NCBI RefSeq assembly: GCF_000969985.1
Contig: NZ_CP009526.1
Span: 3,286,001-3,350,000 of the forward strand
Direction of reading: 5' to 3'
Length of the DNA: 64,000 bases
Source: Methanosarcina barkeri str. Wiesmoor
GTDB taxonomy: Archaea > Halobacteriota > Methanosarcinia > Methanosarcinales > Methanosarcinaceae
The position numbers and the translations under genes were made by a program. Positions 1 to 64,000 of this stretch are shown here, piece after piece (position 1 is the stretch's first letter; each line of letters opens with the position of its first letter). The notes below the pieces were generated by a model, which did no database searches, had not been told where the DNA came from, and saw only the letters and a program-made list of their open reading frames with translations.

Positions 1-1440
1 TATTTCAGGGCGTTTATGTGGCACGGCAGAATGAGCATGCTGCTGAAGGAGAAATTGATCGAATCGGAAGATCCTGCAAAAGATGCCCGCATCCAGACTA
101 TCCAGGCAGGACTGATAAGTTCCCAGCTTAAAGACAATCCTGAGCTCCTCGAAAAATGGGACCGGATCTACGAGGTTACAGCTTTTTATGTGGGCATCTC
201 TGATGATCTCGGACCTTACGAATATATGGAAGCAATGGAATCGGTGTTTGGAAATGGGTCAAAGAACTTTAACGCAACAACAGTGGAAGAACTGAAAGTA
301 AAGCTTGCCGGATATCGGAGCCCTGAGATTTATGGCGGTACTGGAAGTGGAGCCCACGATCTTATTCTAACAGCTGAACAGGCCGATGAACTCCTTGAGG
401 ATACGAAAGGTTTCAGGTTCATAGGGCAGCGTTTTATCCCTGACTCTTATATTTTCTCCAGGCTTACTGGCCCCTATACAAAAGAGTACACTGGAAATCA
501 GGAGTATGTGCCGTTTACCTATATAGCTTCCGAATACGGGAACAACAGGGGCTTCCCTCGCGGGCTTGATGCGATGGCTCTCCTGGGCTCGGGAAGGGCT
601 GTTTACTGGCTTGACGAACTGAATGATTCAAGTTATAAAAATTACAGTCTCAGGTACGGAGAACTGGATTCGGAGTTTTCGAACTTCAGCGCAGCCGACT
701 GGAACAGAAACCTCTACTGGTCCTGGCTTTATTCCCTTCAGCCCCTCCTGAAAGACTACGGTTCAGGCTACCCGACTTTTATGCAGACCAACGCCTGGAA
801 GGACAAGGAACTGAGTACATCGCTGGCTTCCTGGACTGAACTCAGGCACGATACGATTCTTTATTCAAAACAGCTCTATGGAATTGCGACATCTCTTCCT
901 GTGTTTGGGGACAACCCCGTGGGATATGTGGAACCTGTACCTGAATATTATAACAGGCTGTTAGCCCTTACCAGGATGACTGAAGATGGGCTTGAGGAAC
1001 TGGATGTGCTTGATGAAGATACAGGAAGAAGATTTGAAAGCCTTGAGAGCGTGCTGGAAAGGCTTATCGAGATTTCCGAAAAGGAACTTGAAAACGAGGA
1101 ACTGACAGAGGAAGATAAAGTTTACATCTCCAAGTTTGGAGAAATGATTCTAATGAGTGCAAGTGTTGACGAAGAGGCAAGGAAAACTACCCTTGTTGCA
1201 GATGTTTACACTGAACCAAATGAGGGACTCGTACTTGAGGAAGGAACAGGATACGTGGATATGGCGATTGTGGCTTACAAGGTTCCTGACGGCAGGATTT
1301 TCCTGGCTGCAGGGCCTGTTATGAGCTATTACGAGTTCAAGCAACCTATGCCCGATCGCTTGACCGATGAAAAATGGAGAGAAATGCTTGAGGCAAACCC
1401 ACCGAAAAGGTCAGAGTGGGGTTTGACATACAGGGCTTAA
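1..1440 (+). CDS. DUF3160 family protein, 5' end cut by window
   Basis: The frame is already open at base 1 (it reads YFRAFMWHGRM), so the N-terminus lies outside the window; 479 codons are visible and the frame ends at a TAA at 1438-1440. Composition is that of a DUF3160 protein: many Trp, Tyr and Asp residues, an ELRHDTILYSKQ segment near the middle, VGYVEPVPEYYNRL, and a C-terminal ATVD-like part (residues DVYTEPNEG, GYVDMAIVAYKVPDGR) ending in PKRSEWGLTYRA. DUF3160 proteins of Methanosarcina are usually secreted or surface-associated and have no established activity. The following gene on the same strand (110 bp away) is also a predicted secreted protein. The family call comes from remembered motifs and would need a profile search to confirm. 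Confidence 0.75.
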   Translation, partial: YFRAFMWHGRMSMLLKEKLIESEDPAKDARIQTIQAGLISSQLKDNPELLEKWDRIYEVTAFYVGISDDLGPYEYMEAMESVFGNGSKNFNATTVEELKVKLAGYRSPEIYGGTGSGAHDLILTAEQADELLEDTKGFRFIGQRFIPDSYIFSRLTGPYTKEYTGNQEYVPFTYIASEYGNNRGFPRGLDAMALLGSGRAVYWLDELNDSSYKNYSLRYGELDSEFSNFSAADWNRNLYWSWLYSLQPLLKDYGSGYPTFMQTNAWKDKELSTSLASWTELRHDTILYSKQLYGIATSLPVFGDNPVGYVEPVPEYYNRLLALTRMTEDGLEELDVLDEDTGRRFESLESVLERLIEISEKELENEELTEEDKVYISKFGEMILMSASVDEEARKTTLVADVYTEPNEGLVLEEGTGYVDMAIVAYKVPDGRIFLAAGPVMSYYEFKQPMPDRLTDEKWREMLEANPPKRSEWGLTYRA

Positions 1441-1550
1441 GCCCTAAAAACAGTTTTTAAATTTATTATATTTAAATTTATTATATTTCAATTTAAATTT
1501 TTCACTTTTATTTTAAGTCACCTTTGACTGGTTAGAGCCGGGGAAATATA

Positions 1551-2456
1551 ATGGATTCGAAAATATACCTTTTGATTGAGAAGAAAAACAGGATATTCTT
1601 TCAACTTACTCTTTCACTGATATTACTTTTTGCATTGATGAGTCCTGCTATGGCAGACGAAGATCCTGCAGGGACTGCAGATCCTCAAAATCCCGTTCAG
1701 TTCGTTGGACCGGTTTCCGATTACGGGCTTGATCTGGATGGAGATGGACTGTATGATTACCTGGTAATTAAATTTAATGCTCAGAGTAACACGCCTTCTA
1801 CTTATTTTTTCACGGGAGACCTGAGTGTAGACCTGGGTTATCATGAAAGTAAAGGTTCAACAGTTCATGAGTTTCGTGCGCTTAACCTTGCAAAAAATTC
1901 CACCTACCTGGACGGAAATACCAGTACGGTCCTCCTCAATTTTGAAGGCGGCAGAATCCGCAAGAATGAATTAAACGGCCCCTATCAAGTGGAAATAAGT
2001 TTAAGTAACGGAAGCTGGGGGTTTGGAAGGGGGATCAAATATACGACAGAAGCATATGAATTTGTGAAATTCGAACAGCCAGAAATCCTCCTTTCGGGCC
2101 CTGTCCGCTCAAAAACTCAAGCACTTGAACTTGCCAGGCAAAGTGCTGCTGAAGCAGGATTAAATCCTGGAGAATTAAAGAATATAGACATTTCTTCTGA
2201 AAGAAACGGAGAAATCTGGATTTTCGATTTTGAACAAAACGGTACCTATGAATGTTTTGCTATTGAGGGAAATACAGTTGGGGATGTCAGGCACTGGACT
2301 CTAAATGAAACAGTAACGAAGAAAACTTCATCTATTCCTTTCCTGCCTATGAGTTCCACAGTTACACTGCTTGCAGTTGCATGTCTATTTGCAAGGAGAT
2401 CTCCTGCCAAAACCACAGCCAAAAAGCTTCTGCGCCAGATAAATAGTTCAGGTTAG
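1551..2456 (+). CDS. Predicted secreted, membrane-anchored protein of unknown function
   Basis: 301 residues. A typical signal peptide is visible: basic stretch (KKNR, residues 12-15), hydrophobic core (IFFQLTLSLILLFALMS, about 16-32) and a likely cleavage after AMA. Mature protein starts with an acidic DEDPAG segment. A LDLDGDGLYDYL motif near residue 62 resembles a calcium-binding or thrombospondin-3-like Asp loop. A second hydrophobic stretch near residues 258-275, followed by ARRSPAKTTAKK, fits a C-terminal membrane anchor with a basic cytoplasmic tail. I do not recognise the family. ATG at 1551 is preceded by GGGGAAATATA, a good ribosome-binding site. It probably sits on the outer face of the cell and may be co-transcribed with the upstream DUF3160 gene, from which it is separated by an AT-rich 110-bp gap. 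Confidence 0.7.
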   Translation: MDSKIYLLIEKKNRIFFQLTLSLILLFALMSPAMADEDPAGTADPQNPVQFVGPVSDYGLDLDGDGLYDYLVIKFNAQSNTPSTYFFTGDLSVDLGYHESKGSTVHEFRALNLAKNSTYLDGNTSTVLLNFEGGRIRKNELNGPYQVEISLSNGSWGFGRGIKYTTEAYEFVKFEQPEILLSGPVRSKTQALELARQSAAEAGLNPGELKNIDISSERNGEIWIFDFEQNGTYECFAIEGNTVGDVRHWTLNETVTKKTSSIPFLPMSSTVTLLAVACLFARRSPAKTTAKKLLRQINSSG

Positions 2457-2544
2457 AAAAATAACTGAAAATAATAAATAAATGAAACAAGTTTTAAATG
2501 AAATGAGAAAAAACAAATGAATCTATGTGAAAGATTCAGAGTTT

Positions 2545-3762
2545 TCAAATAGAAAACTTCTCCTCTTCCTGTTCTGTTGTTTTACTTTCCTGCCTTACCT
2601 GAGTAATCAGCCTTTCGAGCTGATCCCGTGAGATGCTTTTATGCTTTTCTTCGGTGCAGACCTTGACTTTCTCGATCAAGGCGCAGAGTTCCTCCCGCTC
2701 AAGGCAGAAACCTATGCTATTAATAATGCCTTTTAAGGCTTTTGTGCCGGTGTGCTTTCCTACGACAAGGTTGCGCTGCCCGCCAACCATTTCCGGGAGG
2801 AAGAGTTCATAAGTACGCGGTTCTTCCAGGATTGCTGCAACGTGGATTCCTGATTCATGGGTAAAGGCATTTTGCCCGACAACAGCTTTATTTACCGAGG
2901 GTGTGATGCCTGAATATTCCGAGACCATTTTAGAAAGGGAGGTTAGCTTCGTGGTGTCATAGCGGTCAATGCCGTACTGCACCCTGAGGGCTACTATTAC
3001 TTCTTCAAGGGAAGCATTTCCTGCACGTTCCCCGATTGCATTAACTGTGGTATGGAGCTGTTTTGCCCCGGCTTCGGCAGCTGCAAGGGTATTTGCGGTG
3101 GCCATTCCTAGGTCATCATGGCAATGGATACAGATTGAGGTATTAACTTCCTTGAAAATTTCGCTAACAAGATAATGTGTCGTTGTAGGGTTAAGGATAC
3201 CGATCGTATCTGCAAGGCTTACGTACTGCACCTTATATTCGTTTTCGACTTCCTTGAAAGCCTGTTTCAGGCGGTCAATCGGGGTCCGACTAGCGTCCTC
3301 GGCTGCAAAACGTACTTTTAACCCGTGATCGGTAGCGTATTCAATGGTTTCCTTGGCACAGCCAAGCATTTCCTCAAGGCTTCGATGGTACTTGTATTTG
3401 AGGTGCATGTCTGACATTGCAATAAAAATACTCACAATATCGACATCACATTCAAGTGCAGCGTCCACGTCCCCTTTTACTGCTCTTGAGAGGCAGCAGA
3501 TCCTTGAATCAAAGCCCTGATTTGCAATTTCCTTAACGGTTTCCTTTTCATTTGCGGAAACTACCGGAAATCCGGCTTCTATAACCTCGACACCCATAGA
3601 ATCAAGTTCACTGGCCATTGCCAGCTTCTGTTCCTTTGTGAACACAACGCCTGGAGTCTGTTCCCCATCACGTAGGGTCACGTCACAGATTTCGACATCT
3701 AGGGGGCGATATTCGATAAAATCCATAAGTTTGTTTCTGGAATACTGCTCGCTCTCTGACAT
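2545..3762 (-). CDS. aksA: Homocitrate synthase family protein (AksA-type)
   Basis: 405 residues, normal length for the HMGL-like 2-acyl-malate synthase group. The catalytic TIM barrel shows the metal/substrate signature DVTLRDGEQTPG at residues 28-38, HCHDD at 213-217 (metal-binding His pair) and NAIGERAGNA at 241-250. The C-terminus lacks the long LeuA regulatory domain, and VGKHTG near 345 is the flexible-domain motif. This architecture fits AksA, which condenses 2-oxoacids with acetyl-CoA to homocitrate and its longer homologues for the 7-mercaptoheptanoyl chain of coenzyme B; citramalate and isopropylmalate synthases are close relatives, so the substrate is inferred. An aconitase-family large subunit that could act in the same pathway lies at 37549-38811, unlinked. 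Start ATG 3762 follows AGGAAGTAATAGTA. Confidence 0.85.
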   Translation of the reverse strand: MSESEQYSRNKLMDFIEYRPLDVEICDVTLRDGEQTPGVVFTKEQKLAMASELDSMGVEVIEAGFPVVSANEKETVKEIANQGFDSRICCLSRAVKGDVDAALECDVDIVSIFIAMSDMHLKYKYHRSLEEMLGCAKETIEYATDHGLKVRFAAEDASRTPIDRLKQAFKEVENEYKVQYVSLADTIGILNPTTTHYLVSEIFKEVNTSICIHCHDDLGMATANTLAAAEAGAKQLHTTVNAIGERAGNASLEEVIVALRVQYGIDRYDTTKLTSLSKMVSEYSGITPSVNKAVVGQNAFTHESGIHVAAILEEPRTYELFLPEMVGGQRNLVVGKHTGTKALKGIINSIGFCLEREELCALIEKVKVCTEEKHKSISRDQLERLITQVRQESKTTEQEEEKFSI

Positions 3763-4338
3763 TACTATTACTTCCTGTGATTTTTAATTACTGAGAGGCA
3801 TTTTTTTAATTATTTTTAATGATATATAGGTGATTTATCTGAAAAATAACTCAAAGGCTGAATAAGAGGTACTGGGGCCCAAATGTCCCTAAAAGTCAGA
3901 AAATCTTGTATCTCGTCAAAATTAAGCATAGCTTTACCTGCATATGTATAAATGTTTTCCTTGGAGGAATAGAGTTTCCGGCAACGGCTTCTCGAAAAAC
4001 TGGATAAAAATGAGTTCAAATTTGGCAAATTAGCTTATATCAATAGATTTTCAGTTAAAGGTTCATGAAAAGATTAAAAGCTCTCCAGGCCAGAGAAAAA
4101 TACTAAAATTAATAGGAAAGCTTAATTTTGAGTAAAGCCATTTCTCTGGCTTAAATTTTCTTTTTATAAGATACTTCTCTGCATGTAAACACTTTTTTCA
4201 ATACTTAATGAAGGCTCTTTCAAATTAATAAATTAAGGGTTTTTTCTCAGAGTAACATGTAAAGGTTTTCCAGAGTAACAAGTAAAGGCTTGCTCTAAGG
4301 TAAAAGCAAAGGCTTTCAGATAAAGTCAAAGACTGCTC
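3763..4338. other. Intergenic, AT-rich, weak repeats
   Basis: 576 bp between aksA and nadK. The part near 4250-4340 carries degenerate direct repeats of the type AGAGTAACAAGTAAAGGC and AAAGGCTTTCAGA. The only reading frame of note (3816-4028 minus) has no ribosome-binding site and I do not regard it as a gene. The aksA promoter should lie just above 3762. Confidence 0.6.
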
Positions 4339-5166
4339 TCAGGTAAGTTTTCTCTGGACCCTTTCATAGAAACAGGTATCTGAAATTCTTACAAAGCGTG
4401 CAGGAAATCTGGACTTCTTAAGTTTGACAACATCATCGAGTTTTATCCTGTAGGACTTCTGCCCATCAATTGCAATAACCGCCTCTTTTTTTGGAGCCGA
4501 TAGCCTTATAGTGATTTCGCTGTCTGACGGGATGACCCAGGGCCTTGAGGAGAGTTTAAAAGGAGCGACAGGAACAACCACAATAGCATTTACCCTTGGA
4601 CTTATAATAGGACCGCCTGCGCTCATCGCATAGGCAGTAGAGCCTGTAGGGGTTGCAAAAACCACACCATCCGCACGCATCGAGTCAAGAAGGCAATCTC
4701 CGACATAAACCTCAAACTGAATGATCTTCGCAGGCTTTGCAGACATTATTGCAATCTCGTTCGTTGCAGTCTCAAGCATTTCCCCGTTAAGGAAAACATC
4801 GACTCGCATTCTGTCGCTGTAGGAAAAACCATAAAGCACCTCTTCTATGGTTTCAAGGGCGTCTTCGGGCTCAACATCTACAAGAAAGCCAAGCGTACCC
4901 ATATTGATTCCAAGTATGGGGAGAGGGTCTTTCATCTTAGCAATATTTCGGAGGACTGTGCCATCCCCTCCTACGCTGATAATGAGTTCCACTCCTTCTT
5001 CTCTCATTCTTTCAACCGGAGTACCTTCCATTCCGAGTACCTCAGCCGTGGGAGTGGCGACAAAAATTTGAACCCTTGAACTGAAATGAGCAAGAATCTC
5101 CCTTACTTTTCCAATTATTTCAGGCCTGTCGCAGCGCGCAGATATTCCTATTTTTTTTATCGCCAA
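4339..5166 (-). CDS. nadK: NAD kinase
   Basis: 275 residues. The diagnostic GGDGT motif is at residues 66-70, followed by NMGTLGFL at 88-95 (substrate-binding loop) and ATPTGSTAYAMSAGGPI at 171-187, the conserved nucleotide-binding segment of ATP/polyphosphate NAD kinases. It phosphorylates NAD to NADP in the cytosol. The start ATG at 5166 follows GGAGGATAAATTGGCG, whose Shine-Dalgarno lies in the last codons of the upstream gene. That gene, an inositol-monophosphatase-family phosphatase, ends only one base before this one begins, so the two are almost certainly one transcription and translation unit. In Methanocaldococcus jannaschii a phosphatase of this family and NAD kinase are fused in the same order. 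Confidence 0.93.
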   Translation of the reverse strand: MAIKKIGISARCDRPEIIGKVREILAHFSSRVQIFVATPTAEVLGMEGTPVERMREEGVELIISVGGDGTVLRNIAKMKDPLPILGINMGTLGFLVDVEPEDALETIEEVLYGFSYSDRMRVDVFLNGEMLETATNEIAIMSAKPAKIIQFEVYVGDCLLDSMRADGVVFATPTGSTAYAMSAGGPIISPRVNAIVVVPVAPFKLSSRPWVIPSDSEITIRLSAPKKEAVIAIDGQKSYRIKLDDVVKLKKSRFPARFVRISDTCFYERVQRKLT

Positions 5167-5167
5167 T

Positions 5168-5974
5168 TTATCCTCCGAAGAGTAATTTTAAAAGCTTATC
5201 ATGTACGTGTCCATTGGACGCAACCATTTCCACTCTTGTGGTAACATTATCAGGAAGTCTTAAGGAATTTCCGTATCCGTCTGTAACGAGCCCACCTGCT
5301 TCGGCCAGAATCAGCTGCCCTGCGGCCACGTCAGTTACCCGCAAAGCATTTCGGACGTCAACAAAAGCATCAAGTCTGCCTGAAGCTACATAACACAACT
5401 CGAGAGCTACACTTCCGAATAATCTCACCCTCCTGACGTTACTGTATATCTTTCGGGTCCTTTCTATATTTTGCCGGTAGCCATAAACACTGACACACAA
5501 TTTATTCAGCTCTGAATTAACGGAAGATTTTATTTTTTTTCCGTTAAGATAGGCCCCTTTTCCGGCTTCTGCATAGTATTCCTCGCGTAACGCGAGGTTA
5601 CTCACATACCCGAACCTGAGGTCTGAAAGGTCGTGAGAAGAAACGGCTAAAGAAACACTGTAAAAGGGAATCCCTACTGAGGAATTATATGTTCCATCAA
5701 GCGGGTCTAGAACAACAGAAAACTCAGGCGAATCCCCTAAAATACGTTCGCCAAGCTCCTCGCTGATAATCCTCATAGACCTGCCGTCTTCTTTAAGAAC
5801 TTCGACGATAGCGTCCTCTGCTGCGAGGTCTATTCTGGTCGTCGGAGTCCCGTCAGCTCCCATACAAACAAAACTGCCTGCAGCATCGGTACCTGCAAGA
5901 TCACAGATAGAATCTGATGCGGCTTTAAAGGCCTCTCGAGATAACTTCAAAAATCCTGAATTTGTTGAATTCAT
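5168..5974 (-). CDS. Inositol-monophosphatase/FBPase-family phosphatase, possible NADP phosphatase
   Basis: 268 residues with the lithium-sensitive phosphatase fold signatures: ISEELGE at 70-76 (metal-binding Glu pair) and DPLDGTYN at 90-97 (metal and substrate binding), then a C-terminal TDVAAGQLILAEAGG segment standing for the usual WDxAAG motif. Archaeal members hydrolyse inositol-1-phosphate and fructose-1,6-bisphosphate, and the homologous domain of the M. jannaschii fusion protein acts on NADP. The 1-bp spacing to nadK and the identical domain order make a role in balancing NAD/NADP plausible here; this is inference. Start ATG 5974. The upstream 230-bp gap to gap's stop has AT-rich sequence and no gene. 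Confidence 0.85.
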   Translation of the reverse strand: MNSTNSGFLKLSREAFKAASDSICDLAGTDAAGSFVCMGADGTPTTRIDLAAEDAIVEVLKEDGRSMRIISEELGERILGDSPEFSVVLDPLDGTYNSSVGIPFYSVSLAVSSHDLSDLRFGYVSNLALREEYYAEAGKGAYLNGKKIKSSVNSELNKLCVSVYGYRQNIERTRKIYSNVRRVRLFGSVALELCYVASGRLDAFVDVRNALRVTDVAAGQLILAEAGGLVTDGYGNSLRLPDNVTTRVEMVASNGHVHDKLLKLLFGG

Positions 5975-6204
5975 ATCTTAGCCATTTTTCCCAATTAAAA
6001 GTTCCAAATTCTATTTCCTTCATTCAAAAGATAAGGATTTCGAATTTTCGATCTTTGAGGTTAGTAAGAAATCCAATGAAAAATATAAATTTATGTATGG
6101 AATTTCTGGGTCTCAGAAATTTATTTCCAGATATTCAGATTGAATATCCGGAAACACTCAAAGCTGGAATTTATATAAACTTAAATTCCGGCACCTTATT
6201 TTTA

Positions 6205-7221
6205 TTACTTTTTAGACAGGCCAATAGCCTTATTTGTCTTTTCAATTGACTTTGCACCGTCGCTTTCAAATTCCATCATGGCCCTTATAGCGTCCACGTT
6301 TTCCGGAACGACAATCGATTCTTGATGTACAGCCTGGAAGAAATAAAGCTCCTTATCCCCTACAGTTATTGATTCAGGCCAGATGCAGTTCTCCCACATA
6401 TCGTTTCTGGGGCGCTTCATATCCCTGGCAAATTCCATAATTTCCGCTGTAGACGACATACCCTGCCCCACGAAGCGGATTCTTGGCTGGGAACCAAAGA
6501 TGTTTTTAACATCATCTACAGTGCAATCCTTCTCAACTTCCATATTCACGGTGTGTACGTGCATCAGGGTTGTCGGGATCTTCAGGGCTGCACTTGTAAT
6601 ATTAATCTGTGGAAGCACACTTTTTACATCAGGCCCGTGGTGAGACGGAAGCTTGATTGGGTCGGGTACGATTGCATTAATTGGTCCTTTCTTTACATCG
6701 TTAGGATCGGTTGCCCGCCTTGCAAGAACTACCCTGGCCTTTTTTACCCCCAATTCTTTGTCTATCGGGTAAATAGCTCTACAAAGTGCTGTAGTGTTGC
6801 ATGAGACAACCCTTACCAGATCACGGCCCACAGCCTGCTCGTAATTGCAAATCGCATTAAATGAAAAACCTGCAAGTGAATGATCTTCGCCGCCCTGCCA
6901 GATTGCTTTTACCCCGGCCTTTTCATACATAGGCTTATTTTTTTCACCGATTCCTCCGGGTGTGCAATCTACAACCAGGTCAGCCTTTTCAACCATTTCT
7001 TCAATTGTGCCGGCTGCGGGCATTCCTGCCTTCTCAAAAGCTTCGAGATTTGCAGCTGGGGCATATATGTCATATCCTATCTGGTGAGCCACTGCAGCTT
7101 CATAGTTCGGCTTTGTTTTAGAAATTCCGATAACTTCCATATCGTCCTGAGCCCTTACGGCGTCTGCAACTCTCTTTCCTATCGTTCCGTAACCATTTAC
7201 TGCGATTTTTGCTTTAACCAT
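6205..7221 (-). CDS. gap: Glyceraldehyde-3-phosphate dehydrogenase, archaeal type II
   Basis: 338 residues from ATG 7221; a TTG three codons upstream (7230) is an alternative but the family begins with MVKAKIAVNGYGTIGKR, the Rossmann GxGxxG motif. The catalytic Cys is in SCNTTALCR (Cys 141 with this start). DPNDVKKGPINAIVPDP and LPSHHGPDVKSVLP are archaeal GAPDH signatures. The enzyme converts glyceraldehyde-3-phosphate to 1,3-bisphosphoglycerate with NAD(P) in gluconeogenesis/glycolysis. It lies upstream of the phosphatase-nadK pair, but a 230-bp gap argues for its own transcript. Confidence 0.95.
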   Translation of the reverse strand: MVKAKIAVNGYGTIGKRVADAVRAQDDMEVIGISKTKPNYEAAVAHQIGYDIYAPAANLEAFEKAGMPAAGTIEEMVEKADLVVDCTPGGIGEKNKPMYEKAGVKAIWQGGEDHSLAGFSFNAICNYEQAVGRDLVRVVSCNTTALCRAIYPIDKELGVKKARVVLARRATDPNDVKKGPINAIVPDPIKLPSHHGPDVKSVLPQINITSAALKIPTTLMHVHTVNMEVEKDCTVDDVKNIFGSQPRIRFVGQGMSSTAEIMEFARDMKRPRNDMWENCIWPESITVGDKELYFFQAVHQESIVVPENVDAIRAMMEFESDGAKSIEKTNKAIGLSKK

Positions 7222-7620
7222 TTTATCCAATCCTGTTTTATCCTATTCTACCCAACGTAATATATAGCCTAAATCACTGAAAATTTAAATTCAACCGGAT
7301 ATCTTAATTCCGGACACGAATTACATACTACATAAGTCTAGAATGCAGGCATAAATTTAAGGTTTATCCAGAGATTATAACTTTTTCTACAATCTTGCCC
7401 GACACATAATCCAAGATATTGCTTTAGCAGATCTTTTTCGAGTATCTTAACTTAAGTCTGAACCTGGTGTCTTGGAACACATGGAGTTATTATAGATAAA
7501 GTCAGATAAATGCTTTTCCCGAGAGATCTTATTAATTAAAGAAACTAGAAGACATATTCAGAAATTCGGAAGCTTACAGATCCTTTTCCGATAGGTTATG
7601 CCTGAAAATTGAGCAGAAAA

Positions 7621-7735
7621 GAAAAGAAAAGAAAGAGATAAAGACAGGAAAACTGAGTAGGAAGGGAAAGAAAGAGATAAAGACAGGAAAACTGAGTAGG
7701 AAAGGAAAAGAAAGAGACAAAAACAGGAAAAATGT
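7621..7735. repeat. 39-40 bp tandem repeat, about 3 copies
   Basis: Purine-rich unit beginning GAAAGAGATAAAGACAGGAA at 7631, again at 7670 and, diverged, at 7710. It occupies the gap between gap's promoter side and the CooT-like gene. The rest of the 7222-7774 gap is AT-rich and shows no gene. Confidence 0.85.
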
Positions 7736-7774
7736 CAGATCTGAAAGAAAAGGTAAAACGAAAAAATAAAAAGT

Positions 7775-7963
7775 TTAATTTGCAAGGATAAGGGCTTCTC
7801 CCCGTGAGAAGTTAACTTCCCTAATTGAGCCTTCGACAGTCATCTGATCTCCTAGAATTCCAGTAAGCTGGATTGAGTTGCCTTCAACCAGGATCCTTGC
7901 TACGGAATCCATAACTCTCTCACGCTCATCTCCACGAAGCAAGAACACATTGAGTTCACACAT
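7775..7963 (-). CDS. CooT-like small nickel-binding protein
   Basis: 62 residues from ATG 7963, which is preceded by AAGGAGAAATATAAA, an excellent ribosome-binding site; a start eight codons further out (7987) has none. The protein opens with MCELNVFL, has an ERVMDSVARIL segment, then TGILGDQMTVEGSIREVNF and RGEALIL. Length, N-terminal Met-Cys, and the pattern of a small beta-barrel ending in a 'hydrophobic-glutamate-valine' strand match the CooT family. CooT of Rhodospirillum rubrum binds nickel through the N-terminal Met-Cys and helps nickel insertion into CO dehydrogenase, which Methanosarcina has in abundance. The call is by pattern and could equally be a general Sm-like or metal-handling protein. 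Confidence 0.7.
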   Translation of the reverse strand: MCELNVFLLRGDERERVMDSVARILVEGNSIQLTGILGDQMTVEGSIREVNFSRGEALILAN

Positions 7964-8058
7964 TTTATATTTCTCCTTATACCTCATTTTATATTTTTCA
8001 ATTTTGTTGGTCTAAATTCAATATAATAATATATTCTATGCTGTGGTATTAGCACTTT

Positions 8059-8154
8059 ACTACATGTGCTACTACATGTGCTACTACATGTGCTACTACA
8101 TGCGTTACTACATGCGCTACTACATGTGCTACTGCATGTGCTACTACATGCGTT
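8059..8154. repeat. 12-bp tandem repeat, 8 units
   Basis: Unit ACTACATGTGCT with G/C and T/C variants, eight copies in a row, between the CooT-like gene's promoter region and the end of the DUF89 gene. Each unit contains the palindrome ACATGT. The unit length is a multiple of three, but no open frame with a start runs through it. Confidence 0.95.
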
Positions 8155-8237
8155 AAACTGTTTTTATGCCATCCATAGCTATAGTTATTAGTGAGCCTGA
8201 TAGATAAGAAGCTTCCGAAAACTTCTCAGAGGAAACT

Positions 8238-9119
8238 TCAGGGATAGTTCATTAGTTTTGCAATGGATAAGCCCGGTTCAAGTCCCAGGTCTTCAGCAAC
8301 ACACTCACATTTAGTAAGAAGCATGTATGCAATAGGCCCAAAATTATGTTCGGATAGAGTTTCATAATTGGCCATGCCCTTGCTAATAATAAGAGTCGCA
8401 TCTTTCATTGCCTGAATCAGTTCGGCTGGAGCTTCCTCAATCAGGACACCTACGGCATTTGAACCGGTTGTCAGGACTCTATCGACTTTTTTGTCAATTT
8501 CAAACTCTTTTATCTCTTCTAAGGTCACGTCTGTCAGAATGGGTCCACCCCGGACTACGAGTGTGATCTTTCCACCGAGTTTTTTGATGATATCAAAAAC
8601 AAGTATATCAAAGAGAATTTCTCCGCAATTGTCGGCAATGTAAACAACGTCCTGCATGAGCCCGAGCATTTTGGGAGTGTCATCAACATCAAGTCCTTGT
8701 TCGAAGTATTTCTGAAAAGCAGCCTCAAATTTGTCTTCACTGGCATCAAAACCCATAATTCCGAAATCAAAGTAATTCGCAATCACGGATGCCAGTACTG
8801 CACGCTTGAAAAGTTCCCCATTATCAGGAGAATTTTCATAAATCTTTTCTTTCGCTACGGGCAGGACTTTCAGCGCAGCCTGGTTGATAAGTTTCTTTGT
8901 TACCGCATAAGGGTCATTGTCTCCCAGAACCTCATAGCATTTTCTGTGAACTTTGGTGGCTACGGAAGCAGATACCACGTCGGGGCTGTAGTTTTTGGTC
9001 ACAACTTTAAGGCATTCCTTAATGGTCTTGCTTATTAGGTCTTCATCATCAGTAGAAAGCTTAGACTGAAAATGTACTCTTGAAAGCAGGCAATAGGTAC
9101 AGCGTGGGTTCATCTTCAT
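8238..9119 (-). CDS. DUF89 / ARMT1-like metal-dependent damage-control phosphatase
   Basis: 293 residues from ATG 9119, chosen because AGGAAATGTTTCT precedes it; the frame extends 22 codons further without a ribosome site. The N-terminus MKMNPRCTYCLLSR contains a CxxC typical of archaeal DUF89 proteins. Core motifs: YIADNCGEILFD (metal-binding Asp/Asn), VVRGGPILTDVT, TTGSNAVGV, and ISKGMANYETL near the C-terminus, all characteristic of the family fold. Family members dephosphorylate damaged phosphometabolites such as fructose-1-phosphate or phosphopantetheine; the archaeal substrate is not settled. No operon partner is evident: both flanks are long non-coding gaps. Confidence 0.85.
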   Translation of the reverse strand: MKMNPRCTYCLLSRVHFQSKLSTDDEDLISKTIKECLKVVTKNYSPDVVSASVATKVHRKCYEVLGDNDPYAVTKKLINQAALKVLPVAKEKIYENSPDNGELFKRAVLASVIANYFDFGIMGFDASEDKFEAAFQKYFEQGLDVDDTPKMLGLMQDVVYIADNCGEILFDILVFDIIKKLGGKITLVVRGGPILTDVTLEEIKEFEIDKKVDRVLTTGSNAVGVLIEEAPAELIQAMKDATLIISKGMANYETLSEHNFGPIAYMLLTKCECVAEDLGLEPGLSIAKLMNYP

Positions 9120-9495
9120 AGAAACATTTCCTGTTTTTTGATCCGAAAATAGGTTTTGCCAGATTGCTATAGGTATTTGCGGCAAATATGATAAGAATTT
9201 ACTCTTCTGATAGAGTAGATATTTAAAAATGTAACTGAAACTGAAGCATACAAAGTCTAGAAGAATGCCTAAAGAGAAAATATATTAAGAATGTTCTTTC
9301 CCACTTTTTATAATCTGGTCGGAGTCTGAGCGGAGTTCCTTACTCTGGACTATTTATCAGTCCTGCTTACAAGGCTGCTGCTTTTCAGAGAGCTCGGGAC
9401 TTTTTTACAGACTAATGTTCAGAATCATTGTTTCAAAAACAGTTTGAACCTAAATTACATACTTTCAATATCAAGGATATTGAGGTGGCACGAAA
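9120..9495. other. Intergenic, divergent promoter region
   Basis: 376 bp between two divergent genes. AT-rich near 9180-9300; a TATTTAAAAATG stretch at 9220-9231 could serve the DUF89 gene. No repeat or reading frame of note. Confidence 0.5.
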
Positions 9496-9657
9496 ATGAA
9501 CTGTGGAGATTTGAAAATGGGTCAGGTTCTTCGTTGCGAAGCATGTGGTTTTGAACTTCAGGTAGTAAAGGAGTGCGAAGATGTATCCTGCTCTACCGAT
9601 AAATGCTGTACCGGCAATGTAACATGCTGTGGAGAACCAATGAAATTAAAACAATAA
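9496..9657 (+). CDS. Desulforedoxin-like small metal protein with Cys-rich insert
   Basis: 53 residues, start ATG 9496 after GAGGTGGCACGAAA. The outer framework MGQVLRCEACGFELQVV ... CCGEPMKLKQ is that of desulforedoxin and the N-terminal domain of desulfoferrodoxin: a CxxC pair (14 and 17) and a CC pair (44-45) that together bind one iron in an FeS4 site. Between them sits an insert (about residues 27-40) with four further cysteines (KECEDVSC, DKCC), twice the usual number for the family. Likely cytosolic; electron transfer or superoxide protection is the family role, but what the extra cysteines bind is unknown. A related, double-domain version occurs as a pseudogene at 55294-55617. Confidence 0.8.
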   Translation: MNCGDLKMGQVLRCEACGFELQVVKECEDVSCSTDKCCTGNVTCCGEPMKLKQ

Positions 9658-9714
9658 GTTAGGCAAATAAAATAACAAACACAGGAGAGAAGATTCCGAA
9701 ATATATTATGTGAG

Positions 9715-9825
9715 TACAAGTCCCGAGAAGTCCGGGAAAGTCTAGGAAAATCTGGGAAAGTCCGGAAAAGTCCGGAAAAGTCTAAAAAAATCTGGGAAAG
9801 TCTGGGAAAATCTGAGAAAGATGAG
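9715..9825. repeat. About 11-bp tandem repeat
   Basis: Ten or so imperfect units of the type AAGTCTGGGAA / AAGTCCGGAAA in a row between two convergent genes (the desulforedoxin-like gene and the DUF3147 gene). Confidence 0.85.
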
Positions 9826-9870
9826 CCCGGAAGAATTTCTTTGTTCAGAACTTTTCTGGAATTTCAAAGT

Positions 9871-10266
9871 TCAATAGTGTGTTTTTTGCTGTCTTTTTTC
9901 TTTCATTTTTCCCAAGAAACCCTGGATCAGCCTGGTTGATAAGCATGAGCTGAAAAACCAGATTAAAAGAGCAATAATAATTGAAAGGCTCCACCTGTTA
10001 AGGTACTCCATACAGAAAGCAGCAGTGAGCACACATATAGTGCAACCTATCATCCCTGCACTAGCTCCGAGGGCAATGTCAGAAGCTTGCCTAGAGGTTC
10101 CAAAATGTCCTGCCATTATCACGGCAGCTACCATAACAGCTGGAAAAGCGGCAAACACCCCCGCAAAAGATTTAGAAGGGATTATTTGCAGCATGACGTA
10201 GCAGGCAGCAACAGCAGTTCCCCCGAAGACAAACCTGAGAGTAAGATCCTTGAAATCTAATTTCAT
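9871..10266 (-). CDS. DUF3147 family membrane protein (copy 1)
   Basis: 131 residues, four predicted membrane segments (about 10-27, 34-55, 68-88, 92-113) and a basic C-terminal tail GKMKEKRQQKTHY. The LRFVFGGTAVAACYV start and FAGVFAAFPAVMVAAVI loop are shared almost word for word with the protein at 17196-17558, and match DUF3147, a family of small integral membrane proteins of unknown function. Start ATG 10266 is preceded by AAGGAGTTTAATC. The two copies bracket the sensory genes between them. Confidence 0.75.
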   Translation of the reverse strand: MKLDFKDLTLRFVFGGTAVAACYVMLQIIPSKSFAGVFAAFPAVMVAAVIMAGHFGTSRQASDIALGASAGMIGCTICVLTAAFCMEYLNRWSLSIIIALLIWFFSSCLSTRLIQGFLGKMKEKRQQKTHY

Positions 10267-10666
10267 GATTAAACTCCTTATTACAACTTTTCTAAAAAGA
10301 CTACTAAACCATTTTAAATATTCCTGATCAATACTATTTTTTGTTTACATCTCATACAAGGGAACCATTTATAAAATAAATTCATTACTGATCATATTGT
10401 TTGGTTTAAACCAAATTGATAGAACTATGTAAGTACCAGAGAGGTATTAACATCAGAGAGGTATTAGTATCAGAGAGCATAATATCTAACAAGGCTTCCT
10501 AGTTATGGAGGAGAACTTCCTTATTGGTACATGCGGAAGATAATAATTGGTGATACCGATTTCTTATTAAAAACCAATACCAGTAACCTACATACATACC
10601 TATTTCTTATTAAAGACTAAAACCAGCAACCTACAAACAATTCATTTCGTTTTACATTTTGCTTCT
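10267..10666. other. Intergenic with degenerate short repeats
   Basis: 400 bp. Two imperfect direct repeats are visible: CAGAGAGGTATTA at 10439-10475 and a duplicated TTTCTTATTAAAnACnAAnACCAG block around 10560-10640. No gene seen. Confidence 0.6.
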
Positions 10667-12697
10667 TTACACCACTCTAAATTTGATATTAAATTCCGTT
10701 CCATTGTTCTTTTTGAGTTCGAATTTGCCTTCTAACTGGTCTATGAGAGTGGTTACCAGTTGCATGCCAAGGCTGGTAGGATTCTCCAGATCAAAATCCT
10801 CAGGCATACCTACTCCATTGTCTGAGACTCTCAGAATAAAACTGGTACTTTGAAATTTTTCTTGTTTGCTTCCTGCTATATTGTCTTTACATTCACTTGA
10901 TTCCTCTTTACAAAGTTTAATTTGAATCTGTCCGTTATCTCTGTCAACAAATGCATGTTTAAGAGAATTTGAAACGAGTTCGTTGACAATTAGCCCTAAT
11001 GGAACTACAGTATCCATACCAAAGAAAATATTTTCTTCCAGATCCATATTCAATCTAATATCGGCATTTTCAGATCTATACGTCTGGAAAAGGTTCTCGA
11101 CAAGCCTTTCTAGATATCTAGACGAGTTTAATACTTCTATTCCCCTGCCTTCGTGCAGCTCTTCGTGGATGAGAGCCATAGATACTACTCGATTCTGGCT
11201 TTCCCTGAAAGCTTCAACAACTTTCATATCATTGAACTTATCAGCCTGAAGATCGAGAAGGGAAGAAATTACCTGAAGGTTGTTTTTGATCCTGTGGTGG
11301 ATTTCCTTTTTACGGGCAGTTTCTATACTCTTAAGGAAATTTTCTGTATTTTTTCTTTCAGTAATGTCTTTCAACACTCCGATGGCCCCATAAAGCTGGT
11401 CATCATAACCTGTAAGCCAGACTCCGTTATTTTCTATATAAATGCAACTTCCATCTTTTTTTCTCAATCTTAATTCTTCCTTAAATCTACCACCGGTCTT
11501 TCTTGCACTCTGGTATTTTTTATCCCCACTACTCATATCTGTCAGATGGATATTGTTAAGCCACACTTCCTTGCCAAACTTCTGGAACTCTTCAAAGCTA
11601 TACCCTGTAACTTCTTCTATAGCACCCGCCCAGTTGCTCTTATCTGTTCTTAAATCATATTCATATACTACTTGCCCTGTCTGCTCTGTAGCGATTCTAT
11701 ATCTTTCTTCACTTTTCCGGAGTTTTTCTTCGACTCTTTTACTTATGGTTATATCTCTGGAGATAACTGAGATAGAAATTAGCTTCTTAAAGGCGTCAAA
11801 AATCGGAGAAAAAGTTACTGAAACGTTTATTATCCTACCATTTTCTCTTACCCGTAAAGTCTCATAATTGTGGATTTTATCTCCCTGTTTAAACAGTTCA
11901 ATTAATTCTTCTGTTTCCCCAACTAAGATAGACGGTTCAAGGATGGATATGGACTTCCCAATAATTTCTTTAGCTGAATAGCCATAAATTTGCCCTGCAC
12001 CTTTGTTCCAGCTGGTAATAATACCATCAAGCGATATAGTTAAAATAGCATCATTTGATGACTCCACAATATCTGCTAAACTCCGGATTTTTTCTTCTTC
12101 CTTCTCACGCCTGGAATTTTTTATCTGTTCTAATTTTCCTTCCCTTTTGATTAACACAAACTGGTGGTTGACAGCCGCTTCGATGATTTTGGTTGCATCG
12201 AACCTATCAAGAGAATAGGTACAGAGAGCGATCATCTGACAATTGCCTATATCACTGTCCAGTTTTACCTCATAGTTAACAAAATCACTCCAATCCTGTT
12301 TCTCCAGCCACAAAGCATTTCCACTCAACCTCAATCCATCGTATCCACTTGATAGGGCTTGATTGAGTTTTTCAACTAAGATGTTTAAGACTCTATTCGA
12401 ATCAAAAACACCCTCTTCTGCATAAAACCGACTGTAGGGAATAATTTGTATTTGTCCTTTATCCAAATAACTATCAATATTAGGAACAGTCATTCTCAGT
12501 GACTCTTTTGCATCTCCTACTTCTGAGGGTTCCGACATGATCCACATGCAAAACTCGTTATTTTCCAGTCCTGTCTTGAAGTAAGGAACCAGTGTATTCA
12601 TAAAATCTTCTTTTGTTTGATAGAATTGACAGATATGTGTACCCCAGGGCACATATCCAATAATATCAATGCCAGATTTCCTCAGGCTGTCTTTCAC
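10667..12697 (-). CDS. Sensor histidine kinase: MEDS-PAS-PAS-HisKA_2-HATPase
   Basis: 676 residues, no transmembrane segment, hence cytosolic. Residues about 10-190 are a MEDS domain (GTHICQFYQTKEDFMNTLVPYF; DGLRLSGNALWLEK), a sensory domain seen in methanogens and methylotrophs such as DcmR. Two PAS domains follow (about 205-325, with SWNKGAGQIYGYSAKEIIGK; and 335-455, with KDGSCIYIENNGVWL). The phospho-acceptor region is of the HisKA_2 type (KKEIHHRIKNNLQVISSLL, about 465), and the ATPase shows the N box NELVSNSLKHAF and G1 box DNGVGMPEDF. No response regulator is adjacent; the CheB/CheR fusion 750 bp upstream in the transcription direction is the nearest signalling gene. Start is ATG 12697. 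Confidence 0.9.
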   Translation of the reverse strand: MKDSLRKSGIDIIGYVPWGTHICQFYQTKEDFMNTLVPYFKTGLENNEFCMWIMSEPSEVGDAKESLRMTVPNIDSYLDKGQIQIIPYSRFYAEEGVFDSNRVLNILVEKLNQALSSGYDGLRLSGNALWLEKQDWSDFVNYEVKLDSDIGNCQMIALCTYSLDRFDATKIIEAAVNHQFVLIKREGKLEQIKNSRREKEEEKIRSLADIVESSNDAILTISLDGIITSWNKGAGQIYGYSAKEIIGKSISILEPSILVGETEELIELFKQGDKIHNYETLRVRENGRIINVSVTFSPIFDAFKKLISISVISRDITISKRVEEKLRKSEERYRIATEQTGQVVYEYDLRTDKSNWAGAIEEVTGYSFEEFQKFGKEVWLNNIHLTDMSSGDKKYQSARKTGGRFKEELRLRKKDGSCIYIENNGVWLTGYDDQLYGAIGVLKDITERKNTENFLKSIETARKKEIHHRIKNNLQVISSLLDLQADKFNDMKVVEAFRESQNRVVSMALIHEELHEGRGIEVLNSSRYLERLVENLFQTYRSENADIRLNMDLEENIFFGMDTVVPLGLIVNELVSNSLKHAFVDRDNGQIQIKLCKEESSECKDNIAGSKQEKFQSTSFILRVSDNGVGMPEDFDLENPTSLGMQLVTTLIDQLEGKFELKKNNGTEFNIKFRVV

Positions 12698-13012
12698 TCC
12701 AAATTTCCTCCAAATTGAGAATGTAAAGGCAAATATTTTTTATCTCAATCTAAGTGCCCCAATCCTCTTATTTTTTCACAATTTTGGCTTTAGTATTTTG
12801 AACCCTGAAGTTAATTACTGAAAAAGGTAAGCACAAGAATAGATTTAGTTCTCGTAAACATATGTTCTGTTAATTTTTTCAGATTTAATCAAGACTGGCC
12901 CCAACAATCGTGTTTTACATATAAATTTTATAATAAAAATTAATACGTATCTATGAGCAAGGTGAGTCTGGTTTGTACTTATAAAATAACTTAATTCATT
13001 AGTCTACTCTAA

Positions 13013-13216
13013 TTACTCTAATATAATACTTTCTTCGATGACATCACTCAAGATTTTCTGGTATTGAGTGATTTTTATATAGAGTTCATCCCAAAACTTG
13101 AAATTTGCTTCTTGAGCCTTGTATTTTGAATAATCAATCAAGTTCATGATCATGAAAACAATTCTGAAAATTCCTAACGATTAGGAGTAAAGTGGCTTTT
13201 GGGATAGGCTCATAGG
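13013..13216 (-). mobile_element. Truncated copy of the MITE-like/IS-derived repeat (right end)
   Basis: 13085-13216 matches 52820-52960 closely, including the terminal GGCTTTTGGGATAGGCTC (13194-13211). A 44-residue frame on the minus strand (13013-13147) shares the DYSKYKxQEANFKFWDxLY segment with the frame inside the full element at 52596-52956 and then diverges. No matching left terminus is found here. The rest of the 12698-13446 gap is AT-rich; 13355-13420 repeats CCAATTGTGAAATCAA twice. Confidence 0.7.
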
Positions 13217-13446
13217 AATCTTCCCTGCGCCTATACAAAAGTCATCATCTCAAGGTGTCTTAAAACTCGACCCATCTCTACAGTTGGATAATTGGAATTG
13301 TTGACTTTAAATTTAGATTGGAAACTATTCTGAAATTCAGTTGTGTTTGCCTTAAAATATAATATCTAATCCCAATTGTGAAATCAAATATAGTCCAATT
13401 GTGAAATCAACTGTAGTTTTGAGACAGCTTGATCTGGGAAGTCTTT

Positions 13447-16389
13447 TTATTTTGTGTTCTTCTCATTATCTTCTAATTTGATTTCCCGCTCTGTGGTTGC
13501 AATAGCATATACTTCACCGTTTTCGTTTACCAGTGAAGTGGCGGTCAGCCATACATCCACTATCCTACTATCTTTGGTAATTCTTTGGGTGCGGTAAGGT
13601 TCAATAACCTCAGCCCGGCTAAGCTTTTTCACTATAGACATCTCTTCTGTTTTCCGATCCTCTGGGATCAAGTTGTTAATATTCATTGAGAGTGCTTCAG
13701 CTTCACTCCAGCCATAAATACTCTCTGCCTTTGGATTCCAGGCCAGGATATTGCCTTCCATGTCCTGAAACATTATAGCATCGCTCGCATCGTGCACTAA
13801 TGCAACCAGACGGTGCATAGCTTCAGACTCCTTAAGCCTCGCCTGTTTCATCTCAGTAATATCTGTAAAAGTGATTACCGCTCCTTCAATAGTGTTTTCA
13901 AGGGTGCGATAAGGCCGGATGCCCAGTAAATACCATGTATTCTCCTTAGTCTGGACTTCAATATCTTTGGGTATCAGGCTGTCCAGAACCTCCTTTATGT
14001 CCTCTACCAGGCGGTCGTAGCCCAGAAGGTTTGAGACAATATGTCCAACCGGCCTTCCAATGTCTGATGGGATCAGGTTTATCAAACGTGTAACTGGAGG
14101 AGTGAAGCGCATGATACGTAGTTGATGATCCACAAAGATAGTGCCTATGCCTGTTCCAGCCAGGAGGTTATTCATGTCGTTATTGGCTTGAGACAGTTCA
14201 GCTACCCTGTTTTGCAGTTCGATATTGACCGTGCCCAGTTCCTCATTTACTGATTGCAGTTCCTCCCTTGAGGTCTCCAGTTCTTCGTTTGTGGATTGCA
14301 GTTCCTCATTGACTGACTGCATCTCTTCGTTGGCAGATTTGAGTTCTTCATTGGAAGTCGCCAGTTCCTCATTGGAAGCTTTGAGACTTTCTTCCTTGGC
14401 CTGTAACTCCTTTTTCAGCTTTAAGATTCGCACATCCAAATCCTTATCACAGGCTTTTTCGCTAGCATCTATGGAGATGGCCTTTTCGGTTTTGATCTGC
14501 TCTGACTCCGTCGTTTCCTCAAAAGTGACCAGGAACAAATTTAGCCAGGTAGCTGTACCATGGTTTCGCTCTACAGGTCGTATCGCCAGATTAATTGTAG
14601 TGAAATCGCCGTTGGTTTTAACTCGCACTCTAGGATGAAACACTGGCGCTTTATCTATGACGGCTCTGTGCAAGGCCGTAGTCAATTTTGATCTTAATCC
14701 TTCTCGGGCCATACTCAATATGTTCATTCCAACTTCACCCGAAGCTGGTTCAAGGTACATACCAGTACGTCCATATATATACAGGATATTACCGTGTTCG
14801 TCGATCAGAACGCTGACAGGGGCGTAATATTGCAGCATTGCTTGCTCGGTCAGCTCGCGCAGTTTAGGTCTGATTTCGACAGGAACGTTGCCTGAAGGCT
14901 TTCTGGCTTCGCTTTTCATCGATGGTGAGATAAAAGTCCCTATGGACAGGAAATACTCACTGCTAGCACCGCCTTTTTTTATGTACAGTTTTGACTTGCG
15001 ATCCAGTGTGTCAAAAAGATTTGTGAACTCACCCACATTTTCGGAGGGACCAAGAAAGAGAAATCCACCAGGATTCAATGCATAATGGAAAAGTGGAATT
15101 AGTTTCTTCTGCAGTTCTTTGTCCATATAGATCAGCAAGTTGCGACAACTGATAAGGTCAAGCTTAGAGAATGGAGGATCCTTAATGATATCCTGCTCGG
15201 AAAAAATAACCATTTCACGGATATTGTGCTGAATATGGTAGTAGCCGTCTGAATCCAGCGTGAAGAAGCGCTTAAGCCTTTTAGAGGACATATCGGCGGC
15301 AATATTGGCTGGATAGATGCCGCTACGGGCCTTTTCAATAGCCTTACTGTCAATATCAGTGGCGAAAATCTGCACTTTAAAATTTTGGTCTAAGTTATCC
15401 ATCTGTTCCTGAAGTAAAATGGCTATGGAATATGCCTCTTCACCTGTGGAACATCCGGGCACCCAGACGCGTATTGATGACTCTGGGTACTTGCCGGCAA
15501 AGAGACACGGGATAACCCGTTTCTGGAGCGCTTCATAAGCTTCAGGATTACGGAAGAAACTGGTGACTCCGATTAAAAGGTCATGAAAGAGAGCTTCCAC
15601 CTCATCAGGCTTTTGCTCTAAATAACGCACATACTCATTCACATTATCAATATTCCGGACAGCCATGCGCCGTTCAACGCGCCGATTGATGGTACCATAC
15701 TTGTAGTTAGAAAAGTCATGACCAGTCTTGATGTGAAGAAAATTAAATATATTTTTCATCAGGCTTTCAAATTTTAAGGTTACCTGGCGTGTTTTTCCGA
15801 AGACATAGGTAATATAGGCAATGAGCTGGGCAGGCATCTCTTCGGGCTTCAGGACGTAATCCACTTGACCTGTGGCAATAGCACTAAGAGGCATATTGTT
15901 GTATTCGCTGGACTCGGGAGCCTGTGCCATTACCATTCCTCCCTCATCCTTGATAGTCTGCACCCCCTTTGTGCCGTCACTACCGGTACCCGAGAGGACG
16001 ATACCGATGGCTTTTTCTTTCTTGTCCTGGGCTAGAGAGCTGAAAAATATATCAATCGGTAGGCGGTAACCATGCGGCTGGGATGGCTCCATCAACTGGA
16101 GCACGCCATCTCGAAGAACCATGTCGCAGTTAGGCGGGATGATGTAAACGCAGTTAGGCTCAATATTTATCCAATTTGTAGCTTCGTATACAGGCATCCT
16201 AGTAAAGTTCCTGATCAGGTCGGAAAGGATGCTTTTAGAATTTGGATCCAGGTGCTGTATCAGGACAAAAGCCGCTCCGGGATCGGCATCTGAGGGCATA
16301 GCTGAAAAGAAGGCTTCGAATGCAGCTAACCCACCAGCCGATGCCCCGATGCCTACAATTGGAAAGTCCTTTTTTGGAGACTCATCCAA
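13447..16389 (-). CDS. CheB-CheR-coiled coil-PAS-PAS fusion signalling protein
   Basis: 980 residues from TTG 16389. Order: CheB methylesterase (about 10-190; catalytic triad Ser17 in GIGASAGG, His46 in IQHLD, Asp138 in GTGSDGT), CheR methyltransferase (about 205-475; SAM loop VPGCSTGEEAYS, ISCRNLLIYM), a long heptad coiled coil (about 640-735, repeats of SNEEL/VNEEL/TNEEL), then two PAS domains (about 740-860 and 870-975). This fusion class is common in bacteria and some methanogens and probably controls its coiled-coil/PAS output through methyl transfer. The start is uncertain: the frame stays open and looks coding for 43 more codons upstream (to the TGA at 16519-16521) but offers no ATG, GTG or TTG there. 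Confidence 0.88.
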   Translation of the reverse strand: MDESPKKDFPIVGIGASAGGLAAFEAFFSAMPSDADPGAAFVLIQHLDPNSKSILSDLIRNFTRMPVYEATNWINIEPNCVYIIPPNCDMVLRDGVLQLMEPSQPHGYRLPIDIFFSSLAQDKKEKAIGIVLSGTGSDGTKGVQTIKDEGGMVMAQAPESSEYNNMPLSAIATGQVDYVLKPEEMPAQLIAYITYVFGKTRQVTLKFESLMKNIFNFLHIKTGHDFSNYKYGTINRRVERRMAVRNIDNVNEYVRYLEQKPDEVEALFHDLLIGVTSFFRNPEAYEALQKRVIPCLFAGKYPESSIRVWVPGCSTGEEAYSIAILLQEQMDNLDQNFKVQIFATDIDSKAIEKARSGIYPANIAADMSSKRLKRFFTLDSDGYYHIQHNIREMVIFSEQDIIKDPPFSKLDLISCRNLLIYMDKELQKKLIPLFHYALNPGGFLFLGPSENVGEFTNLFDTLDRKSKLYIKKGGASSEYFLSIGTFISPSMKSEARKPSGNVPVEIRPKLRELTEQAMLQYYAPVSVLIDEHGNILYIYGRTGMYLEPASGEVGMNILSMAREGLRSKLTTALHRAVIDKAPVFHPRVRVKTNGDFTTINLAIRPVERNHGTATWLNLFLVTFEETTESEQIKTEKAISIDASEKACDKDLDVRILKLKKELQAKEESLKASNEELATSNEELKSANEEMQSVNEELQSTNEELETSREELQSVNEELGTVNIELQNRVAELSQANNDMNNLLAGTGIGTIFVDHQLRIMRFTPPVTRLINLIPSDIGRPVGHIVSNLLGYDRLVEDIKEVLDSLIPKDIEVQTKENTWYLLGIRPYRTLENTIEGAVITFTDITEMKQARLKESEAMHRLVALVHDASDAIMFQDMEGNILAWNPKAESIYGWSEAEALSMNINNLIPEDRKTEEMSIVKKLSRAEVIEPYRTQRITKDSRIVDVWLTATSLVNENGEVYAIATTEREIKLEDNEKNTK

Positions 16390-16929
16390 AGATACATCCA
16401 GAACAGAATTCTCTCCAGTTGAGTTTTTTTCTATAGCTTGTGGCTTTTCTTCATTTGACCTTTGTATTTCCTCTTTGCCTATGGACTCCTTTTCCTTGTC
16501 CGTGTTATCACATCCCTCTCAATCACAGGGTATTTTTCCTTACTAAAAACAATCCTAAGATACGCATGTTCTTCTAAAACGTTGTTCAGAAATATACTTG
16601 ATCATCATCGGACATCGTTATCAATTGCTTAATTGTGAAATATACATAAACCCAATGGCAGGAGATCGCATATATTTGCTGTGTCTTTATGCTGTGAAGC
16701 TATGCCCAAAACAATGCAGATGATAGATGATATCAAATGCATATGTGAAAATACCTGCTCAACAAATATAAGCTAGAGGTAATCGATACTTATCAGTGCC
16801 ATTATCTTCGCTAAAAATTTTCAGCGAATTGCCTAAGAGCCTATTGAAAAATCAATAACGAATGTTGTAAAGATGCAGGAAGCCACAACAAGTTCGACTG
16901 GATAGCTCATTTAATTGTCTGCGATAAGG

Positions 16930-17180
16930 AAAAAAGCTTGATCGCAACCCTTTTCAAAAAAGGCTTGACCGAAAACCTTTTCAAAAAAGGCTTGATCGCA
17001 AACCTTTTAAAAAAAGGCTTGACCGAAAACCCCCGCAACAATGTGGTCTATGTGACCAACCGGTGCAATGGTTGTGGCACAACCCTTTTCAAAAAAGGTT
17101 TGATCGAAAAACTCTAGCAACAGCTTGACCACAAACCTTTCCAAATGAAAACTTGACCACAAACGTTCTAAAAGAAAGAT
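16930..17180. repeat. Hairpin-forming repeat array (CTTTTCAAAAAAGG type)
   Basis: Five or more imperfect units, each with a short palindrome such as CCTTTTCAAAAAAGG followed by CTTGACCGAAAACC or CTTGATCGCAAACC. The same motif recurs at 25655-25740. Each unit would fold into a small hairpin with a U-run on either strand, like a terminator. The remainder of the 16519-17195 gap is AT-rich without a gene. Confidence 0.8.
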
Positions 17181-17195
17181 TGCCCAAAGATTTTT

Positions 17196-17558
17196 TCAGA
17201 ATCTGAACCACACAAAGTATATTGCAGGAGCAAGCACGGCCCAGAGGAGAAGTGAGTAAACCAGCCCTTTTTTCCACCCAGACCTGAGAATAAAATAACT
17301 TGCAGCAAGAGCACAACAAATGTCTGCCAGCATTCCCACAAGTGCACCTTTCGAAAGCTGTTCTGAGATCAGGAGCAGTTCACTTCCATTATAATCTATG
17401 CTCAGGCCAAGAATCGCTGCAAGATATACTGCGGGGAAAGCTGCAAAAACTCCTCCCAATCTGCCTCCGAATTTCTTTGCAACAATTGTGGAAATCACAA
17501 CAGCACTTCCTCCAAAAAGAAAGCGGAGGAGAATCGGAAAAAGCTCTATGTTCAGCAT
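17196..17558 (-). CDS. DUF3147 family membrane protein (copy 2)
   Basis: 120 residues with four predicted membrane segments. The LLRFLFGGSAVVIS start and GGVFAAFPAVYLAAILG loop are shared with the copy at 9871-10266. Start ATG 17558 follows CAGGAAGGAATACA. The C-terminus is hydrophobic (LLLWAVLAPAIYFVWFRF), unlike the basic tail of copy 1. Function unknown; the gene lies 90 bp downstream of dtdA on the same strand and may share its transcript. Confidence 0.75.
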   Translation of the reverse strand: MLNIELFPILLRFLFGGSAVVISTIVAKKFGGRLGGVFAAFPAVYLAAILGLSIDYNGSELLLISEQLSKGALVGMLADICCALAASYFILRSGWKKGLVYSLLLWAVLAPAIYFVWFRF

Positions 17559-17648
17559 TGTATTCCTTCCTGTGTACTGTAGTGTTCCAAATATGCAGTA
17601 ACAGAACTTTTCTGGAGAATTGGGCTTCTTTTAACGTTTGCTTTAACG

Positions 17649-18569
17649 TTAATTTCCATATTTTTCCCTGATCTCGGATTCTTTAAGAACACTGAGACCC
17701 AGGTTCTCAAGGATTTTGGAAATCTTTTTCCTTTCTTCACTTTTCATGGATTTCCGGTCAAAATAAGCAAAATCAGCCTTTGATTTTTCAATTGCTTGCC
17801 TGATCAGGGCTTCATCCACAAATTCAAGCTTGTACTTAGGGAAATTGTGCCCAAAAGAAATTCCGGTTTCAAACAAAAGCTTTGTCTGGCGCATAGCATA
17901 ATGGCCTCCTCCAAAACCGACGGCAACCGGCACTTTTACAAGGGAGACTGCAAGGATAGCTTTTGCAGCAACCTCTCCTGCCTCAGGATCTTTCCACTGC
18001 ACTTCAGTGCTTCCTATTTCGGCATAAAGCGAAGGAACTGAAAGCTCAGTAGGCCCGTGGTGGGTTACTTCAAGAGTAACATCATACTTAAGGCCTTTTT
18101 GCTCAGCCAGGCGCTTCATTTCCACAAGGATGGATTTCATAGCAGCCGGAGAAGAGACTGCAAGAGATTTTGGGCAGCCTCCAAGCCTTACATCGTCTGA
18201 GGGGTTCCCTGTGCAGTGTACAGTAAGGGAAGAAATCTCCTCTTTGCTCCGGTGTTTGGATGCGAAAATTATAAGAGAAGCTGGCAGACCTGCATTTTCA
18301 AGTTTTCTGTCGAGTCCGTCCTGGAAAACATGCGTTTCCTCAATATCAACAAGTCTGAATTTTCCGTCCTGCGATTCCCTAGCTGCAGAGAATTCGGAAT
18401 TTTCAGGAATCTCAAGGAGTTTCCATTCTATGAGGTTTAAAAGTTGGGTCTTAATGTTCTGGCTGGCAAGGTCAGGGGCAGAACAGATGATTGTTATTTT
18501 TGGTATCGGGGTTTCGGAGAGATTTTTTTCCTGGCTCTCGGGGTTTTCTGGATTGCTGTTTTCTTTCAT
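17649..18569 (-). CDS. dtdA: D-aminoacyl-tRNA deacylase (DTD2 type)
   Basis: 306 residues. Archaeal DTD2/DtdA signatures are clear: ITIICSAPDLASQNIK at the start of the core, TVHCTGNP, GGCPKSLAVSSP, EVTHHGPTELSVPSLYAEIGSTE and VGFGGGHYAMRQT, ending with GISFGHNFPKY. The enzyme hydrolyses D-amino acids from mis-charged tRNAs and, in plants, also removes N-ethyl adducts. About 25 polar residues precede the conserved core, so a downstream start is possible, but the ATG at 18569 is the first and fits. The 494-bp gap upstream contains a glnA terminator and purine-rich sequence. Confidence 0.93.
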   Translation of the reverse strand: MKENSNPENPESQEKNLSETPIPKITIICSAPDLASQNIKTQLLNLIEWKLLEIPENSEFSAARESQDGKFRLVDIEETHVFQDGLDRKLENAGLPASLIIFASKHRSKEEISSLTVHCTGNPSDDVRLGGCPKSLAVSSPAAMKSILVEMKRLAEQKGLKYDVTLEVTHHGPTELSVPSLYAEIGSTEVQWKDPEAGEVAAKAILAVSLVKVPVAVGFGGGHYAMRQTKLLFETGISFGHNFPKYKLEFVDEALIRQAIEKSKADFAYFDRKSMKSEERKKISKILENLGLSVLKESEIREKYGN

Positions 18570-18972
18570 TTCTGATCAATTTGAGCTCTTATTACTTTAC
18601 GTCCCTATAGATTTCGTTAAGATAGATAAAGCCAACCCCGTACCGCACGGTCTGGGTGTAAACCTGAATAGGCTATGAAGTGTTACCTTGAAAAATTAGA
18701 ATCGGATAAAACCCAAAAAAAACGGGAAAAATCGAGAAAGCCTAAGAAAAAATTGAAAAAAAGCGAGAAAGCCCGGAAAACCCGGAAAAAAAGTCCCTAT
18801 ATCAAGAATCGAGGTAAAATCTGAGGTAAAAAGCTTAAGTGAAGAGTAAAAAGAAATCTGAAGTAAAAAACAGTAAGAACCGTAAGCGAAAAGTAACGAA
18901 ATATCTGGTAAAAACAGCAAGAAGCTTACTTATTCCAGAAAACTTGACAGAATGGTGCTATTAGAAAATTTT

Positions 18973-19021
18973 CAGAAAAATACTATTGGCAGAGTCCTGC
19001 TCCCTGAGAAGCAGGACTCTG
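18973..19021 (-). terminator. Terminator hairpin after glnA
   Basis: Perfect 12-bp inverted repeat: CAGAGTCCTGCT (18990-19001) and AGCAGGACTCTG (19010-19021) with an 8-base loop, about 40 bp past the glnA stop on the minus strand. A U-run (18973-18980 region) follows about 8 bases after the stem. The rest of 18570-18960 is purine-rich with loosely repeated GAAAAAnCGAGAAAGCC units and no gene. Confidence 0.75.
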
Positions 19022-19063
19022 TATTTTTCTGTAGAAAAAATTTTTTGATGTGCTGAAACAGGA

Positions 19064-20584
19064 TTATCCAATGTGGATGTAAGAGTCCACAAGTTTCCTG
19101 ATTTCTTCGTCCTTTCCGTAGAGTCTCTCACTGAGCTGGTAGTCGTCAAGGCCTTCAAGGTACTTTACGTTGTCATCGATCATACCTTCGGTGAAGACAT
19201 CATACTCCATGAAGATGTTTTTCAGCTTCTCCAGGGCCTGAGCGGACTCGTAGCAGGATGCAGGTAGGTGTTCAAGCTGGGCAAGCCTGTCCTTGTGTTC
19301 GTCCTTGAAAATGTTGACATCAATGTAGAGCTTCTTTGCAACATCAAGGGCATTGTCCATTTCAAAGCCATGGCGGATACCTACAGCAAAGGCCGCCATG
19401 AGAAGGTAAAGGTCAGCTGATGGGTCAGCGGCACGGAATTCAAAAGTAGACTTGTAGCTGTGGCTCTTGAACTCTTCACTATAGTTCGGGTTGGCGAGAG
19501 CTACCATCTTGCTGGATTCTTCAGAGAACCAGCCAAGAGGCACACGGATCAGAGCAGAGCGGTTCCTGTCTCCCCAGCAGATGTTGGTAGGAGCTTCCTG
19601 GTGAGGTACAAGACGCAGGTAGGATGTTGGAATTCTGTTTCCAAAAGCAGTAATGCCTGCTGCAATGTCAAGGATGCCGGCTATTGCAGTTTTTGCAGTG
19701 TCGCTAACTCCGCCATTCTCGACCATGACGCTCTTTCCGTCCTTCAGGAGCTTCATGTGGACGTGCAGTCCGCTTCCAGCTTTTCCGACAGTAATCTTTG
19801 GAGCAAAGCTTACAATTACACCGTACTGGTCGGCAAGCATCCTGAGCATCCACTTTGCGATAAGCAGACGGTCGACAGTGTTCTCAAGTGAATCAGTCTC
19901 AAATTCGATTTCGTTCTGCTCGTAGTAGTATTTGTCGTCAGTAAAGTTTCCGACTTCAGAGTGTCCGTACTTGATTTTTCCGCCAGCTTCGGAGATGTAC
20001 ATCATTGCTTCCTTTCTGAGCTGGTCGAATTTGGTGAAGGGATTGGATTCGTGGTATCCCTGCTGGTCAACGGCTGGGAAAGCCATATTGACGTCTTCTT
20101 TGTTGGCGATGATGTAGTATTCGAGTTCGCCCATTGACTGAAGTTCATAACCTGTCTTCTCGGTCAGGACCTGGGCAGCTTTCTTCATGACAGTTTCAGA
20201 AGAGCTTGCGAGAGGATTTCCGTCTTTGTCGAAGTAGGAACAGAGGATATCCAGGGTTGGGATTTCTTCAAAAGGATTCACGAAGGCAGTCTTGTATTTA
20301 GGAAGGACATAAAGATCGCTTGAGTCTGCTTCGATGTATGTAAAAAGGCTTGATCCATCGACTCTCTCACCAGCGGAAAGCAAGTTGTCAAGATGTTCTT
20401 CATCTCTGATCACAAAGGCGAGAGCCTTGAGTCTTCCATCTCCACCAATATAACGGAAAGTCAGCATCTTAATGCCGTTTTCCTTTATGAACTTTATAAT
20501 GTCGTCTTTGGTGAATTCACTTGCTGGTTTGTTGAGGTACTGTACCAGTTTATTAGGATTCAATTCTACAGATGATGCTTTCAT
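19064..20584 (-). CDS. glnA: Glutamine synthetase family protein
   Basis: 506 residues from ATG 20584 (AGAAGGGATAATT upstream); a longer form from 20611 lacks a ribosome site. The N-terminal beta-grasp region includes GERVDGSSLFTYIEADSSDLYVLP. The catalytic domain shows MGELEYYI (metal-binding Glu), GSGLHVHMKL (ATP/Glu-binding His), RLVPHQEAPTNICWGDRNRSA (the family's PxxEAPxNxxWxxxNR segment, slightly altered) and EFRAADPSADLYL. It should make glutamine from glutamate, NH4+ and ATP. It is about 60 residues longer than typical GSI-alpha, and the active-site loop is divergent, so it is probably the second, non-classical GlnA of Methanosarcina and its substrate is less certain. It is divergently transcribed from fprA. 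Confidence 0.85.
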   Translation of the reverse strand: MKASSVELNPNKLVQYLNKPASEFTKDDIIKFIKENGIKMLTFRYIGGDGRLKALAFVIRDEEHLDNLLSAGERVDGSSLFTYIEADSSDLYVLPKYKTAFVNPFEEIPTLDILCSYFDKDGNPLASSSETVMKKAAQVLTEKTGYELQSMGELEYYIIANKEDVNMAFPAVDQQGYHESNPFTKFDQLRKEAMMYISEAGGKIKYGHSEVGNFTDDKYYYEQNEIEFETDSLENTVDRLLIAKWMLRMLADQYGVIVSFAPKITVGKAGSGLHVHMKLLKDGKSVMVENGGVSDTAKTAIAGILDIAAGITAFGNRIPTSYLRLVPHQEAPTNICWGDRNRSALIRVPLGWFSEESSKMVALANPNYSEEFKSHSYKSTFEFRAADPSADLYLLMAAFAVGIRHGFEMDNALDVAKKLYIDVNIFKDEHKDRLAQLEHLPASCYESAQALEKLKNIFMEYDVFTEGMIDDNVKYLEGLDDYQLSERLYGKDEEIRKLVDSYIHIG

Positions 20585-21043
20585 AATTATCCCTTCTTTT
20601 TTTAACTGCAATATTCTAGGTAACCGTAATATTCTAGGTATTAAAGCCTCATTTCAATACTGAATATTTTTCAGGCTCAAGGATTGCCACATCGGCCATA
20701 ATTTTGTTAATTCTTGCCTGCTAGGAAGAAGATAACTTACTGCTGTCTATATAAAGTTTTTCTTTTTTTAATTTTTCCAAAAAAATACTATAAAAAAGAG
20801 AAGACGATATAGCTTCATTTAAATTTATTAAAAGTTACCTTTTCCTTACCGAGTTAAAACGCCAGTTAAAATTTAAGGTACTACCAGTTAAGGGTTTTGC
20901 CTAATAAATATATCGGACAAATACAATATAGTCATAAAATTAGTCATTAAATAAATCCAGTTCTCGGATTGATAGATGCAGACAAACTTGCTTGCTTCTT
21001 ATTTCGAGCCGTTTTACTGCATTGGGAGAATGGAGGGAAAAAT
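20585..21043. promoter_or_regulatory. Divergent promoter region, glnA / fprA
   Basis: 459 bp shared by two divergent genes. 20610-20645 has a direct repeat TATTCTAGGTA (twice). AT-rich runs at 20755-20800 and 20810-20850 could hold TATA elements. I looked for a GGTA-N6-TACC type nitrogen operator and found only a poor GGTACTACC at 20877-20885. Confidence 0.45.
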
Positions 21044-22225
21044 ATGGATATCTACAGTGTTCCTGAAATTGCTAAAGATGTATTCTGGGTTGGGGCAAAA
21101 GACTGGAGCCGCAGAATGTTTGATGCTCTAGTTCCGCTGCCTCAGGGGACAAGCTACAACGCGTATCTTGTGAAAGGAGAAGAAAAAACAGCACTTATTG
21201 ATACCGTGAACCCTGGTTTCGAAGAGGAGTTCGAAGAGAAAATAAATCTGGTTTCCAGCCTGGAAAAACTGGACTACCTGATTATGAATCATGCCGAACC
21301 CGACCACGCCAGTGCAATTCGTTATATTATGGATCGGGCTCCTGGCTCGGTGCTTGTTACCACGGAAAGAGGCGTGAAAATGGCAAGCCTTTACCATGAC
21401 CTGCCAGACGATCGGATTAAAGTCGTTGCCGATGGAGATACTATTGATTTGGGAGGAAAAAATCTGCACTTTATTGAGGCTCCCTGGCTCCACTGGCCTG
21501 AAACCATGTTCACATACCTACCTGAAGGCAGGGTCCTTTTCCCATGTGATTTCTTTGGGGCTCATACGGCCCAGGGCGTTTATGATGAGGACCTAGAAGA
21601 CCTTATTCCTCTTGCAAAAAGCTATTATGGGGAAATCATGATGCCTTTTGGAAAAATGGGAGCAAAGGCCCTTGAAAAAATTAAGGATCTGGATATCGCA
21701 GTTATTGCTCCGAGTCACGGGCCTATTTATAAAAACCCTCAGCGTATACTTGAGCCCTACGCAAAATGGACTGCAGGAAAGACCGAAAATAAAGCCCTTA
21801 TTGTCTATGTGAGTATGTGGGGCTCCACAAAACTAATGGTTAGAACAATCGCAGAAACCTTACTGAAAGAAGGTGTAGATGTCAGAATCTATGACCTTGA
21901 AGTTGCGAATACAGGAGATATTGCAAGAGAACTGGTTGATTCCCGCGCTGTTATCCTTGGAACTCCAACCGTCCTTGCAGGCATGCATCCTCTTGCCCTT
22001 TACGGCACTTACCTAGTAAAAGCTCTCAAGCCGCCTGCAAAATATGGGGTTATACTTGGATCTTTCGGCTGGGGTGGAGGCGCTCTGAAGCAAGCAGGAG
22101 AAATTCTGGTTCCCTCAAAGATGGAAATTGTTGGAACGCTTCAGGTAAAGGGCAAACCCAGAGAAGAAGATTTGAATAAAATTGAGGGAATCGGCCGAGA
22201 ACTCGCCAGGAAAATGAAAGCATAA
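21044..22225 (+). CDS. fprA: Flavodiiron protein, F420H2 oxidase type
   Basis: 393 residues from ATG 21044, preceded by GGAGGGAAAAAT. N-terminal metallo-beta-lactamase-like domain with the diiron ligands HAEPDH (83-88), a His in WLHWPETM, Asp in CDFFGAH and His in PSHGPIY; C-terminal flavodoxin domain starting near 255 with VSMWGSTKLM (FMN phosphate loop) and LGSFGWGGGA. In methanogens this enzyme reduces O2 to water with F420H2, removing oxygen in the cytosol. No rubredoxin domain is attached. It is followed by an elaborate terminator-like structure. Confidence 0.92.
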   Translation: MDIYSVPEIAKDVFWVGAKDWSRRMFDALVPLPQGTSYNAYLVKGEEKTALIDTVNPGFEEEFEEKINLVSSLEKLDYLIMNHAEPDHASAIRYIMDRAPGSVLVTTERGVKMASLYHDLPDDRIKVVADGDTIDLGGKNLHFIEAPWLHWPETMFTYLPEGRVLFPCDFFGAHTAQGVYDEDLEDLIPLAKSYYGEIMMPFGKMGAKALEKIKDLDIAVIAPSHGPIYKNPQRILEPYAKWTAGKTENKALIVYVSMWGSTKLMVRTIAETLLKEGVDVRIYDLEVANTGDIARELVDSRAVILGTPTVLAGMHPLALYGTYLVKALKPPAKYGVILGSFGWGGGALKQAGEILVPSKMEIVGTLQVKGKPREEDLNKIEGIGRELARKMKA

Positions 22226-22265
22226 CCTGAAAATGTGTACATTAAAACCTGAAAATCTTTATTTT

Positions 22266-22340
22266 AAGCTTGCGTGTAAGGTATCTCTCAGCCCGGTAAA
22301 ATCCGGCTAGTCTATCCTGGAGACCTTACTTAGCTTTTTT
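22266..22340 (+). terminator. Long structured terminator or RNA element after fprA
   Basis: Nested inverted repeats: AAGCT (22266-22270) with AGCTT (22332-22336); GTAAGG..TCTC (22276-22287) with GAGACCTTAC (22320-22329); an apical hairpin AGCCCGG ... CCGGCT (22290-22308). A run of six T (22335-22340) closes it. It lies 40 bp past the fprA stop. The structure is more complex than a simple terminator. Confidence 0.6.
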
Positions 22341-22539
22341 CAGCAGCCTTCCGTTGAGCTACTTTAGGGTAAAAAATTTATACATTTTCAAAAAGAGAAC
22401 TTTTGAGAGCCGGTTAATAGAAAGTAATCACAGCTTCTCATAGGATAATCTTTCTGACAGGCCGAGGTTCCATTTCTATTATTTATTACTTTTATTATTT
22501 TTGTTATTGAATTTTTTAAGTTTTGGCGCGGGGCTTATT

Positions 22540-23808
22540 ATGAAAAGGGAGTCAGAACTGAAAAAGGAACTAAATCTGCTGGAGGTTACTCTGGTAGGAA
22601 TTGGAGATATTCTCGGAGCCGGAATCTACGTACTTATGGGAAAAGCTGCAGGGCTTGCAGGCAATATGGTCTGGTTTTCTTTTCTGTTTGCCGGAGCAAC
22701 GGCCACACTTTCTGCCTTTAGCTATATGGAACTCGCTTCCATGTTTCCAAAGGCTGGAGCAGAATATGGATTCGTAAGAAGAGCTTTTGGAGAACGTATT
22801 GGATTATTTATTGGGCTGCTTGTCATATATTTTGTGGCAATAACGAGTTCTGCGGTTGCCCTTGGATTTGGCAGGTATTTCAGCAACCTTTTTGGGAATG
22901 GATATTTGACAGGGACTTTAGGCTTGTTTATCCTTCTCAGCCTCATCATGGTTTACGGGATAAAGGAATCTGCCAGGCTGGCCATTTTCATTAGTTTTAT
23001 CGAAGTTTCAGGGCTTCTAATTGTAATTTATACAGGTCTCCCTTACCTTGGAACGGTAAACTATTTCGAAACTCCAGATCTGGCAGGAATATTTAAAGCT
23101 TCAACTCTGATTTTTTTCGCATTTCTTGGTTTTGAGGATATCGTGCGATTATCTCAAGAAACGAAAGAAGCTGAAAAGACAACTCCAAAAGCCCTGCTTA
23201 TTGCCATCTTTTTTACAGTCTTCCTGTACATGTGCGTGGCAATAACTGCCGTAAGTATGCTTGACTTTCGAGTTCTCGGACTTTCAGGAGCTCCCCTTGC
23301 GGATGTCGTGGCGATTTCTCTGGGAAATAAGGCTTTTGTCCTCATGTCCTGGATCGCCCTTTTTTCCACTATGAATACTGTACTTGTGGTTATGCTTGGA
23401 GGGTCAAGGATTGTCTATGGTATGGCAGATTCAGGGGCGCTCCCTAGATTTCTCTCCAGAGTCCACCCCGGTTACCGGACACCATGGGTCGCAATTTTAG
23501 GAGTTTCCTTTCTCTCAGCCTTGTTTGTACTATTCAGGGATGTTGCAATCGTAGCAAATATTTCTAATTTTATGATTTTTATTATCTTTTTTATGGTCAA
23601 TCTCTCTCTAATAAAACTTCGTTATACTGATCCCGGAAGAAATCGCCCTTTTAAGGTTCCCCTGAATATTGGCCGTTTTCCCTTGCTTCCGTTTCTTGGA
23701 GCCCTTTCTACTGTATTTCTTTTTTTTCAGCTAAGTCTGGAAGTTATAACTTACGGTCTCGTTTTTATAGGAATCGGGATACTGATAGTGCTGTTCAGAA
23801 CCAGATAA
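22540..23808 (+). CDS. APC-superfamily amino acid permease
   Basis: 422 residues from ATG 22540 (TTGs further upstream are less likely). About 12 hydrophobic segments. The N-terminus KKELNLLEVTLVGIGDILGAGIYVLMG holds the G-I-G-x-x-(I/L)-GAGIY motif of transmembrane segment 1 in the amino acid-polyamine-organocation superfamily. FFAFLGFEDIVRLSQETKEAEKTTPKALL is the conserved TM6-loop region. It probably imports an amino acid or polyamine by proton symport; the substrate cannot be read from sequence. It precedes a fold-III decarboxylase (526 bp away, own promoter), which hints at a basic amino acid. Confidence 0.88.
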   Translation: MKRESELKKELNLLEVTLVGIGDILGAGIYVLMGKAAGLAGNMVWFSFLFAGATATLSAFSYMELASMFPKAGAEYGFVRRAFGERIGLFIGLLVIYFVAITSSAVALGFGRYFSNLFGNGYLTGTLGLFILLSLIMVYGIKESARLAIFISFIEVSGLLIVIYTGLPYLGTVNYFETPDLAGIFKASTLIFFAFLGFEDIVRLSQETKEAEKTTPKALLIAIFFTVFLYMCVAITAVSMLDFRVLGLSGAPLADVVAISLGNKAFVLMSWIALFSTMNTVLVVMLGGSRIVYGMADSGALPRFLSRVHPGYRTPWVAILGVSFLSALFVLFRDVAIVANISNFMIFIIFFMVNLSLIKLRYTDPGRNRPFKVPLNIGRFPLLPFLGALSTVFLFFQLSLEVITYGLVFIGIGILIVLFRTR

Positions 23809-24334
23809 AATCTGCTGAAACATATTAAATTTATTTTTGAACTTTACAAATCTGGCTTTTTATGAAATGGATTAAAATGAGTTGTTTCTAGATAATATGG
23901 ATAAAAAAAAGTTTTATAACCTTTTAATCGCTTAATTAAGCTCCTATTTACTTTTAAATCCTTAATGTTTATTTTTTGGATAAAAATAGTCTTTGAATAT
24001 TCTGAGAATATCTAAGATTTCTCGTATCTCCTGTACAGATAAACGGATTTTTGGTGCCTTTAATGAAAAAAAAGGGATTAATTAGATCTTTTACCATTTT
24101 ATGACTATTTTTATTAAACATCTATTGATTTTAGTTATTTTCATGTCTTGATATTCACCAAGAATTAGTTTTATATACATAAAATCCTATTTGAATCGCT
24201 TTATTTCGTTCATTATCAAAATACTTGATTTTAAATTGAATAATCATTATAAATCACCAATGTACTAAAAATTATTAACCAGTAAGTATATAAGTTTGAG
24301 CACATATCAGTCTTGATTTTAAGAGGGAGTAGAC
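23809..24334. other. Intergenic, very AT-rich
   Basis: 526 bp between two + genes. AT-rich throughout with TTTTATATACATAAAA at 24168-24183, a possible TATA region for the decarboxylase. No reading frame or repeat of note. Confidence 0.5.
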
Positions 24335-25507
24335 ATGAGAAAAGAGCACTATGTGTTTCCGCTGGAGGATTTCGTTTCAAGAGATGATTTTAACCGAATC
24401 AAAAAGTTCTCTCGTGGTAAAGAAACTCCATTTTTAACTGTTGACCTGCAGAAGATAGAGCAAAGCTATGACGAACTTGTAGAGCACATGCCCTTTGCAA
24501 AAATTCACTATGCTGTAAAGGCTAACCCCATGGATGAGGTTGTGCTTGCCCTGAAGAGTAAAGGCTCCAATTTTGATGTAGCAACGGTTTATGAACTTGA
24601 TCAGCTTCTCAGGCTTGGGGTAGAACCTGAAAGGATCAGTTACGGCAATACTATCAAAAAAGAGAAAGATATAGAGTACGCGTATGAAAAAGGAGTGAGG
24701 CTTTACGTTACTGATTCTGACAGCGATCTGAAAAAGTTAGCTAGAAAAGCACCGGGTTCAAGAGTATTTTTCCGTATCCTTACTGAAAGCGATGGGGCTG
24801 ACTGGCCTCTCTCAAAGAAGTTCGGTTCGCACCCTGACCTGATATATAAGCTAATTCTTAAGGCTGAAAAGCTGGGGCTTGAGCCTTATGGGCTTTCTTT
24901 TCATGTTGGTTCCCAGCAGAGGGATATTGGTCAGTGGGACAATGCTATTTCCAAATGTAAGTATCTTTTTGAGGCAGCAGCTGAAAAAGGTATACATCTG
25001 AAAATGATCAACCTTGGTGGAGGCTTTCCTGCAAAATACCAGGCTCAGGCTCATGACCTTGAGACTTATGCTGGAGAAATCCGCCGCTTTTTACATGAGG
25101 ACTTTGGAGAAGAGCTACCTGAAATTATTATAGAACCCGGACGTTCCCTGGTTGCCAATGCCGGCATAATAGTAAGCGAAGTTGTAATGATTTCCAAAAA
25201 AGCCAGATTCAACCAGTACAAATGGGTTTATCTTGACATTGGCAAATTCGGGGGCCTTATAGAAACCCTTGATGAGTGCATTAAATACCCTATTTTCTGT
25301 GATAAAAAGGGTTGTGCCGAAGAAGTAATTCTTGCAGGCCCGACCTGTGACAGCATGGACATCCTGTATGAGCATCACAAGTATACATTTCCTCACACAA
25401 TGCGCGAGGGAAACCGTGTATATATCTTTACGGCAGGCGCCTATACCCAGAGCTACAGTTCCGTGTGTTTTAACGGTTTCCCCCCACTAAAGGCTTATCT
25501 CATTTGA
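24335..25507 (+). CDS. Ornithine/lysine/diaminopimelate decarboxylase family (PLP fold III)
   Basis: 390 residues, start ATG 24335 after AAGAGGGAGTAGAC. Alanine-racemase-like barrel with the PLP lysine in IHYAVKANP (near 64), FDVATVYELDQLL, GLSFHVGSQ, MINLGGGFP, and IIIEPGRSLVANAG (phosphate loop); the C-terminal beta domain has AGPTCDSMDILYE with the catalytic Cys-Asp of the ornithine decarboxylase branch, and FTAGAYTQSYSSVCFNGF. The ACDSxD-like motif and length favour a eukaryote-type ornithine (or ornithine/lysine) decarboxylase producing putrescine over LysA, which lacks that order. Substrate remains inferred. Confidence 0.85.
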   Translation: MRKEHYVFPLEDFVSRDDFNRIKKFSRGKETPFLTVDLQKIEQSYDELVEHMPFAKIHYAVKANPMDEVVLALKSKGSNFDVATVYELDQLLRLGVEPERISYGNTIKKEKDIEYAYEKGVRLYVTDSDSDLKKLARKAPGSRVFFRILTESDGADWPLSKKFGSHPDLIYKLILKAEKLGLEPYGLSFHVGSQQRDIGQWDNAISKCKYLFEAAAEKGIHLKMINLGGGFPAKYQAQAHDLETYAGEIRRFLHEDFGEELPEIIIEPGRSLVANAGIIVSEVVMISKKARFNQYKWVYLDIGKFGGLIETLDECIKYPIFCDKKGCAEEVILAGPTCDSMDILYEHHKYTFPHTMREGNRVYIFTAGAYTQSYSSVCFNGFPPLKAYLI

Positions 25508-25654
25508 AAACTTATTAACAGACCAATCTAAAAGACTTGGAGCATTGAAGGGCCTGAATGACCCAAATCTCCGCTCTTTTCTGGCCAACATATGTCTCTC
25601 CCTGGTTCCCTTTTGCTCCGTTCAAAAAGCTGAATAATCCCAGCAAAGACGTGG

Positions 25655-25740
25655 TATGCATGATCACGGCCTTTTTTTCAAAAGGATTGACTGCAACCCT
25701 TTTGAAAAAAAGGCTTGACCGAAAACCCGAGAAATCTGGA
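25655..25740. repeat. Hairpin repeat, second locus of the 16.9-kb family
   Basis: Contains GGCCTTTTTTTCAAAAGG and CCCTTTTGAAAAAAAGG followed by CTTGACCGAAAACC, the same motif as in 16930-17180. It lies 150 bp beyond the decarboxylase stop. Remaining sequence up to the first RNA element (about 25750-26090) is AT-rich, with TGCCAATTTAATGTATTAAATATTATG repeated in part at 25945 and 25970. Confidence 0.75.
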
Positions 25741-26094
25741 AAACAGGAAACAAAGGAATAAAGCCACTTTTTCTGGACTTGGCTATTCTCTATGATTATG
25801 CTGTCTTTATTCAAGCAGGTTATGACTCTATGTCTATGTGACTATAAAAGTGGATGCAGTGAGGGTATAGAGTTCTTAATCCCGGGTTGGATTGCATGAA
25901 AGGGTTCAAGAAGTTTCAAAAATAAGATTTTTATGGTACTTACTGCCAATTTAATGTATTAAATATTATGTGCCAATTTAATGTATTAAATATTATGTTT
26001 TGATTAAATATTTTAAGGTCATTAAAAGTTTCACAGCTAAACAAATACAAGAGCTGTTTAAAAATTTAGGTTGTGAACTGTTTTTTTGGTCGAT

Positions 26095-26107
26095 TATGAT
26101 ATATATC
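26095..26107 (+). promoter_or_regulatory. TATA box of candidate sRNA copy 1
   Basis: ATGATATATATCC lies about 25-30 bp ahead of the first hairpin of the element, the normal archaeal distance to a transcription start. The same block precedes copy 2. Confidence 0.55.
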
Positions 26108-26129
26108 CCCACGCTACTATAAGAGTATA

Positions 26130-26215
26130 GATTAAGAGCAATAGGGTTTCCTCTTAATCTTTGGGTTGGATCGCAGGTAGGGATCCGAGAATAGGGACTC
26201 GGTAACCCTACCATC
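26130..26215 (+). ncRNA. Candidate structured sRNA, copy 1
   Basis: Two hairpins. SL1: GATTAAGAG (26130-26138) pairs with CTCTTAATC (26151-26159), loop containing AATAGGGTTTC. SL2: GGTAGGG (26176-26182) with CCCTACC (26206-26212), then CCGAG (26185-26189) with CTCGG (26198-26202), loop AATAGGGA. Both arms and both loops recur in two further copies with compensating changes. Minus-strand open frames across it (at most 73 codons) have no ribosome site and I treat them as chance. Confidence 0.65.
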
Positions 26216-26772
26216 TACTTCTAAACTAATTTCTTGTATAACTTACTGTTTTTCATAATGTCTTTATTTTTAATAAACCTTATGACCGTTCCTAAGTTTT
26301 TAGTTTTATTTGCAATGTAGGCGACAGCTCCATTAAATGTTGTGAAGATTAAATAATCGTCTCGTTTTCCTTCAGTTTTATCTCAACAGTATGATTATAA
26401 ATTTATTTATACTTTCGGGAAGGTTATGCGTAAGGTCATATATATTATACTCTATACGAGAAAAGCAGGTTTTATAGGACGAAGTGTAAATCCCAAAGTT
26501 ATTAGCCTCGGGTATTTCACTGAAACTTGTATTTTAGTACATGTAGTCTTTTTTTCAGAGCGTTTTAATCTTATTAAGTAATATGAAAAACTTCTTTAGT
26601 ATGTCTTAATAAGATGATATTTACACTTCTTTAGTACTTAATAAGATGAAATTTACAAAAGTTCAACTGAATCAATACTTGCAAAATTTTCAATGCCATT
26701 AAAAATTTTGTTTATATTAAAAATAAGTAGCCCAAGCAAAATTAGAATCACGAATTGTTTTTTGGGTCGGTT

Positions 26773-26787
26773 ATGATATATATATCC
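26773..26787 (+). promoter_or_regulatory. TATA box of candidate sRNA copy 2
   Basis: ATGATATATATATCC, positioned as in copy 1, with the flanking GTCGGTTATG / GTCGATTATG also conserved. Confidence 0.55.
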
Positions 26788-26805
26788 CAAGTCCTTATAA
26801 AATAA

Positions 26806-26892
26806 GTGTAGATTAAGAGTATAGGGTTTCCTCTTAATCTCTGGGTTGGATCGTAGGTAGGGCCGAGAATAGGGACTCGACCCCTACCATTT
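26806..26892 (+). ncRNA. Candidate structured sRNA, copy 2
   Basis: SL1: GATTAAGAG (26811-26819) with CTCTTAATC (26831-26839). SL2: GGTAGGG (26856-26862) with CCCTACC (26882-26888), and CCGAG (26863-26867) with CTCG (26876-26879). Two bases are deleted next to the lower stem and the opposite side has also shortened, so the stem is kept. The region 26216-26770 between copies 1 and 2 is AT-rich and shows no gene. Confidence 0.65.
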
Positions 26893-26905
26893 ACTTCTAT
26901 ATGAG

Positions 26906-26988
26906 GATTAAGAGTATAGGGTTTCCTCTTAATCTCTGGGTTAGATCGCAGGTAGGGATCCGAGAATAGGGACTCGATCTCTGCCAAC
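26906..26988 (+). ncRNA. Candidate structured sRNA, copy 3
   Basis: Follows copy 2 after 14 bp. SL1: GATTAAGAG (26906-26914) with CTCTTAATC (26926-26934). SL2: GGTAGGGATC-CGAG (26951-26964) pairs with CTCGATCTCTGCC (26973-26985) through an almost unbroken 13-bp stem with G-U pairs and one bulged C. It has no TATA box of its own, so it may be the 3' half of a longer copy 2-3 transcript. Confidence 0.6.
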
Positions 26989-27000
26989 TAATTCTAGATC

Positions 27001-27115
27001 AATAAACTGTTTTTCCAATAAACTGTTTTTCCAATAAACTGTTTTTCCAATAAACTGTTTTTCCAATAAACTGTTTTTCCAATAAACTGTTTTTCCAATA
27101 AACTGCTTTTAAGTT
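27001..27115. repeat. 16-bp tandem repeat, 7 units
   Basis: Unit AATAAACTGTTTTTCC repeated seven times, the last with GCTTTT in place of GTTTTT, directly after sRNA copy 3. On the + strand each unit supplies a U-run, so the array could act as a 3'-end/termination zone. 27116-27438 is AT-rich without a gene. Confidence 0.95.
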
Positions 27116-27438
27116 AGTATTACCTTTTAACAAATACTTTTAAAACCAATTTATAGAATACTCCCTTATTCTTACAATGTACTTAGCTTTAATAAAGTTT
27201 ATGATTGTTTTAAGATGATGCATATGCCTGAATATATGTATTTTGAGATCATTTTGACTTCTCGATTGCATTTTTTAAATGTGTATGTTTTCCCAGAGTA
27301 ATTAATTCTGCACAGGACAAACTGAAAAAAGTACTAAAAATTACTATAAAATATCAGTAGGTAGAGAAAATTTTCTCCACCTGCTTTTACACAATTCGAA
27401 TATCCTCGAAATTTGATTTTTTTCAAACTTCAAAGTCC

Positions 27439-28884
27439 TTAGAAATTAACATTTTCTCTTGCCCATTGTGCCCCAGCTTCGAGAACCATCTGGTTAAACT
27501 CAATAACTTTGGTTTTCCCTGCGAAGTTTTCAGCAAGAGCCTCTTTGAAGACTTCCTCTTTCAGGCTAGTTGCATCAAGGCCCATAAGAACTCCAAGCAT
27601 GAAGGAATTGGCAGCTTTCTCAGAACCGGCTTCTTTTGCTTTCTCGGTTGCAGGAACGGCAACAGCCTTTATATTTGCAGGCGTTTCAGCTTCGCCAATG
27701 GACGAGTCGTAAAGTATAAGGCCTCCTTCTCGGACTACCCCTTCAAACTTTTCAAGGGAAGGACGATTCATAGCTATCAGGATGTCCGGAGTGTAGACCG
27801 TAGGAGAGCCTATAGGTTGACCTGAAATCACGACTGAGCAGTTAGAGGTGCCTCCTCTCTGTTCAGGGCCATAGGACGGGAACCAGGAAGCGTTGAGATT
27901 TGCCTTAACTCCGGCCTGCGCAAGGATTAATCCCATGCTGAGGACACCCTGCCCTCCGAAACCAGCAATCTTGGTCTGAATAGGAGCAAAGTCTTTTCTG
28001 GCGGGTTTTTCTTCGGCTTCTGCCTCAATGCCATAAAGCTGTTCAATGGCTTTGGTTGTAAAGTCACTGACTCCACGGTGCAGAGGTTCAACTTCTTTTG
28101 AGTTATCCCTGAAGTTCTTGACAGGAAACTCCTTTTCCATCTCCTCATTTATGAAATTGATAGCCTGCTCCGCATTCATCTTGAGGTTGGTCGGGCAAGC
28201 GGCAAGGACTTCAACAAAAGCATAGCCCTTTCCATCACGCTGGATTTCGAGTGCCTTATGCACAGCTTTTCTGGCTTTCCTTATGTGAGAAATATCCGAA
28301 ATTGAAACCCTTTCAATAAAGACTGGAGCCTTAAGGTTGTTCAGCAGTTCGCATATGTGGAGAGGATAACCTGCAAAACGGGGGTCTCGGCCTTCAGGGC
28401 ATGTTGTGGTCTTTTCGCCCACAAGGGTTGTAGGCGCCATCTGTCCGCCTGTCATCCCGTAAACGGTATTGTTTACGAAAAAAACTGCAAGCTTTTCACC
28501 CCTGTTTGCAGCCTGGAGAGTCTCGTTCAGACCAATGGATGCAAGGTCTCCATCTCCTTGATAAGAAATAACCACAGCATTTTCTTCAGCCCTGGATACT
28601 CCGGTCCCAACCGCAGGCGCACGGCCGTGAGCGACCTGGATGTTACCTGTATCAAAATAATAGTAAGCAAAGACAGCACAGCCAACAGGACTGATCATAA
28701 CAGTCCTGTCCTGAATCCCAAGATCGTCGATTGCTTCGGCAATAAGCTTATGAAGAACACCATGTCCGCAGCCGGGGCAGTAGTGAGTGGCTGTAGAGGC
28801 TACTGGTCCTTTGCGAGGGTAATCCGCGTACAGGGCTTTTGGTCTTCCTATTACTTTTTCTCCATTAATTATTTCTGCTGCCAT
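27439..28884 (-). CDS. 2-oxoacid:ferredoxin oxidoreductase, fused beta (TPP) and gamma subunits
   Basis: 481 residues from ATG 28884, which sits 7 bases after GGGGAGG; an ATG at 28890 overlaps the upstream stop but is too near the ribosome site. Residues about 25-240 are the thiamine-diphosphate subunit ([22 protein letters not shown] with the GDG metal motif, [16 protein letters not shown]). From about 305 a gamma subunit follows ([35 protein letters not shown]). The beta-gamma fusion is unusual relative to the four-gene layout. The enzyme couples 2-oxoacid oxidation, or reductive carboxylation of acyl-CoA, to ferredoxin. The substrate is unclear: 2-oxoglutarate and branched-chain 2-oxoacids are both possible, and the neighbouring acyl-CoA synthetase favours the latter. 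Confidence 0.87.
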
Positions 28885-28886
28885 TT

Positions 28887-29942
28887 TCATGCCTCCCCTG
28901 CCATTTTCCTGATTTTATCCATAATCTGGTCAAGGGTCATCAGGTTTCCTCCCATACGATTTACAAGCTCTACAGGCTGTGAACAGTTGATTGCAAGCCT
29001 GACATCATATATCATCTGTCCATTGCTCATTTCCACGGAAATAAAGGAACAGCCCTTATCTGCCAGAGCCTTCAACTGCGCCTCAGGGAACGGGAAGAGG
29101 GTTTTAGGCCTGAAAAGCCCAACTTTAATGCCTTCCTTTCTGGCAAGATCCACGGCTGACCTGCAAATCCGACTGCTGATCCCATAAGAAACAAGGACAA
29201 TTGAAGCATCATCAGTAAGATATTCTTCGTAATCGACTTCATTCTGCCTTATGAGCTCATACTTTACCTGCAGTTTTTCATTAAACTTTCCAAGCTCATT
29301 GAAGTCCAGAAAGATCGAGGTTATCAGGTTAGGCCTGGTTTCGGCTGTACCATTGACCGCCCAAGTGGTATCAATCTCAGGAACAATAGCTTGCTTCGGG
29401 AATTCAAGTGACTCTATCATCTGCCCGAGCACTCCGTCTGCAAGCACTATAGCTGGGTTTCTGTACTTAAAGGAAAGCTCAAAAGCTTTCATGGTAAAGT
29501 CGCACATTTCCTGCACTGAGTTCGGAGCAAGCACGATATTTTTGTAGTTTCCATGTCCTCCGCCTTTTACTATCTGGTTATAATCCCCCTGCTCCGGCCC
29601 TATATTTCCAAGGCCTGGTCCTGCCCGCATAATATCCACAATCACGCAGGGAAGTTCAGAGCCAGCAAGGTAGGAAACTCCTTCCTGCATCAGGCTAAGT
29701 CCAGGGCCTGAAGATGATGTCATGACCCTGTGCCCTGCTGATGCTCCTCCATAAACCATGTTAATAGCCGCCTCTTCAGATTCGGCCTGGACGAATTTCC
29801 TGCCTATTTTTGGCAAATATTTGGATGCGTCATGCAGAATCTCACTTGCCGGAGTTATCGGATAACCAAAGAAACAGTCACATCCGGCATATAGTGCACC
29901 GATGATTACTGCAGAGTTGCCTTTTACTAGTTGTGTTGCCAT
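28887..29942 (-). CDS. 2-oxoacid:ferredoxin oxidoreductase, alpha subunit
   Basis: 351 residues. Typical alpha-subunit segments: [79 protein letters not shown], then a C-terminal half with [28 protein letters not shown] and [17 protein letters not shown]. It supplies part of the pyrophosphate/CoA-binding interface. Start ATG 29942 follows AGGAGGAAAACT; its stop overlaps the next gene's upstream start codon, so translation is coupled. GAGGAAA in the ribosome site is complementary to the TTTCCTC in SL1 of the nearby candidate sRNAs. Confidence 0.9.
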
Positions 29943-29962
29943 AGTTTTCCTCCTTTCCTGCT

Positions 29963-30211
29963 TTACCTGGATTCCTCTTCTTTCAGGGGTATGTGAATCT
30001 CGATCGCAAGCGGTTCAGGACAAGTATAATAACAGCTTGCACACCCTGAGCAGCCTTCTCCCTTGTATTCCACATAATGGTAACCCCGGGAATTCAGGTC
30101 TTCACTCATGGAAAGTACGCCTTTGGGGCAGGCTTGAAGGCAGCGTCCACAGGCCTTACACTCCAGAGTATTAATTACAGGGTATGGTTCTTTTTTATCA
30201 TTCTTTGACAT
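29963..30211 (-). CDS. 2-oxoacid:ferredoxin oxidoreductase, ferredoxin (delta) subunit
   Basis: 82 residues from ATG 30211 (AAGAGGATCTCAT upstream); upstream frame sequence is unlikely to be translated. Two 4Fe-4S motifs: [14 protein letters not shown] and [14 protein letters not shown]. The cluster pair relays electrons from the thiamine site to external ferredoxin. It is the first gene of the delta-alpha-beta/gamma operon. Confidence 0.9.
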
Positions 30212-30598
30212 ATGAGATCCTCTTTTTGTTCGCTTTTCAATTCTCTTTGGACTCTTCTCAGGTTTCAGGCCTATTCCTGGATTTATAGTATCCGGAGCTT
30301 TTGATTTTTCTTCACGGATTTCTCCAGTCCCTGTTTCATTCAACCGGTTTTCTTTGACAGAAAGAAGAGTCTTAGATTTCCATATTTTCTTGCGTTGTAA
30401 ATTGCATGATTTATTAGATAGTAAGTTAGCAATTAGATAGTAGGTTAGCAAAAATTAAGATAAAACTATAAAGTGGATTCAGAACCAAATCTTCTTAGAG
30501 CAAACTTTCCAGAAAGTTTAAGGTACTTATTTCTTTCCTTTTTTCCTTTTTTTGTTTTGACCTGAAGCTCATCGGCTTCCGGATCAAAACAGACCTTG

Positions 30599-30770
30599 TT
30601 TACTTTATCAGATTTTGTTTACTTTATTAGATTTTGTTTATTTTATTAGATTTTGTTTATTTTATTAGATTTTGTTTATTTTATTAGATTTTGTTTACTT
30701 TATCAGATTTTGTTTACTTTATCAGATTTTGTTTACTTTATCAGATTTCATTTATTTTATCAGGTCTTAT
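30599..30770. repeat. 19-bp tandem repeat, about 9 units
   Basis: Unit TTTACTTTATCAGATTTTG, with T/C variants, repeated nine times between the ferredoxin subunit's upstream region and the acyl-CoA synthetase stop. The remaining 30212-30598 contains no recognisable gene. Confidence 0.95.
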
Positions 30771-30826
30771 TTCCTTTTTTATTATTTTCATTTTCTAATC
30801 TGATCTGGATTTTTCAGGTAATATAT

Positions 30827-32506
30827 TCACTGTAGTTCGCTTTGATCTTTATCACGGATCTCGACCCTGCGAATTTTTCCGCTAATGGTCTTTGGAAGCT
30901 CGTCCACAAATTCGATTATGCGCGGATACTTGTAGGGAGCGGTGACACTTTTTACGTGTTTCTGAAGCTCTTTTTTAAGTTCTTCTCCAGGCGTATATCC
31001 TTTTGTGAGCACAACGGTTGCCTTGATAACCTGTCCTCTTATAGGATCAGGTGCACCTGTAATTGCGCATTCGAGTACTGCAGGGTGTTGGATAAGAGCA
31101 CTTTCCACTTCAAAAGGCCCGACTTTATATCCCGAGGTTTTTATGATATCATCAGCTCTTCCGACAAACCACAGATAGCCGTCTTCGTCTTTCCAGGCCA
31201 TATCTCCGGTATGATAATAACCATCGTGCCATGCTTTCTTAGTTTTCTCAGGATCTTTCCCGTAGTGTACGAAGAGTCCGACAGGCTTGCCTTCCTTTGT
31301 GTTGATTACGATTTCTCCTTCTTCCCCTACCTCACAAAGTCTGCCGTCTCTGTCCATCAGTTCAATTTTAAAGCCCGGAGATGGTTTCCCAATAGATCCT
31401 GGTTTCGGTTCCATCCAGGGGTACGTTGCGATAGTTACAACGGATTCAGTCTGTCCGAACCCTTCCATAAGCTTTATTCCTGTAAATTCAAGGAACCTGT
31501 TGAATACCTCAGGATTAAGAGGTTCGCCTGCAACGACTGCATATTTCACGGTACTGAAATTGTACTTTGAGAGATCTTCCTTGATCAGAAAACGGTAGAT
31601 GGTTGGCGGGGCGCAGAAGGTTGTAACCCCGTATTTCGTGGCTTTTTCCAGCATATTTTTGGCTTCAAACCGATCATAATCATAGACAAAGACCGCACAA
31701 CCGGCTATCCACTGCCCATAGAGTTTTCCCCATACGCATTTCCCCCATCCGCTGTCTGCAACCGTATAATGCAGCCCGTCATCTTCCACGTTCTGCCAGT
31801 ACTTTGCAGTGAGGATATGCCCAAGGGGATAAGTAAAGTCATGTTCCACCATTTTTGGGAAGCTAGCTGTTCCTGAAGAGAAATAAGCGAGAGAAATATC
31901 ACTATTTTTCGTAGCAGCTTCGCCCGAAGGCCGTTCAAAATCAGGGGAAGCTTCTTCGAGTTCTTTCCTGAAATCAATCCAGCCTTCCCGGACATTTTCT
32001 CCAACTACTGCTTTCTTGAGCGGGACATTTCCGCATTCGGAGTGTGCTTCGTCTATCTGTTCTGGAACTCCATTTTCCGAGATGCAGACGATCATCTTCA
32101 GTCCTGCTTTTTTAATCCGGTATACAATATCTCGTGTCTTGAGCATATGGGTTGCGGGTACAGCAATGGCTCCCAATTTATGCAGTGCAATGATACAGTA
32201 CCAGAACTCGTACCGGCTCTTTAAAGTGAGCATTACATAGTCGCCTTTACCGATACCATGCTTTGCAAAGAAATTTGCAGTTTTGTCAGTGTAGTACTTC
32301 AGGTCTTTGAACGTAAAGATTCTCTCTTCCCCATGATCGTCACACCAGATCATTGCGATCTTCTCAGGGAAATCTCTTGCATAGACATCGACTATATCAT
32401 AGGCAAAGTTGAAGTTTTCAGGAACAAGGATTTTGAAATTTGTCTCAAAATCCTCATAAGATTCAAAGTCGGTTTTAGAAACAAACTGGTTGAGTAAAGA
32501 AGTCAT
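30827..32506 (-). CDS. AMP-forming acyl-CoA synthetase, medium/branched-chain type
   Basis: 559 residues from ATG 32506 (CGGGTGTCTAGT upstream; TTG 32527 is weaker). ANL-superfamily motifs: [17 protein letters not shown] (P-loop, here SSGTASFPK), [26 protein letters not shown] (A5), [38 protein letters not shown] (A7-A8 hinge) and [14 protein letters not shown] with the catalytic lysine (A10). It activates a carboxylate to acyl-CoA with ATP. A close relative from Methanosarcina acetivorans is known, from memory, to prefer 2-methylbutyrate. Next to the ferredoxin-dependent oxidoreductase it suggests salvage of branched or aromatic acids: acid to acyl-CoA, then reductive carboxylation to the 2-oxoacid and amination. 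Confidence 0.9.
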
Positions 32507-32845
32507 ACTAGACACCCGTTTTCTCAATTTATTTAAATAGTTTTTACATTTTGAAGACTACATACCCTCATTTGAATTTCAAGGTTTATAGCCCGGATAT
32601 CGGATTTCTTATTGGACTTGAGACCAAGCAATAGAGACCAAGCAATATTAACTCAAGTCACGTAATTCAAACTACATTAACTCGGATCAAATAATTGAAC
32701 TGCATTTAATCAAATTACATTAAGTAAATTATATCAGATCAATTATATTATACCAAATCACATTAAACCAAACTACATCAAACCAAATCACATTAGGTCT
32801 AAGTGAATTCACCGAGTTAAATTTAATCGAATAACATCAAACCTA

Positions 32846-32936
32846 GATGCATTAACGAATCAGATTATGATGCATTAACGAATCAGATTATGATGCATTA
32901 ACGAATCAGATTATGATGCATTAACGAATTAGATTA
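32846..32936. repeat. 23-bp tandem repeat, 4 units
   Basis: The unit begins GATGCATTAACGAATCAGAT; four copies start at 32846, 32869, 32892 and 32915, the last with one base change. The array runs up to the stop codon of the XRE-cupin gene. 32640-32845 has loosely repeated ACCAAATCACATTA blocks. Confidence 0.95.
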
Positions 32937-33491
32937 TTACAGTATAACTGCCAGGAACTTGGCCGGCTTTCCTTCCAGGGCTTCCATAGCGTGTTCGTAA
33001 GTGGAGTCAAAATAAATTGAGTCTCCTTTATTCAGAATAATTTCATTATTGTGAATATAGACCTTCAGGCTTCCTTCAAGCACATAGTTAAATTCCTGAC
33101 CTGGGTGAGAATTTGTCTCAGGTTTTTCCCCATGTGGTTTGGGTTCAACTGTAACTACAAAAAATTCAGCCTTTTTATGAATGAATTTTTCAGCCAGGTT
33201 CTGGTACTTGTACTGCTTTCTCCTCTCAACATTGACTCCTTTTCCATCCCTTGTAACTGTAAATATATTCATGCGCGGCTCTTCTCCTGTAAGGAGAGTA
33301 GCCATGTCTACACGCAGCTTGTGTGCAATTTCAAAAAGCATACTTGCCGGGATATCCGCAGTTCCATCTTCGTATTTTCCATAAGTCTCATTGGACACCT
33401 GCAAATATTCTGCCATGTCTTTGACCGTGAAATCCGAGAGTTCACGCAGTTCACGTACTCGATCTGCAATTTCTTTTATTTTTTCCTGCAT
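32937..33491 (-). CDS. XRE-family HTH regulator with C-terminal cupin
   Basis: 184 residues. An N-terminal helix-turn-helix (about 10-65: [37 protein letters not shown]) is followed by a linker and a cupin barrel (about 110-184: [40 protein letters not shown]). Such regulators bind small metabolites in the cupin and control nearby genes. It is upstream of the acyl-CoA synthetase and oxidoreductase operons on the same strand, 430 bp from the former, and is the obvious candidate regulator of them. Start ATG 33491. Confidence 0.87.
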
Positions 33492-34171
33492 GATACGTAT
33501 TCTCCAGCTGAATTTTTCAAGAATTAACTAAGATCTGCTTAAAAACCTTTGGATTTGCAGATTTTATACCCGCTTTACAGAGATTTTTTTCTTCCAGATC
33601 CATTGAAAATTATAATTGATATACGTTATCATTCAGTTTCCTACAGTCATATTTTTTAAGAAATCTGAGGAAGAGCTGAATCACAGTAGAACCGAGTCTG
33701 CTGCTTTAAAAATAAGGTTATTCCACAGGTATTGGAAAGTAAAGTTATTCTACAGGTCTTGGAAAGTAATGACGAAAGTCTAATTAATTTTTTAACTTTT
33801 GTTTTTAACTTCTGTCTTAAAACCTATGTTTTAATGCCATTAACGTAACTGAATCAGGCTTGAGCCGAAAGGCGAAGAATGAAGGGAGAGATAGTTCACG
33901 CTTCAGAATTTACTTCCGAACTTAAACCTAACCTTAGAATTCAAATATATAGGAAGTTTATACAAGATTTTTGTTTTACTTTTAACTCTATATTTTTATA
34001 TGTAGAGTTGTTTGAACACAAAAATCTGGGAAGCCTCCTTTTTCCGAATAAGTTATTTTTAATACTTTTAATTTTAATTTCTATTTTCCAATATTTTTTT
34101 AAATCAACAATTTTATATGTGTCCTTTTAAAAAATAATTCTGTAAATTCCTGAATTGATGCGTGGGTTAAA
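33492..34171. other. Intergenic, with a 28-bp direct repeat
   Basis: 680 bp. 33716-33772 carries two imperfect copies of GTTATTCnACAGGTnTTGGAAAGTAA. A frame at 33879-34130 encodes a hydrophobic 83-residue peptide with no good ribosome site, most likely chance in AT-rich DNA. Confidence 0.5.
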
Positions 34172-35749
34172 ATGACAAAAATTCGAACTTTCAGAAAGGT
34201 CTGCTTATTTGCAATTTTTCTGTTTCTGGTTCCTATTTCAGAAACCAGTGCAGCAGAAAATGTTTATGTATCTCCAGGAGAATCGATTCAGGAAGCAGTA
34301 GATAATGTCCTCCCGGGTGATACTATTTTTGTGAAGCCTGGAGAATATAATGAAAGCATTCAAATCAATCAGGATAACCTGACAATAATCTCGTATTCAA
34401 AAAATCCTTACAATACGGTTATTACCGGAACGGATAAAGAGAGCAATGTATTCAAGGTAGTTGCCAGCAACGTGACAATCAGCGGTTTCTCAATATCCGA
34501 CAGTAAATGTGGAATTTACTTGAATGTTGCTCAAAACTGTATCATAAATAACAACATTATATCGGGGAACAATATTGGGATCTGTCTGTCTAAGTCCGAA
34601 AATAACACCCTGAGCAATAATATCGTATCTTCAAACGTCGATTGTGGTATCAAGTTGTTTACTTCTTCAGGCAACACGATATACAATAATTTCTTTAATA
34701 ATACAAATAATGCCAGGGACGATAAGCTCAATACCTGGAACCGGACCTCAGGCAACTGCTGGAGTGCTTATACAGGTCAGGATGTGGATGCAGACGGTAT
34801 CGGCGACACTGCATATGTCGTAAACCGCCTCACAAAGAGTATGGACCACAGGCCGTTAATAAACTTCATTCCGGAACTTCCCGTAATGCCAGAAGCAATT
34901 TTTACTTCCAATGTGACAGTTGGATACGCACCTCTTACGGTTGAGTTTACAGATGTCTCAGAAAATGCCAGCTCGCTGTTGTGGAACCTTGGAAACCTGG
35001 GTATCTCAAACTCTTCAGACTTTTTGCATACTTTTGTCAATGAGGGTAATTATACGGTTATCCTGAATGTCACGAACGAGAACGGCAGCGATTCTACTAA
35101 TGTGACCATACATGTTTTGAAAGCTCCGGACCCTTCTGACCCCATATTTCCTGAGGTTAAGTTTGGTGCAAATGGGACAGTCGGGTACGTTCCGCTTACC
35201 ATCCAGTTTTTTGATTTTTCTGAAAATGCAGATTCACTGTCCTGGGGCTTTGGGGATGGGAAGATGTCTTGTTGCCCGGAACCAAAACATACTTTCTGCT
35301 GTCCAGGAAACTATACAGTTTCCCTTACGGCAAAAAATGATAATGGCAGTTCTTCAGCCTGCGTTGTCATTCGAGTCCTGAAGGCAAACCATTCCTCGAC
35401 CGAAAATACTGTTAGTCCGGAAGATGCCGCATGCATTGTTAATCCGAAAAATACCGAAGATTCAGGCTCAAGCCTCAGAAACGAGAGTAACGGTGCCGAG
35501 AAACTTCTGAACCGGAAAAGTCTTGAGTCTATTGAGAACTTCGCCCTGTCCTTTACTGGAACCCAGATGCTTGCAGAAGTGGGACCATCAGTAGAGTACG
35601 AGATCCTCAGGCTTGCTGACACTGTTAAAACTCTTAGAGAAAATTCAGTGTCCAGAAGTGAGATAAGAAATATTTCTATACGTGCGATGTTTTTTGGATT
35701 CCTTGGAATAGCTCTGGGACTTTCCGCATTTAGAAGAAGCAGAAAATAA
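34172..35749 (+). CDS. Surface protein: NosD-like beta-helix plus two PKD domains
   Basis: 525 residues. Signal peptide (VCLFAIFLFLVPISETSAA, cleavage near 28). Residues about 30-210 are a right-handed parallel beta-helix of the NosD/PbH1 type (ISGFSISDS, CIINNNIISGNNIGICLS, NTLSNNIVSS, NTIYNNFFNN), a calcium-like DVDADGIGDT loop near 205, then two PKD domains (about 235-310 and 320-395; SLLWNLGN and SLSWGFGDG with YTVILNVTNENG and YTVSLTAKNDNG). The second PKD has four cysteines (SCCPEPKHTFCC) that could cross-link. A C-terminal helix (MFFGFLGIALGLSAFRRSRK) anchors it in the membrane. Likely part of the cell envelope; carbohydrate or protein binding is typical of such modules. Confidence 0.88.
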   Translation: MTKIRTFRKVCLFAIFLFLVPISETSAAENVYVSPGESIQEAVDNVLPGDTIFVKPGEYNESIQINQDNLTIISYSKNPYNTVITGTDKESNVFKVVASNVTISGFSISDSKCGIYLNVAQNCIINNNIISGNNIGICLSKSENNTLSNNIVSSNVDCGIKLFTSSGNTIYNNFFNNTNNARDDKLNTWNRTSGNCWSAYTGQDVDADGIGDTAYVVNRLTKSMDHRPLINFIPELPVMPEAIFTSNVTVGYAPLTVEFTDVSENASSLLWNLGNLGISNSSDFLHTFVNEGNYTVILNVTNENGSDSTNVTIHVLKAPDPSDPIFPEVKFGANGTVGYVPLTIQFFDFSENADSLSWGFGDGKMSCCPEPKHTFCCPGNYTVSLTAKNDNGSSSACVVIRVLKANHSSTENTVSPEDAACIVNPKNTEDSGSSLRNESNGAEKLLNRKSLESIENFALSFTGTQMLAEVGPSVEYEILRLADTVKTLRENSVSRSEIRNISIRAMFFGFLGIALGLSAFRRSRK

Positions 35750-35812
35750 GTTAATATTCACAGTTAATATTCACAGTTAATATTCACAGTTAATATTCAC
35801 AGTTAATACTCA
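35747..35812. repeat. 13-bp tandem repeat, 5 units
   Basis: Unit AGTTAATATTCAC repeated five times directly after the surface-protein stop codon. Confidence 0.95.
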
Positions 35813-35897
35813 AGGAAATAATTTTTTCAATTGAAAAAACGGTCTCTTAAATGGAGTTTTCTATATCTTTATGGGGTCCTAATTTCTGGTAAAAGAT

Positions 35898-36401
35898 TCA
35901 ATAAATACTTACTCCTTTGACTGAGGGCAGTTCAAGAATTTTGTCCACGAGTTCTCCGGGCACTTTCTTGTCTGTAATGATTGTAAGTCTTGGATTATCA
36001 GTTAGGTAGGGGTCATCCGAGACAGCCTGGCGGATGCTTACTTTGCTTCCTGAAATCAGGCTTGCAACCTCCGCAAGGATGCCCACGTCAGCAGCATCTT
36101 CCGGGATAATAATGATTACTCCCAGGCCAAGAGAAGGAGCTACGTCTCTGAGGAAGGGGATAGAATGAACATTTCTAAAAATTCTGCTTAGGAGCTCGTC
36201 TGAAATAATGGTCTTTGTAGTTGCGTCGACTACTCGTCGGTCAACACCCGCTTCTTTTGCAAGCTGTGTATGTGCTATCTCAATACTTCCAGAGGTGACC
36301 TTTCCTTCTTCATTCACCTGAAACCCACGTTCAAAGAGCAATTTAAGCACTTTTGCCTGCGCAGGATATTTTTCAAACTTTTTGAGTAATGTCTGCCACA
36401 T
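35898..36401 (-). CDS. HTH-ACT domain regulator of amino acid metabolism
   Basis: 167 residues. N-terminal winged-helix-like segment (about 1-70: VLKLLFERGFQV, HTQLAKEAGVDRRVVDATTKTI) and a C-terminal ACT domain (about 95-167: GLGVIIIIPEDAADVGILAEVASLISG, RLTIITDKKVPGELVDKILELPSVKGVSIY). This combination corresponds to an archaeal family of predicted amino acid-responsive regulators (COG2150 type). No operon partner; the next gene upstream is divergent. Confidence 0.8.
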   Translation of the reverse strand: MWQTLLKKFEKYPAQAKVLKLLFERGFQVNEEGKVTSGSIEIAHTQLAKEAGVDRRVVDATTKTIISDELLSRIFRNVHSIPFLRDVAPSLGLGVIIIIPEDAADVGILAEVASLISGSKVSIRQAVSDDPYLTDNPRLTIITDKKVPGELVDKILELPSVKGVSIY

Positions 36402-36557
36402 ATAAACTTAAGTTTAAACCGGGTTCCCTGATATATAGTTTCTTATTACAACCATTGTCATCAGGGGAAATGGTCTTCAGGATAAGATTTCCGAATATTT
36501 CTGGCTTCAATTGCAGCTTGCGTTAATTTGATGTACCAGCAGGTCACGAGTATTTGC

Positions 36558-37364
36558 ATGGAAGCTTCCAGCACAGGCAATAAGCCGGAGTCCGGAAAAA
36601 CAAGTTATCAGCGCCTTCTTATTGCCGGTCTCAAGAAAGAAATAGAAATGGCTCGCAGACTTGACCCCGAAAAGCTTGCATCTGAAATCCAGAAAATCGG
36701 TTTTTTCTGCCAGCACTGTGGAAAATGCTGCAGGCGGGCTTTCGGGGATAACAGGGTAGCGGTGATTCCTTCCGAAATTGAAAAAATCCGGGAATATACA
36801 GACCTCTCAAAACTGGAGGTTGCAGGACCGTTTGTGACTGAGGGCCCTATCCAGGATGGGGCAGAGGAATCAAAAGAAGAATGTCCAGAAACTTCATTCA
36901 AGGCATCGGAGGAAAACGAGGAGTCTTTTTCTCCTGACCTTCTTGAATCTCTTAAGGATTGTATCGACTGTGAGGGTAAGATTCATGCCTTTGGATGGAT
37001 TCTCAGGCGGAAGATGAACGGAGACTGTATCTTTCTTGAAAGAGATACGTACAAATGCCGGATCTATCAAGTGCGCCCTATGCTCTGTAGCACTTATCCT
37101 TTTTATATAGAAGGGCTGAGATTACATACCTGTGAATGTGAAGGTCTTGGGTCCCCTATCTCTATAGAAGACAGCCGAAAAATGGCAGAGAATCTTCTCT
37201 TTAGATATATTTTGGAACTTGAGGACACGCTTGGCCTGTATGAAAATTTTGTGGATTTCAGAAGAGGGAAAAAGGGCCTTGAACTTGCAATAAAGAGCCA
37301 GGAAAATGGCACATTTACCTGTATAGTTCACGACAGCAGAGGAAGCACCGAAATTAGTTGTTAA
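36558..37364 (+). CDS. YkgJ-family cysteine cluster protein
   Basis: 268 residues from ATG 36558; starts at 36531 and 36648 are also possible since none has a strong ribosome site. The family signature is FFCQHCGKCCRR (near 58-69) and, after an acidic insertion (EESKEECPETSFKASEENEES), CIFLERDTYKCRIYQVRPMLCSTYPF. These cysteines form the predicted iron/zinc-binding cluster of the YkgJ family, for which no general reaction is established. The acidic insert between the two Cys clusters, about 90 residues, is longer than in compact members. Likely cytosolic. Confidence 0.75.
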   Translation: MEASSTGNKPESGKTSYQRLLIAGLKKEIEMARRLDPEKLASEIQKIGFFCQHCGKCCRRAFGDNRVAVIPSEIEKIREYTDLSKLEVAGPFVTEGPIQDGAEESKEECPETSFKASEENEESFSPDLLESLKDCIDCEGKIHAFGWILRRKMNGDCIFLERDTYKCRIYQVRPMLCSTYPFYIEGLRLHTCECEGLGSPISIEDSRKMAENLLFRYILELEDTLGLYENFVDFRRGKKGLELAIKSQENGTFTCIVHDSRGSTEISC

Positions 37365-37548
37365 AAGCGAGAATTGGCAAACCTTCAAATTTTACCGGTT
37401 AAAATGCTCTTATTTTAGCTAACTCTTTTTTTAAATAAGCTTGAAAGGTTTTTTAGTTTTTGTCGACCTGCACCATCAATTAAATTTATTTATTAGAAAG
37501 AGCCAGTTATTCCCCATGACCGGGATGTCTGGTAATGAAAGTTGTCCG

Positions 37549-38811
37549 ATGACTGTTTCGGAAAAGATCTTTTCGAAAGCCTCCGGAAGTCCCGTAAAAG
37601 CCGGGGATTTCGTACTGGCAAATATAGACCTAGCAATGACTCACGACATTACAGGTCCGCTAGCAGTCAAAGGCTTCTATGAGATTATGAAGGACAAAGA
37701 AGAGAAGAAAGTATGGGATCCAACGAAAATAGTGATCGTATTTGATCATCAGGTTCCTGCGGACTCCATTAACGCCACCGCAAATCATATTATGCTCCGA
37801 AAATTTGCTGAAGAACAGGGCATTTTAAATTATGATGTATACGAAGGAGTTTGCCATCAGGTTCTTCCCGAGAAAGGACATGTCCTGCCAGGAGACCTTA
37901 TTGTTGGCTCGGATTCGCATACATGTGCGTATGGTGCACTTGGTGCGTTTTCTACAGGTATAGGGTCTACTGATATGGCAGCTGTTTTTGCCACTGGCAA
38001 ACTCTGGTTCAAGGTACCAGAAACTTTCCGCTTTGAGGTGGAAGGTAACCTGCCAGAACGTGTTTACTCCAAAGACCTTATCCTCCACCTGATAGGTGAC
38101 GTAGGAGTAGAAGGGGCCAGGTATATGGCAGCTGAATTTGGAGGCTCAACAATTCACTCTCTCTCGATCCCCGAACGCATGACTATGTCCAATATGGCAA
38201 TCGAGATGGGCGGAAAGGCAGGAATCATCGAAGCCGATGAAGTGACTGCAAACTACCTCAAAGAGCGGATTATGTATTACGAATTCGATCCTTATTGGAA
38301 ATCCGATGAAGATGCAAAATATGTGGGAATCAGGCACTACGACGTATCTGACCTGGAGCCCCAGGTAGCATGCCCTCACCACGTGGATAACGTAAAACCC
38401 GTAACCGAGGTAGAGGGTACAAAACTTGACCAGATCTTTGTGGGTTCCTGCACGAACGGCAGATTCGAAGATATTAAAATCATGGCTGATATTATGGGCG
38501 ATGAGCCAGTAGCCAAGGGTGTTCGCCTGCTTGTAGTTCCTGCTTCAAGAACTGAGTACCTGAAACTCTTGAAAGCCGGGTATATAGAAAAGCTCATGAA
38601 TGCAGGCGCAATCGTAGAATCCCCGTGCTGCGGACCATGTATGGGTGGCTCTTTCGGCTTGCTTGGTGCAGGAGAAGTGGGCCTTGCAACCTCAAATCGT
38701 AACTTCAAAGGCAGAGAAGGCAGTCCCGAATCTTTTGTATATCTGTCTTCCCCTGCAACTGCAGGAGCATCAGCCCTTACAGGAGAAATCACTGATCCAA
38801 GGAAAGTTTGA
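37549..38811 (+). CDS. 3-isopropylmalate dehydratase / homoaconitase large subunit
   Basis: 420 residues from ATG 37549 ([13 protein letters not shown], matching the family start); earlier ATGs at 37516 and 37525 add 8-11 residues. Iron-sulphur ligands are visible: one Cys in VGSCTNGR and two in [34 protein letters not shown] and DHQVPAD are substrate-loop motifs. Methanogens have two such large subunits, LeuC for leucine and AksD for homocitrate isomerisation in coenzyme B biosynthesis. I cannot tell which this is; the presence of aksA in the same window is only suggestive. The small subunit is not nearby. Confidence 0.88.
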
Positions 38812-38898
38812 AAATTTCCTGTTTTTACTTTTTTGGATATTTTTTTCTCTATATGAGTTTTTAAAATATTTATCGATGTTAATTAAACAGGTGTTAAA

Positions 38899-39213
38899 AT
38901 GCCGGATGCTGACCTATCAATCTTAAACAGGGTATATGAGATCATACTGGATCGAAAACAGAACTATGACGAGCGCTCATATGTCTGCAAGCTTTTGAAC
39001 CATCGTAAAGGTATGAACAAGATTCTTGAAAAAGTAGGTGAGGAGTCAATTGAAACAATCCTTGCAGTCAGGAATGAAAACCATGAAGAAATCGTTTCTG
39101 AAAGTTCAGACCTTATTTTCCATCTTCTGGTAATGCTTGCGGCAAATAATGTTACCCTTGATGAAATCGCAGCCGAGCTCAGTGCCCGACATGAAAGCAT
39201 GAAAAGGGATTGA
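38899..39213 (+). CDS. hisE: Phosphoribosyl-ATP pyrophosphatase
   Basis: 104 residues, start ATG 38899 after AACAGGTGTTAAA. All-alpha MazG-like fold with the metal-binding [12 protein letters not shown] and [14 protein letters not shown] helices that define HisE. It converts phosphoribosyl-ATP to phosphoribosyl-AMP, the second step of histidine synthesis. HisI is separate, as usual in archaea. It lies 87 bp after the dehydratase gene and could be co-transcribed. Confidence 0.95.
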
Positions 39214-39215
39214 AG

Positions 39216-39239
39216 ACCTGGAGGTTTTTACCTCCTGGT
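39216..39239 (+). terminator. Hairpin after hisE
   Basis: ACCTGGAGGT (39216-39225) and ACCTCCTGGT (39230-39239) form a 10-base stem with one mismatch, right after the hisE stop. The T-run lies in the loop rather than after the stem, so efficiency is doubtful. Confidence 0.45.
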
Positions 39240-39394
39240 TTGAAAACCCGGATAATTCGATATTTTAAAAACATCGAGTTTTTTCCAGCTACTTTTAATA
39301 ATATATAATAACTTTTAATTACTTTTAATAATTACTAATAATTATTAATAACTTATTTCTTTTCATTTAAATAGCCGCAAAAAGCCTTAATTTT

Positions 39395-40270
39395 TTAATA
39401 CACTGCCAGTTCATTCAGGACATCGGTTTTTGACAGTGTGCCTTTGGGCACGCCATTAATGGTTACGATGAGCCTGCCTACGTTATATTTATGGAATAAT
39501 TTTACAACGTCATAGAGCTGCATATCCCCATCAACCGTGATAAGTTCTTTTGTCATGATATCTTTAACTTTTACGTTTGGTTTTCCCTGAGCAATAGCAT
39601 GGGCAATATCGGTGTAGGTAACGATTCCTATGATTTTTCCTTTATCGTCTACAGGAGCTCCATGAACGTTATTCCGGATAAAAAGCCTCGTTGCTTCCTG
39701 GATACTCGCATTGAGATTTACAAGCAAAGGAGGATACTTCATATAATGTTTGACATGTTTTTTAGGGAGTGAAATCATTTCCGTAATATTGAACAGAATT
39801 GAATTATTAGTGTCATCCCTTCCGGTGACTTCTCCACGGATTATCAGGCGGTTTACAGGTGTGGGGCCTACCTGAAGCTTATCGTCCATTATGAAATCTT
39901 TTGTGTTTCCAATTACACGGACGACTCCGCTACAGGCATCAGGACTCCTGACCGTGGTAAAACTAATATCGGCAGCTGTAGCTCCATTAACTAACGCATT
40001 ATTTCTGTAAAGGGGAACTACAGACTCATTTTTCAGTTGTTGGATTCTTAATGCATCATATGCTGCTCCTGTGGGCTTATAGCCTCCTTTTGGCCCAGGC
40101 ACTCCCTCTACAAGCCCAAGAGCCTTTAATAACTGCATCTGATTGCGGATAGTTCCAGGATTACGCTTGATTACCTCGGCTATTTCTTCTCCCTTGATTG
40201 CCCGGTCCTTTTGCCGCTGAAGGTTGATTAATGCAATAATAATGTCTTTTTGAATCGGAGTAAGTTCCAT
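39395..40270 (-). CDS. HTH-CBS domain transcriptional regulator
   Basis: 291 residues from ATG 40270 (GGTGGTAGT upstream; the longer frame to 40315 lacks a site). N-terminal winged helix (about 1-65: LTPIQKDIIIALINLQ, IKRNPGTIRNQMQLLKALGLVEG), a middle domain, and two CBS repeats (about 175-230 and 235-291: YPPLLVNLNASIQEATRLFIRNNVHGAPVD; KDIMTKELITVDGDMQLYDVVKLFHKYNVGRL). Belongs to the archaeal HTH-CBS regulator family (COG2524 type). CBS pairs sense adenosyl ligands such as AMP or SAM. It is divergent from the NOG1 gene with 358 bp between. Confidence 0.85.
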   Translation of the reverse strand: MELTPIQKDIIIALINLQRQKDRAIKGEEIAEVIKRNPGTIRNQMQLLKALGLVEGVPGPKGGYKPTGAAYDALRIQQLKNESVVPLYRNNALVNGATAADISFTTVRSPDACSGVVRVIGNTKDFIMDDKLQVGPTPVNRLIIRGEVTGRDDTNNSILFNITEMISLPKKHVKHYMKYPPLLVNLNASIQEATRLFIRNNVHGAPVDDKGKIIGIVTYTDIAHAIAQGKPNVKVKDIMTKELITVDGDMQLYDVVKLFHKYNVGRLIVTINGVPKGTLSKTDVLNELAVY

Positions 40271-40628
40271 ACTACCACCATTAGTTTCATATACATTTAT
40301 AAGAATGATGTACAAAATTGATAAATAGATAATGTAAGTTGACGCATATATTTACCATAATTAATGATTATAAATCTTATTACAAATTAATATTACAAAT
40401 ATAAATACAGTCCGGTTCTGCTTTAAATATTTACCTGATTTTTCATTTAAGATCAGAGTTTATTACCATATTTTGTAATTATAAATTCAAAACCGAGCAA
40501 TAAATATTCTCCCAGGGAATCGCATTAATGAATCTCTGCGAGACTCTCGCTTGCGAATTTATTTTGTTGAAATTCTTCAATAATAACGTTTATATAACTT
40601 AGCAGAGTCCCCAGAGGGTTAGAACATA

Positions 40629-41630
40629 ATGATCTTCGAGAAAATTCACACCGTTCCCACTTCCGAGGAATTAATCAATAAAGCCTTTAAGCGGTCAGCT
40701 CGAGCTATGTCCGGGAAAACTATAGATAGCAGAGAAAGCCGATTAAGGGCCAATGAGTCTATGTTACTGACAGCTGCAAATATTTTGACTGATAATCTTG
40801 CAAATATCGTCAGGAGATTCCCAAGTTTCGAACAATTACCCAGATTTTATTATGAACTCACAGATATCCTTGTAGGCGTAGAAAAACTCAAGATGTCCCT
40901 TGCATCCGTGGACTGGGCCAGCAGAAAAATCCATGAGATTTCAAGAAGCTATGTTGGGAAAATTAGAAATTCGGATCTCCCTGAGCCTATCCGGAAAGAA
41001 GCATTTGGAAGGCTTGCTTCGATCATCAAGTCAATTAACAAGGATCTTCTTTTCCTGAACGAAGCCAGAAACATCTTGCGGAAACTTCCTGATGTGCAGG
41101 ATGAGCCTACAATTGTAATTGCTGGCTATCCGAATGTAGGAAAGTCCAGTTTTGTCTCAAAAATTACAGGTGCAAACCCTGAAATCGCTCCATATCCATT
41201 TACAACAAAAGGCGTAACAATCGGGCATTTCATGCGGGACAGTATGCGTTACCAAGTTATGGATACTCCGGGACTTCTTGACCGCCCGATGTCTGAGAGA
41301 AATGATATAGAAAGGCAGGCAATCACCGCAATTCATTACCTTGATGCGGTTGTGATGTTTATGATTGATCCAAGTGAAAGCTGTGGATACGAAATCGAAG
41401 CACAGAAACACCTGCTTGTGGAAATTCGAGAGAATTTCAAACTTCCTCTGCTTGTAGTCGCAAACAAGGCTGACAGGTCCGAGTTCAAGAAGCTGGATGA
41501 AGTAGAATTTAATATTTCCACAGTTACCGGAGAAGGAATTGAAGACGTAATGAACAGGCTCATGCAAATGATAGAAGAAAAACGCCTTTCCTCTTCTTCC
41601 GCAGGGCTGGACACTGAACCTGCAATATGA
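40629..41630 (+). CDS. NOG1-family GTPase
   Basis: 333 residues, start ATG 40629 after AGAGGGTTAGAACATA. An N-terminal helical region (1-155) characteristic of NOG1 proteins is followed by the GTPase core: G1 GYPNVGKS (166-173), G2 Thr in YPFTTKG, G3 DTPG (212-215), G4 NKAD (in VVANKADRS). NOG1 is needed for large ribosomal subunit assembly in eukaryotes, and archaeal homologues are thought to do the same. Two terminator-like hairpins follow the stop. Confidence 0.93.
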   Translation: MIFEKIHTVPTSEELINKAFKRSARAMSGKTIDSRESRLRANESMLLTAANILTDNLANIVRRFPSFEQLPRFYYELTDILVGVEKLKMSLASVDWASRKIHEISRSYVGKIRNSDLPEPIRKEAFGRLASIIKSINKDLLFLNEARNILRKLPDVQDEPTIVIAGYPNVGKSSFVSKITGANPEIAPYPFTTKGVTIGHFMRDSMRYQVMDTPGLLDRPMSERNDIERQAITAIHYLDAVVMFMIDPSESCGYEIEAQKHLLVEIRENFKLPLLVVANKADRSEFKKLDEVEFNISTVTGEGIEDVMNRLMQMIEEKRLSSSSAGLDTEPAI

Positions 41631-41668
41631 TCCATCCGGGTCACCATCCGAGTTCCGCCACCTGAGTC

Positions 41669-41757
41669 CCGTCTCAGGAGAACGGCAATTTTTGCGGATT
41701 ACACCTGTAAAGCGAGCTAAATTACCCGAGTCCCGTCTTGGGAGGACGGCATTTTTT
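41669..41757 (+). terminator. Duplicated terminator hairpins after NOG1 gene
   Basis: Two copies of a 64-66-bp unit. Hairpins CCGTCTCAGGAGAACGG (41669-41685) and CCGTCTTGGGAGGACGG (41733-41749), each followed by a T-run (TTTTT at 41688, TTTTTT at 41752) and the shared GCGGATTACACCTG / AGCGAGCT tail. The second copy has the better stem. 41790-41846 has a third, degenerate ACCCGAGTGTCGCG. Confidence 0.7.
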
Positions 41758-41846
41758 ACGGATTACACCTGTTAAAGCGAGCTGAAATATGGGCAAGTAT
41801 AATTATTTTAGTTCTTTCACGCGGACTGATTTACCCGAGTGTCGCG

Positions 41847-42265
41847 TCAATCTTCAATTGTCGGATAAATACGTGATAATTTTATCCTTGCGTCATCTGT
41901 TGTGAACTGCCAGTTAACCTTTGAATTTTTGTTGTTTCTGTAATTTTGCCATGCCAATATTTCTTTCCTAACATTCTCGATGTTATCCATTCTTCTTTTT
42001 AAATATTGACCTGAAAGCACGTTCAATTCAATCTCTGCTATGTTCAACCAACTTCCATTTTTTGGTGTGTACACAAACTCAAACCTATCCCACAGCGCCT
42101 TCGCTTTCGCTGGTGGAAATGTTTCATAGAGAACTCCAGGGACATGTATATTTAGATTGTCCATTATCAGCGTAATTTTATTTGCATTTTTACGTTGAAG
42201 GACACAATTCCATAATCTAGTGATTTCTCTTATTTTTGCTTCCTTTTGCTTCCTTAAACCTACAC
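41847..42265 (-). pseudogene. IS630-type transposase, C-terminal remnant
   Basis: The frame from NANKITLIMDNLNIHVPG to SRIYPTIED carries the second Asp of the DDE triad (LIMDNLNIH) and the Glu in FVYTPKNGSWLNIAEIELN, both diagnostic of IS630/Tc1-like transposases. The N-terminal HTH and first catalytic Asp are missing. Upstream the frame runs about 30 codons further to 42265 and then is lost. Inactive. Confidence 0.8.
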
Positions 42266-42312
42266 TTTTCTCTGTTAACTACCTCAAAAAGCTGCAATAA
42301 TCTTGAAAAACG

Positions 42313-42340
42313 GATTCTTTGGCATTTTTGCCAAAGAATC
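42313..42340 (-). terminator. Perfect 12-bp inverted repeat
   Basis: GATTCTTTGGCA (42313-42324), loop TTTT, TGCCAAAGAATC (42329-42340). On the minus strand it is followed by CGTTTTTC, consistent with a terminator for the transposase fragment at 42433-42726. Confidence 0.6.
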
Positions 42341-42432
42341 TGTTTATTCATTTGATCTTTTTACTGACTCTTTTACTTAAAATCGATACGTTCCGCTACT
42401 TTCCAAAGTGAAATTTTTATCAAAATAACTTA

Positions 42433-42726
42433 CTACAGCTTAAATGGAGTAAATAATTTGAATAATTCTATAAATGACTTTTTTGGTTTCTTGGGCAAAT
42501 TTAGTCTTCTCATTTCAGTAAGTTTAATCTTATTTTCAATTCCTTTATTAGTTCTAAACTGCTTCTTACTATCCATTTTTAGACTTTTTGAATAGTCACT
42601 TTCAATAGAGTTATTTGTCTCCGGAGCTCCAGGAAGATGATGGAACAAAGTAAGATTTAACCATTGTTTATTGATCATCCACAATCGTTTTTGAATCGCT
42701 TCATCATATGTTCTTATATTTTCCAT
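42433..42726 (-). pseudogene. Transposase C-terminal fragment
   Basis: 97 residues including LPGAPETNNSIESDYSKSL and KQFRTNKGIENKIKLTEMRR, a pattern typical of the last part of DDE transposases, with the catalytic Glu in TNNSIES. The N-terminal two-thirds are absent. I cannot place the IS family confidently. Confidence 0.65.
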
Positions 42727-42785
42727 TAATTTATGAAGTTATATTTTGCTTTTTCAAGACTATTAAACGGAAGATTTTCTTTCTT

Positions 42786-42926
42786 TCACCTCCTTTCCAG
42801 CTTTAACTTATATCTATATTGATTAAATTCCTTTTTTGCCTTTATACTCCATTCTAAATATTTTTCTTCACTATTAATTACGTAAAGTTCTTCAGATAGA
42901 AGTTTTTTCCAGAAATTTGATTTCAT
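42786..42926 (-). CDS. Short ORF, probably part of the same IS remnant
   Basis: 46 residues (MKSNFWKKLLSEELYVINSE... to YKLKLERR), rich in Lys/Glu. It lies just upstream of the transposase fragment on the same strand. No clear ribosome site. Most likely a leftover of the same element. Confidence 0.35.
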   Translation of the reverse strand: MKSNFWKKLLSEELYVINSEEKYLEWSIKAKKEFNQYRYKLKLERR

Positions 42927-43027
42927 TTTTAAGGTTATAATTTATTTAAACTGCTATATAATTATCGTGTATTCCAATTGAGTTATTCAAAACCAATTTT
43001 ACTACTACATTATTACCTGATCCATAA

Positions 43028-43147
43028 TTCACTTGAATCAGAAATTTACTTGAATCAGAAATTCACTTGAATCAGAAATTTATTTGAATCAGAAATTTAC
43101 TTGAATCAGAAATTTACTTGAATCAGAAATTCACTTGAATCAGAAAA
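43028..43147. repeat. 17-bp tandem repeat, 7 units
   Basis: Unit ACTTGAATCAGAAATTT with C/T variants, seven in a row. 43150-43614 follows without a gene; 43400-43510 resembles 45200-45330 (both contain a GTTTTAATT...GCAGACC block), an old duplication. Confidence 0.9.
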
Positions 43148-43614
43148 ACCTTCCCCAGCGAAAAAGAATCGCTTAATCTAACCTTAATTTGACAGATTAT
43201 ATTAATTAATATAGTATTTTCTTACAAAAAACACATTGTATTGACACATTATCTTGTGGTAAAATGAAGATGTCAAAAATCAACAAACATAGCATATAAA
43301 TTTAAGTTGTATAAAAAAACAGAAGCTTGAAGCCCATTCATACATTATAAAACATATACGTCTGTCAAATTAGAGATTTAAAGAAGCCCTACAAAGGGCC
43401 TATAAAGCTGCAAAAATTGCGGGGTTTTAATTCCACTTTGATTTTACAAACATATTCGTGGAAGATTTAAGCAGACCTCCGGCAGGGAAAACATATTTTG
43501 AATTATTTGGATGTGAAAAAAAGCTAACTTAAAAAGTATGTCCCAAATTTATGTAAACTTTAAAAAAGTGGAAAAGAAATAAGTGTTGGTGTACACTTAA
43601 TTTACAAATTTTAC

Positions 43615-43806
43615 TTAGTATCTGCGGCTTTCTCTGGGTTTCCTGTGGTTAGGAAGACACTCTCTGCAGTAAACGGGTCTTTCTGGGTCAGGTTTGAAAG
43701 GCACTTCGGTTTCAACACCACAATCAGAACAGGTTGCCTTGTACATTTCTCTAGGAGCGCCGAAATTAGAATTTCCTCTGAACATATTTCTGTCGTTAAA
43801 AGCCAT
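43615..43806 (-). CDS. CxxC-x17-CxxC zinc-ribbon protein
   Basis: 63 residues. The core is CSDC, 17 residues, CREC, the exact spacing of the CxxC-x17-CxxC family found widely in Methanosarcina. The N-terminus MAFNDRNMFRGNSNF and the C-terminus HRKPRESRRY are basic and disordered-looking, suggesting nucleic-acid binding. Start ATG 43806 follows GGTGAAACAAA. Upstream 43807-44136 has a conserved TTAAAATATATAAATATAT promoter block. A dead paralogue lies at 44710-44928. Confidence 0.85.
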   Translation of the reverse strand: MAFNDRNMFRGNSNFGAPREMYKATCSDCGVETEVPFKPDPERPVYCRECLPNHRKPRESRRY

Positions 43807-44136
43807 TTTGTTTCACCTTTGTTTTAGTTTTTGATAATTGTTTAAAATAAGATTGTATAGGCCTTTTTGATAAAAACAAAAATTGGTTTCTAACAGCAGA
43901 TCATTATACATCTCTTTATTTTTCAACGAGCATACCTTGCATTTAAAATATATAAATATATCTACTTAAATAAAAGCGAACATTATTAAAATGAAAATAG
44001 TTTCTAAGCATGTCTTGCAGAGAAGATGGCAGGCTCGCTCCTACAGAAAAGAAAAATATGAATTTCAGGCATCTTTAGCAGACACCTTTGTTTCAGTTAC
44101 CTATCTATACTAGGCATCTTTACAATTTTTAGATCA

Positions 44137-44487
44137 TTACTTAATGTAGCCTTTCCTTTCAAGCCATTCGACCTGTGGCCTTGTATATTTCCAGGTAACG
44201 TCGGCTTTGGAATCCTGTATTTCCCATGGATTAGCGATAACAATATCGCCTTCACGAATCCACATTTTTTTATGTTTAGATCCCGGGATCCTACCCATTC
44301 GGACAACTCCGTCCATACACTGAAGTGTTACCCTTTTCGAGCCGAGTAAACTCGTAACCGTTGCCAGGACTTCGTTTTTATCCTTGCGGGGAATTCGTAC
44401 CCTAGAGACTTCAGGTGTATTTCCTGAGTTTGCTGGTTTTCTGGATCCTGATCTTCTTTTTCTAATAGTGCTTCTGTAATTAGCTAA
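44137..44487 (-). pseudogene. eif1A: Archaeal translation initiation factor 1A frame lacking a start codon
   Basis: A complete 116-codon aIF1A frame: basic tail ([17 protein letters not shown]), OB-fold ([52 protein letters not shown]) and C-terminal [15 protein letters not shown]. aIF1A binds the small ribosomal subunit A site during initiation. A strong ribosome-binding site (CACGGAGGAATTAAC) sits 7 bases before the codon that should be the start, but that codon is TTA, not TTG or ATG. No other start codon occurs in frame before Met 58. Either this copy has just been silenced by a point change or it uses a non-canonical start. The body shows no frameshift or stop, so loss is recent or expression persists. 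Confidence 0.75.
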
Positions 44488-44709
44488 GTTAATTCCTCCG
44501 TGATGACCTTTGATTGATTATTTATAAGTCGAAAATTGATAAGTTGAGTTAAAAACTGATAAATTGAAAATTGAATGATCCGTACCTATTACTATCCTCT
44601 ATGCTTTTTTGTTTCTACTTTTTTCTGCTGCATTAGATGGAAATAAGTATAGAAACAAAGAGGATAAACCAAAAAAAACAAAAAGATGAAACAGGCATTA
44701 ATGTAAAAT

Positions 44710-44928
44710 TTAATTACAAATTAATAACACCTGATGCAGATTATCTTTAGAATTCCTGTGGTTAGGAAAACATTCTCTGCAGTATACTAGCCTGCCTTCG
44801 GTGAGTTTGAAGGTATTCTGGTCTCAATACCGCAAGTCAGAACAAGTCACTTTTGTCATTTCTCTTGGTCCGCTGCTATCACGGAAACATCCGGAATTTC
44901 TCCTGAAATTTCTGTCATTAAAAGCCGT
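44710..44928 (-). pseudogene. Degenerate CxxC-x17-CxxC protein gene
   Basis: Clear relic of the 43615-43806 gene. The start ATG is ACG (44926-44928), a one-base insertion follows the first cysteine pair (TGTTCTGACTTGCGG against TGTTCTGATTGTGG), and a second shift restores YCRECFPNHR downstream. Promoter-side sequence up to about 45060 is also similar to that of the intact copy. Confidence 0.8.
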
Positions 44929-45599
44929 TTTCGTTTCACCTTCGCTTTAGCAGATAATTGTTAATTAAAAAACAAGATTGTATAGCCCCTTAAATTAAAA
45001 ACAAAAATTGGTTTTTAACAACAGATTATACGTTTCTTTATTTTCAACGCATATACTACATAGTCAAATTATATAAATGCACCTATAGAAAAGTAGATAC
45101 ATTCTTTCAAATGAGAGAAAACTTTACAACCAAGGCTTGTAAAATATGAATAAGTGCCTGAAATTCTGATTCCGGTTGATTATCGATAAAACTAAACTGA
45201 CCAGTCCTGCAAAGTTTTCCTATTAAATCTGAAAAGTCGTGGAGTTTTAATTTCATTCATATCTTACTAATTTATATGGAGAAGATGTCAGCAGACCATC
45301 AACAGTAGAAATATATTTCAACTTATTGTATCGTTTAGGCGCACAAGTCTTTTTCAGGAATTCATAGAATCTGAACTTATATAAACATGAAAACACTATT
45401 AAAATTGTATTACAATAGAAAAATAAATGAAAAATGTAAGTAAATCATTCTAGTTGACACTCTTTAAGAAAAAAGCTATAAAATATATAGTGGCTTCCGG
45501 TGGCAGATATTGAAGAGTTTAAAAAGAACTCATAGAAAGAAGTACAATAAAAAAGTAACAGGATATTAACATCTGGATGAAAGAATCGCTAAGACGAAA

Positions 45600-45863
45600 G
45601 AGAACAAAGAACAGCTGTTAAAGGTACTGGTTTTGCCAGCGGAACTGGCGGCGAGAGCAAAGGTCAGAAAAAAGGATGTGAGCCTTCAAACCATAACAGA
45701 GGAAGAAACAAAGGCAAATCACACATTTATGACGATTGTTCAGACGGCAAAGAAATTGGGGGTAAGTGCATATCAGTACATATATGATAGAGTCGGCAGT
45801 AAATTTGAGATGCCATTTCTGGCTCAAATCATCAGAGAAAAAAGCTCAGTGAGTGGAAATTGA
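45600..45863 (+). pseudogene. IS66-like transposase C-terminal remnant
   Basis: The frame 45633-45863 encodes KANHTFMTIVQTAKKLGVSAYQYIYDRV and FEMPFLAQIIREKS, a pattern seen at the C-termini of large DDE transposases (IS66 and relatives). The preceding sequence to about 45480 appears coding-like but broken. 44929-45600 otherwise holds no intact gene. Confidence 0.55.
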
Positions 45864-45922
45864 GAGATTTCCACTCAATTTGAAGAGGATACGAATGATT
45901 TGAATTTTACAGCCTCAAAGTG

Positions 45923-47242
45923 TTATCTTCTGTTATACTCTCTGCACTTCTGTACGAATTTTCCTGCCGGGAAAGTTGCAGGATGAGAGTGCATATACCC
46001 TGCAAGAGTATTGTGCTCAATAAGCCCGTCAAAACCGTCCTGTATACCTTTTCCTCGGAGCATTTTGTATTCAAATCTTGCATCACGGTCACATTCTGTA
46101 ATCGAAAAATGGAACTCATGACCTTTTATGTTATGAGAACAAAAATTTCTATCTAGAGGGTGGGCTTCGGTATAGTCAAGAGCGTTAAGCTGATTTGTCA
46201 TATGTGTATTTCCAGGCACGACATCTGCCATTTTATAGACTCTGCCATTTACTTCATAGGTTCTGCAGAGGTAGAGCAGACCGCCGCATTCTGCATATAT
46301 GGGCAGACCATCAGCTGCAAGGTCTTTAAGCTTGCGTGTAGTCTTTGAATTTTCAAGGGCTTCCGCATAAAGTTCAGGATATCCGCCTCCAAGATATATT
46401 CCATCTACATCCGGCATTTCTCCTGCCATCGGGCTAAAAAATTCGACTTCAGCTCCCTGACACATGAAGGCATCGAACATATCCTGGTAATAAAAACAGA
46501 ATGCAGGATCCATTGCGATTCCTATCCTGACATCTGCCTTCTGCTCCTTCACGTCAGAAATTTCCGGAACTGAACAGGGTTCGGCAAGTTCAAGAATTGC
46601 ATCAAGGTCAACGTTTTCCTCAATAAACGCAGCCATTTCTTCTGTATTATAATCATTTTCGTGAGCCATATACAGACCAAGATGCCTGGAAGGAACTTCA
46701 ATATCTTTCCTTCGTGGAATCTCGCCTACAACAGGGATTTCATCCGGAAGTGAATTTTTTACAAGTTCCGCGTGGCGTGGACTTCCAACCTGATTCAGGA
46801 TTACGCCTGAAACCTTTACGTCAGGATCGAACTCCGAGTACCCTTTAAGGAGAGCAGCGGTACTTCTGGACATGCCATTGACATCTATTACCAGAATCAC
46901 CGGTAAGTCAAGAATTTTTGCAACCTGTGCTGAGCTTGCAATTTCCGTAGAATCGACTCCATCAAAAAGTCCCATTACACCTTCTACTACCATGATATCC
47001 GCATCTGCAGATGTTCTGGCTACAGTCTGCCTGACTCCATCTATACCCATTATATATGTGTCCAGATTTCTTGAAGGGCGCCTGCAGATTGCAGTATGAT
47101 GGGAAGTATCAATGTAGTCAGGCCCTACTTTATAAGGCTGGACTTTTAACTGCCTTTGCTTAAGGGCAGCCATGATGCCCACCGAAACTGTAGTTTTTCC
47201 AACTCCGCTATGTGTTCCTGCAATAAGTATTCCCTTAGTCAT
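45923..47242 (-). CDS. cbiA: Cobyrinate / Ni-sirohydrochlorin a,c-diamide synthase
   Basis: 439 residues. N-terminal ATPase of the MinD/BioD fold (P-loop GTHSGVGKTT, residues 9-18; YKVGPDYIDTSHH; EGVMGLFDG) and a C-terminal class I glutamine amidotransferase (YLGGGYPELYAEAL; AECGGLLYL with the nucleophilic Cys; GHEFHFS with the His). It amidates the a and c side chains of cobyrinic acid, or of Ni-sirohydrochlorin in coenzyme F430 synthesis (CfbB). Methanosarcina has copies for both; since no cfbCDE neighbour is present I lean to the cobalamin role. Start ATG 47242. Confidence 0.85.
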   Translation of the reverse strand: MTKGILIAGTHSGVGKTTVSVGIMAALKQRQLKVQPYKVGPDYIDTSHHTAICRRPSRNLDTYIMGIDGVRQTVARTSADADIMVVEGVMGLFDGVDSTEIASSAQVAKILDLPVILVIDVNGMSRSTAALLKGYSEFDPDVKVSGVILNQVGSPRHAELVKNSLPDEIPVVGEIPRRKDIEVPSRHLGLYMAHENDYNTEEMAAFIEENVDLDAILELAEPCSVPEISDVKEQKADVRIGIAMDPAFCFYYQDMFDAFMCQGAEVEFFSPMAGEMPDVDGIYLGGGYPELYAEALENSKTTRKLKDLAADGLPIYAECGGLLYLCRTYEVNGRVYKMADVVPGNTHMTNQLNALDYTEAHPLDRNFCSHNIKGHEFHFSITECDRDARFEYKMLRGKGIQDGFDGLIEHNTLAGYMHSHPATFPAGKFVQKCREYNRR

Positions 47243-47295
47243 CTACTGGATATTGTTGCCTTTAAAATATATTAAAGCTATTAGTCCAGCTGTAA

Positions 47296-47661
47296 GTGCT
47301 TGTCCGCCTTGATCGTTTCAATATCGACGAGAAGCAGTACTGGAACACAGCTACATCACTTGAGGGTGAGAATAAGCGGGAAGTATTCATCCACACCCTG
47401 CGCGAATTTTCAAAAAAACCTGCGGTTGTCACCATGATCTCGTCCATCCTCCATATATGTGATGAAATTTCATGGGGACTGGCGCCTGAACTCGCAGGGA
47501 AAAAGGCAGCATTATCCATGATGAAGGCACTACCCGGTATTTCTGGCATATCGCATGATCCGGACTGGGACCTGCTCTTTGATGAAAGGAAGTCGATACT
47601 CGACAACTGGGTCCGACTGAGTGCGTGGTGTGTCAAGAGTACATGTGTGGACTCCCAATGA
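47296..47661 (+). CDS. Unrecognised ORF, possibly a remnant
   Basis: 121 residues from GTG 47296; a stop (TAA) immediately precedes the GTG. Third codon positions are rich in G/C (CTC, ATC, GAC, CTG) compared with neighbours, which argues for coding and for foreign origin. Segments such as PAVVTMISSILHICDEISWG do not match a family I know. It lies in a stretch with IS debris, and the sequence 47700-47805 looks like further broken coding DNA. Confidence 0.35.
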   Translation: MLVRLDRFNIDEKQYWNTATSLEGENKREVFIHTLREFSKKPAVVTMISSILHICDEISWGLAPELAGKKAALSMMKALPGISGISHDPDWDLLFDERKSILDNWVRLSAWCVKSTCVDSQ

Positions 47662-47847
47662 CCGTCAAAACTCCGGTATATCTGTTTGCAGTGTAGGTGC
47701 CTGATCTCTCCCGGTAATCCCTATTGAGCTGCTCCTTATTATCACTGCGGTTGTGGTGACGATCCCGGGATATGTTCAGGAAGATTACAGTGTGAAAATA
47801 GAATGAGTTCTACACAAGTGTAAAGATTCATTCTCCCCAATATCTTC

Positions 47848-47963
47848 AGGACTTACGCAATTATACTGCAAAATCAAGTACAGTAAACACCATAGTTAAA
47901 ATTTTAATTTTAGGAAATTATGAGTTTACTGCTATTGTTTTGTGCTTCAAGTGCGTAAATCCT
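47848..47963. mobile_element. MITE-like element with terminal inverted repeats
   Basis: 116 bp bounded by AGGACTTACGCAATT on the left and AAGTGCGTAAATCCT on the right, which are inverted copies (AGGAnTTACGCA). AT-rich, non-coding inside. It directly precedes a broken transposase and may be the end of the same IS type. Confidence 0.55.
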
Positions 47964-47997
47964 AAGCCATTAGGAAGAAAGAATGTCATTTTCTTAC

Positions 47998-48458
47998 AAG
48001 GTTAAAAAATAATCGTTTGGTAAATCCTGAAAACAAAGGAAATGTGCCACTTGAAACAATAGATATTCCGCCAAAAGGACGTGTGGTTCACCTCAAAACA
48101 TATGGATTTGTAAAGATGTTTCGGATAGTTTCAAAAGATGGAGACACGCAACACAGGGTTACAGATGTGCAGGAGATGGATGAACCATGTGGATGAATCA
48201 AAACGTGAGAAATTGGCAAAGAAGGCGTGGAAAATTGAGGAATATCATAGAGGAATAAAGTAATTATGTGGTGTCGAAAAACGCCAGGCAAGAAATGAAG
48301 AGTCACAAAGTGCACATATAATGTTCTCATTGAGAGCTTTTCTTAGACTGGAATTACAAAGAATCAAAAGTGGAATATCCTGGTTTGAAAGTGTTATGAA
48401 AATTATAAGAGCACCAGTGACAGAATATTTAAATAACCCCATATACATAGTAAATTAA
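47998..48458 (+). pseudogene. IS4/IS701-like transposase, C-terminal part, disrupted
   Basis: Two frames join into one recognisable product: RLVNPENKGNVPLETIDIPPKG, VVHLKTYGFVKMFRIVSKDGDTQHRVTDV in the first; then, after a frameshift near 48195, KIEEYHRGIK, an in-frame TAA (48253-48255), CGVEKRQARNEESQSAHIMFSLRAFLRLELQRI to the stop at 48456-48458. The catalytic WKIEEYHRGIKQ Glu region of DDE transposases is visible. N-terminus missing. Confidence 0.75.
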
Positions 48459-48547
48459 TTTATATATTTGTGGAGTTGCTAAAAACAATGTGCTAAGAGC
48501 CAACTGCGTACCTCCTACATTAAAAAACAAAAAGTGAGGATAATATT

Positions 48548-49567
48548 ATGACCGATATACACAAGGCGTCACTGCTTGCCACGCTTGGCAATATGTTTGC
48601 AAACGAAATAAACGATGCTCAGTATTCTACAGAAGTCTTACAGGGCGGCACAGTAGGTGATGTTGCAAAATTGTTCGGCAATGCGGAAACAGACAACGGC
48701 TTGCTCCCGTTTTCCATCATTGTAAAAACACAACGAAAATGGGATCGATATGGTGATCCTGACAGCTGGCGTCGGGAATATGACATATATAAACAAGGAT
48801 TGAACGATGAACTGCCAAAGGTGCTTAAGCTTCCAAGGTGTTATTTACTGGAAGAAAGCGAAGGCATCACCCAAATCTGGATGGAGTTTATCGAAGGCAA
48901 GACTGGAAACAAGAAGCTGCACGGCAATGAGCTTGCGCTTGCTGCTCAAAAATTGGGCGAATTACAAGCCGAGTTCCATTTGTATGGTGAGCGAGATTTG
49001 CCTTATCTGCGCAATTATCCGGCGGTTCGCTCCAGCTTTAATCTCTGGTGGAACCGCATGAAATCTCGTCTCAGCCGGCCCATCGACGGTTTCCCGGATG
49101 AGTTGAGGCATATTTTAAATGATTATGCCTTACATGCTAACAACATATTTGCTTCATTCGATACGCTTCCCCTTACGCTGTGTCAGGGAGACTTTCATCA
49201 TGACAACCTGATTTTTAGGGAATCCGCGGGCGAGACAGATATTTACCTGATTGATTGGGATTGCGCCGGGTACGGGTATATGGGAGAGGACGCCGTCGAT
49301 GTCTTGATGGAGGCCTTTGTCTACTCAAGCAGGGATATCTCGCTGCTGCCCTATTTCAAGCAAAAAATAATTGACGGATATTGCGAAGGAGTAAGAAGCC
49401 GGGGTATCGATTTTGCTATGTGTAATACACTCGTAAGGGATATTTTCGCCCTCGCTTGGGGATTCCGCATTGCCAACCTCTATTTGTTTTACAAGGATGA
49501 ACTACCCAAAAAACGATGCATTGAAATATTGCAAGCTATGCTAACGGAGGAGAATATGAACGTTTAG
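48548..49567 (+). CDS. Aminoglycoside phosphotransferase (APH) family kinase
   Basis: 339 residues, start ATG 48548 after AAAAGTGAGGATAATATT. The catalytic loop CQGDFHHDNLIF (HxDxxxxN) and the metal motif LIDWDCAGYG identify a kinase of the APH/choline-kinase fold; an ATP-binding IIVKTQRKWDRYGDP strand lies near 60. The substrate is unknown; family members phosphorylate antibiotics, sugars, choline or homoserine. Codons and residues (many GAC, GGC, CTG) look unlike flanking AT-rich genes, and transposase debris lies on its left, so acquisition from a bacterium, perhaps a Clostridia-type donor, is plausible. Confidence 0.8.
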   Translation: MTDIHKASLLATLGNMFANEINDAQYSTEVLQGGTVGDVAKLFGNAETDNGLLPFSIIVKTQRKWDRYGDPDSWRREYDIYKQGLNDELPKVLKLPRCYLLEESEGITQIWMEFIEGKTGNKKLHGNELALAAQKLGELQAEFHLYGERDLPYLRNYPAVRSSFNLWWNRMKSRLSRPIDGFPDELRHILNDYALHANNIFASFDTLPLTLCQGDFHHDNLIFRESAGETDIYLIDWDCAGYGYMGEDAVDVLMEAFVYSSRDISLLPYFKQKIIDGYCEGVRSRGIDFAMCNTLVRDIFALAWGFRIANLYLFYKDELPKKRCIEILQAMLTEENMNV

Positions 49568-49679
49568 TTTAATTAAGTCATCACACAAATTATTTACATT
49601 TATAGGCTCATGTTTATATTATGGGGAGACCAGAGAAATATCACATTGAAAAAAGATTTCTCTTGAGCAACTTGATTGG

Positions 49680-50592
49680 CGCATAAAGATCTATGTTTTC
49701 AGGAAGGAAATTCGAACTTCCTTGAAACGACGGCTAACCATCTTCCGGATAAATGGAGGAATATAAGGAGATTTTGGACCTTATGTAGAGATCCTAACTT
49801 TGATTCTGTTGGGTTTCGATGTTTTTCATGCTTGAGAAGTTCTGGAATATTTTTCTCTTGGGGAGATTTTTAGTTTATGCAGTTGGTGCTGAGTTCTCAG
49901 TACTTTCCACATGAGTTTTTGAAGTAGTGTAGGTACTATATATTTTTTTCAGTTGAGATTATCGTATATCTGTTTTACACAGTACATATCATGCAAGTAG
50001 ACACAAAAGCAATAGAGAGGATCTCGATAATAAGTCCTGGGTAACTAAAGAGTATCATTTTAGATTTTTGTACCTATTCAGCCTATAAAAAACAGCATTT
50101 GTTACCTTATTAAGTTTCAGTAACCATTTTTACAACGATTCAACAGACAAATTTATGTAAATTGATTTTCCTTAATTGTTAGCGACTGACTGCGTTTCTT
50201 CCTTTTTATAGATTATATTTAGAATTCCACATATTTACTAGAATCAATATCAACAGACATGTTTAGATGGACTGAATAGTTACTTGATTTTCGACAATAA
50301 CGATAATAACGTTCCAAATAAACTTATCTTTTGCACTCCTATAAAGCAAGTAAATCTGACGAAAAATGTGATATAATTATCTTGATAAAGCAACGATCTT
50401 TGAATGAATTTTTCTTGGACAAAAAAACTAACTTTATTTCAGAGATCAACGGCTTTACATTTTGAAAACTCAACTTTATTTTTTAAATATGTTTATAAAG
50501 AATAAATGGCCAATTAATAATCGAATAAAACAGATTAGCCAATGTATTGCCAAAATTACAGCAGATAGTAACAAGAAAATGGAGGAAACGAA
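49680..50592 (+). other. Long conserved leader/upstream region of Sm-like gene, copy A
   Basis: 49680-49930 matches 56326-56560, and 50285-50500 matches 57015-57240 at roughly four bases in five. The strongest block contains AAACTTATCTTTTGC, AAAGCAAGTAAATCTGA and GAGATCAACGGC. No open frame is conserved between the copies. The region ends at the ribosome site AATGGAGGAAACGAA of the next gene. Confidence 0.6.
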
Positions 50593-50817
50593 ATGTATCA
50601 ATGCTTTATAGTAGAACATTACCTCAACAAAGCTGTAGACGTTTACTGCGGTGGGCCAGATGTTTTCACGGGAACAATAGAGGCCTGTGCCGATAATGTC
50701 CTCACTCTCAAAAACGACGGAAAGTATACCCATGTAGCTATAGATAAAATAATCGCTCTATGGCCTATTGATGGTGAAGCGGCTGTAACGGCTTCGGGCT
50801 CAAGTGCTCACCATTAA
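50593..50817 (+). CDS. Small Sm-like protein, copy A
   Basis: 74 residues, start ATG 50593 after GGAGGAAACGAA. The pattern VDVYCGGPDVFTGTIEACADNVLTLKNDGKYTHVAIDKIIALWP resembles an Sm/LSm barrel (strand-G-x-F-x-G, then D-N-V-L-T-L, then I-D-K-I). This is a fold guess, not a family match. A 59-residue paralogue at 57322-57501 is nearly identical to residue 58; copy A carries an extra Ala/Ser/His tail (DGEAAVTASGSSAHH) created by loss of the stop. Confidence 0.75.
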   Translation: MYQCFIVEHYLNKAVDVYCGGPDVFTGTIEACADNVLTLKNDGKYTHVAIDKIIALWPIDGEAAVTASGSSAHH

Positions 50818-51167
50818 TAAAATAATAGCTCTGTGAGAACAATATTAAATTATAGTACCTATAGTCACGCCTGTAATTGTTGCAACAAAAATCTCATTGC
50901 ATCTCATTTGAGCAGTTGCATTATTTAGCCTCGTGACTATATTTAGGTAGCTTTTGAAGAGCTACAATTTTTCCTCTTTTGGAGGATAACCTTTTTCTGC
51001 CGTGTCAATTTTTTGTCAGCTTGTTAGGGATTTGCATAAGAATTATTATCCTTTTATTGAGTATTATATAATTCAAGGGATAATAACACGTCCAGGAGTG
51101 AGTCTCCAAATCTTAACCGACACCACATGATGTTCGCTTGAATAATTTTTATAGGGGATGCAACTCA

Positions 51168-51359
51168 ATGGTAGAAGAAAAGGAAATTGTAGAAGAAAAG
51201 AAAGAAGAGAGGAAGGAAGAAGAAAGGAAGGAAGAAGAGAGGAAGGAAGAAGAGAGGAAGGAAGAAGAGGAAGAGGCTGCTCATGTAGACCCGATACATC
51301 CTGAAGATGAGCGAGGGGGAAAAAAGAAGCATCTGTTAAGTTGTGATAAGAGTAGCTGA
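51168..51359 (+). CDS. Low-complexity Lys/Glu-rich ORF
   Basis: 63 residues, start ATG 51168 after GGGGATGCAACTCA. Most of it is a run of KEEERKEEE built from a 15-bp repeat (GAAGAAGAGAGGAAG type), ending AAHVDPIHPEDERGGKKKH. It may be translated, but low complexity alone could produce it. 50818-51160 otherwise has nothing I recognise. Confidence 0.35.
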   Translation: MVEEKEIVEEKKEERKEEERKEEERKEEERKEEEEEAAHVDPIHPEDERGGKKKHLLSCDKSS

Positions 51360-51710
51360 TCATAATTTATAATTCAACAGGTTGCTGGAAAAAGCTGAAT
51401 AAGGTCTTTGATCCTCTGAATGCTGTAATTAACCCGGATGTCCAGGAGGCACTTTTCCTATTCAAGAGCCCGGAGGAGCTTTAATGGCATTGTCGCGAAT
51501 TTGCTGTAAACTCTATGTCAATTTTTTATGTACTGTGTGTAAAAATGAAGTATATGAACTGTTGACTTAGATCCATAGCGACGAGGAACGTATTTCCAAG
51601 TATAACCTGTCATAACAACATACAAAACAACATACAAAATACCGTTAATTAATTTCCTCATATTTGTATGTGGTCTTTCTGTATGTGATTTCAGTGGAGG
51701 AATCAAAGGC

Positions 51711-52079
51711 TCAGAAATTAATAATTAGCTGGTTTTCTTCGGTATATGTCAGAAAAAGTTCTGCTATATTTTTTGAACAAATAAATTCAATCCCTGGAAT
51801 TAATTCCTCTTTCTTAAACCCGATCATATCTGAGGCAAGCTGACAGCATCGAAACTCTACTCCCATATCAATGCACTCCCGAATAGTAGAATCATATTTT
51901 GGTGATCCTCTGGTTTTATCTTTTTTTGCGAGCAGCACACCCATAGGTCCCCATAGAATCACCAGTACTTTGAGTCCCTTACTCCGGTAAAACTTTGCAA
52001 ATTTAAGAGTTTCCTGCGGGCTGTTGCTCTCATATACCATATTTTTAAGTAATAGTAAAACTTTTTCGATTTTTGCCAT
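51711..52079 (-). CDS. DsrE-like protein, copy A
   Basis: 122 residues, start ATG 52079 with CTGGAGCTATT upstream. Rossmann-like DsrE/F fold: KVLLLLKNMVYESNSPQETLKFAKFYRSKG, VLVILWGPMGVLLAKKDK, GVEFRCCQLASDMIGF and PGIEFICSKNIAELFL. The Cys pair (RCCQLAS) occupies the usual position of the DsrE active Cys. Family members handle sulfane sulfur or act as small regulatory subunits. It has a close paralogue at 55849-56217, same strand. 51360-51710 has no gene I can support. Confidence 0.8.
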   Translation of the reverse strand: MAKIEKVLLLLKNMVYESNSPQETLKFAKFYRSKGLKVLVILWGPMGVLLAKKDKTRGSPKYDSTIRECIDMGVEFRCCQLASDMIGFKKEELIPGIEFICSKNIAELFLTYTEENQLIINF

Positions 52080-52595
52080 AATAGCTCCAGATCTAAATCA
52101 TACCAAATAGTTAAATTGAACGAAAACAATAATTTTCCTTTCCGTTATCGGATTAATCCTAGGTTTTAGAAAGAAAATCGGGCTTCTTTGATGCGACAGG
52201 CTACTCGCGTCCAGATCTTACTTTCCTAACTATTTCAGCTATGCTGAAGAGAATCTACAATTTGGAAAAAAATGAGATTGAAAGCTTTGTTTGAGATTAA
52301 ATCATGAAAAACATCGATCTGACATTAATGAACAATCTAATTATACTCAAAAAATAACTAAATATATGGATTTAGATAATAGTTTTTAGCTTCGTGGATA
52401 ACATAAATATAAAAATAAGTGATTATCCGTTTTTGAACCATTGAAATTAAAGTCTCTTTTGCACCTAAAGTCAAAGACGACGTTCTGACATGTGTAGAAA
52501 AACATGAAAAACTGAGTTCTGCTACAAAAAATCTGGTTATTTTACAAAATTAGAGAGTAACTTTACAATTAGAAAAGTTAATCACTCTTATCATC

Positions 52596-52956
52596 GAGCC
52601 TATCCCAAAACCAATTTTACCCTCAAATTTAAAACTTCAAAACTATTTTTGTGATCAGAAATTCCACATTTACTAAGCATGCCAGCAAAGTTTGAGAATT
52701 AGTTTCTTTCAACCATTTATTGGCAGGTTTTACTTCATAGACTAAAATTCGTTGTAAGTCAAACCGTGAGATGGATTTATTGTATTGCTCATAAGTTTTT
52801 ATTTTCTGTTCTAAAGCCCAATTATAGAGGTCATCCCAAAACTTGAAATTTGCTTCTTGGACCTTGTATTTTGAATAATCAATCAAGCTCATGATCATGA
52901 AAATAATTCTGAGAATTCCCAATGATTAAGAGTAAAGTGGCTTTTGGGATAGGCTC
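52596..52956. mobile_element. MITE-like or degenerate IS element with 17-bp inverted ends
   Basis: 361 bp. Left end GAGCCTATCCCAAAACC (52596-52612), right end GGCTTTTGGGATAGGCTC (52939-52956), inverted copies of each other. Inside, a minus-strand 97-residue frame (52629-52922) includes DYSKYKVQEANFKFWDDLYNW and SRFDLQRILVYEVKPANKWL. Related partial copies lie at 13013-13216 and 61660-61740. No target-site duplication is obvious. 52080-52595 contains sequence similar to the Sm-like leader only near 52150. Confidence 0.7.
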
Positions 52957-53193
52957 ATAGACAAATCTACAAGCTCCAAAATGAGCTTTAATAAGTCGTT
53001 TCTGATCTTTGCTGGGGTAGACTCGGTATAGGCTCGGTATAGACTGTTAACATCCGAGAGTAATAGGGTTTAAAAAAGAAATAATTTTGTTAAAGAATAT
53101 TCTTTGAAGTTGACGGCTTTCATCCCCCACCTACCACCTGCCAGTTCTCACCGGAAGCTGGCGAGGAAGAGGATTTCAAGCATTAGAGTTAAA

Positions 53194-53222
53194 GTGCGAG
53201 AAGAAAATTTTTGCAACACAAC
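53194..53222. repeat. 29-bp direct repeat, left copy
   Basis: GTGCGAGAAGAAAATTTTTG followed by CAACACAAC, identical to 53737-53765. The two copies bracket the gene at 53285-53560. Just to the left, 53108-53165 contains a compact GC-richer block with CCACCTACCACCTG and CCGGAAGCTGGCGAGG, possibly an IS200/IS605-type end. Confidence 0.85.
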
Positions 53223-53284
53223 ACTTTCATTTGTTTGTGCCTGTTTTGCAAGAATTTCATGCTCGTTTGGAAGGAATAAGGTCT

Positions 53285-53560
53285 TTAAATTTTGGGGTTG
53301 CAGGAAGGGGAAACTGCAGGAGCGACTTTGGGAGCACCTCTGCCCACAGGGACGCTGAACACGCTATTAAGTCTTGAGAACTGCTGTGCAAGCATTGCAC
53401 ACTCCTGCCCGATGGCAGCAGCAAGCATCGGATCAAAGCCGCTTCCGAGTCCACCAAGATCGAGCTCGGTGTCTCCTTCTATATTTACCCCTTCAAGAGA
53501 TAGTATTTGTACGTCTTTGACTACGTCTGTTATTTCTGATAACTTAATTTTCTTTGTCAT
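53285..53560 (-). CDS. Orphan small protein, unrecognised
   Basis: 91 residues, start ATG 53560 with GTGAGGGTTAC upstream, a convincing ribosome site. Acidic, non-repetitive N-terminal half ([32 protein letters not shown]), a helical middle ([24 protein letters not shown]) and a Pro/Ala/Gly-rich tail with one Cys ([16 protein letters not shown]). No transmembrane segment. I do not recognise a family. It sits alone between 29-bp direct repeats in decayed DNA. Confidence 0.6.
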
Positions 53561-53736
53561 GTAACCCTCACTTTATCCGTAAGTTTTTCGTTTGGTAAGT
53601 GACTATATAAATAAAGTATAAATACAGATTTTACGATTCGACATGAAAGTACAGGTTTTGTTGCAAAAATTCTGAAAGTTAACAACTCTAATCACCTATA
53701 AAATGGTACATAAAAGTATCAATTATAGCCTTCCTT

Positions 53737-53765
53737 GTGCGAGAAGAAAATTTTTGCAACACAAC
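53737..53765. repeat. 29-bp direct repeat, right copy
   Basis: Identical to 53194-53222, 543 bp apart. Confidence 0.85.
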
Positions 53766-53789
53766 CGGGATTTGGGACCCCAATGAAGG

Positions 53790-54330
53790 ACCCCTGTGTT
53801 GTTTCGATTCATTTTCTATGTTTATTCAATCCTTGAGGCAAAGTTCTGGAATGTTTTTCTTTTGGTGAAGTTTCTGGCTTATGTAGTTGATACTGATTTC
53901 TCAATACCTTTGCATTAGTTCTCAAGGTGGTAGTAATGCTCTGTCAAATTGTTTGACATCTTTACTTCCAAGCACTGCTTATAGAAGTTACTTTATATAA
54001 ATATAACAAAAATGATAACAAGTTTGAGCTTTATGAGTAAAATAAACACATTATAGGTATTTTTGACCAATCCCACCCATCTGGCTCTTATTGGACCTTG
54101 GCAAAGCAGTCAAGACTATTTTCCTTTGTAAATATCTGCACTCATAAGAGTTACACCGGGAAACAAATGAAGGCCTGAATGTTAGGTCGTCCATCATTAT
54201 GCGGTTGATGTTTCCATGATTAATTATCCAGTGCTAGAAATTTCTTATGTTTCGTGCATAAAGCTTGCTTAACCTTATTGAATTGCACAAAAGGCATGAT
54301 GCACCACTAAAAGTGTTTTGGAAATAACAT
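53790..54330 (+). other. Third, gene-less copy of the Sm-like locus
   Basis: 53790-54060 matches 56440-56760 (leader side, including CTTTATATAAATATAACAAA and AAGTTTGAGCTTTA), and 54185-54330 matches 57565-57760 (downstream side, including GGTTGATGTTTCCATGATTAA). The intervening roughly 800 bp that would hold the Sm-like gene is replaced by about 120 bp. This is a remnant formed by internal deletion. Confidence 0.6.
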
Positions 54331-54451
54331 CAACTAACTAATAATATGCGAACTGCTTCTATTAATTGACTATAAATAATAAAAAAGAAAAAATTAGGGA
54401 GGTTTACAGGCAAATCATTCCTTGAAGACTGCAGGTTTAAGGAGATATAAA

Positions 54452-54568
54452 ATGGCAAAATACTCCTGGAAGACTGCAGATTTAAGGAGGATACAAAATG
54501 GAACCTTAAAAGATAAATCAAGTAAATTTGATTTGCCTATAGATAAAACCACTTTTAAATATAAATAG
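54452..54568 (+). CDS. Possible small protein next to a 45-bp duplication
   Basis: 38 residues (MAKYSWKTADLRRIQNGT... TTFKYK), start ATG 54452 after AAGGAGATATAAA. The start region 54419-54463 is duplicated at 54464-54508, giving a second AAGGAGGATACAAAATG ahead of a frame that stops after two codons. Small and basic; unsupported by any family. Confidence 0.35.
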   Translation: MAKYSWKTADLRRIQNGTLKDKSSKFDLPIDKTTFKYK

Positions 54569-54825
54569 ATTTCGTATATATATGACCTCAATCATAAAAA
54601 AAGAAAATAACAAAACAAGTAAAAGTGAGTAAGCTATAGTATGATGGAAATGAAAAAATAGCAGAAATAAATAAAAGACTCTATTTGTTGGGAGATTATC
54701 AAGTATGTTGCGTTTAATGGTTCCACAATGCGTTTTGGATGATATCAACAGGTTCATACATGAGAATTATCATTACTCTTTGCCACACTCTTTACTTATT
54801 GCTCAAGCATTTTTTTAGGGTTTAA

Positions 54826-54963
54826 AATGACTATGGAAATGAATTTAGGGTATCTGAAATAACCGATGCTGTAGAATATGTAAGAAATCATCAAAGGAAA
54901 GCGAGACTGGTTAATCTGAACAAAAAAATGTTTATCCCTGAAGACCTGGAAAGTCTATATTAA
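54826..54963 (+). pseudogene. 3' remnant of an unknown gene
   Basis: Open frame without a start: GNEFRVSEITDAVEYVRNH, QRKARLVNLNKKMFIPEDLESLY, stop at 54961-54963. Composition looks protein-like. Upstream frame is blocked by a stop at 54823. 54569-54820 and 54970-55290 hold no gene I can support. Confidence 0.35.
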
Positions 54964-55293
54964 AATCGATATCTTAGTAAGTTTTATTATGATCACGATT
55001 CTACTGACTATGATAACAACGTTTTAGGAATAAATATTGTATCCAGATAATTGAAAAAAATCATGGCGACTCTAGAAACCTTATATTGTACTTTCCTTTT
55101 CAGACATTCTTTGAGCAATACTTTTTTTCTAAAAACCTGACTTCGTAATAATTATCCAGCTAAACTTAATTTTTTCGAATCCTAACACAAATCAACCCGA
55201 AGAAAAATAGGTCATATAATTTTCTCTTTATTTTGTGATGAAGCAACCTGTAAGTTATTTCGCGGTATTATTTCGCGGTAGGTCCTGCGAGCT

Positions 55294-55617
55294 TTACTCA
55301 TTTCTTATGATTTTCATCTGTTCCTCGCAGCAAACAAACTCTATGAGATCACAGCAGCCTTCCTTCTTGCAGCTCTGTTCGCATTCATCCACTACTTCCA
55401 GTTTGAAACCTCAGTCGTCACAGATAAGAAAGTCTCCCTTCTTTATCCCGTAGCAGCAGGCATGCTGTTTCAGGGCCATGGGTTTACCACAGCACATCAA
55501 TTATTCTACAGCACAGTAGCCTTCTTTCTTGCAGTCCTCACTACATTCCTTTGTTACCATGACTTCGAATCCGCAGTCGTCACAGTAAAGGGATTTTGAT
55601 TCAGAAATAGCGTTCAA
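55294..55617 (-). pseudogene. Two-domain desulforedoxin-like gene with two in-frame stops
   Basis: 108 codons from TTG 55617 (AAAGGAGTT upstream). Domain 1: YCDDCGFEVMVTKECSEDCKKEGYC ... MCCGKPMALKQ. Domain 2: ICDD-stop-GFKLEVVDECEQSCKKEGCC ... VCCEEQMKI. Each has the CxxC...CC FeS4 ligand set and a Cys-rich insert, like the intact 9496-9657 gene. Codon 39 is TAA (55501-55503) and codon 69 is TGA (55411-55413), the latter in place of the second ligand cysteine of domain 2. No frameshift. Neither stop is TAG, so pyrrolysine readthrough does not apply. Confidence 0.85.
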
Positions 55618-55848
55618 AACTCCTTTCGTTTTTATAAAAAACGCAGTATGACTCATATCTCGCACACTATACATCCTTCAAGAAAGGGGGTAATAATTCA
55701 TACCCGAAATCCTAAGAGCTGACAAAAAAGAGATAGGGTAGAAAAAAATTGACAATATGTTTATAGTTAAAACCACTGGTCAAGAATTTATAGTCTAATT
55801 TATGAAGTGACTTCAAGGCATTCCGCAGCTTTTTGGGGAATCTAAGGC

Positions 55849-56217
55849 TCAGAAGGTAATAATTAGCTGGTTTTCTTCTGTGTATCTCAAGAAGAGTTCA
55901 ACCACCTCTTTTGAACAGATAAATTCGATTCCAGGGATTAATTCTTCTTTTTTAAGCCCAATCATATCAGAGGCAAGCTGGCAGCATTTAAACTCTACTC
56001 CCATGTCGATGCACTCCTGAATAGTAGAATCATATTTTGGTGATCCTCGGTTCTTATCTTTTTTTGCAAGCAGTACCCCCATAGGTCCCCAGAGAATCAC
56101 CAGTACTTTGAATCCCTTATTCCGGTAATATTTTGCAAATTTGAGAGTTTCCTGCGGGCTGGTGCTTTCATACACCATATTTTTGAGTAACAATAGTACT
56201 TTTTCGACTTTTGCCAT
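55849..56217 (-). CDS. DsrE-like protein, copy B
   Basis: 122 residues from ATG 56217 (CTGGAGTTTTG upstream); a longer frame to 56286 lacks a site. Almost identical to copy A at 51711-52079 (differences such as TSPQETLKFAKYYRNKG, GLKKEELIPG, KEVVELFLRYTEE). Retains the KCCQLAS cysteine pair. It is divergent from the Sm-like gene copy B, with an 1.1-kb leader region between, which may be the ancestral order. Confidence 0.8.
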   Translation of the reverse strand: MAKVEKVLLLLKNMVYESTSPQETLKFAKYYRNKGFKVLVILWGPMGVLLAKKDKNRGSPKYDSTIQECIDMGVEFKCCQLASDMIGLKKEELIPGIEFICSKEVVELFLRYTEENQLIITF

Positions 56218-57321
56218 CAAAACTCCAGGTCTAAATTGATACCAAATAATTAAACCGAACAAAAACAATCGATTTCCCTTTTCCATTCTTGGATTAATCT
56301 TTGTTTTCAGGAGAGAAATTCGGACTTCCTTGAAGCGACAGTCTAACCATCTTCCGGTAAAAATGGAGGAACTTAAGGAGGATTTTGGACCCTATGCAGA
56401 GACCCTAACTTTGATTCTGTTCGGTTTCGACTTTTGTCAATGCTTGAGGAAAAGTTCTGGAACGTTTATCTTTTAGTGAGATTTCTGGCCTATGCAATTG
56501 ATGCTGATTTCTTAGTATCTTCTATATGAGTTCTTGAGGCGGTAGTTGTACTCTCTATTTTTTCAGCTGGGATTAACATATATCTATTTAGAAGGTATTT
56601 TGGAAGTTTGAGCTTAATTTTTGTTTCCTCTGTTTCTCAGGTGGTCACAGTAGTTAAACCAGTAATATCTTTAATTCCAATCTCTAATTATTTGAGTCTC
56701 TTTATATAAATGTAACAAAATTAATAATAAGTTTGAGCTTTAAAGATAATATAGGCACTTGACAAAATCGTTAAACAAAAGCTCACCATACACAGTATAT
56801 GTCAATGAAAATAGACGTAAAAACAAAACAGATTCTACTCCTAAATCTGTTTTGAAGAATTTATATAAGTAGTTTTAATGAATCCTGTTTTTGAAAATAA
56901 AACTAACATTCAACTTTGTACAAACCCTCTGAAATATATATCTCTATTTATTTGAATTTAATAACCTGAATACTTTTGTCTATTTATCTTTCAGGCTCAT
57001 GAAACTGTTTTAGATTGGTTTTCTACAATAAAGATAATAAAGTTCCAGATAAACTTATCTTTTGCGCCCTTCTAAAGCAAGTAAATCTGAAGAAAATGTC
57101 ATATAATTATCCTGGTAAAGCATGAATCTTAGAATGAATATTTTTTGGACAAAAAACTAGCTTTATTTCAAAGATCAACGGCCTCCCATCTCGAAAAATC
57201 AATTTTAGTTTTTAAATACATTTATAAAGAATAAATGGATACTTAGTAAATGAATAACGCAGATTAGCCAATATATTACCAAAATTACAGCAGATAATAA
57301 CAAGAAGATGGAGGAAACAAA
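56218..57321 (+). other. Leader/intergenic region of the Sm-like locus, copy B
   Basis: Homologous to 49680-50592 (copy A) and in part to 53790-54060 (remnant). The best-conserved part is 57015-57240, immediately upstream of the Sm-like gene. No conserved open frame. Confidence 0.6.
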
Positions 57322-57501
57322 ATGTATCAATGCTTTATAGTAGAACATTATCTTAACAAGCCTGTCGACGTTTACTGTGGTGGACCTGATGTTTTCAAAG
57401 GAACTATAGAAGCCTGTGCCGATAATGTCCTGACTCTCAATAACGAAGGCAAGTATACCCATGTGGCTATAGATAAAATAATCGCCCTTTGGCCTCAGTA
57501 A
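57322..57501 (+). CDS. Small Sm-like protein, copy B
   Basis: 59 residues (MYQCFIVEHYLNKPVDVYCG ... KIIALWPQ), start ATG 57322 after GGAGGAAACAAA. Ends where copy A's extra tail begins, so this is probably the ancestral length. Same putative Sm-like barrel pattern: GGPDVFKGTIEACADNVLTL and YTHVAIDKII. Function unknown; RNA binding would be the fold-based guess. Confidence 0.75.
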   Translation: MYQCFIVEHYLNKPVDVYCGGPDVFKGTIEACADNVLTLNNEGKYTHVAIDKIIALWPQ

Positions 57502-58211
57502 ACACATAAAGAATTTAGAAAATATTTATAAAGAGTACATATTTTTTATTTTTCTATCCTTTTTTATTGGTCATCCATTGTTATATGGTTGATATTGCCA
57601 TGATTAAATATTCAGTATAACAAATGCTTTCATTTTTGCGCAAGGAGCGCAAGTTAGCTCCAGTTTCACTGAGGTTCGGACAAAAAAGGCCTGGAAATTA
57701 CTTTATGAGCATTTGGGAATAATATAGGGCCTGGAAATTACTTTATGAACGTTTGGGAATAATATCAACCAGATAATAGAGAACGACCTTTTTATTTAAA
57801 TCTAATAAAATTATAATTTCAGAGACCTTGTAGAAATCTTCAGAAGTAACTAACTTCTATTTATTTGAACTAAATGAAATAATTCATTTTACGTATTTAA
57901 TTTCAACTTCTTGAATCTGATTTAGACATATTTTCTACATAGCTGAAATTTGCCATGTTCAGGTTCTGAAAGGCAAGTGCTGAACCAGAGTTAGATCTTT
58001 TTCCCCAAGCTTTCAAAACAGAGATTCAGAATAGAAATTTTGAGTTTTGGGATCAACTCCATTATATGGCAAAAATCTGCAAACACATGGGAACGAATTA
58101 TAAACCTATTTGCAGCTACCTAACTTGTAACCAATCATTGTCTAAAAAGTAAATTAATAGGAAAGTTTATTATATGTTATTTGGATCCCAACTACAAGTT
58201 CTATTTTTTAA
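57502..58211. other. Intergenic with a tandem-duplicated segment
   Basis: 710 bp. 57686-57770 contains GGCCTGGAAATTACTTTATG twice, 47 bp apart, each followed by an nnTTTGGGAATAATAT block. 57565-57760 is shared with the remnant at 54185-54330. No gene seen. Confidence 0.55.
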
Positions 58212-59573
58212 TTACACCTTAAGCGTTTCAGGGTTATCCTTAGACTCTCCAATCCACTGATAACCTTCTTCCCTGTTAACCACTCCAACAGTAAACTCTA
58301 TCCCACTTGTTTCCACATATTCCTTTATTCTCTTAAGGGCATGGTCTACCATCCCGCCAGCTGTAAGGATAAGGCAACGTTTTCCGCAAAGTGCCGCCAG
58401 GATAGTTTTGTCTATAACACCTGAGGAAACGTCCAACCTGATTTCGTCCTGCTCAGCAAGGATTTTACTCTTCTTGCCCATTGCCCCGACAAAGACGATT
58501 TCTCCTTCCTTAAGGATTTGTTTTAATTCTGGAAGGGAATAGTTGTCAGTATCATAAATCAGGACTCCGCCGGCTTTGATCCCTTTACGCTTTAACTCAA
58601 CAATAGCCCTTCCATCTGGATGGATATGCAGTACAGTAGCATTAACAGCCTCGTAAGGAGACTGAGTTGCATACTGTCCGTACATGATCCCTAAGTTCAG
58701 GCTATCTCCTTCTTTGATCCCCGGAGGGACATCAACCCATATCAGGTCAATAGGTTTTAGGGTATTGACAAGTTCAGGGATAGTTTTTGGGGAATTTCCT
58801 CCAGATGCAAGCCCTCTTCTTTCGATTTCATGATAGATCTCAAGGGTAGTAGGCTGTCTGAGCCCGGTTTTTTTAAGGAGTTCAGAGTCTTTGAAAACTT
58901 CTGCCGGAGTGCCCTGTCCTATAATTTTGCTGTTTGACAGCAGGAACACGTAATCAGACCAGCGGTATGCTAAATCCACATCATGAGTAGAGATAATGAT
59001 AGTGCTCCCAAACTGGTTAAATTCGTTAAGCAAATCCATGATTTCATCCGCCCCTACAGGATCAAGATTCGAGAGCGGTTCGTCAAGGATAATCACTTCA
59101 GGTTCCATTGACATAATCCCGGCAATTGCAACCCGTTTTTTCTGTCCTCCACTGAGGTGATGAGGTGGCTTATCTTTTAAATGAGAGAGTCCCACCTGTT
59201 CAAGGGCTTGCTGTACACAGGTATCAATCCTTTCTTTTGAATAACCCAGATTTGCAGGCCCGAAAGCCACATCCTGGTACACTGTAGGGGCAAAGATCTG
59301 GTCATCGGAATTCTGAAAAACAATTCCTATGGATTTTCGGATTTCCCTGAGAGATTTTGAATCGTACTTAAAAGGAGCTCCATGGAAAAGGACCTCCCCT
59401 TTAGCTGGTTTTAAGGTCCCGTTCAGTAGAAGAAAAAGCGTGGACTTTCCAGAGCCATTTTGACCTACGAAAGCTACCTTTTTTCCTCTTTTGATTTCGA
59501 TGTTCAGGTCCTGAATAGCCACAGTTCCGTCAGGGTATGTATATTTAAGGCCCCTGGTCTCAAGAATGATCAT
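58212..59573 (-). CDS. cbiO: Cobalt/nickel ECF transporter ATPase CbiO with C-terminal extension
   Basis: 453 residues. ABC ATPase in residues 1-240: Walker A GQNGSGKS (37-44), Q-loop FQNSDDQ, signature LSGGQ (140-144), Walker B IILDEP (161-166), switch His in STHDVD. A further 200 residues follow, with a hydrophobic/basic stretch ([26 protein letters not shown]) and [44 protein letters not shown]. This extension is not part of typical CbiO (about 280 residues) and resembles a small alpha/beta regulatory domain; I cannot name it. Start ATG 59573 after GAGGTAACAGATC. It is translated 11 bp after cbiQ. Confidence 0.9.
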
Positions 59574-59584
59574 GATCTGTTACC

Positions 59585-60367
59585 TCAAACAATGGATATG
59601 TTTTTTGTAAAATAAAACAGTGCAAGAGTTGAAATAAAGTAGGCAGAGGTTAGAAGTAATTCTGTTGCCTTTACAGGTCTCTTAACCTCGAAAAGGGTCA
59701 TTTTTCCGTCATAGCACCTGGAATTCATTGCCAGAAAGAGTTTGTCTCCCTGCTCCCAGGAAAGGATGAAAAGAGTGCTTGCAAGCATTCCAATAGAATT
59801 TATAGAACGCCTGAAGTTCGAGTACCCGAGTCTTACAGTCTGGGCATACCTTATGCAAAGGGCCATGTCCAGGAAAACAAAAATGTACCTGTAAATAAGC
59901 ATTGAAAGTTCGATAAGAGATTCCGGAAGCCTGGCAGCTTTGAGTACGGCAAAAAGTTCGATCATGGGGGTTGTCAGTGCGAGGAAATAAAGACAGCACA
60001 TCCCACTTATTGATCTTGCAAGTACCAGCATGGCAAGCTCAAATCCATCTGTTCTTACAGAGAGAGGATAGCCGAGGAATTTGAATGACAACAATTCAGG
60101 TCCCGATCCGGAAAAGAAGGCAATAATAAGAATACCTGCAATAGCAAAGCCCAAAGGGGCCAGCAAGAGCTTAAAATATGTTTTAAGAGGTGCCTTGCCA
60201 AGAGCCACTGTTGCAAAGCTCATGCATAATGCCATAAAAATAGGAGGAATTGGGGACGTGGCTGAAACTCCTGCAATTAAGCCGAATAATACTATCGCCA
60301 ATTTCAACCAGTTGTTTCGATGCCTGAGGGGGCTCATTAGGGCATAATCGTCAAGGATATTGGTCAT
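59585..60367 (-). CDS. cbiQ: Cobalt/nickel ECF transporter T component CbiQ
   Basis: 260 residues with five or six hydrophobic segments and the conserved cytoplasmic coupling-helix motifs (ARSISGMCCLYF, AKAARLPESLIELS-type ALLKAARLPESL, and RYAQTVRLGYSNFRRSI). These helices dock onto the ATPase. The SPLRHRNNWLKL start is typical of CbiQ. Start ATG 60367 after GAGGATTCCCTG. In the same operon as cbiO, downstream of the CDF gene (121 bp). Confidence 0.9.
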   Translation of the reverse strand: MTNILDDYALMSPLRHRNNWLKLAIVLFGLIAGVSATSPIPPIFMALCMSFATVALGKAPLKTYFKLLLAPLGFAIAGILIIAFFSGSGPELLSFKFLGYPLSVRTDGFELAMLVLARSISGMCCLYFLALTTPMIELFAVLKAARLPESLIELSMLIYRYIFVFLDMALCIRYAQTVRLGYSNFRRSINSIGMLASTLFILSWEQGDKLFLAMNSRCYDGKMTLFEVKRPVKATELLLTSAYFISTLALFYFTKNISIV

Positions 60368-60488
60368 CAGGGAATCCTCAAGTAAAATAAAATCAAGTTG
60401 AGTTGAGTTTTGTTCTATATGATGGTTATTATATAATGGTTATGGTGGGCAAGGACCCTTATTACCTAAACCTGAATCTTTTGTGATC

Positions 60489-61631
60489 TTATTGGAAATA
60501 AGCAACTAAAATATTCTTTTGTTTCCCACGTATCTTTTCCAAATTTTTATGTCCGCAATGACAGCTTTCCCCTGAGGCTGTAAGTGGATCTACATGGATG
60601 GTTGTTCCAGATAGATAGAAAAAGTTCTCCAGAAGCTTTTCTCTTATCACGCTAGCAATTTCATGTCCCTCTTCAACCGAAAGAGAAGGCTCAACGGAAG
60701 CATTGATCTCCGCATGGAGCTGATGTCCGATCCAGCGGACTCTAAGATCCGTAACTTCACAAACACCTTCAACACTCTCAGCAATAATTTTTACGTTATC
60801 AATGACTTCAGGTTCAACGCCGTCAAGAAGGCGAATAAACACGAGTTTACTTGTGTCAAAGACTATTTTCAGGATTGCTACTGTGATTAGCAGACCAATG
60901 AGAGGATCAATTATCGGGTATCCTACCCAGATTCCTGCAGCTCCGATAAGGACTGCAAGGCTGGTAAAGCCATCTACCCGAGCATGGTAGCCGTCAGCAA
61001 TAAGAGCTGCACTCCCTATTTCTTTTCCGACTTTCATCCGAAACTGGGCTACTAACTCGTTTCCAACGCAGCCTATAATCCCTGCAACAACCACAGCCTG
61101 CAAATGCTCTATCGGTTGCGGACTAAAGAAGCGATTTACAGATTCATATCCTGCTACAATTGCACTGAAAAGGATAAGGAAAACGATGATCACGCCTGCA
61201 AGATCTTCTACTCTACCATATCCGTAGGAGAAGCGTTTGCTTGGTTTTCTTCTGGCCAGGGAAAAAGCTATTGCAAGAGGAATTGCAGTAGATGCATCCC
61301 CGAAGTTGTGGATGGTGTCGGCAAGAAGGGCAACACTGCCTGAAATATAAACGATGAAAATCTGCAGAACGGCTGTAACCATCAGCCCGATAAACGACCA
61401 TTTGACAGCCCAGAGCCCTTTGCTAGTAGCAAGTATGGAAGGATCAACAGTTCCATGAGTATGGCTGTGCTTGTAGGAGGGCGTATGGGAATGAGTGTGG
61501 GAGTGGTCATGAGAATGAACGTGAAAACTGGAGAGAAAATTGAAAAATCCTTTTTTACGGGTATTCTCATGGAGCTGTTCGGAACCGCTTCCCTTTCCAT
61601 TGGGATAAGAATTAGAATGTTTTTCAGACAT
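60489..61631 (-). CDS. Cation diffusion facilitator (CDF) metal exporter, His-rich
   Basis: 380 residues from ATG 61631 (AAGAGGTCAGTT upstream). The longer frame to 61721 is read through a MITE-like repeat and has no ribosome site. A His-rich N-terminal loop (about 37-62: HVHSHDHSHTHSHTPSYKHSHTHG) precedes six membrane segments. Metal-site residues: LADTIHNFGDAST (HxxxD in TM2) and ALIADGYHARVDGFTS (HxxxD in TM5), HD pattern of zinc/cobalt/nickel CDF exporters. A cytoplasmic C-terminal domain ends CHCGHKNLEK. It probably exports divalent metal by proton antiport. Its place inside the cbi uptake locus suggests nickel or cobalt, but zinc cannot be excluded. Confidence 0.9.
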   Translation of the reverse strand: MSEKHSNSYPNGKGSGSEQLHENTRKKGFFNFLSSFHVHSHDHSHTHSHTPSYKHSHTHGTVDPSILATSKGLWAVKWSFIGLMVTAVLQIFIVYISGSVALLADTIHNFGDASTAIPLAIAFSLARRKPSKRFSYGYGRVEDLAGVIIVFLILFSAIVAGYESVNRFFSPQPIEHLQAVVVAGIIGCVGNELVAQFRMKVGKEIGSAALIADGYHARVDGFTSLAVLIGAAGIWVGYPIIDPLIGLLITVAILKIVFDTSKLVFIRLLDGVEPEVIDNVKIIAESVEGVCEVTDLRVRWIGHQLHAEINASVEPSLSVEEGHEIASVIREKLLENFFYLSGTTIHVDPLTASGESCHCGHKNLEKIRGKQKNILVAYFQ

Positions 61632-61659
61632 AACTGACCTCTTGATTAGTTTAATTATT

Positions 61660-61740
61660 GAGCCTATCTTGAAACCCATTTTGTTCATGATCATTAAGGA
61701 TTTCCAGAATTGCTCTTTCACAATAAGAAGCTCGATTGGT
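61660..61740. mobile_element. End of the 52.6-kb MITE-like element
   Basis: GAGCCTATCTTGAAACCC (61660-61677) resembles the element's terminus, and ATCATTAAGGATTTCCAGAATTG resembles its subterminal part. It overlaps the upstream region of the CDF gene. Confidence 0.5.
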
Positions 61741-62637
61741 TACTGAAAGGACAAGATTCAAAGAGCAAATTTTGATCAACGGTATAAGTTCAATGATCAA
61801 CGGTATAAACTCAACAAGGACACTTGGAAGCAGTTTTATAAATAGGTATTTATCTTTAGAAAATAATTTTTTATGCAGGGTTTCATACGTTTTCCTGGAG
61901 AAATATTATATAAAGAAGCTTTCCATCATGAGCAGTTTATAGCTAACCTTCCCGAAAGAAGCAAAAAATTAGATATTTATTACTGGAAATTAGATATGGG
62001 ATATTTCTGTGTATTAACAATAGATCTTGATACTGATTTTTTGTATGGACTGACGAACTCATATAATGCTTCAATCTTTTAGTGCAGCGAAAAATTCGAA
62101 TTTTCAATAAATATCAAAATTTTATTATCACAAATTCTCACAACATAATACAAATTTATGAGGAATTTAGAAAATAATCTATCTGATTAAAACAAGTAAT
62201 AATGAATTACCAAGAAGTATAATTATATTTGAAAAACATGTACATGCGAAATAGTAAATAAATGGAAAAACAGAAAAAACAATTAAATTTGTGTTTTCCT
62301 GCGAAATTTACATAAATGTTTCATTCCTCCTCCCCTAAACAAAAACTTTTATATATAATCAATTTTTTCAGAAATAAGGACTAGGGAAAAAGAGTTTCAG
62401 AAATCTGTTTGAAAAACTATATGTAAATATTCCATAGGAAAGCTCAAAATTACAAAGACAGCTGTATCTATTTGGAAACAAAAAACTTATTGAGCTGTGG
62501 AGTTGCAGATAATCACAATCCACTTGAGACAATTAATTATATACGGGGTTTTGCCAAAGTTGATAAAATACTTTAAAAAATTGAAATAGATCAAAAATGT
62601 TTGGTTTGTGCCCGGAAATTATTAATCAATTCCGAAA

Positions 62638-62774
62638 AAACGAGTATGAAACTCTTCGAATTACAGGCACAAAAATATGAAAGTACTTGAAACGACTTTC
62701 ATGCCAAACGAGTATGAAACTCTTCGAATTACAGGCACAAAAATATGAAAGTACTTGAAACGACTTTCATGCCA
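62638..62774. repeat. 68-bp perfect tandem duplication with two hairpins
   Basis: Copies at 62638-62705 and 62706-62773 are identical. Each contains GAGTATGAAACTC and ATGAAAGTACTTGAAACGACTTTCAT-like palindromes (arms ATGAAAGT and ACTTTCAT). There are no spacers, so this is not CRISPR. It lies between the cbiN terminator and the CDF gene. The remainder of 61741-62637 is AT-rich without a gene I can support. Confidence 0.9.
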
Positions 62775-62870
62775 AAGAGTAAATCTCCCGAATTTGAGAA
62801 AAATAGGAATTCTTTTGCTTGTGGTTTTCAAGAACTCAAACCATTAACTAAAAATTAAAAACTAGAAGAG

Positions 62871-62900
62871 AAAAACTTTCCTTCCTTCAAGGAAGGAAAG
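62871..62900 (-). terminator. Terminator hairpin after cbiMN
   Basis: CTTTCCTTCCTT (62876-62887), one base, AAGGAAGGAAAG (62889-62900): a 12-bp inverted repeat. On the minus strand it is followed by five T. It lies 37 bp past the cbiN stop. Confidence 0.75.
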
Positions 62901-62937
62901 GAAACATGGCAAAGAAAAAAATGTACAGAGAATGTTT

Positions 62938-63273
62938 TTACAGCGATTGCTTTTCAGTTTTACTTCCGGTTTTGAACCCGAGTTTTTTTTCATAGTTGTT
63001 TTTGGCCCTGTAATATCCAAGGAAATATCCAATGATCGATGCACCGATAGCTGCCTGTAACGCAAATAGAAGGCTTTCAATTTCACCACTTGGAGGTTCC
63101 CATATAGGTTCTGCAATAGGTTTGTAAGTCCCACCGGTAATTTCCTCAATAACACCTTCAGGTTTGTCGTCAGCTCCGCCATATTCGGCATCTGTGGTCG
63201 AAGAGACGTAAATGAACTGAGCTACAAAAATCAGGAGAATTGCAAGTACTATAAGTTCTAATTTTCTACTCAT
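62938..63273 (-). CDS. cbiN: Cobalt transport accessory protein CbiN
   Basis: 111 residues. Two membrane segments (about 8-26 and 68-87) with an extracellular loop between them: [16 protein letters not shown] and [27 protein letters not shown], the conserved CbiN loop and second helix. CbiN assists metal insertion into CbiM. Its start (ATG 63273) overlaps the cbiM stop by four bases (ATGA), showing coupled translation. The basic tail [13 protein letters not shown] is cytoplasmic. Confidence 0.93.
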
Positions 63274-63977
63274 GCAGGGAGCCCCCTAAGTTTTCTTACA
63301 AGTGGTTCTCCAATAACTTTCATTTCAACTAATAAATCACTTTTAGCTTGTATGATATACTTGAAAAGCAGTGCACTGACAGCGCCTTCTACAATCGCCA
63401 ACGGTACCTGAGTAATTGCGAAAATTGCAACAAATTTGCTGAATGAACTGAAGAAACCTCCAAAGGTAAGTATGTCTCCTGCAGGAAATGCCAGAGCAAG
63501 TTCTGTAGAAGTCACAATGTAAGTAGCCCAATCTCCAAGGGTTGCAGCCAAAAAGACGATTAAATAAAAATTAAGTTTAGCTTTCATCCCAGTCTTATAG
63601 ATCAGGTATGCCACTATCGGACCCACGATGCCCATGGAGAAGACATTTGCTCCAAGGGTGGTCAGGCCACCATGTGCAAGGAAAAGAGCCTGATAGATAA
63701 GTACAATTGTCGAGAGAACGGCAGTAATAGCAGGCCCAAATATGATTGCACCTATACCAGTCCCTGTTGGATGCGAACAGCTTCCGGTAACTGAAGGCAT
63801 TTTGAGTGATGAAAGGACGAAAATAAATGCACCTGCAACGGCAAGTACAGGTAAAATTCCGCGCTCCTCTTTCACTAACTTATTCAGTTTGTAAACACCA
63901 TATGCTACAACTGGTATTGATACTACAAACCATACTATACACCAAATAGCTGGTAAATATCCTTCCATTATATGCAT
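63270..63977 (-). CDS. cbiM: Cobalt/nickel ECF transporter S component CbiM
   Basis: 235 residues. The N-terminus MHIMEGYLP supplies the metal-binding His (Met1-His2 amino-terminal copper/nickel-type site), which places the start firmly at ATG 63977 (GGTGATTCG upstream). [10 protein letters not shown] contains the second binding His, and [21 protein letters not shown] the third. About seven membrane segments. It binds Co2+ or Ni2+ and works with CbiN, CbiQ and CbiO. Coenzyme F430 and corrinoids both require this uptake in methanogens. Confidence 0.95.
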
Positions 63978-64000
63978 CGAATCACCATAATAATAAGGAA

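Follow-up and report, generated by a model that had tools for sequence, protein, structure and literature searches.

A multi-copy family of probable two-hairpin RNA genes in Methanosarcina with a dedicated promoter and an 18-bp-phased upstream array

To our knowledge, a role has been assigned to only a few archaeal sRNAs, and those studied so far are almost all single genes. In bacteria, dispersed and near-identical sRNAs that answer to one regulator and act additively are exemplified by Qrr and by CsrB/RsmY/RsmZ. About 240 sRNAs have been catalogued in Methanosarcina mazei (PMC5867862), and members of the family described here may therefore already have been seen as single transcripts. The M. 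mazei RNAs sRNA162/sRNA171 are 191 nt long with three stem-loops and a variable linker of 39 nt between SL2 and SL3, and exist in two copies; the sRNA162 locus lies between MM2441, which encodes an ArsR-type regulator, and MM2442, and has been linked to the methanol/methylamine switch (PMC3510493). Another sRNA, sRNA154, has two stem-loops and is conserved in Methanosarcina (PMC5867862), carries the NrpR operator GGTA-N6-TACC in its promoter (PMC3177094) and contains a leaderless 20-aa ORF at nucleotides 4-66 (PMC11456600).

The family reported here, found in a 64,000-nucleotide stretch of Methanosarcina barkeri str. Wiesmoor DNA (the window), resembles sRNA162/171 in being a Methanosarcina sRNA with stem-loops, a single-stranded linker and a duplicated locus, although its own transcription is predicted. 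Unlike that pair, its members are about 100 nt long, occur in 4-11 copies and have two stem-loops, SL1 and SL2, whose connecting linker of 10 nt is nearly invariant. Identity with sRNA162/171 was rejected by comparison with published features: the conserved structure consists of two stem-loops that together occupy about the first 95 nt. As for the location of sRNA162, the window copies are flanked by decarboxylase and oxidoreductase genes, while a divergent subfamily adjoins a gene for a FilR1-type regulator, which may or may not be related to MM2441. With sRNA154 the family shares its two stem-loops, but sRNA154 is about 130 nt long and a single gene, whereas the family is about 100 nt and multi-copy. 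Identity with sRNA154 was likewise rejected, since the upstream region consists of an 18-bp array and the motif TCGRTTATGATATATA, and GGTA-N6-TACC was not seen by eye before the window copies. Moreover, 61 of 99 family copies lack an ATG and copy lengths vary out of frame, which argues against both a counterpart of the sRNA154 ORF and a small protein of any other kind.

The following features were identified in the window.

About 25814-25921, + strand: probable degenerate fourth copy (remnant); 10.5 bits with filters off
26000-26089, + strand: unit 1 array, made up of five AT-rich repeats of 18 bp, with the palindrome-like TTTTAAGGTCATTAAAA among them; defined by autocorrelation, operator position and identity
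26090-26106, + strand: unit 1 promoter motif TCGATTATGATATATAT, with the TATA box at about 26100-26105 and a predicted transcript start at about 26126-26131
26117-26122, + strand: unit 1 CTATAA, a putative -10-like promoter-proximal element
26126-26225, + strand: RNA copy 1 (117.7 bits, E 1.8e-23; fold -35.3 kcal/mol, z -3.3), with SL1 at 26129-26160, linker GGGTTGGATC at 26163-26172 and SL2 at 26176-26212
26248-26290, + strand: unit 1 T-rich 3′ element TTTTTCATAATGTCTTTATTTTTAATAAACCTTATGA, 94% identical to relatives; candidate terminator or binding site
26677-26766, + strand: unit 2 array of five 18-bp repeats, including TTTTCAATGCCATTAAAA; defined as for unit 1
26767-26783, + strand: unit 2 promoter motif TCGGTTATGATATATAT, with a predicted transcript start at about 26806-26811
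26795-26800, + strand: unit 2 TTATAA, promoter-proximal element
26807-26901, + strand: RNA copy 2 (104.7 bits, E 1.1e-20), with SL1 at 26810-26840, linker at 26843-26852 and SL2 at 26856-26888
26902-26998, + strand: RNA copy 3 (100.1 bits, E 1.1e-19), lacking a promoter motif of its own, with SL1 at 26905-26935, linker GGGTTAGATC at 26938-26947 and SL2 at 26951-26985
27000-27112, + strand: seven copies of the 16-bp unit CAATAAACTGTTTTTC, running from copy 3 toward the 3′ element; 52% identical to relatives
27163-27206, + strand: unit 2 3′ element in a diverged form, CTTATTCTTACAATGTACTTAGCTTTAATAAAGTTTATGATT

An earlier note, made from the letters of this stretch, had described three copies of a two-hairpin element, and all three are present on the + strand together with the ATGATATATAT blocks that it had placed upstream. 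The SL1 stem GATTAAGAG/CTCTTAATC is the same in copies 1, 2 and 3. As the note had also read correctly, SL2 pairs GGTAGGG with CCCTACC in copies 1 and 2, and forms a longer stem in copy 3 (GGTAGGGATC-CGAG with CTCGATCTCTGCC) that includes G-U pairs and a bulge. Its proposal of compensating changes does not hold among the window copies themselves, where differences are one-sided (G-C to G-U, or U-A to U-G) or concern length, but it does hold across relatives. Folding of the single copies yields z-scores of -3.3, -1.0 and -1.9 against shuffles, a modest gain that alone is no proof.

Bit scores of the window copies derive from a covariance model built from relatives, and the next matches of this model within the window are either noise or - strand shadows caused by palindromy. 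No other occurrence of the SL1 sequence exists in the window at up to three mismatches, nor does any arise in 100 window shuffles; an ungapped SL1 pattern misses copy 1 because of one extra base in its loop. At the position of the remnant upstream of copy 1, relatives carry a better-preserved copy (L009_1236 and L011_1227). At gathering score no Rfam 15 family matches anywhere in the window, and none matches the copies even at E values up to 10.

A covariance-model search of Methanosarcina, which the earlier note had suggested, finds the family in 29 of the 31 genomes of the genus. All four genomes of a second genus and both genomes of a third also carry it, giving a total of 35 of the 112 genomes of Methanosarcinaceae, and in the order's other genera (186 genomes) the same model has no match. 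Most genomes hold 4-11 copies, both dispersed and in tandem. In the window genome (4.9 Mb, two contigs) the three copies form one locus, and a distant further member (L062) is present on the - strand of contig C2 at 234052-234155. Named records containing the SL1 core come mostly from Methanosarcina and other Methanosarcinaceae; the few bacterial bins among them probably represent chance 17-mers or contamination. Divergent subfamilies retain SL1 and the linker and have new SL2 loops. Divergent loci such as L062, L148, L149, L156, L163 and L178 carry other SL2 stems, for example TTGGGAGCC/GGCTCCCAA, and divergent members are often paired about 510 nt apart between genes for a FilR1-type regulator and an FmdE-domain protein.

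The evidence for structure comes mainly from covariation. In an alignment of 100 copies fitted to the model, 96.1% of cells in stem pairs are paired, and 14 of the 21 pairs have changed on both sides. Double-changed cells number 188 versus 52 in shuffles (0 of 500), and sliding the partner by 1-3 columns lowers pairing to 38-55% of cells. Such a model-fitted alignment is biased toward the structure, whereas a structure-blind MAFFT alignment of 48 copies, which is free of this bias, still gives 96.3% standard pair cells and 54 double-changed cells versus 16 in shuffles. Covariation extends to all 12 pairs of SL2, and one pair in SL1 flips as a block between A-U (48 copies) and G-C (47 copies). 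A candidate outer helix around SL2, GGGUUGGAU/AUCUACUUC, pairs in 93.7% of cells, with many G-U pairs and no double changes. Also, G-U pairs (110) outnumber A-C mismatches (34), the form that G-U pairs take when read on the other strand, and the + strand is therefore the RNA strand.

Unpaired segments are even more constant than the stems in the main family: the SL1 loop AAUAGGGUUUC, the 10-nt linker GGGUUGGAUC and the SL2 loop AAUAGGGA are near-invariant. The conservation that had been claimed for the loops AATAGGG and TTTCCTC applies to the main family and fails in the divergent subfamilies, where the loops have changed and UUUCCUC reads UUUUUCUC. A kissing interaction between the SL1 loop (GUUUCC) and the SL2 loop (GGGAAC), which inspection of divergent copies had suggested, was considered and dropped, the real duplex energy being no better than that of permuted pairs (p 0.07; 0.62 for divergent members). 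Separately, the linker (at 26163-26172, for instance) is possibly like an rRNA stretch, although a 9-mer match could arise by chance; the resemblance is to GGUUGGAUC, the stretch of archaeal 16S rRNA that precedes the 3′-terminal anti-Shine-Dalgarno sequence.

Each full unit has the same order, in which an array of about 90-110 bp is followed by TCGRTTATGATATATA, a -10 element YTATAA, SL1, the linker and SL2, with a T-rich 3′ element added in some units. YTATAA or a near variant directly precedes most copies, and TCGRTTATGATATATA nearly always lies 36-39 nt upstream of the model start, which puts the TATA box some 25 nt upstream of the base of SL1. Within two mismatches the motif is found upstream of 70 of the 99 copies, versus 3 of 1980 shuffles. 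Its only exact sites in the window genome are the two at 26090 and 26767. Of the 23 sites with at most one mismatch across five further genomes, 19 directly precede a copy; the reversed control pattern occurs at three sites. The ATGATATATAT block that the earlier note had seen at a suitable distance before copies 1 and 2 lies at a promoter whose distance from the RNA is fixed. Tandem second copies, including copy 3 of the window, lack the motif; copy 3 is probably contained in the transcript of copy 2, and other tandem second copies probably share that of the first in the same way.

Upstream of the promoter, the sequence is AT-rich and periodic. Autocorrelation over the 110 nt preceding the motif in 91 copies peaks at lags of 18 (z 16.8) and 36 (z 19.2), whereas z does not exceed 3.4 in the next region upstream, used as a control. 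Divergent subfamilies analysed by themselves still show the 18-nt lag, at z 12.3. In 54 of the 91 copies the clearest operator unit, TTTYAATGNCATTAAAA, begins at position -79 relative to the promoter motif, and other good matches, following the 18-bp period, are found at -25, -43, -61, -97 and -116. Identity to four close relatives is 0.84 for the array, 0.94 for the promoter, 0.96 for the RNA and 0.94 for the 3′ element, versus 0.64-0.68 for the spacers. Taken together, the arrangement makes it very likely that the RNA is expressed from its own promoter under the control of a phased regulatory array.

The T-rich 3′ element follows many units, beginning 23 nt after the RNA in the simplest of them, and occurs in two genera; its near-exact matches genome-wide mainly adjoin RNA copies. 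It shows no conserved RNA structure: RNAalifold predicts no third hairpin, and a hairpin drawn by hand shows no covariation. In unit 2 the 16-bp repeats that precede the element are not conserved, since they are only 52% identical to relatives, and relatives carry other short T-rich repeats there, which suggests that the interval separating the RNA from its 3′ element can grow freely. Two further repeats lie on the opposite flank. One is an exact 27-bp tandem duplication, TGCCAATTTAATGTATTAAATATTATG, at 25944-25997, directly upstream of the unit 1 array. The other, at 25669-25714, is a near-perfect 21-bp inverted repeat with a 4-nt loop (GCCTTTTTTTCAAAAGGATTG/CAACCCTTTTGAAAAAAAGGC) located downstream of the decarboxylase gene, for which it is possibly the terminator.

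The copies are intergenic, and for 66 of 99 of them the first gene downstream is encoded on the opposite strand. The window locus is flanked by a PLP-dependent decarboxylase gene and a 2-oxoacid:ferredoxin oxidoreductase gene, an interval that is the commonest location of the family, and is not beside methyltransferase genes. In several species a divergent subfamily occupies the interval between a FilR1-type regulator gene and an FmdE-domain gene, and it adjoins the regulator gene in six genomes. Many copies occupy orthologous positions, where promoter, RNA and 3′ element are kept and spacers are not, and no neighbour is constant across loci. An intergenic, structured and conserved element could in principle be a leader, riboswitch or terminator acting in cis on a neighbouring gene. 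Such a role is highly improbable here, as most genes downstream are encoded on the opposite strand at distances of hundreds of bases, neighbours vary, and the RNA has its own promoter with no reading frame downstream: same-strand ORFs that begin within 250 nt number just two, one of them doubtful.

The multi-copy, dispersed occurrence of the family, with clusters c28 and c108 near transposase-like genes, might also suggest a mobile or passively amplified MITE-like DNA repeat whose hairpins are incidental. This idea has very little to recommend it when set against the fixed spacing of promoter, array and RNA amid diverging spacers, the covarying stems with their strand bias in G-U pairs and the orthologous positions of many copies; a repeat search of the window also found no terminal inverted repeats around the copies. 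Stems are maintained at homologous loci, the opposite of what the earlier note had named as evidence against its proposal. Its view that these are members of an RNA family rather than a DNA repeat accordingly agrees with the covariation across 100 copies, the G-U bias, the promoter at fixed distance and the conserved orthologous loci, which together make a family of noncoding structured RNA genes of about 100 nt very likely from sequence comparison.

Operator sequences are shared with genes elsewhere. A search of five genomes for a single operator unit with at most two mismatches is noisy, returning 39 matches versus 7 for the reversed pattern; about 22 of the 39 are at RNA copies, and single units are found upstream of FilR1-domain regulator genes in four genomes. 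A 30-mer spanning two units (at most three mismatches, eight genomes) has four places and no control matches. Three of these places are at RNA copies and the fourth, in the window genome (L257, contig C2, 2888919-2888948), is about 200 nt upstream of mtbC-mtbB, which encode a dimethylamine corrinoid protein and its methyltransferase. This is the strongest operator match in the window genome away from the RNA genes. Sharing of the operator with methyl-substrate genes is therefore observed, the link to mtbCB consisting of one strong site. Operator-like sites also occur near an acyl-CoA ligase gene in two species (L231 in G075 and L252 in G000), where no RNA copy was found, and perhaps mark a further regulon member or a decayed copy.

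Because the operator sequence is shared and the neighbourhoods of some copies include the regulator gene, we propose a network comprising a FilR1/Msr-type regulator and methyl-substrate genes. The favoured reading, which we regard as moderately probable, is that these are sRNA genes with their own regulated promoters, controlled by a FilR1/Msr-type protein through the array and acting in trans in the response to methylated substrates. In such a mechanism, the regulator, most likely of FilR1/Msr type, would occupy the 18-bp-phased array as a row of dimers, and RNA polymerase would initiate at the base of SL1, some 25 nt downstream of the TATA box. The transcript would fold into SL1 and SL2 joined by the single-stranded linker, and through its near-invariant unpaired segments it would contact a shared partner (mRNAs or a protein) in the methylated-substrate response, with redundant copies raising the dose. 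Confidence differs among the components. Action in trans is likely, membership in a methyl-substrate regulon is a plausible suggestion that falls short of probable, and the assignment of a FilR1/Msr-type protein as regulator of the array is more tentative, both of the latter resting on shared operator sequence and on neighbourhood. Somewhat doubtful is the complete scheme, wherein one such regulator, bound as dimers to the 18-bp-phased operators, co-controls the 4-11 sRNA copies and the dimethylamine methyltransferase genes, and the sRNAs serve as the post-transcriptional arm of substrate choice.

What the RNA might bind in trans is the subject of two further possibilities. CsrB/RsmZ-type RNAs in bacteria set the free level of an RNA-binding protein, and the GAG-AAUAGGG-CUC hairpin and GGG-rich linker of the present family could similarly form a protein sponge or scaffold whose copy number sets the free level of its ligand. 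The AAUAGGG loop is present in both hairpins, loops and linker stay constant across many redundant copies while stems diverge, and exposed segments compared with the leaders of mtbC and two FilR1-type regulator genes gave no pairing signal (z about 0 to 1, best -1.2), all of which is in keeping with a protein ligand. However, the SL2 loop is no longer AAUAGGG in divergent subfamilies, the partner protein is hypothetical and the search for mRNA complementarity covered these three leaders, so that we rate a sponge as rather unlikely.

The second possibility is that the family corresponds to sRNA41 of M. mazei with its relatives, or to a different sRNA from the M. mazei catalogue, and would repress translation by covering ribosome-binding sites. 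Like the family, sRNA41 is an intergenic Methanosarcina sRNA, and it is a candidate relative. It masks several ribosome-binding sites and represses ACDS mRNAs (PMC5867862), and the UUUCCUC exposed by SL1 could pair with sites of the GAGGAAA type. In divergent subfamilies this segment is lost, however, and a multi-copy sRNA41 is not described in the literature searched, which leaves such an identity improbable.

The literature searched contained no account of the family or of its promoter and array, and published features set it apart from sRNA162 and sRNA154. The covariance model allows the RNA to be annotated in 35 genomes of the Methanosarcinaceae. With a dedicated promoter, a phased array and invariant loops, the regulator could be fished out by means of the array and the target by means of the loops, and the 18-base array hints at a regulator that is common to the units and linked to growth on methylamines. 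Should the mtbCB connection prove correct, RNA regulation would be tied to substrate choice in metabolically versatile methanogens. The family is archaeal, unlike the Qrr and Csr sets, to which it has no known sequence relation, and we know of no 18-bp-phased array promoter described for Qrr or for CsrB/RsmY/RsmZ. What it has in common with them is its organization, namely several dispersed, near-identical sRNAs that are proposed to be under the control of one regulator.
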